The position numbers were made by a program, and so were the translations under genes. This document shows, one piece after another, positions 1 through 26,946 of a DNA stretch of 26,946 nt. The stretch is from a virus. Where the stretch lies: IMG/VR virus record IMGVR_UViG_3300047997_000001, positions 1-26,946 of that record. The stretch is one strand, 5' to 3'. Position 1 is the first letter of the stretch. Every line of letters starts with the position of its first letter. Under the pieces are notes generated by a model. It saw nothing but the letters and a program-made list of their open reading frames with translations. It ran no database searches and was not told where the DNA came from.

Positions 1-2
1 TG

Positions 3-1850
3 TCGCCTTGGAAACTTGTGTCGCAACGTGAGATCTTTATCAAAGGTCGTAAGAACTTCTCTATTGATATGCTTGGCATCTCGCAACTTGATTACCTTGA
101 GTTGTATAAGAAGTTTACTTACACCAACCAAGAATCATATCGTCTGGACCATATTGCTTTTGTTGAACTTGGATCTAAGAAACTAGATCACTCAGAGTTT
201 GACACATTCAAAGAGTTCTACGAGGGAGACTGGCAGAAGTTTATTGAATACAACATTCATGATGTTCGTCTGGTAGATCAACTAGATGATAAGATGAAGT
301 TGGTTGAACTAGCATACACCATGGCATATGATGCTAAGGTAAACTATGAGGACGTGTTTTCACAGGTTCGTATGTGGGACAACTACATTTACTGTGAACT
401 TCTTAGGCGTAAGATTGCTATCCCTCCTAAGAAAGAGAGTGCAACTAAAACAGAGAAGTATGCGGGGGCATATGTTAAGGAACCGAAGCCTGGATTCTAT
501 GATTGGGTGGTGTCTTTTGATCTCAACTCTCTGTATCCTCATCTCATTATGCAGTACAATATTTCACCCGAGACACTACTCGACCAGAGACATTCAACAG
601 TTACAGTTGATAAGATCCTTGAGGGCGAAGTAGAGATTGATGGTGAGTATGCTGTGTGTGCTAATGGAGCTCAGTATCGTAAAGATAAGCACGGGTTCCT
701 GCCACAAATGATGAAGAAGATGTATGACAGTCGTGTTATATTCAAGAAGAGAATGATCAAGGCGAAGCAACAGTATGAGAAAACTCCTACTGTTGAACTC
801 ATGAAAGAGATTGCCCGTTGTAATAACATCCAGATGGCAAAGAAGATCTCTTTGAACTCTGCTTATGGTGCTATCGGCAACGAACACTTTAGATACTATC
901 GTCTTGCTAATGCTGAGGCAATCACTCTATCCGGTCAGGTTTCCATCAGATGGATTGAGAGCAAGATGAACCAGTACCTAAATAAACTGCTCTCTACAGA
1001 TTCGGTTGATTATGTCATCGCATCTGACACTGACTCAATTTATCTTAATCTCGGACCTCTTGTTGATAAATTTTTTGGTGCTAAGTCTAGCGACAAAGCA
1101 GCAATTGTTTCCATACTTGACAAGATCTGTGAAGACAAGTTGGAACCATTCATCGAATCCTCTTATCAGGAACTTGCGGATTACGTTGCGGCGTATGATC
1201 AAAAGATGAGTATGAAGCGTGAGAACATCGCTGATCGTGGTATCTGGACTGCGAAGAAGCGTTACATTCTAAACGTATGGGACAGTGAAGGCGTTAGATA
1301 TAAAGAACCAAAGATGAAAATCATGGGTCTGGAGACTGCTCGTTCTTCTACTCCAGCTTATTTTAGGGATAAATTGTATGCAGCGTTTAAGATTATTATC
1401 GGCAAGACAAATGATGAACTTATCGATTTCATCAATGTTGTCCGAGCAGAGACCAGACTGCGACCTTACGAAGAGGTTGCCTTCCCCAGAGGCGTTAACA
1501 ACCTGGCAAAATATCGCCACCCGACTGAGATTTACCAGAAAGGAACACCCATTGCGGTAAGGGGTGCTCTGCTCTATAATTATTATGTCAAGAAACATAA
1601 GGTAGAACATAAGCATCCTCTTATTCAAGAAGGTGAGAAGATCAAGTTCATGTATCTCAAGACACCTAACCCTCTCCATGAGAATGTGGTTAGTTTCTTT
1701 GGCGAGTTGCCTAAGGAGTTTGGTATCGAGAAGTATGTGGACTACCAGACACAATTTGAAAAGTCTTTTCTCGAACCACTGAAAAACGTGCTATACTGTG
1801 TCGGTTGGCAACACGAGAAAACCATTACCATTACGAGTTTCTTTGGATGA
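3..1850 (+). CDS. 43: DNA polymerase gp43, family B (5' truncated)
   Basis: This is the C-terminal two thirds of the T4-type replicative DNA polymerase. The frame is open to the left edge, so the GTG at 18 is not a real start. Visible signatures, in order, are the Exo III motif (YNIHDVRLVD), palm motif A (SFDLNSLYP), motif B (KISLNSAYGAIG), motif C with the catalytic aspartates (ASDTDSIY) and the KKRY block (AKKRYILNVWD). The protein ends in SFFG, similar to the hydrophobic C-terminal tail that T4 gp43 (FLFG) uses to bind the sliding clamp gp45. It synthesises both phage DNA strands with proofreading. No intein or homing insertion is seen in this part. The stop overlaps the next start (ATGA). 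The identification is secure; only the N-terminus is missing. Confidence 0.97.
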   Translation, partial: SPWKLVSQREIFIKGRKNFSIDMLGISQLDYLELYKKFTYTNQESYRLDHIAFVELGSKKLDHSEFDTFKEFYEGDWQKFIEYNIHDVRLVDQLDDKMKLVELAYTMAYDAKVNYEDVFSQVRMWDNYIYCELLRRKIAIPPKKESATKTEKYAGAYVKEPKPGFYDWVVSFDLNSLYPHLIMQYNISPETLLDQRHSTVTVDKILEGEVEIDGEYAVCANGAQYRKDKHGFLPQMMKKMYDSRVIFKKRMIKAKQQYEKTPTVELMKEIARCNNIQMAKKISLNSAYGAIGNEHFRYYRLANAEAITLSGQVSIRWIESKMNQYLNKLLSTDSVDYVIASDTDSIYLNLGPLVDKFFGAKSSDKAAIVSILDKICEDKLEPFIESSYQELADYVAAYDQKMSMKRENIADRGIWTAKKRYILNVWDSEGVRYKEPKMKIMGLETARSSTPAYFRDKLYAAFKIIIGKTNDELIDFINVVRAETRLRPYEEVAFPRGVNNLAKYRHPTEIYQKGTPIAVRGALLYNYYVKKHKVEHKHPLIQEGEKIKFMYLKTPNPLHENVVSFFGELPKEFGIEKYVDYQTQFEKSFLEPLKNVLYCVGWQHEKTITITSFFG

Positions 1851-2023
1851 GTAAGAGAATTTTTGTTGTGACATGGACTAACCATCTTGTCGGTCAAGTA
1901 GGACCAGAGGACATCAAGTGCTTTGAGGACTACCAAACTGCCTGTGGGTTTGCTAAACTCATGGGTCAGTCTTATAATTATGTAAACTTTTACGAGGAGA
2001 ATGTAAACCAATGGGATTTCTAG
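1847..2023 (+). CDS. small conserved-type hypothetical protein (58 aa)
   Basis: This 58-residue protein ([10 protein letters not shown]...NQWDF) starts at an ATG overlapping the gp43 stop as ATGA and ends 13 nt inside uvsX. Such coupling suggests it is co-translated with the replication genes. I do not recognise a family. It is acidic and aromatic-rich (several Tyr, Phe and Trp), with no membrane segment or metal-binding motif. An upstream in-frame start at 1805 lies inside gp43 and is less likely than the ATGA junction. A small gene between 43 and uvsX is typical of cyanophage layouts, but its function is unknown. Confidence 0.7.
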
Positions 2024-3024
2024 ACACAGTAATTAAGGATAGTGGCAATGAGTTTGCTAGTCGTGTTAGCGAAGGGGTTGCTGCTGGCGATATTACATCT
2101 TACGTTGATACTGGGTCTTACATCTTTAATGCCCTGGTTAGTGGTTCGTTGTTTGGAGGTTTACCCTCCAATAAAGTTACTGCCTTGGCTGGAGAATCAA
2201 GCACTGGTAAGACTTTTTTTGCTCTCAGCGTCGTTAGTAATTTCCTTGCTGATAATCCTACGGGTGGAGTCATTTATTTTGAGTCTGAATCTGCTATCTC
2301 GCGTGATATGATTGAGACTCGTGGCATTGACAGTTCACGTATGATCATCATGCCTGTCGCAACGATCGAAGAGTTTAGGACACAAGCTTGTCGTATCCTA
2401 GACAAGTATGTGAAAGAACCTAAAGACGAGAGGGTTCCTATGTTATTTGTGTTAGACTCTCTTGGTATGCTGTCAACATCTAAGGAGATGGAAGACGTTG
2501 CTAATGACAAGCAGGTCAGAGACATGACTAAGAGTCAATTGATTAAGGGTGCCTTTCGTGTGCTTACCCTCAAACTAGGACAGGCATCTGTTCCTATGAT
2601 TGTTACCAACCATACATATGATGTTATCGGTTCTTATGTTCCGATGAAAGAAATGGGTGGGGGAACAGGTCTTAAGTATGCTGCTTCCACAATCATTTAC
2701 CTTGGTAAGAAGAAAGAGAAAGATGGTACTGAATTAGTAGGTAACATCATTAAGTGTGAGGCAAAGAAATCTCGTTTAACAAAAGAAGGTAGTAAAATTG
2801 AGACACGTTTATTTTTTGACGAACGTGGACTTGACAAGTATTACGGACTACTGGAACTGGGTGAACGATACGGAGTCTTTGAGCGGGTTGGCAATCGTGT
2901 TAAGATTGATGGTACTTCTGTTTATCCTAAATCGATTCTCGCAGACCCTGAAAAATACTTCACTGAAGAAGTAATGACTAAACTCGAAGAAGCAGCACAG
3001 AAAGAATTCTCTTATGGCAACTGA
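2011..3024 (+). CDS. uvsX: UvsX RecA-like recombinase
   Basis: This is a 337-residue RecA/UvsX-family ATPase that forms filaments on single-stranded DNA and drives strand invasion for recombination-dependent replication and repair. The Walker A loop is GESSTGKT at residues 61-68. The Walker B strand is PMLFVLDS, ending at about residue 150. The later block [18 protein letters not shown] corresponds to the RecA L2/primer-binding region. Length is close to T4 UvsX (about 390) but slightly shorter. The ATG at 2011 overlaps the previous gene by 13 nt, and the stop lies inside gene 41. The position between 43 and 41 fits the T4-like cyanophage order. No intein is seen. Confidence 0.95.
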
Positions 3025-4402
3025 GCGCATTCAACAAACTATCTTACGTAATCTCATCTTCACTGAAGAGTATTATCGTAAGGTAGTTCCTTTCCTAAGA
3101 GCAGATTATTTTGAGGAGTATCATGAGAAAGTTATCTTTGAAGAGATCGCTGACTTCGCTGGTAAGTATGACAAAGTTCCTACTCAGGAAGTCTTATCGA
3201 TTAATCTCCAAAATCGTAATGATCTTACTGACGAAACGTTCAGAGATTCGTTATCGACAATACGAGGACTCACAGACGAATGGGTTGACTACGAGTGGCT
3301 CCTCGACGCAACCGAAAAGTGGTGTCAAGACAGAGCAATCTATCTCGCCCTTATGTCCTCGATCAAGATCGCAGATGGAGGCGATAAAAAAATATCAAAG
3401 GATGCGATCCCAGGTATCTTACAAGAAGCCTTGGCAGTATCGTTCGACGAACACATAGGACACGATTACATTGAACAAGCAAAAGACCGCTATGAATTCT
3501 ACCACCGCAAAGAAGAGAAGGTTCCCTTTGATCTGGAAAAGTTTAACTTTATTACAAAAGGTGGTATCTCTAACAAGACTCTCAGTGTCGCTCTTGCTGG
3601 AACGGGCGTCGGCAAGTCTCTATTCATGTGCCATTGCGCTGGTGCCGCACTCACGCAAGGGAGGAACGTACTCTATATTACATGTGAAATGGCAGAGGAG
3701 AAAATTGCTGAACGAATTGACGCAAATCTTTTAAATGTTTCTATCAAAGATATTGCTGAACTACCTGAAGTTATCTTCAATTCTAAAGTTCAAGAGATCT
3801 CTAGGAAGACTAGAGGCAAACTTATTATCAAAGAGTATCCCACAGCATCAGCACATGCAGGGCATTTCAAATCACTTCTAAGTGATCTGTCTCTCAAGAG
3901 AGATTTCAAACCAGATATAATCTATATTGATTATCTGAACATCTGTGCATCAGCGAGGTATAAAGGTGCGATTGTCAATTCTTACACGTATGTCAAGGCG
4001 ATTGCTGAGGAGCTCCGGGGTCTTGCTGTGGAATGTAATGTTCCTATTGTCACAGCTACTCAAACTACTCGCAGTGGTTATGGCAATAGTGATCCTGACC
4101 TTACCGATACTTCTGAGTCTTTTGGTTTGCCTGCCACTGCTGACTTTATGTTCGCTCTTATCAGTACTGATGAACTTGAACAACAGGGTCGCATCATGGT
4201 CAAACAACTTAAGAACAGATACAACGAAACCGCTGCCTCACGAAAATTCATGGTGGGAATTGACAGATCCAAGATGAGGCTGTATGATGTAGCGGAGGAT
4301 GCTTCTGACATCAACATCAATCAAGAGGACCCTGGTGAAGAGTTCTCACAATTTGCACAAACACAAAACCGACTATCTAAATTTGCTGAGTGGAATGTAT
4401 GA
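3014..4402 (+). CDS. 41: replicative DNA helicase gp41 (DnaB-like)
   Basis: This is a 462-residue hexameric 5'-3' helicase of the DnaB/T4 gp41 family, which unwinds the fork and works with primase gp61, also encoded in this window. The N-terminal helical region is followed by the RecA-like core with Walker A GTGVGKS (about residues 196-202), ITCEMAEE (DnaB motif 1a) and Walker [10 protein letters not shown] (Asp near 306). [12 protein letters not shown] (motif 3 type) follows. The length matches T4 gp41 (475). The start overlaps uvsX by 11 nt and the stop overlaps mazG as ATGA, so these genes are probably translationally coupled. Confidence 0.95.
4260..4288 (+). promoter_or_regulatory. possible sigma70-type promoter inside gene 41
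   Basis: TTGACA (4260-4265), a 17-nt spacer and TATGAT (4283-4288) lie about 110 nt before mazG. The match is good, but the bases also encode a conserved-looking stretch of gp41 ([11 protein letters not shown]), so it may be chance. If real it would give extra early transcription of mazG. Confidence 0.3.
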
Positions 4403-4803
4403 CTATTAAATTTGAACGCTATGAAGAATTTGTTTCAGCAGTTACTTCAGAGGCTTCTACAAACTTTGTTGACTTTGCTGATCGTATCGGGGATCTTGAT
4501 CGACAAGGTGCCAATATTGAGAGATTGCTTACTGCTGGTGTTGGAATTAATGCTGAGGGCGGTGAGTTCCTTGAGATCATTAAAAAAATGGTCTTCCAAG
4601 GAAAACCGTGGAACGAAGATAATCGTGAGCATCTTATCATTGAGTTGGGTGATGTTATGTGGTATGTTGCTCAAGCTACAATGGCACTTGATATATCCTT
4701 CGATGAGGTAATTGAAACTAACGTCAACAAACTCAAGAAGCGTTATCCAGGTGGTGAGTTCAATGTTCATAACTCAGAAGTTCGTGCTGCTGGCGACAGA
4801 TAA
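4399..4803 (+). CDS. mazG: MazG-like nucleotide pyrophosphohydrolase
   Basis: This 134-residue protein carries the MazG helix signature. ExxE occurs at residues 56-59 (EFLE, with another Glu at 53), followed 22 residues later by ExxD at 82-85 (ELGD), together ligating the Mg2+ ions that hydrolyse NTPs or (p)ppGpp-like substrates to monophosphates. Phage MazG is a known cyanophage auxiliary gene thought to alter host nucleotide or alarmone pools. The start is the ATG of the ATGA overlapping the gp41 stop; a GTG nine bases earlier is possible but less likely. The stop overlaps the next start (TAATG). The substrate cannot be told from sequence. Confidence 0.82.
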   Translation: MTIKFERYEEFVSAVTSEASTNFVDFADRIGDLDRQGANIERLLTAGVGINAEGGEFLEIIKKMVFQGKPWNEDNREHLIIELGDVMWYVAQATMALDISFDEVIETNVNKLKKRYPGGEFNVHNSEVRAAGDR

Positions 4804-5000
4804 TGTTCAGTCTCTGGATCCACCTACGAGCATTCTTTTCTGTTGTAGTGGTGAGTTGTGCTCACCCTGTCAACTGGGAGCAATGTGTTCGTGTGGACCA
4901 GTGGCTCTTGCCAGAAGTTAAGGAAGGGTATAGATTATGGACAGGACAAACCCACCCATATCAAAGTGAAAAAGATTATCTCAACCTCCCCTCTAAATAG
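4803..5000 (+). CDS. small putative lipoprotein / secreted protein (65 aa)
   Basis: This 65-residue protein starts at a TAATG overlap with mazG. Its first 19 residues (MFSLWIHLRAFFSVVVVSC) form a short basic N-region, a hydrophobic core and a lipobox-like VVSC, so the mature protein might be lipid-anchored at Cys19. The rest is polar and Trp/Tyr-rich with one more Cys. I do not recognise a family. The stop codon lies in the loop of the terminator hairpin at 4983-5016, so this is the last gene of the left transcription unit. A membrane-anchored small phage protein could act in superinfection exclusion, but that is only a guess. Confidence 0.5.
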   Translation: MFSLWIHLRAFFSVVVVSCAHPVNWEQCVRVDQWLLPEVKEGYRLWTGQTHPYQSEKDYLNLPSK

Positions 5001-5016
5001 TTAGGCGGGAGGTTTT
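4983..5016 (+). terminator. rho-independent terminator-like hairpin
   Basis: AACCTCCC (4983-4990) pairs with GGGAGGTT (5007-5014), an 8-bp stem with a 16-nt loop, followed by a short T-rich run (ttttctt). It closes the gp43-mazG block. Unusually, the loop contains the stop codon of the preceding gene and a CTAAATA motif, and the 3' arm GGGAGG is the Shine-Dalgarno sequence of the gene starting at 5020. Confidence 0.65.
4993..4999 (+). promoter_or_regulatory. late-promoter-like motif CTAAATA
   Basis: CTAAATA is a variant of the T4-type late motif (TATAAATA) and lies 21 nt before the ATG at 5020. It sits within the loop of the terminator hairpin. It would start transcription of the 5020-8175 module after the left unit has been terminated. 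Confidence 0.45.
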
Positions 5017-5019
5017 CTT

Positions 5020-6165
5020 ATGGCATTTAATAGCATACCTAAAAACTCCTCTGAGATGAGATCTCTTGCTGGGAGTAGTATTGAAAAGAAATACATAGGA
5101 CCAATCATTCAGTTCTACAACCATATTAAAGAGCATTATGGCATAGAAGATGCGTTGGCATTTAATCCTAAAACTAAAGCAGGTAAGAGTTGTAAAATTA
5201 TGCGTGGTTTGAAAGGAACAGTTGATGTAACAAAGGTTAAAAAACAGGTAGGATTAGATACTAATTTTAAAATTACTTGGGGTGATGGTAGCAGAGGTAA
5301 TCGTGGCACAGGTAATAGAGGCAATTTATTTGAAGGACAACTTGAGAATGGATTGAACGATTGGATTGAAGATGGAGAATATACAAACAATCAATACAAA
5401 GGATTTATTGATGATTTAATTAAGTATTACGATCTAGAAGATTGTCAAGTTGTGAAAGTAGTTGCTGAAGGTGGTGAAAATAAAAAGAGACCTCTTAAGT
5501 ATGAGAATGGAAATTGGAAAGTTGGCGATGCTGATGGATCACACTATGATATTGGATCTACAGTTACAGACCTTACACTGACAACAAAGAAAGGATCTAA
5601 AAAAAGTGTTATCTATCTTTCTCTTAAAACTAGTGGTACTACTACCATGTCTAACTTGGGAGTAAAAAAAATATTTACCAAGGATGATATACAGAAAGGT
5701 GTTATCCAAACTGATGTTGGATTAAAAGTTTTAGAAACTTTTGGTATTAATAACGATAGGTTTTGTAGAATTTTTAATGAAGCAGCGATGGGTAGAGTTA
5801 GAAGTGGTGGAAATGATCCCAACCCACAATTTAATAGAACTTTGTTGCAGGGTATGATTCGTGGATCTATTGGATATGGATATCACTATACACATAAGCA
5901 GGGAAGTAAAATTAAAAACTTTCCCATGACAAAACAGTTATGTGATCGCGCTACTAGTATCACTTCTGTAACTGTCCACTATGGCGGCAAGACTGGGACA
6001 GGACAACGTGTTGATATCACGGTCAACACACCCATCATGGAACTTAAGTTTAACATTCGTGACACTAGCGGCAGTGCGGACCCATGGCCTGATAAACTAC
6101 AGTCAGCGTATAAGTTTGATGGTGAAGCTGTGTTCAGTGTTCCTGAGGATGGGTACGTAGACTAA
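5020..6165 (+). CDS. uncharacterised protein with restriction-nuclease-like features (381 aa)
   Basis: I do not recognise a named family. What can be seen: a helix signature GNLFEGQLENGL (residues 101-112) of the kind that carries the first acidic residue in PD-(D/E)XK nucleases (here E105). Then come a beta-hairpin with D184 (STVTDLTLTT) and a strand ending YLSLK203 followed by TSG, as in restriction-type cores where a (E/Q/S)xK lysine follows the Asp strand. The expected acidic residue before Lys203 is replaced by Ser, so activity is uncertain. A second MELKFNIRD strand occurs near residue 340. The start uses the strong GGAGG at 5008-5012, and the stop overlaps the next ATG. Context: first gene of a cluster with a ligase-like and an adenylyltransferase protein. 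The coding call is firm; the nuclease idea is inference. Confidence 0.8.
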   Translation: MAFNSIPKNSSEMRSLAGSSIEKKYIGPIIQFYNHIKEHYGIEDALAFNPKTKAGKSCKIMRGLKGTVDVTKVKKQVGLDTNFKITWGDGSRGNRGTGNRGNLFEGQLENGLNDWIEDGEYTNNQYKGFIDDLIKYYDLEDCQVVKVVAEGGENKKRPLKYENGNWKVGDADGSHYDIGSTVTDLTLTTKKGSKKSVIYLSLKTSGTTTMSNLGVKKIFTKDDIQKGVIQTDVGLKVLETFGINNDRFCRIFNEAAMGRVRSGGNDPNPQFNRTLLQGMIRGSIGYGYHYTHKQGSKIKNFPMTKQLCDRATSITSVTVHYGGKTGTGQRVDITVNTPIMELKFNIRDTSGSADPWPDKLQSAYKFDGEAVFSVPEDGYVD

Positions 6166-7367
6166 TGGCAAACATTAAACAGCTCAAGCACCTAGAGCAC
6201 TTGGAAGATGAGATGCTGAACTATGGCGTCGATGGGTGTAAGGCAGCAGTATCATTTTTAAAAGAACTCCGCAAGATGTTGGGTCAGCAAGAGAGTGGTG
6301 GTTTTATGCAAACTAAATGGGACGGTGCGCCTTCTGTTATCTGTGGTATGGATCCTCTCGCTAATATCTTTTTTGTGGGAACTAAGTCTGTATTTAATAA
6401 AGACACTCCCAAGATTTGTTATTCGGAAGAAGATGTTGACTCCATGTATAGTGGAGACCTTGCAGAAAAACTCAAGTTTTCGTATAGGTATTTTAGTAAA
6501 CTTGGTATCACGGGAGTTATTCAAGGAGATCTTCTTTACACTTCTGATATTAAAAAAGAAACTATAAATGGGGAACTACTATACACTTTTAGACCTAACA
6601 CTATTACCTATGGTATTCCAGTAGATCATCCTATTGGTAAAGCAGCAGGTAGATCAAAAATTGGTGTAGTATTTCATACTCATTATCGGGGAACTGACTT
6701 ACCTACAATGCAAGCATTGGCGGGAGCTCCTGTTGATACTTACAATGATATTCCTGAAGTTCTACTTGTCAAAAATGATACTCCTATGGATAGGGTTGGT
6801 TTCTCTAAAGCGGAGATGACTAAATTCAATAACTATATTTCAAAGATCGAACGTATGTGTGGTATCTGTGGTAATTTCTTGGACGAATTAGTTGCCAAGA
6901 CAGGCACTACTGGTGATTCTAAATTTCATATAGCATCTTATCTCAAACAGTTCTTTAATAATGAAATCAAGAATGCTCGTAGTATTGTTAGAATTGATGA
7001 GACGATGTATGACATGTTGAACTTCTATGAGGAGAAAACAAGTAAAGAACTTGCCAAGATCAAGACAGTTGCAAACCTGACTAAGAAGAGAGAACTTGTA
7101 TATGGTAGTCAGAACTACGTAGTAGATAATGTATACAAGTTCAAAGCAATGCTTACTTTGTATAAAGAACTACAAGCAGTCAAGCAAATGGTTATAGATA
7201 AACTTGACCATCTAGAAGAGTTCAGGACTTTTGTCCAAACAGAAAAAGGATATAAGGTCACAACTCCTGAAGGATATGTCTTACATAAAGACGGTGATAT
7301 GATTAAGTTTGTCAACCGTATGGAGTTTGCTTACAATAACTTCACCCTACAGAAGCAATGGCGTTAA
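6165..7367 (+). CDS. nucleotidyltransferase/ligase-like protein (possibly DUF6267), 400 aa
   Basis: This protein resembles a cyanophage family I believe is catalogued as DUF6267. Residues match the covalent nucleotidyltransferase superfamily (DNA/RNA ligases and capping enzymes). They are motif I K51-W-D-G54, a motif III-like strand IQGDLLY (119-125), motif IV E369-G-Y-V372 and motif V IKFV (Lys381). In ligases Lys51 would carry AMP. The roughly 240-residue gap between motifs III and IV is far longer than usual and is mostly helical and charged. No C-terminal OB fold follows, because the protein ends 20 residues after motif V. The start overlaps the previous stop and the stop overlaps the adenylyltransferase gene. 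The coding call is certain; the enzymatic role is inferred from motif order and needs structure comparison. Confidence 0.82.
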   Translation: MANIKQLKHLEHLEDEMLNYGVDGCKAAVSFLKELRKMLGQQESGGFMQTKWDGAPSVICGMDPLANIFFVGTKSVFNKDTPKICYSEEDVDSMYSGDLAEKLKFSYRYFSKLGITGVIQGDLLYTSDIKKETINGELLYTFRPNTITYGIPVDHPIGKAAGRSKIGVVFHTHYRGTDLPTMQALAGAPVDTYNDIPEVLLVKNDTPMDRVGFSKAEMTKFNNYISKIERMCGICGNFLDELVAKTGTTGDSKFHIASYLKQFFNNEIKNARSIVRIDETMYDMLNFYEEKTSKELAKIKTVANLTKKRELVYGSQNYVVDNVYKFKAMLTLYKELQAVKQMVIDKLDHLEEFRTFVQTEKGYKVTTPEGYVLHKDGDMIKFVNRMEFAYNNFTLQKQWR

Positions 7368-7921
7368 ATTGTAATACTTGCTACTTTACATTTGGTAGGT
7401 TTCAACCACCTACCACAGGACACAAAGATAACTTTGATGGGGTGAAACGTATCGCGGGTAGTCATGACTATCGGATCTATATCTCTCAGACGTTTGATAC
7501 TAAAGGTAAGAACCCCTTACCACCTGATCGTAAATTGTATTATATGAACTTGATGTTTCCAGAACATCGTGGTAAAATAATTTCTGGACCTAAAGATCCT
7601 GTCGCTATTATGCAAGACTTAATGTTGGGAGGATATAATGAAGTTGTATTTTTAGTTGGATCCGATCGTGTTGGTGCGATGCAGTTCTTACACAAATACA
7701 ATGGTAAAGACTTCTCGTTCAGAAAAATCGAGATACAATCTTCTGGTAGCAGAGATGCTGATGGAGATACCTTTGCTATTTCTGGAACGAAGATGAGACG
7801 TGCCGCATTTGCTAACGACTTTAAAACATTTCGTTCTGGTATTCCCAGAGCATTGAATGATAAACAGTGCCAGCAAATGATGATTGAGATACAAGCAAAT
7901 CTACCTGCGAATTTTAAATGA
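7358..7921 (+). CDS. HIGH-motif adenylyl/cytidylyltransferase (NMNAT-like)
   Basis: This is a 187-residue nucleotidyltransferase of the HIGH superfamily. The N-terminal GRFQPPTTGH (residues 13-22) is the nucleotide-binding T/HxGH loop. VVFLVGSDRV (96-105) is the second strand, and ISGTKMR (141-147) is the C-terminal ISTTxxR-type motif that binds phosphates. The nearest known types are NMN adenylyltransferases (NadM/NadR), which make NAD+ from NMN and ATP, but the substrate is not fixed by these motifs. The start overlaps the previous stop by 10 nt, and the stop joins the next gene by ATGA. Adjacency to a ligase-like protein suggests an NAD- or nucleotidylation-linked function. Confidence 0.85.
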   Translation: MALNCNTCYFTFGRFQPPTTGHKDNFDGVKRIAGSHDYRIYISQTFDTKGKNPLPPDRKLYYMNLMFPEHRGKIISGPKDPVAIMQDLMLGGYNEVVFLVGSDRVGAMQFLHKYNGKDFSFRKIEIQSSGSRDADGDTFAISGTKMRRAAFANDFKTFRSGIPRALNDKQCQQMMIEIQANLPANFK

Positions 7922-8175
7922 AAGATTTCAAGAAACTACGTGAAGAAGCACTGCGTCAACAACAGCGGCAGGAAGAAATATTTAAAGAAGGTGATGCTGT
8001 CATGTCATCACGTACAGGAGAGAAAGGACATCTCCATAGAGTAGGTGGAAACTATGCTATCGTAATTTCTGAAGAAGGTAATATGTTTAGGGAGTGGATT
8101 AAGAATATTAGATCTATAAATAATACGAGAAGAACCTCCTTGTTAAACGATGAAGTATCAGAAGACAGTCAATAG
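7918..8175 (+). CDS. small protein with capsid-targeting-like leader (85 aa)
   Basis: I recognise no named family. The N-terminus MKDFKKLREEAL resembles the T4 internal-head-protein leader (MKTYQEFIAEA) and contains LRE, fitting the (L/I)xE cleavage rule of the prohead protease gp21. A Gln/Arg/Glu-rich stretch follows. Residues 25-65 (EGDAVMSSRTGEKGHLHRVG, then IVISEEG) look like a small KOW/SH3-type beta barrel. It starts at an ATGA overlap with the adenylyltransferase and its end overlaps the next gene by 26 nt. It could equally be a regulatory RNA-binding protein. Confidence 0.65.
   Translation: MKDFKKLREEALRQQQRQEEIFKEGDAVMSSRTGEKGHLHRVGGNYAIVISEEGNMFREWIKNIRSINNTRRTSLLNDEVSEDSQ
8115..8122 (+). 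promoter_or_regulatory. T4-type late promoter (TATAAATA)
   Basis: This is an exact TATAAATA octamer, the T4 late consensus recognised by the gp55 sigma-like factor. It lies 27 nt before the ATG at 8150, inside the end of the preceding gene. It would drive the small-protein cluster from 8150. Confidence 0.65.
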
Positions 8176-8704
8176 TGTTAACAATAATGACGAGTTTTCG
8201 TCTGAGTTGATGGAAGCATATGGTAAGTGGATGGGTGGAGACACCTTCCAGAATACTACCATTAGCGAAGCAGCATTTGATGGTATGCCACAGCAGTCCA
8301 ATGGTGCTGAAATTGAAGACACTACGGTAAAAGCAAAGAAAGCAAAGAAAACGGTCAAGAAAGAAGAAGTAGAAGTTCTTGAGCGTGAAGAGTATGAGAT
8401 CGATGGCGAGATTTATGTCATCGAGAAAGTAAAGATGGATGGCGTTGATGACAACGGCAACACCTCATGCTGGAAAGGATATAAGAAGCAAGGCACTAAG
8501 AAAAAAGGTGGTAAAGAAGTTAACAACTGTGTAAAAGCAGGCGTTGAATATGAAGGTGATGAACTCACTGAAAAGAAACTTGACCCCGTAGGTAAGGCAG
8601 ATGCTGACATCGATAACGATGGCGATGTAGATAAGTCTGACAAGTATCTCCACATGCGTCGTAAGAAGGTCTCTAAGATCATTGGTATGTCAAAGAAAAA
8701 ATGA
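8150..8704 (+). CDS. putative virion/prohead-associated protein with Ca-binding-like loop (184 aa)
   Basis: This is a charged, Lys/Glu-rich 184-residue protein without a named family. Near the C-terminus is DADIDNDGDVDKSD, a DxDxDGxxxxxD loop of the dockerin/EF-hand type, followed by a basic tail (YLHMRRKKVSKIIGMSKKK). This loop-plus-basic-tail arrangement is common in cyanophage structural small proteins, as far as I recall. A central KAKKAKKTVKKEEVEVLERE segment is a likely linker or coiled coil. A Trp-containing motif NTSCWKGYKKQGTKKKGGK precedes the loop. The start is 27 nt after an exact late promoter, and the stop overlaps the next ATG as ATGA. A scaffold/core or packaged internal protein is plausible. 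Confidence 0.7.
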   Translation: MKYQKTVNSVNNNDEFSSELMEAYGKWMGGDTFQNTTISEAAFDGMPQQSNGAEIEDTTVKAKKAKKTVKKEEVEVLEREEYEIDGEIYVIEKVKMDGVDDNGNTSCWKGYKKQGTKKKGGKEVNNCVKAGVEYEGDELTEKKLDPVGKADADIDNDGDVDKSDKYLHMRRKKVSKIIGMSKKK

Positions 8705-9060
8705 AAACATTCAAACAACTTCGCGAAGATTGTGGCAGTAGTTGCCCCAAAGATTGTAAGAAAAGTTGCTGTAATAAAAAAACCAAGAAAAAAGAAAAGA
8801 GCACTGTAGAAGTCATGCCTACTGTTAATGACGGACAGAAGGGCATGGTTACTAAACCTACTAATGAGTCAAAGAACTATCAGGGTCCTTTGTATGCTCC
8901 ATGGTCTGCTGTTGTTAAAGGCAGAGGTTTTGATCCGCTAGAAGAATCTTTTGAAACTGGTGTAGCAAAAGCAAGACGCGACTACCGTTCTGGAACACTT
9001 TTAAATTTTAAACAGTTCATGTCAAAATTGACATCTATTTTAGACGAGTGGGAGAAATAA
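8701..9060 (+). CDS. Cys-rich small protein with capsid-targeting-like leader (119 aa)
   Basis: It begins MKTFKQLRED, very close to the T4 capsid-targeting leader MKTYQEFIAE, with LRE as a possible gp21 cleavage site. Immediately after is a cysteine cluster (CGSSCPKDCKKSCC, residues 11-24; five cysteines) that could bind a metal, then a Lys-rich linker. The C-terminal half contains a block around YAPWSAVVKGRGFDPLEESF that looks conserved in type. I recognise no named family. It is joined to the previous gene by ATGA. If the leader is removed, the mature protein would start just before the Cys cluster. Confidence 0.65.
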   Translation: MKTFKQLREDCGSSCPKDCKKSCCNKKTKKKEKSTVEVMPTVNDGQKGMVTKPTNESKNYQGPLYAPWSAVVKGRGFDPLEESFETGVAKARRDYRSGTLLNFKQFMSKLTSILDEWEK

Positions 9061-9063
9061 ATA
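9057..9063 (+). promoter_or_regulatory. late-promoter-like motif ATAAATA
   Basis: ATAAATA overlaps the stop codon of the preceding gene and lies 24 nt before the ATG at 9088. It is a one-base-shorter match to the T4 late motif. The perfect hairpin at 9064-9085 begins directly after it. Confidence 0.5.
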
Positions 9064-9085
9064 GTTCATGCTCTATGACATGAAC
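9064..9085 (+). repeat. inverted repeat / leader hairpin
   Basis: GTTCATG (9064-9070) and CATGAAC (9079-9085) form a perfect 7-bp stem with an 8-nt loop, ending two bases before the ATG at 9088. There is no T-run, so it is not a terminator. It could hide the start site or stabilise the late mRNA 5' end. Confidence 0.45.
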
Positions 9086-9087
9086 CA

Positions 9088-9291
9088 ATGTTATCCTTTC
9101 TACTTCCACTAGCATCCAAAATTATTTCTGATGCTGTTAATAAAATTCCAGAAAATGAAGAACTGGGCGAGAAACTTGTTGAGATCTGTCTTGCTATTCT
9201 TGCTAAGGCAGTTAAGTTAACTAAGACTGACATGGACGATCAACTTCTGGAAGTTGTATCGAAAGCGATTGCTGCTCGCAAAGATTCCTAA
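9088..9291 (+). CDS. small helical hypothetical protein (67 aa)
   Basis: This 67-residue, almost wholly helical protein begins with a hydrophobic stretch (MLSFLLPLASKII). Amphipathic helices follow (EKLVEICLAILAKAVKL and DQLLEVVSKAIAA). I do not recognise a family. The N-terminus could lie in a membrane but is short for a transmembrane helix. No clear Shine-Dalgarno sequence is visible because the start is preceded by a hairpin. It sits between two late-promoter motifs, so it is probably a late gene of its own. Confidence 0.6.
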   Translation: MLSFLLPLASKIISDAVNKIPENEELGEKLVEICLAILAKAVKLTKTDMDDQLLEVVSKAIAARKDS

Positions 9292-9294
9292 GAA

Positions 9295-9302
9295 TATAAA
9301 TA
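9295..9302 (+). promoter_or_regulatory. T4-type late promoter (TATAAATA)
   Basis: This is an exact TATAAATA octamer between two genes, 29 nt before the ATG at 9332 and outside coding sequence. It is the clearest late promoter in the window and would drive the Ig-like protein. Confidence 0.72.
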
Positions 9303-9331
9303 ACCATTAGGAAAATAAACGCTGAATAAAC

Positions 9332-9943
9332 ATGTCTCTATACGGAAGAACTGACAGCAATGCAAATAAAACCAAAGCTGGTGTAGGCATTGCAGCGTCA
9401 AGTCAAGCAAAAACTACAGTCTTCGTTGACGAGACTGAAGCACAACTAAACGAAACCAAGTCCCGTGGTATTACTGGTCCTGGTTGGTGGTCTTATTTCA
9501 CCTATACTGATTCTTCTGGCGCAACCCGTCATAAGGCAGAGCAACTTATTTTTGTTGCTAATCCTGATGGCACAGAAACTCAGGCAGATGATGCCATCGC
9601 AGCAGACGTAGCATCGGCAGTTACCATTACGGTTCAACCTGCTAACTCTACATCTTCTTCAGGTTCTGGTACTTATACCCTCACCACTACGACAACAGGA
9701 ACACCTGGAGCACTTGCATATCAGTGGCAGCGTCAAACTGCAACTGGTAAGCGTTGGGTTAACATCGCTGCTGGCACAGACACAGGTATTACTTATGCAG
9801 ACTTCACGACAGCAACTCTTGCTTACAGTGGTCTCGCTGGCGATACTCTGGACGGTAACAAGTTTAGAGTCAAGATCACCTCTGCGGGTGGTACTGAAGA
9901 AGTAATGTCAGATGGTGCTGCAACACTAACCTTCGGAAGTTGA
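9332..9943 (+). CDS. Ig-like virion structural protein (203 aa)
   Basis: The N-terminal part (residues 1-85, MSLYGRTDSNANKT then GPGWWSYFTYTDSSGATRHK) is of a type I associate with abundant cyanophage virion proteins. Residues about 95-203 look like a bacterial Ig-like domain: VTITVQPANSTSSSGSGTYT, then YQWQRQT, then FRVKITSAGG and a closing strand. The YQWQ core and the Thr/Ser-rich strands are typical of phage head-decoration or tail Ig domains that bind carbohydrate on the cell surface. It is preceded by an exact late promoter. I cannot say whether it is on the head (Hoc-like) or the tail. Confidence 0.75.
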   Translation: MSLYGRTDSNANKTKAGVGIAASSQAKTTVFVDETEAQLNETKSRGITGPGWWSYFTYTDSSGATRHKAEQLIFVANPDGTETQADDAIAADVASAVTITVQPANSTSSSGSGTYTLTTTTTGTPGALAYQWQRQTATGKRWVNIAAGTDTGITYADFTTATLAYSGLAGDTLDGNKFRVKITSAGGTEEVMSDGAATLTFGS

Positions 9944-9946
9944 TGA

Positions 9947-10300
9947 ATGAACTTCGCTGAATTGACGCCAGACAACTGGCTCTTCTTTGCTATTCAAAAT
10001 TATAACAACCCGTCGTCAGTAACTTATAGTGATTTTGAAGAAGACTTAAAGAGATTTAAGTATATCAAAAGATTACTAAAGCGATATGAGACGACGGGTG
10101 AGTTAAAAACACATCTTATTTTAAATCATGTGATTGTATTATATAATGTGTTTGGTGAAGCAGGAACACCACTCTTGTTTTATAAAATTGAAGCAACATA
10201 CTGGTCTCAAATCAAGGCGTTTATGTTGTTTCTAAATAGATTACCGCCCACTTTTACTGATGCTGACGAAGAATGTCTAAGAAGTCTGAATCTAATTTAA
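9947..10300 (+). CDS. conserved-type hypothetical protein (117 aa)
   Basis: This 117-residue protein (MNFAELTPDNW...CLRSLNLI) lies three bases after the Ig-like gene. It is mostly helical, rich in Phe, Tyr and Leu, with the pattern IVLYNVFGEAGTPLLFYKI in the middle. I have a weak memory of such proteins in cyanophages as a domain of unknown function but cannot name it with confidence. It overlaps the following gene by 28 nt, the longest well-supported overlap in this region. Late expression is likely from the promoter at 9295. Confidence 0.7.
   Translation: MNFAELTPDNWLFFAIQNYNNPSSVTYSDFEEDLKRFKYIKRLLKRYETTGELKTHLILNHVIVLYNVFGEAGTPLLFYKIEATYWSQIKAFMLFLNRLPPTFTDADEECLRSLNLI
10232..10238 (+). 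promoter_or_regulatory. possible late-promoter motif CTAAATA
   Basis: CTAAATA lies 34 nt before the ATG at 10273, within the end of the preceding gene. The spacing resembles the other late motifs in the window, but it is intragenic and could be chance. Confidence 0.35.
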
Positions 10301-10983
10301 ATGAAATGATGGCAGGAGACGGTTCTGGTCTTCAGTTGCCACCTGCTTTTGTTATGGTGAATCCTAGACAGCACCGTAAATATAAAAAGAATAACCAAGA
10401 CAAAGTTGATGGGCGCACATCCGGCGCTCGTACCCTCTTCGATCGTATACAAAAAAGAAAAATGAAAGAACAACTAGAAACACAAATTGACGAAGCAATT
10501 GTGTCCGATACAGAGAGGGCACAGAAAGTTATCCAACAGGGTAAGAAATTGAATCGCCAGAAAGAAATGCAAAAAAAGCGTAAAGAGGCGAAAGAAAAAA
10601 TGATGAATAAGTCTGGTGAGATGGATACTCTCATGAAGGCACGTATGTCTGACTTTAAAAAGAAAGCAAAGGATCAAGAAAAAAAGGTCCAACAAAAAAA
10701 TTCTTATGAACCCACAGGTGAAATTATGACTGAAAATCAAGATGTAGTTCAAGTTGCATTAGACGTTGCGACATCAGAACTCAATCCACAAGGTGAAGGA
10801 TCATTTGCTAAGGTACAATTTGGCGATGGATCTACACAAAACCTTGATAACTTCTCAGCAAAACGTATTGCTGCTTGCTATGCTCAATTAGATGATAGTC
10901 ATAAGCAACAGTTCCAGTATCTACTGAACAAAGATGCTTCTTCATATCAAACAGCACTCAATTTCGCAGTAAGGAACGTTTAA
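10273..10983 (+). CDS. Lys-rich coiled-coil protein, putative virion component (236 aa)
   Basis: This 236-residue protein has three visible parts. The N-terminus contains LPPAFVMVNPRQHRKYKK. A long, highly basic coiled-coil-like segment (about residues 50-145) holds repeated KK, RK and EK runs. The C-terminal segment (150-236, beginning ENQDVVQVALDVATSE) is less charged and globular-looking and ends with a Gln/Tyr-rich helix. I recognise no family. The strongly basic middle could contact DNA or RNA. It starts inside the previous gene (28-nt overlap) and ends two bases before the next start. Late or structural role is likely from context only. Confidence 0.7.
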   Translation: MSKKSESNLNEMMAGDGSGLQLPPAFVMVNPRQHRKYKKNNQDKVDGRTSGARTLFDRIQKRKMKEQLETQIDEAIVSDTERAQKVIQQGKKLNRQKEMQKKRKEAKEKMMNKSGEMDTLMKARMSDFKKKAKDQEKKVQQKNSYEPTGEIMTENQDVVQVALDVATSELNPQGEGSFAKVQFGDGSTQNLDNFSAKRIAACYAQLDDSHKQQFQYLLNKDASSYQTALNFAVRNV

Positions 10984-10985
10984 GT

Positions 10986-11402
10986 ATGGCATTCGGTCTT
11001 GGTAGATTAGCAGTATTAGAATCAAAACTCGATATTTATGAAGACCTCTCGAAAGAGATGCTTGATAAGCTCGAAAGAGCAGTTGGAACAATCTCAGAGA
11101 ACAGCAACAGAGTTGCTGTAATCTTGGAGCGCCATGAAAATCGTTTGGATGAATCTGAACGTGCCGATAAACTCATCATCGGTATGCTGGAAGAGATGAA
11201 GGAAAGACATGAGAAAGATATGTTGATGCTACATGAGCGAATTGGCAAGGTCCAGAAAAAAACGGAAAGCAATACTAGGTTTGTCATTGCTACCTCTGCT
11301 GTCTTGACAACTCTTGTGACAGTATTACAAGTGTTCCCTCCTGTCTTCAAACTGTTGACACCCCAAGTAAACGCTGCTATTATAGGACCAGCGAATCCCT
11401 AG
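10986..11402 (+). CDS. coiled-coil protein with C-terminal membrane segment (138 aa)
   Basis: Residues 10-95 form long charged helices with heptad-like spacing (for example LESKLDIYEDLSKEMLDKLE). One likely membrane helix follows around 98-118 (FVIATSAVLTTLVTVLQVF), then a short tail rich in Pro and Ala. This topology (cytoplasmic coiled coil, single membrane pass near the C-terminus) fits a membrane-bound accessory or lysis-associated protein, though no holin or spanin signature is decisive. It begins two bases after the preceding stop and is followed by primase gp61 six bases later. Confidence 0.7.
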   Translation: MAFGLGRLAVLESKLDIYEDLSKEMLDKLERAVGTISENSNRVAVILERHENRLDESERADKLIIGMLEEMKERHEKDMLMLHERIGKVQKKTESNTRFVIATSAVLTTLVTVLQVFPPVFKLLTPQVNAAIIGPANP

Positions 11403-11408
11403 TAGTGA

Positions 11409-12398
11409 ATGTCATTCATTGACGTAAAGTATATACAACTAGTATCCTCTCGTTTGACTCTTTTTAGTCGCAAGAAGGCAGACCTGTATAATTTCAGGTG
11501 TCCTTACTGTGGTGACTCACAAAAGAGGAAGAATAAAACGAGGGGATATCTTTTTAAAATCAAGAATGACTTTGTGTTTAAGTGCCATAACTGTGGCATG
11601 GGTAGAACACTTTCTAATTTTTTAAAGGACCAGGATATGTTTCTCCATGATCAATATGTCATGGAGAAATTTAAAGATGGTAGGACTGGTAAGGGAACTA
11701 CAGTACCCAATCCTAAGTTTGAATTTGCACCACCAAAGTTTGCCAAGAAAGATACAAATCTTGAAAAGATTTCTTCGCTAAATATATCTCACCCGGCAAG
11801 AGAATATCTTGAGAACCGAGGAATCAAAGATCTAGATTACTTCTACTATTGTCCCAAGTTTAAGGCTTGGACAAATGAACAAAAGAAGATGTTTGATACT
11901 CTTAGACAAGATAGTGCTCGCATTATTATTCCATTCCGAGACAAAGAAGGTAACCTGTTTGGATACCAAGGCAGATCGCTCGCCCCTAAGGCAAAACTAA
12001 GATATATAACGATCATGCTAGACGAAGAACACCCAAAGATCTTCGGACTGGATAAAATACAAGACGACAAACCTGTATACATTGTGGAAGGACCATTCGA
12101 TGCTACCTTCCTCAGTAACTCTGTTGCTATGGCAGGATCTGATGCTGATGTTAGAACCTTTGGTTGGAACAATTACATCTGGGTATTTGATAATGAACCA
12201 CGCAACAAAGAAATCGTCAACCGAATCTCTAAAGTTATTGACCGAGGAGATAAGGTAGTCATTTGGCCAAAGAAGATACAGGAAAAGGACATAAACGATA
12301 TGTTCCTTGCTGGACACGACGTTCAGAACATGGTAGACTCTAATGTCTATGCTGGATTAGAAGCAACCCTTAAATTAAACGACTGGAAGAAAGTATGA
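11409..12398 (+). CDS. 61: DNA primase gp61
   Basis: This is a 329-residue T4-type primase that makes RNA primers for lagging-strand synthesis with helicase gp41. An N-terminal zinc ribbon is formed by C31-P-Y-C34 and C59-H-N-C62. The TOPRIM core shows YIVEGPFDATFL with Glu227 and a following acidic strand WVFDNEP (Asp261 and Glu263, in place of the common DxD). IIIPFRDKEGNLFGYQGR is the conserved region just before TOPRIM. The length is close to T4 gp61 (342). The stop overlaps the nrdA start as ATGA, linking primase expression with nucleotide production. Confidence 0.93.
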   Translation: MSFIDVKYIQLVSSRLTLFSRKKADLYNFRCPYCGDSQKRKNKTRGYLFKIKNDFVFKCHNCGMGRTLSNFLKDQDMFLHDQYVMEKFKDGRTGKGTTVPNPKFEFAPPKFAKKDTNLEKISSLNISHPAREYLENRGIKDLDYFYYCPKFKAWTNEQKKMFDTLRQDSARIIIPFRDKEGNLFGYQGRSLAPKAKLRYITIMLDEEHPKIFGLDKIQDDKPVYIVEGPFDATFLSNSVAMAGSDADVRTFGWNNYIWVFDNEPRNKEIVNRISKVIDRGDKVVIWPKKIQEKDINDMFLAGHDVQNMVDSNVYAGLEATLKLNDWKKV

Positions 12399-14716
12399 CA
12401 AACGGACACGGTATTAAAGTAAAGAAGCGTAATGGCGCTGTAGAGGGTTTGAACCTTGATAAGATCCATAAGATGGTAGAAGAGGCATGTGAGGGTCTAG
12501 GGAGCGGTGTGAGTGCCTCTCAGGTAGAGATGAACTCCGGTCTCCAATTCTTTGATGGGATTCAGACAAGCGATATTCAAGAGATCCTTGTTCGCTCTGC
12601 TAGCGACCTGATTAGTTTGGAGAATCCTAACTACCAATTTGTTGCTGCTCGATTACTTTTATTTGGAGTTCGTAAGCAAGTTTTTGGTCCTGATTGGATC
12701 AGAGGATACCCTACTGTGTTGGATCACGCAATAAAATGTGTCTCCAAAAGTGTTTATGATGATGGTATCTTGCGTAAATATACTCAGGAAGAGTGGAACA
12801 AGATTGATTCTTACATGGATCATGATCGTGATATGTTGTTTACATACGCTGGTCTCCGCCAAGTTGTAGATAAGTATCTTGTTCAGGATCGTAGTTGTGG
12901 TGAAATGTATGAGACTCCTCAATACATGTACATGATGATTGCGGCAACTCTTTTCCAAAATTATCCTATAGATACTAGACTGGATTATGTCAGACGATAC
13001 TACAACGCAATCAGCAAGCACAAGATCAACATCCCAACGCCAATCATGGCAGGAGTTCGGACACCACTCCGTCAATTTGCATCTTGTGTTCTCGTTGATG
13101 CTGATGACTCCCTCGATAGTATCTTTAGCAGCGATATGGCTATTGGTAGGTACGTCGCACAGAGGGCTGGTATCGGTATTAACGCAGGCAGAGTTCGTGG
13201 CATCAATTCTAAAATTAGAGGCGGCGAGGTACAACACACAGGTGTTGTCCCCTTCCTTAAAAAGTTTGAAGCAACTGTCAGATGCTGTACACAAAACGGC
13301 ATCAGAGGTGGTTCTGCTACAGTTCACTTTCCTATCTGGCACCAGGAAATAGAAGACATTATTGTTCTTAAGAATAATAAGGGAACAGAAGACAATCGAG
13401 TGAGGAAACTTGACTACTCAATCCAAATTTCAAAACTTTTCTACGAACGTTTCATTGCGAATGGAGAGATTAGCCTCTTCTCACCGCATGACGTACCAGG
13501 TCTCTATGATGCTTTTGGTACTGATGCATTTGACGCTCGCTATGTGGACTATGAATCAGATCAGTCTGTTCCGAGAAAGACTATCGGGGCACAGGAACTT
13601 ATCCTAGATATTCTGAAGGAGAGAGCAGAGACTGGTCGGTTATATCTTATGAATATTGACCATTGTAATGCACATTCTTCCTTTAAGGACAAAGTTTACA
13701 TGAGTAATCTTTGCCAGGAGATCACTCTCCCAACAAAACCACTTCAGCATATCGATGACCCTAACGGTGAGATTGCTTTGTGTATCTTGTCTGCTGTTAA
13801 CATAGGTAAGGTATCAAAGAAAGATGAACTGGAAGAAATTTGTGATCTTGCTGTTCGTGGTCTGGAGGAACTGGTAGATTATCAGGAGTATCCAGTAGAA
13901 GCAGCAGAATTGAGCACCAAGAATCGTAGATCTCTTGGTATTGGTTATATCGGACTCGCACATTACCTAGCAAAAAATGGAGAACACTATGATGATCCCG
14001 CAGCATGGAAACTCGTCCACGACTTGTCTGAATCTTTCCAATATTACTTGCTCAAGTCAAGTAATGCCATCGCTAAAGAGAAGGGCAGGTGTGGATATTT
14101 TGATAGAACCAAGTATGCAGACGGTATCCTCCCAATCGACACTTACAAGCGTGATATCGATGAGTTCTGTGGAACGGAATTGAATCATGATTGGGAAAGT
14201 CTTAGAGAATCTATCGCTACCTACGGTCTTAGGCACTCAACACTGTCCGCACAGATGCCTTCAGAGAGCAGTTCCGTTGTGTCAAACGCAACTAATGGAA
14301 TCGAGCCACCTAGAGGATATCTGTCCACTAAAAAGTCTAAAAAAGGACCACTCAAACAGATCGTTCCTCAGTATGGTACTCTCAAGAATAATTACACTCT
14401 TCTATGGGATATGAAGGGCAACGATGGATACATTAAAGTTGTCGCTGCTATGCAGAAGTTCTTTGATCAGGCAATTTCTGGCAACTGGAGTTATAATCCA
14501 GAGAACTATGACAATAATGAGGTCCCAGTATCTGTTATGGCAGGTGATTTCCTGAAGACATACAAGTATGGATGGAAAACTTCTTATTATCAAAACACAT
14601 ATGATAACAAAGATGATTTGTTAGATGCTATTGATGAGAAACCAAATCAAGTCCAAGATTTATTATCAGAAATTTTAGAAACCGAGGAGGATGACTGTGA
14701 CAGTTGCAAAATTTAG
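12395..14716 (+). CDS. nrdA: ribonucleotide reductase class Ia, alpha subunit
   Basis: This is a 773-residue NrdA (E. coli 761) that reduces ribonucleoside diphosphates to deoxy forms. It opens with an ATP-cone (KVKKRNGAVEGLNLDKIHK), implying allosteric control. Catalytic elements visible are Cys231 (ASCVLVDADDS; E. coli C225), N-L-C440-Q-E (E. coli N437/C439/E441) and the second active-site Cys in GEIALCILSAVNIG. A C-terminal CxxC (residues 768 and 771, DCDSCKI) shuttles electrons from thioredoxin or glutaredoxin. No intein or intron is seen. It overlaps gp61 by ATGA and nrdB by 26 nt. It is a core gene of this phage group that supplies dNTPs. Confidence 0.97.
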   Translation: MTNGHGIKVKKRNGAVEGLNLDKIHKMVEEACEGLGSGVSASQVEMNSGLQFFDGIQTSDIQEILVRSASDLISLENPNYQFVAARLLLFGVRKQVFGPDWIRGYPTVLDHAIKCVSKSVYDDGILRKYTQEEWNKIDSYMDHDRDMLFTYAGLRQVVDKYLVQDRSCGEMYETPQYMYMMIAATLFQNYPIDTRLDYVRRYYNAISKHKINIPTPIMAGVRTPLRQFASCVLVDADDSLDSIFSSDMAIGRYVAQRAGIGINAGRVRGINSKIRGGEVQHTGVVPFLKKFEATVRCCTQNGIRGGSATVHFPIWHQEIEDIIVLKNNKGTEDNRVRKLDYSIQISKLFYERFIANGEISLFSPHDVPGLYDAFGTDAFDARYVDYESDQSVPRKTIGAQELILDILKERAETGRLYLMNIDHCNAHSSFKDKVYMSNLCQEITLPTKPLQHIDDPNGEIALCILSAVNIGKVSKKDELEEICDLAVRGLEELVDYQEYPVEAAELSTKNRRSLGIGYIGLAHYLAKNGEHYDDPAAWKLVHDLSESFQYYLLKSSNAIAKEKGRCGYFDRTKYADGILPIDTYKRDIDEFCGTELNHDWESLRESIATYGLRHSTLSAQMPSESSSVVSNATNGIEPPRGYLSTKKSKKGPLKQIVPQYGTLKNNYTLLWDMKGNDGYIKVVAAMQKFFDQAISGNWSYNPENYDNNEVPVSVMAGDFLKTYKYGWKTSYYQNTYDNKDDLLDAIDEKPNQVQDLLSEILETEEDDCDSCKI

Positions 14717-15881
14717 AACAAATAATCAAATGCGTAGTCAAGTAGATGGTATGACGGTGTTTAATACGAGCATTGTTGACAGCACCAAGCAAAAAATGTT
14801 CTTTGGACCCCCTCTTGGGGTTCAGAGATATGATAAGTTTAAGTACCCTGTGTTTGATAAACTTACACAGCAACAACTAGGTTATTTCTGGCGTCCTGAA
14901 GAGGTATCTCTTCAAAAAGATCGCGCTGATTATCAAATTTTAAATGATGCACAGAAACACATCTTCACGTCGAACCTTAAGTATCAAATCCTCCTTGACT
15001 CTGTACAAGGTCGTGGTCCTGGCATGGCTTTCATGCCTTATTGCAGCCTACCCGAGCTTGAGGGTGCCATGAATATCTGGCAGACCATGGAGATGATCCA
15101 TAGTCGCTCCTACACCCACATTATCAAGAATGTATATGCTGATCCTTCTGATGTCTTTGATAAAATCTTAGATGATGACAGGATTCTTGCTAGAGCACAG
15201 TCAGTTACTAGTGCTTATGATGAGTTTCTACAGGCAGCACAGGAATGGGGTGCTGGTAATCAATGGGAACATGCTTTGGATGAAGTTCCAACAGCACAGA
15301 TAGAACTTCGTGAACTCAAGCGTAAATTGTATCGTGCTGTGGTCAATGTTTACATCCTAGAAGGTATTCGTTTCTACGTATCATTTGCTTGTTCATTTGC
15401 TTTTGGTGAACTCAAACTTCTCGAAGGATCTGCTAAGATTATTGGTCTCATTGCTAGAGATGAGAGTCAACACATGACTATTACCAAGAACATTATCAAA
15501 AAGTGGTTGGAAGGTGATGATCCTGAGATGGTCGAGATTGCTAAGGAAGAGGAAGAGAATGTATATCAGATGTTCCGTGAGTGTGTAGAAGAAGAGAAGT
15601 CTTGGGCGGAGTATTTGTTTAAAGATGGTTCTCTTATTGGTCTTAATGACAAACTTCTTGCTAAGTATGTTGAGTGGACTGCTAATCGTCGTCTAAAGTC
15701 TATTGGATTAAAGGCAATTTTTGATACTCCTATCACAAACAACCCTCTACCATGGACCGAGCACTGGTTATCTTCTAAAGGTATGCAAGTTGCTCCTCAG
15801 GAAACAGAAGTAGAATCATATCTAATTGGGAGTATTAAACAAGATGTTGAAAAAGATACGTTCGCTGGTTTTCAGTTGTGA
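14691..15881 (+). CDS. nrdB: ribonucleotide reductase class Ia, beta subunit
   Basis: This is the di-iron tyrosyl-radical subunit. From the first ATG, metal ligands are D103 (LLDSVQG), E134 and H137, and the radical tyrosine is Y141 (EMIHSRSYTH). Later ligands lie in LEGIRFYVSF and ARDESQHM. The start is ambiguous. GGAGG at 14686-14690 touches the ATG at 14691, so GTG 14697 (6-nt spacing) fits the ribosome site better. ATG 14751 would give 376 residues and ligand numbers within one of E. coli NrdB (D84, E115, H118, Y122), but it has a poor ribosome site. A short N-terminal extension of about 18 residues is therefore likely. All elements for activity are present. Confidence 0.95.
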   Translation: MTVTVAKFRTNNQMRSQVDGMTVFNTSIVDSTKQKMFFGPPLGVQRYDKFKYPVFDKLTQQQLGYFWRPEEVSLQKDRADYQILNDAQKHIFTSNLKYQILLDSVQGRGPGMAFMPYCSLPELEGAMNIWQTMEMIHSRSYTHIIKNVYADPSDVFDKILDDDRILARAQSVTSAYDEFLQAAQEWGAGNQWEHALDEVPTAQIELRELKRKLYRAVVNVYILEGIRFYVSFACSFAFGELKLLEGSAKIIGLIARDESQHMTITKNIIKKWLEGDDPEMVEIAKEEEENVYQMFRECVEEEKSWAEYLFKDGSLIGLNDKLLAKYVEWTANRRLKSIGLKAIFDTPITNNPLPWTEHWLSSKGMQVAPQETEVESYLIGSIKQDVEKDTFAGFQL

Positions 15882-16035
15882 TAAGATATTCTTTACCTGG
15901 TTGGAGGGAAGATCTCCTACGGACAAACCGACTCAATCAGGAGGAGAGAGATCTCCTCTCAAAGGGTCCGTCAAGTCTCGCTCAAGCGTGGCGAATGCAG
16001 GCAATAAAATACAAATACGTGACCCATGGGACTGA
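15844..16035 (+). CDS. doubtful small basic ORF after nrdB (63 aa)
   Basis: This open frame begins inside the 3' end of nrdB and fills the gap to the next gene. It is rich in Arg, Ser and Lys (GERSPLKGSVKSRSSVANAG) and ends IQIRDPWD. A TTG at 15901 would give 44 residues. No good ribosome site is seen. Within it, GAGGAG (15941-15946) and CTCCTC (15953-15958) can form a 6-bp hairpin, and GATCTCCT occurs twice, so the stretch may be a regulatory or decaying region rather than a gene. Confidence 0.3.
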   Translation: MLKKIRSLVFSCDKIFFTWLEGRSPTDKPTQSGGERSPLKGSVKSRSSVANAGNKIQIRDPWD

Positions 16036-16042
16036 ATAAATA
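16036..16042 (+). promoter_or_regulatory. late-promoter-like motif ATAAATA with strong ribosome site
   Basis: ATAAATA is followed by GGAGG at 16045-16049 and an ATG at 16057. It lies just downstream of the preceding ORF. It could drive late transcription of the GIY-YIG gene or of the alternative frame starting at 16057. Confidence 0.45.
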
Positions 16043-16064
16043 ATGGAGGTTATATCATGAGTAT

Positions 16065-16544
16065 GTGGCAGAAAATAAAGAGTATCCGAATCCCTGGATG
16101 TATTGTGGGAGCGTCTTTGACGGGTCTCTTATTGGGGACAACTATGGTTTTGTTTACAAGATTGCCTGTAGCACCACCAACCGTTCCTACATCGGTAGAA
16201 AATACTTCTGGCAAAAACGAAAGCCTAGAGATACTGGTCAAACTAAGAAGCGGCGAAGAGTTACAAGTGAAAGTAACTGGAGAAACTACTATGGAAGTTG
16301 TCCAGAACTTAGTGATGATATTAAAAAATATGGACGGGAGTCTTTTGCTAGAGAAATCCTCTCCTTACACACCACACCAGGACGAGTCAACTACGAAGAG
16401 ACCCGCCAACTCTTCTTACACGGTGTTCTGACGGAAAGCTTGACAGATGGCACCCCTGCCTACTATAATAGCAACATCCTCGGACGTTACTACAGGAAAG
16501 ACTATTTTGATTTTGGAAACAATTCTGGCATTGACGCCTGCTGA
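16065..16544 (+). CDS. GIY-YIG-type phage endonuclease
   Basis: This 159-residue protein has a GIY-YIG-like core: YGFVYKI (27-33) and YIGRKYFW (42-49) as the two motif strands. A basic stretch follows, then NWRNYYGS (71-78), a helix FAREIL (94-99), and NYEETRQLF (109-117) with the likely catalytic Glu (about 111). C-terminal YYNSNILGRYYR fits the same phage group. Such free-standing enzymes are related to homing endonucleases and often sit near ribonucleotide reductase genes. The start is uncertain: GTG 16065 is 15 nt from the nearest GGAGG, while two ATGs (16057, 16063) in another frame are better placed. The gene contains a sigma70-type promoter near its 3' end. Confidence 0.75.
   Translation: MAENKEYPNPWMYCGSVFDGSLIGDNYGFVYKIACSTTNRSYIGRKYFWQKRKPRDTGQTKKRRRVTSESNWRNYYGSCPELSDDIKKYGRESFAREILSLHTTPGRVNYEETRQLFLHGVLTESLTDGTPAYYNSNILGRYYRKDYFDFGNNSGIDAC
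16440..16469 (+). promoter_or_regulatory. consensus sigma70 promoter (TTGACA-18-TATAAT)
   Basis: Both hexamers are perfect: TTGACA 16440-16445 and TATAAT 16464-16469 with an 18-nt spacer. It lies inside the GIY-YIG gene. A transcript from about 16476 would cover the hydrolase, the three tRNAs and the two small proteins after them. It implies recognition by the host housekeeping sigma factor. Confidence 0.65.
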
Positions 16545-16896
16545 CTATGACCACCTTGCGAGAGCAGTACAAGTTGAAGCAGCAACTGGAACTAAAGATG
16601 AATACTGCGTTGCGGTTTCCATCCTTAACAGGGTTAACTCCCCTGTATTCCCTAACAATGTTGCCGATGTAGTTTATGCTCCTGGTCAATACGAAGGTTT
16701 CTTATACCGTCGTCCAGCAGCAAAGTCAAGTGTTGTTGCTAGGTTAAAAAACACAGACAATCTTCTGGAAGCGTATTCAATTATTGGAGACAGGACCAGT
16801 TTTAAAGGACAGCGTATGTTGCCTTATCGTGTAGTTGCAGAAGATCCAATGTGTGATCGTAGAGGAAACTTTTACCATTATCATTGGCAAAGTTAA
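16507..16896 (+). CDS. SleB/CwlJ-like cell wall hydrolase
   Basis: This is a Hydrolase_2 (SleB/CwlJ) domain protein that cleaves peptidoglycan, probably as a lysin or tail-associated lytic enzyme. LARAVQVEAATGTKDEY carries the catalytic Glu (residue 24 here), followed by AVSILNRVNSP and VVYAPGQYEGF, hallmarks of the family. The frame is open from an ATG at 16447, but that start would overlap the endonuclease gene by 98 nt and lie upstream of the predicted transcript start. A TTG at 16507, 9 nt after AGGA, gives 129 residues beginning MILETILALTPADYDH. No signal peptide is seen. The start is the uncertain part; the domain is clear. Confidence 0.78.
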   Translation: MILETILALTPADYDHLARAVQVEAATGTKDEYCVAVSILNRVNSPVFPNNVADVVYAPGQYEGFLYRRPAAKSSVVARLKNTDNLLEAYSIIGDRTSFKGQRMLPYRVVAEDPMCDRRGNFYHYHWQS

Positions 16897-16904
16897 AAAA
16901 ATAT

Positions 16905-16981
<77 letters not shown>

Positions 16982-17063
16982 GTCGGTATGGCGGAATTGG
17001 TAGACGCGCCAGGTTTAGGTTCTGGTGTCTTATGACGTGGAGGTTCAAGTCCTCTTACCGACA
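16982..17063 (+). tRNA. tRNA-Leu (TAG)
   Basis: This is a class II tRNA with acceptor GTCGGTA/TACCGAC, anticodon loop TTTAGGT (anticodon TAG, reads CUA), and the long variable arm expected of leucine tRNAs. It starts on the base after the tRNA-Arg CCA. No CCA is encoded; discriminator A. Confidence 0.94.
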
Positions 17064-17066
17064 CTC

Positions 17067-17138
17067 GCTCGAATAGCTCAGAGGTAGAGCACCTCCTTTA
17101 CACGGAGATTGTCGGGGGTTCGATCCCCTCTTCGAGCA
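17067..17138 (+). tRNA. tRNA-Val (TAC)
   Basis: The acceptor is GCTCGAA/TTCGAGC, the D arm GCTC/GAGC, the anticodon loop TTTACAC (anticodon TAC, reads GUA), and the T loop TTCGATC. The anticodon stem has one C-A mismatch at its outer pair. No encoded CCA; three bases separate it from tRNA-Leu. Confidence 0.92.
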
Positions 17139-17166
17139 TTACTCATATGAGGTTAAATGCTTACTA

Positions 17167-17415
17167 ATGTTATCTGCAAGATGTAAATTATGCAACAAAG
17201 AACTGACAAGCAATAGCAAGGTTCAGTTCTGTGGGTGTCCGAATCAGATGAAGGTTGTGGACGATACCGTGGGAGCAATTGACTTGGGTCAAGTAGTTCT
17301 AACGAAACATGACAAAAAGATCAAATATCATGGTATCCTGACACCTGATGACCTAAAATACCAAGAGGAACGACGCCAACGCAAGGTCCGCCGCATCACT
17401 TTTGAGGAACGCTAA
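17167..17415 (+). CDS. small zinc-ribbon-like protein (82 aa)
   Basis: This 82-residue protein has Cys6-x2-Cys9 and Cys22-x-Cys24 (CKLCNKEL and FCGCPN), a likely zinc-binding site. A beta-rich middle (DTVGAIDLGQVVL) and a strongly basic, helical C-terminus (YQEERRQRKVRRITFEER) follow, which could bind nucleic acid. I recognise no named family. It follows the tRNA cluster and joins the next gene by a TAATG overlap, so the two are probably co-translated from the promoter at 16440. Confidence 0.65.
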   Translation: MLSARCKLCNKELTSNSKVQFCGCPNQMKVVDDTVGAIDLGQVVLTKHDKKIKYHGILTPDDLKYQEERRQRKVRRITFEER

Positions 17416-17621
17416 TGATTAATCTAGACGCTCGTTATCACGAATACTTACATAGTAACAAATGCTTTACTATCGATGGAGCATGTGAAAAAGTAATCGC
17501 CTACGGGTGGACAGATGATGGAGTGACCATTAATGGGTATTATGTCTTGACAAAGAACTATAAACTCCAGTATAATATGAAAGAACAATGTATCTCGATG
17601 CAGCAACGCATCGGAGTGTAA
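17415..17621 (+). CDS. small hypothetical protein (68 aa)
   Basis: This 68-residue protein (MINLDARYHEYLHSN...MQQRIGV) is rich in Tyr and contains a beta-type stretch VIAYGWTDDGVTINGYYVLT. I recognise no family. It starts at a TAATG overlap. Its 3' third contains the consensus promoter for talC, so its codons there are constrained by two roles. Confidence 0.6.
   Translation: MINLDARYHEYLHSNKCFTIDGACEKVIAYGWTDDGVTINGYYVLTKNYKLQYNMKEQCISMQQRIGV
17547..17576 (+). promoter_or_regulatory. consensus sigma70 promoter (TTGACA-18-TATAAT) for talC
   Basis: TTGACA 17547-17552 and TATAAT 17571-17576 are perfect hexamers with an 18-nt spacer, the same spacing as the promoter at 16440. The predicted transcript start is near 17583, about 50 nt before talC. 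It suggests early expression by unmodified host RNA polymerase. Confidence 0.68.
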
Positions 17622-17635
17622 TCAACCTACTGAAT

Positions 17636-18283
17636 ATGAAAATTTTTCTAGACACTGCTGACTACGAAGCAATTGCTGAACGCTATACGACTGGTCTAGT
17701 TGATGGTATCACTACAAATCCTACACTAGTTCGTAAGTCTGGTGTGGACTATGTGGAGTTCATTAAAACTCTAGCAAATAACTTTGCCTTTGAAAGCATT
17801 TCTGCTGAAGTAGAAGGTGAGTCTTGCTTTGAGATGCTTACCAATGCTATTAAGTATCGTGATATTGGTGAGAATGTTACGATCAAACTGCCCCTCACTG
17901 TAGAGGGTTTGAAGGCATGTAAAGAACTCACTGCTCAAGGTGTAGAGACTAACGTTACGCTATGCTTCAGCGCCGCTCAGGCAGTGATGGCAGCGAAGGC
18001 AGGTGCCACATACATCTCACCTTTCGTGGGTCGTATGAATGACAACTCACTCAGTGGTGTTGAACTTGTTCGTGCTATCTCTGGTTTGTATTGTGCTCAT
18101 GGTGTTCGTACCAAGATCCTTGCTGCCAGTTTGAGAGATGTCCACCATGTCTCTCGCTGCTTGATGTATGGTGCTAGTGTAGTTACATTGCCACCTGCTG
18201 TATTCGACAAAATGTATAACCATGTGCTGACCGATTCTGGTCTGGCAATTTTTGAAAAAGATTTTAAGGAGATCAATGGTTGA
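17636..18283 (+). CDS. talC: transaldolase TalC
   Basis: This is a 215-residue TalC/fructose-6-phosphate aldolase-type transaldolase. MKIFLDTADYEAI and VDGITTNPTLV are the family N-terminus. The Schiff-base lysine is K84 in NVTIKLPLT, and GVETNVTLCFSAAQA and YISPFVGRMND follow. In cyanophages it replaces host TalB activity and steers carbon into the pentose phosphate pathway for NADPH and ribose. The ATG at 17636 is chosen because the N-terminal motif begins there; earlier in-frame starts lie in the previous gene. It is preceded by a consensus host-type promoter and overlaps the next gene by 8 nt. Confidence 0.96.
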   Translation: MKIFLDTADYEAIAERYTTGLVDGITTNPTLVRKSGVDYVEFIKTLANNFAFESISAEVEGESCFEMLTNAIKYRDIGENVTIKLPLTVEGLKACKELTAQGVETNVTLCFSAAQAVMAAKAGATYISPFVGRMNDNSLSGVELVRAISGLYCAHGVRTKILAASLRDVHHVSRCLMYGASVVTLPPAVFDKMYNHVLTDSGLAIFEKDFKEING

Positions 18284-18479
18284 AGTTCCGTTTGATGAAT
18301 TTGAAAAAGACTTCGATGCTTACATGGATCGCATTGAAGCAGGCGAAAGCTTTATAGTTCGTAAACCAGATGGAACTGCTGTTATGGCAGTCCCTGCTGA
18401 TGAATACAAAGAACTAACAGATCAGGTTACTGATACTGATTGGGAAAATATGATGACAACACATGACGATGCTAGTTAA
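18276..18479 (+). CDS. Phd/YefM-like antitoxin (orphan)
   Basis: This 67-residue protein (MVEVPFDEFEKDFDAYMDRI...) has the Phd/YefM fold pattern: an N-terminal strand and helix, then EAGESFIVRKPDGTAVMAVP, which is the characteristic hairpin, then DEYKEL. Family members bind DNA as dimers and neutralise a toxin through the C-terminal tail. Here the tail is short and acidic (TDTDWENMMTTHDDAS). No toxin gene follows; the next gene is a membrane protein. AAGGAG lies just upstream of the ATG. It may neutralise a host toxin or act as a repressor of this operon. Confidence 0.7.
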   Translation: MVEVPFDEFEKDFDAYMDRIEAGESFIVRKPDGTAVMAVPADEYKELTDQVTDTDWENMMTTHDDAS

Positions 18480-19509
18480 AACATTAGAATCTATTGCTAA
18501 GAATGAACTCTACATGGGGTACATCTTTGGCATCATGATCTTGGGTGGATTCATCCGTGATTATAGTGCTCTTGAGGATGTATATGCTTTAGCAAAGAAA
18601 TACATCAAGGACAATCGTGTCCTTGTTATTATCACCTCACTGTTGGGTGGTATACTACCTATTCCAGGACGTGTTGCTTTATCAGCACCACTCCTAGATG
18701 CCATTGCTCCAAGAGATCAAGAACGCCGTTCTGATTTTGGTGTAATTGATTACCTATCAGTCCACCATTACTACTGGTGGTCTCCACTAGAGAAGACAGT
18801 TGTTCTACCTATGGCAGTGATGGGTGTATCCTATGGAACATTCCTAGGATATACTATTGTTCCTTTGATTATCACCTTGACATACACATGGTGGTACATC
18901 TTCACTAAGGTTCCAGCTTCGTCTGTTGTCCCTAATCTAGATTATGTTCGTGAGTTCAACTGGCGTCGTGCTCTCACTGGATGGGCACCACTGATTGCTA
19001 CTGTGATTCTTCTATTGAATACAGGCAAAGGTGGGGCAATCTTCTTCTTCCCTTGGTTCCTTGGAATGGCAATCTACTATTCTATTGTGTTCAAGGATTG
19101 GAAGTGGGGCAAGTGGTTGGATGGTAAGTTTGCCATCATCGCTACACTTGTCCTTGCCCTTGGTGGTGTGGTAGGATTGGTGAAAGGACCAGTGATGGAG
19201 TATCTCAACGCAGCAACGCCTGGGATGCTTATTCCTGCCTCTCTAGTCGCAATGGTTGCTGCCTATGCTATGGGATCATCTGGCAAGTATGCTGGCATGA
19301 CCTCTGCTCTGGTAGCAATCTTTGGTCCTCAATACTTGGTGTGGTTCCTCTGTACTGAGTATTCAGGATACCTTATCTCACCCGCCCACAAGTGTCTCAT
19401 GATCGGACAACAGTATTTCGGCACACCAATTCGTAAATACTACGTTGTCCTCACCCGATTATGTGCTATACTTATTGGGTACGCAGCACTCGTCACCTTC
19501 GTCCTATGA
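18463..19509 (+). CDS. polytopic membrane protein, DUF401-like transporter
   Basis: This 348-residue protein has roughly eight to ten hydrophobic segments. Two regions match what I know of DUF401, an integral membrane family of the ion transporter superfamily. SLLGGILPIPGRVALSAPLL followed by DYLSVHHYYWWSPLEK resembles the GLLPMPGG...SAP and NYWFRHIWEYFWPL signatures. The C-terminal half has GYLISPAHKCLMIGQQYFG, matching the G.LLSP.HLCL...YF motif. The two re-entrant-type motifs, one per half, are typical of that superfamily. The substrate is unknown. It overlaps the antitoxin by 17 nt and the next gene by ATGA. A second ATG at 18469 is an alternative start. Host origin is likely. Confidence 0.75.
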   Translation: MTMLVKTLESIAKNELYMGYIFGIMILGGFIRDYSALEDVYALAKKYIKDNRVLVIITSLLGGILPIPGRVALSAPLLDAIAPRDQERRSDFGVIDYLSVHHYYWWSPLEKTVVLPMAVMGVSYGTFLGYTIVPLIITLTYTWWYIFTKVPASSVVPNLDYVREFNWRRALTGWAPLIATVILLLNTGKGGAIFFFPWFLGMAIYYSIVFKDWKWGKWLDGKFAIIATLVLALGGVVGLVKGPVMEYLNAATPGMLIPASLVAMVAAYAMGSSGKYAGMTSALVAIFGPQYLVWFLCTEYSGYLISPAHKCLMIGQQYFGTPIRKYYVVLTRLCAILIGYAALVTFVL

Positions 19510-19748
19510 AACCCACTGTCATTCTTGAGAGATTTCCTTACCGCTACGTTCAGTGCGGTCTTCTGGAGATCAACGGTAGACCTGACTACCGTATTCAAAA
19601 GTATCATGAGTGGAAGAAGAGATACTTTGACATGTATTTCCTTGACAATCAAATGCAACTAGACACCTGTCTAGAAGATGTAGAGTATACCAAATGGTTA
19701 GATCCAGATGGTGTGCCCTGCTATGTCCGTGACACTGTAACAAACTAA
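19506..19748 (+). CDS. small hypothetical protein (80 aa)
   Basis: This 80-residue protein (MKPTVILERFPYRYVQCGLL...) begins at the ATGA overlap with the transporter gene. It is rich in Tyr, Asp and Arg, with GRPDYRIQKYHEWKKRYFDM as a charged helical stretch and WLDPDGVPCYVRD near the end. I recognise no family and see no membrane segment. An earlier non-ATG start in the same frame lies inside the transporter gene and is not favoured. Confidence 0.6.
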   Translation: MKPTVILERFPYRYVQCGLLEINGRPDYRIQKYHEWKKRYFDMYFLDNQMQLDTCLEDVEYTKWLDPDGVPCYVRDTVTN

Positions 19749-19757
19749 GAGGTTATT

Positions 19758-20063
19758 ATGAGCGTAAGATCACAAGTTCAAGTTGCTGAAGAAGCACTCC
19801 GTCAAGCACTGATTAACGCTCTTGCTGAGGGAGATGAAGATTGTTTGTCCGAACTGTTTACTCAGTATCAAGCAATCAGTAATCTGAATAAAAAAGTAAA
19901 TGACTTAACTCATTTTGCTTATGATTCAAATTACAATTTCAATCTGTCGTCTGATTATCTCCCTCGTCCTGGGGGAGATTTGGATAATTTTGATAATGTT
20001 ATTGATTTTGGTGGTAACATTAGTATCAATACTAATAGTGATGATAGTATCACCTTCAGTTAG
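19758..20063 (+). CDS. small acidic hypothetical protein (101 aa)
   Basis: This 101-residue protein has a helical N-terminal half (VQVAEEALRQALINALAEG and a following helix), then a low-complexity tail rich in Asn, Asp and Ser (NFDNVIDFGGNISINTNSD). I recognise no family. It starts 9 bases after the previous stop with GAGG as ribosome site. The tail resembles flexible ends of virion proteins, but nothing decides its role. It is followed by the structured non-coding stretch. Confidence 0.6.
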   Translation: MSVRSQVQVAEEALRQALINALAEGDEDCLSELFTQYQAISNLNKKVNDLTHFAYDSNYNFNLSSDYLPRPGGDLDNFDNVIDFGGNISINTNSDDSITFS

Positions 20064-20241
20064 TCTCGGTAAGACTCTAAACTAGCCCTGGTGCGGGTGA
20101 TTACGTTGCCGCTCAGTTTCTTACTTCTGATAAAAAGTAAGTGGTGGTGCCAAAACCCCTTCCGTGTGGTTGGTTCTTGTTTACAACTGAAACAAACAAG
20201 TGGCGTGCATGTGCCTTAGGGGATTGACCTCCCCTTTTTTT
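20064..20241 (+). ncRNA. structured non-coding stretch ending in a terminator
   Basis: These 178 nt hold no convincing gene but several stems: AGTCT/AGACT close to the 5' end, CTTACTT/AAGTAAG with an 8-nt loop (20120-20141), CTTGTTT/AAACAAG with an 11-nt loop (near 20177-20201), and the terminator at 20218. It could be the 3' untranslated part of the preceding mRNA or a small RNA. Two tiny frames share one reading phase: GAGDYVAAQFLTSDKK ending at 20140, and a 28-codon frame from GTG 20141 to 20227. No known RNA family is recognised. Confidence 0.35.
20218..20241 (+). terminator. rho-independent terminator
   Basis: AGGGGA (20218-20223), loop TTGACC, and TCCCCT (20230-20235) form a 6-bp GC-rich stem followed by seven T residues, ending one base before tRNA-Gly. 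It is the strongest terminator in the window and ends the talC unit or the RNA in front of it. Confidence 0.85.
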
Positions 20242-20313
20242 GCGAATGTAGTTCAGCGGTAGAACGCTATCCTTCCAAGTTAGATGTCGTCGGTTCAAGT
20301 CCGATCATTCGCT
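20242..20313 (+). tRNA. tRNA-Gly (TCC)
   Basis: The acceptor is GCGAATG/CATTCGC, the D arm GTTC/GAAC, the anticodon loop CTTCCAA (anticodon TCC, reads GGA), the T loop TTCAAGT, and the discriminator T as expected for glycine. One T-T mismatch lies in the anticodon stem. No CCA is encoded. It abuts the terminator, so its own transcription start is unclear. Confidence 0.9.
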
Positions 20314-20328
20314 TTTTAAAATATAGAT

Positions 20329-20781
20329 ATGAAGATAGGAGATATACAAGCACATAAGTATCCAGAAGCAGCAGATATTAATCCTGTTCTCCATAAAATT
20401 ATATGTGACAACAGTGTTATCAGTGATAAGGGAGCATTGATGACACAGTGGGATTGTTTTGATGTTAAAGAATTTAATGTTCTTGCCGACTACGCAAAGA
20501 GTTTGCTTGATAAACCAACCAAGTTAGTTGACTTATGGGGTCAAGTATATAACGAGGGACATTATCAAACCTTTCATAATCATATACACAATGACTGGTC
20601 TTTTGTTTACTATGTTAATACACCACCAGGGTCATCTCCAATTGTATTCAGGGGAATGAGCAAGAGGATTAAACCTGTTGCTGGTATGATGCTATTATTT
20701 CCTGGGTATGTGGATCACTATGTTCCTCCTAATAAAGGTGTTGGACGTAGTATAGTAGCAGGCAATCTTGTATATTCATAA
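20329..20781 (+). CDS. Fe(II)/2-oxoglutarate oxygenase-like protein (150 aa)
   Basis: This resembles the small phage and bacterial family of putative 2OG-Fe(II) oxygenases. Features are LWGQVYNEGHYQTFHNHIHN (69-88), then WSFVYYVNTPPG, then MMLLFPGYVDH130YVPP and GVGR140SIVAGN. Candidate iron ligands are H87 and D89 (HND; H83 and H85 are alternatives) and H130, with R140 ten residues later in the place that binds 2-oxoglutarate. The length suits a single double-stranded beta-helix. Its position directly before the fibre block suggests it might hydroxylate a virion protein. A late-promoter motif overlaps its stop codon. Confidence 0.75.
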   Translation: MKIGDIQAHKYPEAADINPVLHKIICDNSVISDKGALMTQWDCFDVKEFNVLADYAKSLLDKPTKLVDLWGQVYNEGHYQTFHNHIHNDWSFVYYVNTPPGSSPIVFRGMSKRIKPVAGMMLLFPGYVDHYVPPNKGVGRSIVAGNLVYS

Positions 20782-20784
20782 ATA
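20778..20784 (+). promoter_or_regulatory. late-promoter-like motif ATAAATA
   Basis: ATAAATA overlaps the stop codon of the oxygenase gene and lies 37 nt before the ATG at 20822. It is the likely start of the fibre-gene transcript, which continues through 26429 without another clear motif. Confidence 0.55.
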
Positions 20785-20821
20785 CTTCTAGCTTAGAAAT
20801 AGTGTCTTCAGGACTGGAAGT

Positions 20822-23821
20822 ATGTCAAAAATTCTTGCAAACCAAATTGCCAACTACGGGGATAACTCTCCTGTTGAGGTGAAGGAGGGTGTAAATATTC
20901 CTGCTGGAAAACCACTACAAGCAGCAGGCATTCCAGGTGCTTCTGGTCAAGTTCTTACAGCAACTGGTGCTTCTATTCAGTGGACTACTCCTTTTGATGG
21001 CAGTTATCTTAGTCTTACCAACACACCTACAATTCCTGCTGCTCAAATTCAATCTAATTGGAATGCTACTGGTAATGATGTTTCTGCGATTTTAAACAAA
21101 CCAGTTATTCCAGCACAACCTAGTATTGTATTAACTGGTGTTGGTTCTTCGACACTAACATACAACCAAGCAAATGGTGAGTTTACATTTACTCCGCCAG
21201 ATCTTTCTTCATATCTTACAACATATACAGAAACAGATCCTATTTTCTTAGCGTCTCCAGCGTATCAGATTACCAGTCAGAATAGAATCGACTGGAGTAC
21301 TGCATATTCTTGGGGAGATCATAGTCAAGCAGGATATATTACAACATATACTGAGACTGACCCTGTATTTAATGCTTCAGTTGCTGCTGGAATTACTACA
21401 CAGAATAAGACTAACTGGGACACATCATATGGGTGGGGTAATCATGCCACTCAGGGTTATATAACCTCATATTCAGAGACTGACCCTGTATTCACTGCTT
21501 CAGTTGCTGCTGGAATTACTCTTACTAATGTATCTAACTGGGACACTGCTTATACGTGGGGAGATCATGGGCAAGCAGGTTATCTAACTGGTCTTTCTTC
21601 TTCTTCAATTGGATTATTGAGTGATGTTGCTATTAGTGGACCAGTTGCAGATCAGTTGTTGAAATATAATGGTTCTAATTGGATTAATTATACTCCATCA
21701 TACTTAGAATCGTATACAGAAACCGATACACTAGCTAGTATTACTGCCAGAGGAGCTAGCACAACAACTACAGTTACTCTAACCGATCTTAATATAAGTG
21801 GAAATTTAAATGTTCTTGGAACAACAACTACTAATAACGTTTCAACCTTAAATGTAACTAATAACGAAATAGTTCTCAACGAGAACCAAGCGTCTGGTGG
21901 ATTAGATGCTCTCCTTACAAATGAGAGGGGTACTGATGCTGATGTAAGTATTAAATGGAATGAAACCACTGATAGGTGGCAGTTTACTAACGATGGATCT
22001 ACCTATTATAATTTTGCTATCAACGCAAGTGAACTTACAAATGATGCTGGGTATCTAACAACTTCAAGTTCTATCAATTCTCTTGGTGATGTTACAATTA
22101 GCACACCAACTAATGGTGATGTATTATCATATAATGGTAGTGATTGGGTAAATGCTCCAGCATCAATTACTGCTAAAGCATCTATTTCAGATGCTGCTCC
22201 ATCTAGTCCATCGCCAGGAGACATGTGGTGGAAGTCTGATGAAGGCACCATGAAGGTGTGGTATGATGATGGCAACACAGCACAGTGGGTTGATGCTTCT
22301 CCTGTTGGCGATCCATTTGAAAATGTGTATGCTAGTGTAGCATTCTTCCCTGGAGCAAATGTAAATACTGGTGCTTTCTCATACTCTGAAGCGACTGGTG
22401 CGATGTATTATTCCAACTCTGTAAGTTGGACTAGTCAGAGACTTGTTACTACCAATAGTTCCACTTCATCCGACTTTGCTACACTACTTGCTAATACTCA
22501 ACTAACATATTCTGTTAGCGCAATAGATTATACTACAGGTGGATCAGCAGCATATAATAATGCTAGAAAAATTGTAAGATTATCGGATTCTCAAGGTGTT
22601 ACTAGTGATATTATCCTGACAGCAGGAACAGGATTATCAGTAGTCAAATCTAATAACGAGATTACATTCAACAATGATGTAGTTGACACCACGTATGGCA
22701 TTTCTGTTGAGGCATCTTCTGGTGCTAACTCCATCTTAAGATTAACTGATAGTCAGGGAGTCCTAGATGATGTTGTTTTTGCTGGTGCTGATGGTTTAAC
22801 AGTAGAAAACACTGACGCAAATACAATTACATTCAGAGCACCTGATATTTCTTCTCAGTTCTATACTGATGAGGAAGCACAAGATGCTGTTGCTACGATG
22901 TTTGCTAATGGTACACATACAAATATCACATTTACATATGATGATACTAACAACTCTCTTAGTGCCACAGCACAAGCAGGCGGTGGAGGTGGTGGTGGAA
23001 CTACTTATGACTTAGTGGGTTCTAATACTAATAGCAATAATGCTATTATTACTCTACTGGATGCTAATAATAACGAAGATAATATTGAAATTACTGGTGG
23101 TGGTGGAACTGACGTTTCTTGGGATGGTCCCAATGAAAAAATTACTATTAGTAGCACAGCACCAGTTCAACCAGACTGGGATGCAACATCAGGACTAGCA
23201 GAGATTCTCAATAAACCATCTATTCCGTCAGCATATGCATTACCTACTGCTGCAGCAGGAACTTTAGGTGGTATTAAAGTTGGTGCTAATCTGAGCATAG
23301 ATGGCGATGGTATTCTTAGTGCTAATGCTGGGGGATATACACTACCAACAGCAGATGCCACAACACTTGGTGGTATTAAAGTAGGTTCTGGTTTATCTAT
23401 CGATGGCAATGGAGTCCTGACTGCTACTGGTGGTTCTAGTGTTCCATCAATTCAAGATCTTTCTGGAACTACCGCATCACTTGCTGCTGACCAATCAGCA
23501 GAACTAAATATTACAGGTTACAAAGCCTATTCGTTATTTAAAGTTACTACTGATGCTGAGGCATGGGTGCGAGTGTATGTAGATGATGCGTCAAGAGATG
23601 CTGATACTACACGAAGTGAGGGAGAAGATCCTACCCCAGGTAGCGGTGTTATTTCTGAAGTGAGAACATCTGGAGCAGAATCAATTCTAATATCCCCAGG
23701 CATCATGGGGTTTAATAATGATAGTCCAAGAACGGACACCATTTATTTGTCAGTCACTAACAGAAGTGGATCGGCAACTACAATTACAGTTACTCTAACA
23801 GCACTACAGATCGGAGAATAA
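20822..23821 (+). CDS. large fibre-like virion structural protein (999 aa)
   Basis: This is a 999-residue beta-rich, Ser/Thr/Asn-rich protein typical of cyanophage tail fibres. The N-terminus (MSKILANQIANYGDNSPVEV) is the likely attachment part. Residues 135-257 are three 41-residue repeats (YTETDPVF then NW.TAY.WGDH..AGY). About 805-872 is a 34-residue tandem repeat (LGGIKVG..LSIDG.G.L). Gly-rich linkers (AGGGGGGG, GGGG) lie near 720-770. The last 120 residues (SLFKVTTDAEAWVRVYVDD, then SEGEDPTPGSG) form a compact C-terminal domain. It is probably trimeric and binds host surface. The identity is inferred from composition and repeats. Confidence 0.82.
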   Translation: MSKILANQIANYGDNSPVEVKEGVNIPAGKPLQAAGIPGASGQVLTATGASIQWTTPFDGSYLSLTNTPTIPAAQIQSNWNATGNDVSAILNKPVIPAQPSIVLTGVGSSTLTYNQANGEFTFTPPDLSSYLTTYTETDPIFLASPAYQITSQNRIDWSTAYSWGDHSQAGYITTYTETDPVFNASVAAGITTQNKTNWDTSYGWGNHATQGYITSYSETDPVFTASVAAGITLTNVSNWDTAYTWGDHGQAGYLTGLSSSSIGLLSDVAISGPVADQLLKYNGSNWINYTPSYLESYTETDTLASITARGASTTTTVTLTDLNISGNLNVLGTTTTNNVSTLNVTNNEIVLNENQASGGLDALLTNERGTDADVSIKWNETTDRWQFTNDGSTYYNFAINASELTNDAGYLTTSSSINSLGDVTISTPTNGDVLSYNGSDWVNAPASITAKASISDAAPSSPSPGDMWWKSDEGTMKVWYDDGNTAQWVDASPVGDPFENVYASVAFFPGANVNTGAFSYSEATGAMYYSNSVSWTSQRLVTTNSSTSSDFATLLANTQLTYSVSAIDYTTGGSAAYNNARKIVRLSDSQGVTSDIILTAGTGLSVVKSNNEITFNNDVVDTTYGISVEASSGANSILRLTDSQGVLDDVVFAGADGLTVENTDANTITFRAPDISSQFYTDEEAQDAVATMFANGTHTNITFTYDDTNNSLSATAQAGGGGGGGTTYDLVGSNTNSNNAIITLLDANNNEDNIEITGGGGTDVSWDGPNEKITISSTAPVQPDWDATSGLAEILNKPSIPSAYALPTAAAGTLGGIKVGANLSIDGDGILSANAGGYTLPTADATTLGGIKVGSGLSIDGNGVLTATGGSSVPSIQDLSGTTASLAADQSAELNITGYKAYSLFKVTTDAEAWVRVYVDDASRDADTTRSEGEDPTPGSGVISEVRTSGAESILISPGIMGFNNDSPRTDTIYLSVTNRSGSATTITVTLTALQIGE
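21224..21592 (+). repeat. three tandem 123-nt (41-aa) fibre repeats
   Basis: The units start at 21224, 21347 and 21470, each beginning Y-T/S-E-T-D-P and containing NW or DW, then TAY/TSY, WGDH or WGNH, and a closing GYIT/GYLT. The same 123-nt period recurs in the gene at 26463. Confidence 0.88.
23234..23437 (+). repeat. two tandem 102-nt (34-aa) fibre repeats
   Basis: The units start at 23234 and 23336, each beginning Y-A/T-L-P-T-A and containing TLGGIKVG, LSIDG and a closing G-I/V-L. They are preceded by Gly-rich linkers and lie before the C-terminal domain. Confidence 0.8.
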
Positions 23822-23826
23822 TACAG

Positions 23827-26154
23827 ATGGCAATTTTAAGGTCAGTCGTTGATGTCAATAACGGCAACACAGGTTGGACTAATACCGACGTAATGGATGC
23901 GTTAGAGACTGTGTTTGCCAACCTAGGATTTCATGGTGGTTCCGCTGTAAGTGGAGTTCCTGTAACTGTTGTTTCTCCAACAGGAGAAAGAGGTTTTAAT
24001 TTAGGATGGAATACTGCTGTTCAGGATCGGGGAAATCTTTCATATCGTGTATGGCAATATGATGTGATCAGTCAGGGAACTTCGGCATATAGAATGCTGA
24101 AAAAAAATATTATTGCGACTTATACATCTGGTGGTCCTAACTCTGATACTGATGAGATTACTTTTAGTTGGATGCATGGTTTAACAACAGGAGATCCAAT
24201 TCACTGGGGTCCTGGTGAATCTGATAATAACAAAAATTTAAATGGACTTACATTAGATACAGTTTATTATGTTATTGTAGTTGATTCTACAAAGATTAAA
24301 CTAGCGGCTAATGCTGTTGATGCTGGTAATGGAGTAGCAATTGATTTGTTGTATGGTAATATTTGGAGTGATAGTGCTGCACTAGGTTCTAGTCTTTCTT
24401 ACTTTAGAGACATTGATGACGCTCAATTTGATAACCGCACTATTGAAATAGGAACTGGAGATCAGATTAAGTTTAATGTAACTGACACAAGTGGTGGTGA
24501 CTTCAGTCTCTGTGGCGGCACTGATAACTACGATGCTGCTAAACTACTAAATGATTCGACTTTTAGAACGTCTTACGCTACTACTAGCTCTGCATCTCTT
24601 GCTAGCACTAGTAATATTACCTCCGGTGAATTGAATTGGCAAGCTTATTATTGGAAACAAACTGAAGATGAAAGAAGCCTTCCTGATGAGAGAATTCCTT
24701 TAGTATACAGATCTATCACTGACAATTATGGAATCAAAAAGTATATCTATGCTAATGATACCCATGCTGGTATGAAAGGAGAAATCCGTGTTAATCCAAG
24801 AGCTAGTTCTAACTCAGGATGGGATCCATACTGGAAATATACTGTTCCAGCAAATGGTGGTAGATCGGAATTAAAATTGAGAGTTTATAGAGATGTAAGT
24901 CAAAGTTCGGAACTTGAAGGAATTACAATTCATAGTGTTGGATCTGGATGGACTAATGGTGATACGTTTACAATCCCAGGAGATCAGGTTGGTGGACAGA
25001 CTCCATCGGATGATATTAATTTTGGTACAAGAACTCCAGAATCTTCTACTGGTGCTAATGATGGAGTCTGTCAAATTTACATAACAAATTTGGGTGCAGG
25101 ATCTAACTTCTATCAGAAAAGTGATGACGGTCGTTTTGCTGTATTGAAAGTTGTGAATGATGCTGCTAAAGATTATGGCACATCATATTATGGTTTTGGT
25201 ACGGCAAATTATAATAGCAATACCATGTATATTAATAGTGGTAATCATTGGAATTACTTAAATAGATTTGGCACAAATTCTGGAATTCTTAATGGTACAA
25301 CTGAATATGGATACTTTGGTGGAGCTCCTGGATTAGATAGACGAAATAGTCAAAATTATATTAATAGAGATAGTAATAGTTCTTTCACGAGATTTACATA
25401 TGCTAGTTCCTCGACACCAACTGCTTATCCATTGAGTATCAGGGTGTATAGAGCACAGGCACCACAAGATACAAATTTTGCGGTCATTCAATTCACCCAA
25501 ACAATTAATGGAAGTATTATTCCATACGGACAATTCACAATTCATAATGGTGCTACCTTTGGATCCAATGTCTGGGACTTAGACAATGTATACATTGGAT
25601 CAATCACACAGTATAGCACCACAACTAGAGCTATTGACATGTCATATATTTCCCCCGGATATTATGCCGGATCTACTGATAGACCAACTGAAGAACCAGC
25701 AAACACATACTCTAAATCTAGGGAAGCTTCTTACGGATACATGAGAGATACAAATTATGGAACTAATTTCTTGTCAAGATATAAATGTAATATTGACACT
25801 GACAATGAAGAAACTACTAGTAATGAGATTATGACTTACTATAGAAACAGCACTTACGATCAATATAATGGTAATTCTGTAAATCCTGCTGCTGATTATT
25901 ACAAACCAATCAAAGGTATTCCTGTCGCACATAACATGGTTCCATGCCCTTACTACTTACCTGATGATTTTGTCATGCTTCAGTTCTCAACTACACCAGG
26001 AGCAACTGTATTCAGACCAGGAGATACTGTAACAGTCAGTGCTTCTGAGATTTATGAAGTTGTTCTAGCTGGATATCAAACTAGTCAGAACGGTCTTGAT
26101 AACGTAGATAATAATAGTTCTATGGGTATGCTATTCCTCGCACGTACAACCTGA
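23827..26154 (+). CDS. large virion structural protein (775 aa)
   Basis: This 775-residue protein begins MAILRSVVDVNNGNTGWTNT and is rich in Tyr, Asn, Gly, Ser and Thr. There are many short strands, consistent with a fibre or baseplate-associated structural protein. Residues 125-160 (HGLTTGDPIHWGPG, then GLTLDTVYYVIVVDSTKIKL) form a unit common in phage structural proteins. I recognise no named family. It starts 5 nt after the preceding stop, with GGAG upstream, and overlaps the next gene by one base. The C-terminal part (PGDTVTVSASEIYEVVLAGY) looks like a conserved closing domain. Confidence 0.75.
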   Translation: MAILRSVVDVNNGNTGWTNTDVMDALETVFANLGFHGGSAVSGVPVTVVSPTGERGFNLGWNTAVQDRGNLSYRVWQYDVISQGTSAYRMLKKNIIATYTSGGPNSDTDEITFSWMHGLTTGDPIHWGPGESDNNKNLNGLTLDTVYYVIVVDSTKIKLAANAVDAGNGVAIDLLYGNIWSDSAALGSSLSYFRDIDDAQFDNRTIEIGTGDQIKFNVTDTSGGDFSLCGGTDNYDAAKLLNDSTFRTSYATTSSASLASTSNITSGELNWQAYYWKQTEDERSLPDERIPLVYRSITDNYGIKKYIYANDTHAGMKGEIRVNPRASSNSGWDPYWKYTVPANGGRSELKLRVYRDVSQSSELEGITIHSVGSGWTNGDTFTIPGDQVGGQTPSDDINFGTRTPESSTGANDGVCQIYITNLGAGSNFYQKSDDGRFAVLKVVNDAAKDYGTSYYGFGTANYNSNTMYINSGNHWNYLNRFGTNSGILNGTTEYGYFGGAPGLDRRNSQNYINRDSNSSFTRFTYASSSTPTAYPLSIRVYRAQAPQDTNFAVIQFTQTINGSIIPYGQFTIHNGATFGSNVWDLDNVYIGSITQYSTTTRAIDMSYISPGYYAGSTDRPTEEPANTYSKSREASYGYMRDTNYGTNFLSRYKCNIDTDNEETTSNEIMTYYRNSTYDQYNGNSVNPAADYYKPIKGIPVAHNMVPCPYYLPDDFVMLQFSTTPGATVFRPGDTVTVSASEIYEVVLAGYQTSQNGLDNVDNNSSMGMLFLARTT

Positions 26155-26429
26155 TGGCAAATATAACACTCTCCGAAACACCAGGCGCTGTGGTGTCTGG
26201 TTTCGACACAACTAAATTGATTGCTACTACTTCTACTGCGGTTATCACACCAGACTTCTCTAGTTTAGATAGAGTTTCTGGTCCTCCATTGGGACCACAA
26301 AATTTTGACATTACTGATCTAGACAAAGGTGCTTCTCCTCGTGAACGTAGAAGGTCTGAACGTGGATTCCTACGTGGTAGGAGACCATACTTTGGATTGC
26401 TCTTCCCAAGAGGGTACTACAATAGATAA
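26154..26429 (+). CDS. small virion-associated protein with Arg-rich tail (91 aa)
   Basis: This 91-residue protein starts at a TGATG junction. The N-terminal half is Thr/Ser-rich (LIATTSTAVITPDFSSLDRV), then PPLGPQNFDITDLDKGASPR. The last 30 residues are strongly basic with many Arg, Gly and Tyr (RERRRSERGFLRGRR, then PYFGLLFPRGYYNR). I recognise no family. Its place inside the fibre block suggests a virion or assembly role. Confidence 0.65.
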   Translation: MANITLSETPGAVVSGFDTTKLIATTSTAVITPDFSSLDRVSGPPLGPQNFDITDLDKGASPRERRRSERGFLRGRRPYFGLLFPRGYYNR

Positions 26430-26436
26430 CTAAATA
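26430..26436 (+). promoter_or_regulatory. late-promoter-like motif CTAAATA
   Basis: CTAAATA begins just after the stop codon of the preceding gene, 26 nt before the ATG at 26463. It is the same variant as at 4993 and the likely start of a new late transcript. Confidence 0.55.
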
Positions 26437-26462
26437 TATTTGAAAGGTAGTATAGTCTAGAA

Positions 26463-26946
26463 ATGGCATTAGATTTTCCTGCATCACCAAATATTAACGA
26501 CACGTATACATTTGGTGGTGTAACTTGGACTTATGATGGAACAACGTGGAAAGTTTTAGGTAGGTTCCAGTTTACCTCATCTGAAACTGACCCTATCTTT
26601 ACTAGTTCTCCATCGTTTGGTATTCTTACTCAGAATATTAATAACTGGAACGCAGCACATGGATGGGGAGATCATGCTGGTGCTGGATACTTAACAACCT
26701 ATACTGAAACTGATCCTGTATTCTCTGCTTCTGATGCTGCTAATGTAACTGCCGCTAAGATTACTGAATGGGATACTGCATATGGATGGGGCGATCATAG
26801 TCTTGCCGGATATCTAACAGCAGAATCACAATCATTGGATGCTGTCTTGTCAGTTGGATCTACCACTGCTAGAGATATTACAACTACAGGTAAAATTTAT
26901 TACTCTAATAATTTTGCCAACTCAGTTGATCTTCCAAATGCAACTA
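26463..26946 (+). CDS. fibre-like structural protein (3' truncated by window end)
   Basis: The reading frame runs from ATG 26463 to the window end without a stop (161 codons). It begins MALDFPASPNINDTYTFGGV, then TWTYDGTTWKVLGRF, a phage fibre N-terminus. Two 41-residue repeats follow (ETDPIF, then NWNAAHGWGDHAGAGYL; ETDPVF, then EWDTAYGWGDHSLAGYL), the same unit as in the 999-residue protein at 20822. The downstream part (STTARDITTTGKIYYSNNF) resembles fibre shaft segments. Paralogy with the earlier fibre gene is plain from the repeats. Confidence 0.8.
   Translation, partial: MALDFPASPNINDTYTFGGVTWTYDGTTWKVLGRFQFTSSETDPIFTSSPSFGILTQNINNWNAAHGWGDHAGAGYLTTYTETDPVFSASDAANVTAAKITEWDTAYGWGDHSLAGYLTAESQSLDAVLSVGSTTARDITTTGKIYYSNNFANSVDLPNAT
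26577..26822 (+). repeat. two 123-nt (41-aa) fibre repeats
   Basis: The units start at 26577 and 26700, in the same reading phase and with the same period as the repeats at 21224-21592, each with ETDP and WGDH. They link the two fibre genes by common descent or exchange. Confidence 0.83.

Follow-up and report, generated by a model that had tools for sequence, protein, structure and literature searches.

A wcaG RNA of a T4-like cyanophage as part of a candidate 3'-terminal pseudoknot array

Introduction

A structured RNA that lies between two genes of a phage raises the question of which of its neighbors it belongs to, the genes that follow it or the genes that precede it. The locus studied here lies in an IMG/VR virus record, of which we analyzed a stretch of 26,946 bases (the window). 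The first 25 kb of the window match Synechococcus phage ACG-2014i with 95% identity over 84%, and given this similarity, we take the window to come from a T4-like cyanophage. A first-pass annotation had singled out positions 20064-20241 as a structured, apparently non-coding stretch with several stems and a strong terminator, had noticed in it a 28-codon frame reminiscent of attenuation, and had proposed that it could be either a phage small RNA or a terminator-linked regulatory leader.

As reported below, the element is related to the wcaG RNA. This family was described in PMC2864571 as a 5'-UTR element, possibly a riboswitch, of downstream exopolysaccharide or high-light genes, and later papers repeat the 5'-UTR or riboswitch assignment (PMC9602691, PMC9964418, PMC10665884, and PMC12197685). 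PMC2864571 also calls regulation by structured 3' UTRs highly unusual in bacteria. We compared the window element with its relatives in other phages and asked on which side its conserved partners lie.

Results

The Rfam search suggested in the first-pass annotation returned wcaG (RF01761) above the family's cut-off (Table 1). The model aligned at full length (1-98 of 98), with several non-standard pairs where its first hairpin aligns in the window, and its consensus line is without the first-helix pseudoknots described below. By score, the window element is a member of wcaG, and it is an expanded form. It resembles the published family (Weinberg et al. 2010, PMC2864571) in the sequence and helices of modules 1 and 2 and in its occurrence in T4-like cyanophages; it differs in having a third module and a terminator outside the model, in its first-helix pseudoknots, and in its tie to an upstream operon. 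It differs as well in what follows it, given that the window has tRNA-Gly, then a 2OG-Fe(II) oxygenase, and then a tail fibre gene 3' of the array in place of exopolysaccharide or high-light genes. We treated that gene context as an association and not as part of the definition of the wcaG RNA. In the window, the oxygenase gene (20329-20781) separates tRNA-Gly from the tail fibre gene, whereas in ACG-2014i the tail fibre gene directly follows the tRNA-Gly region.

Matches to wcaG above the cut-off were present in 27 of 28 cyanophage genomes and the element had a single locus in each of the 28, figures that speak to copy number and not to prevalence, since these genomes were picked from similarity matches to the element itself. 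Two of the 28 had two adjoining matches, which are parts of one longer array. A strict exact-pattern scan gave two-module arrays in cellular genomes at 0 of 90 loci, and a pattern this strict leaves hosts possible.

The full element occupies positions 20062-20241, between the ORF at 19758-20063 and the tRNA-Gly(UCC) gene at 20242-20313, all on the + strand. The start proposed at first pass had to be moved from 20064 to 20062, which falls within the upstream stop codon UAG (20061-20063). An apparently non-coding, structured stretch does extend from the stop of this ORF to 20242, and a terminator-like hairpin with a pairing probability of 0.85-1.0, followed by a U run, lies at 20218-20235, both as first described. 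With the upstream stop codon at one end and a terminator at the other, the array qualifies at minimum as a structured 3' UTR. The upstream gene group consists of a transaldolase, a Phd-like antitoxin, phrog_481, and small proteins. Two sigma-70-like promoters, each a perfect 12/12 with a spacing of 18, were seen at window positions 16440-16469 and 17547-17576, both lying within coding sequence or at its border.

Table 1. Coordinates of the array, its predicted parts, and neighboring genes in the window
Feature	Position	Strand	Details
Phd-like antitoxin gene, upstream gene group	18252..18479	+	phrog_375 E 1e-25; PF02604 E 1.8e-6, 28.0 bits, below cut-off 29.8
phrog_481 small protein (gp206 / T4-GC 250 in some phage records)	19461..19748	+	phrog_481 E 6.2e-45
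phrog_604 gene, function unknown, last protein gene before array	19758..20063	+	stop UAG 20061-20063 overlaps first helix of array
Rfam wcaG (RF01761) match	20059..20155	+	50.1 bits, cut-off 42; spans modules 1 and 2 only
Module 1, candidate pseudoknot	20062..20096	+	first helix AGUC 20062-20065 / GACU 20073-20076, then UGGUGCGG
Module 2 (type B), predicted H-type pseudoknot	20113..20151	+	S1 UCAG 20113-20116 / CUGA 20127-20130; UUU 20117-20119; UCAG-UUU-CUUACUU-CUGA-UAAA-AAGUAAG (20113-20141)
Module 2 S2, predicted	20120-20126 / 20135-20141	+	CUUACUU / AAGUAAG; tail UGGUGGUGCC
Module 3 (type Z, terminal), predicted H-type pseudoknot, outside Rfam match	20167..20211	+	S1 UGGUUG 20167-20172 / CAACUG 20184-20189; GUU; UGGUUG-GUU-CUUGUUU-A-CAACUG-AAAC-AAACAAG (20167-20200)
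Module 3 S2, predicted	20176-20182 / 20194-20200	+	CUUGUUU / AAACAAG; tail UGGCGUGCAUG
Terminal hairpin and U run, intrinsic-terminator type	20218..20241	+	AGGGGA-UUGACC-UCCCCU; loop motif common to relatives
tRNA-Gly (UCC)	20242..20313	+	directly after U run

Read beside 17 phage relatives, wcaG corresponds to two units of a longer array. Every unit starts with a 5' strand and a short loop rich in U. A second helix comes next, about 7 pairs long with U-A pairs at its end, followed by the first helix's 3' strand, a loop rich in A, the closing strand, and GUGG. We predict that the window element holds tandem H-type pseudoknots, at least two and probably three, followed by an intrinsic terminator directly before tRNA-Gly; module 1, in which the first helix alone was identified, is probably a pseudoknot too. 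The internal modules of the arrays found end in the tails GUGGUGCGG (type A), GUGGUGGAU or GUGGUGGUG (type B), and GUGGUGGAG (type C). The terminal tail GUGGCG (type Z) stands last in 222 listed arrays of at least two modules, and there are also arrays without Z at the end, either fragments or arrays of looser type. The number of modules varies among relatives, the terminal module is distinct, and modules 1, 2, and 3 of the window differ from one another in helices and tails. The position of the U-rich first loop beside the U-A pairs, together with the A-rich last loop, suggests that the modules could form triple-helix contacts, a feature of other compact pseudoknots.

The folding energy of the element is ordinary (z = -0.89; 36 of 200 shuffles fold as well), and the argument for structure must therefore rest on comparison. 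For the last module, the nested ensemble assigns the second helix a probability of 0.02, yet the module's helices are kept across relatives. The covariation analysis used modules selected through sequence anchors and their second helix; the first helix (S1) played no part in the selection. In terminal modules with a middle of 8-9 nt, S1 was fully paired in 79 of 81 distinct sequences (paired cells, 0.991; shuffled mean, 0.802; shuffled maximum, 0.846), and the variants included CUGG/CCAG (46), CAGG/CCUG (10), CCUG/CAGG (9), CCAG/CUGG (9), and CUAG/CUAG (4). Full pairing was likewise seen in 40 of 41 type B modules (0.994 versus a shuffled maximum of 0.933) and, for the helix of the first-type module, in 168 of 200 distinct relatives (0.920 versus a shuffled maximum of 0.751). 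Type A modules, with 3 pairs, were fully paired in 56 of 81 cases (0.856 versus 0.811). The S1 of the module-3 type reached 0.942 against a shuffled maximum of 0.936, a thin margin, with one U.U mismatch in 9 of 39 segments, a count based on 39 of 47 anchored segments after eight judged unrelated by eye were left out. Type-C first modules gave no S1 support in the register tested (0.417 versus a shuffled mean of 0.360). Finally, an alignment of 13 phage sequences had 99.6% of cells paired and both partners changed in 7 of 19 pairs, neither of which was reached by any of 500 shuffles, and the signal was lost when the partners were slid.

The covariation analysis called for at first pass was thus positive and gives strong support to the predicted pseudoknots. 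The stems first noticed do belong to a real structured RNA; the conserved structure, as judged from these comparisons, is a row of pseudoknots and not the plain minimum-free-energy stems. We also considered chance folding beside an ordinary terminator, which the folding energy leaves open. Given the covariation and the Rfam match above the cut-off, we rejected this explanation and regard it as exceedingly improbable.

The genomic position of the array was examined in 180 arrays of at least two modules ending in Z, with identical copies removed (133 clusters at 90% identity); most were gathered by motif scans, so that the class frequencies given here differ from those in nature. A same-strand ORF of at least 60 aa stopped at the 5' edge of the array (-60 to +75) in 144 of the 168 arrays with 400 nt upstream, compared to 438 of 1680 random positions, and the upstream stop codon often lay inside the first module. 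Such an edge stop was lacking in 24 of the 168, and in about nine of these, judged by eye, a tRNA gene precedes the array. A phrog_481 homologue was found within 1.6 kb upstream of 125 of the 180 arrays, and every downstream class included such arrays. Among downstream families, the most frequent accompanied 49 of the 180 and was nearly confined to one class.

Two sets of loci were fetched by a neighboring protein. Among 80 loci fetched by the phrog_481 protein alone, 68 had array modules at most 2.2 kb downstream on the same strand, 11 had none, and 1 was too short; no modules were found in 262,746 nt upstream or in 519,808 nt of the opposite strand. At three loci without an array (L560, L562, and L563), a promoter-like TTGACA ... 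TATACT stands right after phrog_481, as if the array had been replaced. Among 80 loci fetched by GDP-mannose dehydratase (gmd), a classical downstream gene, 40 had an array within 600 nt upstream. The 70 gmd loci with at least 1.5 kb upstream comprised 25 with array and phrog_481, 10 with array only, 12 with phrog_481 only, and 23 with neither, and thus 10 of the 35 gmd-adjacent arrays with long flanks were without phrog_481 in the flank examined. In 10 of the 12 gmd loci with phrog_481 but no adjacent array, an array lay between phrog_481 and gmd with other genes intervening, which argues that the array holds its position after the upstream gene as the genes downstream are gained and lost. 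These comparisons place the array at the upstream stop codon and, at the level of gene order, tie it to the upstream gene. The association with downstream genes is real but secondary.

We next turn to what follows the array. The window hairpin is of the intrinsic-terminator type, with 6 pairs (4 of them G-C), a loop of 6, and six further U. Downstream sequence was long enough for classing in 176 arrays, 4 further arrays being too short; 83 ended in a hairpin with a U run, 65 were followed by a tRNA, 15 ran straight towards coding sequence with neither hairpin nor tRNA, and 13 had a hairpin without a U run. Six of these 13 (L231, L237, L239, L160, L371, and L377) proved on reading to be tRNA-linked; the tRNA pattern missed them, and they are counted here as hairpin. 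The window belongs to the tRNA-linked subclass and has a good U run. Relatives differ in the tRNA that follows the array (L231, L237, L160, L371, L377; L182, L147), with two quite different tRNA-Gly, or tRNA-Leu, in the same place, while the loop YUGACC stays. Downstream partners as a whole vary and include tRNA-Gly, -Leu, and -Pro, gmd, epimerase, glycosyltransferase, oxygenase, and hli.

A promoter (at least 9 of 12) was detected in 69 of the 83 terminator-type arrays, compared to a shuffled mean of 9.95 and maximum of 14, and in 58 of 70 after clustering at 90% identity. The -35 box lay within the terminator hairpin itself in 64 of the 83, with a spacing of 17 in 62 and TATAAT in 52. Composite terminator-promoter sites numbered 144 in 9.1 Mb (both strands), of which 113 had an array tail at most 95 nt upstream; the sequence searched consists of loci enriched for arrays, and these counts do not represent a genome-wide rate. 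In L016, L266, L284, L313, and others, the terminator loop just after the array bears the -35 box of the next promoter, and TATAAT follows the U run. In most terminator-type relatives, a predicted new promoter therefore overlaps the terminator, and this arrangement could possibly serve as a terminate-and-restart relay. The tRNA class had a promoter in 3 of 65 cases, and only 19 of its 65 hairpins were followed by at least 5 T in the next 8 nt. With a U run of this kind in so few hairpins of the tRNA class, and with neither hairpin nor tRNA in the 15 arrays that lead directly to coding sequence, a 3' end is not obvious in these cases.

The results on both flanks bear on the published view that wcaG is a 5'-UTR cis-regulatory element, perhaps a tandem-aptamer riboswitch, which in the window would act by terminator read-through into tRNA-Gly and later genes. 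The published assignment itself, the terminator between the array and tRNA-Gly, the strong conservation of the loops, and the 15 of 176 arrays that coding sequence follows directly are all consistent with this view, and a putative antiterminator could form between ACCCCU at 20155 and the terminator's 5' arm. However, the array tracks the upstream operon while its downstream partners vary, there is mostly no space for a promoter of its own between the stop codon and the array, and where the terminator hairpin contains the -35 box, the downstream gene would be expressed mainly from a transcript that lacks the array. A 5'-UTR reading is hard to hold for this terminator-promoter class, given that the main downstream transcript would start after the array, and overall we consider the published view unlikely. 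The arrays that run directly into coding sequence are the hardest to reconcile with a 3'-end reading; in them, the array may act as a leader.

For the same reasons, namely that most terminator-type relatives have their own promoter after the array and that the array accompanies the upstream operon, the terminator-linked regulatory leader proposed at first pass found no support. The 28-codon frame exists, starting at GTG 20141 and ending in the terminator loop, but its length is not conserved: the homologous frame ranged from 5 to 65 codons in 56 module-B arrays, and only 3 of the 56 had 28 codons. The attenuation reading lost its basis with this variation, and a leader peptide or attenuator, for which a conserved leader frame was sought, was rejected.

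Discussion

In this study, we found that a wcaG RNA of a T4-like cyanophage is part of a longer array with covarying pseudoknot helices. The common denominator of the arrays is their place at the end of the upstream unit, and we therefore read the element as a 3'-terminal pseudoknot array of a conserved cyanophage operon, which would serve as a 3'-end block. We hold the chances of this interpretation, which draws on sequence comparison, to be evenly balanced. Transcription would enter the array from the upstream genes, the array would fold, and the 3' end of the RNA would be set at the terminator. In tRNA-linked relatives without a U run, the 3' end could instead be made by 5' processing of the tRNA, possibly by an RNase P cut. 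The compact pseudoknots would then form a 3'-terminal block, leaving a long-lived end on the operon mRNA or a released array fragment during infection. The biochemical role might be 3'-end stability, a released RNA, or a decoy; of these, the simplest proposal is 3'-end protection, and the most daring is a released RNA bound by a protein partner. The phage small RNA suggested by the first-pass annotation is possible in this sense, as the element could be released as one.

A related possibility is that the array acts in trans: excision or termination would yield a stable small RNA whose several copies of the fold bind a host or phage protein, as a decoy or as a mimic of a type III antitoxin. The single locus in each of the 28 phage genomes, the several modules per array, and their varying number are in keeping with such a role, as is the Phd-like antitoxin gene in the same gene group (its cluster occurs near 88 of 180 arrays). 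Precedent comes from type III antitoxin ToxI and the pseudo-ToxI repeats of phage PhiTE (PMC3475682), which are tandem H-type pseudoknots whose repeat number changes by recombination, the PhiTE copy being phage-borne; the window shares with them a pseudoknot array followed by a terminator. On the other hand, no toxin partner is known for the array. No toxin was found by PADLOC among five neighboring proteins, or by Pfam among the four window neighbors scanned around the element and the Phd-like antitoxin gene. The window modules are also much diverged, with distinct internal and terminal types, unlike the near-identical 36-nt ToxI repeats. Given that no toxin was found nearby, we do not file the array under type III antitoxins, though they are its nearest analogue by form, and a trans-acting role appears doubtful to us.

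The most far-reaching version of this idea would make wcaG a multi-pseudoknot effector RNA and not a riboswitch. A single-locus modular array would then originate in the 3'-terminal part of a small operon for counter-defence, one that also encodes a Phd-like antitoxin, and would target a host protein in trans, either as a decoy or as an RNA antitoxin. Like pseudo-ToxI, the array would diversify in module number and in the sequences of its first helices, and its terminator would double as the -35 box of the next promoter. We rate this proposal as quite improbable.

The 3' placement of the array also brings to mind retroregulation, in which the 3' structure would be a regulated nuclease target, not a block, and would control decay of the upstream mRNA. 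Phage lambda offers an example in sib, a structure on the 3' side that governs how the upstream operon mRNA decays and is a target of RNase III. The window array shares with sib the character of a structured 3'-UTR RNA; its structure is a different one, without a long perfect duplex of the kind that RNase III targets. According to PMC2864571, there is a phage in which upstream genes are known to be regulated from their 3' side. Taken together, we think retroregulation of this kind quite unlikely.

Two further RNAs described in PMC2864571 invite comparison with our preferred reading of a 3'-terminal block. The STAXI motif is a pseudoknot repeated two or three times; it differs, in a comparison made by description only, in lying near DNA-handling genes and in having UUCG tetraloops. 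The L17 downstream element is structured too and lies in a 3' UTR, that of the gene to which it may belong, but its structure differs. The array works like no tested system among those we compared. In the open-access literature, we found no description of a wcaG pseudoknot array, of its 3' placement, or of the terminator-promoter overlap; the figures and supplement of PMC2864571, which may show the pseudoknot, lie outside this scope.

In summary, the wcaG RNA has for 15 years been regarded as a candidate riboswitch acting on its downstream genes. If it is instead a 3'-terminal array of the upstream operon, the search for its ligand and target genes would have been aimed at the wrong side. The overlap of the terminator hairpin with the next promoter would represent a compact relay in these phages, one that is directly testable.
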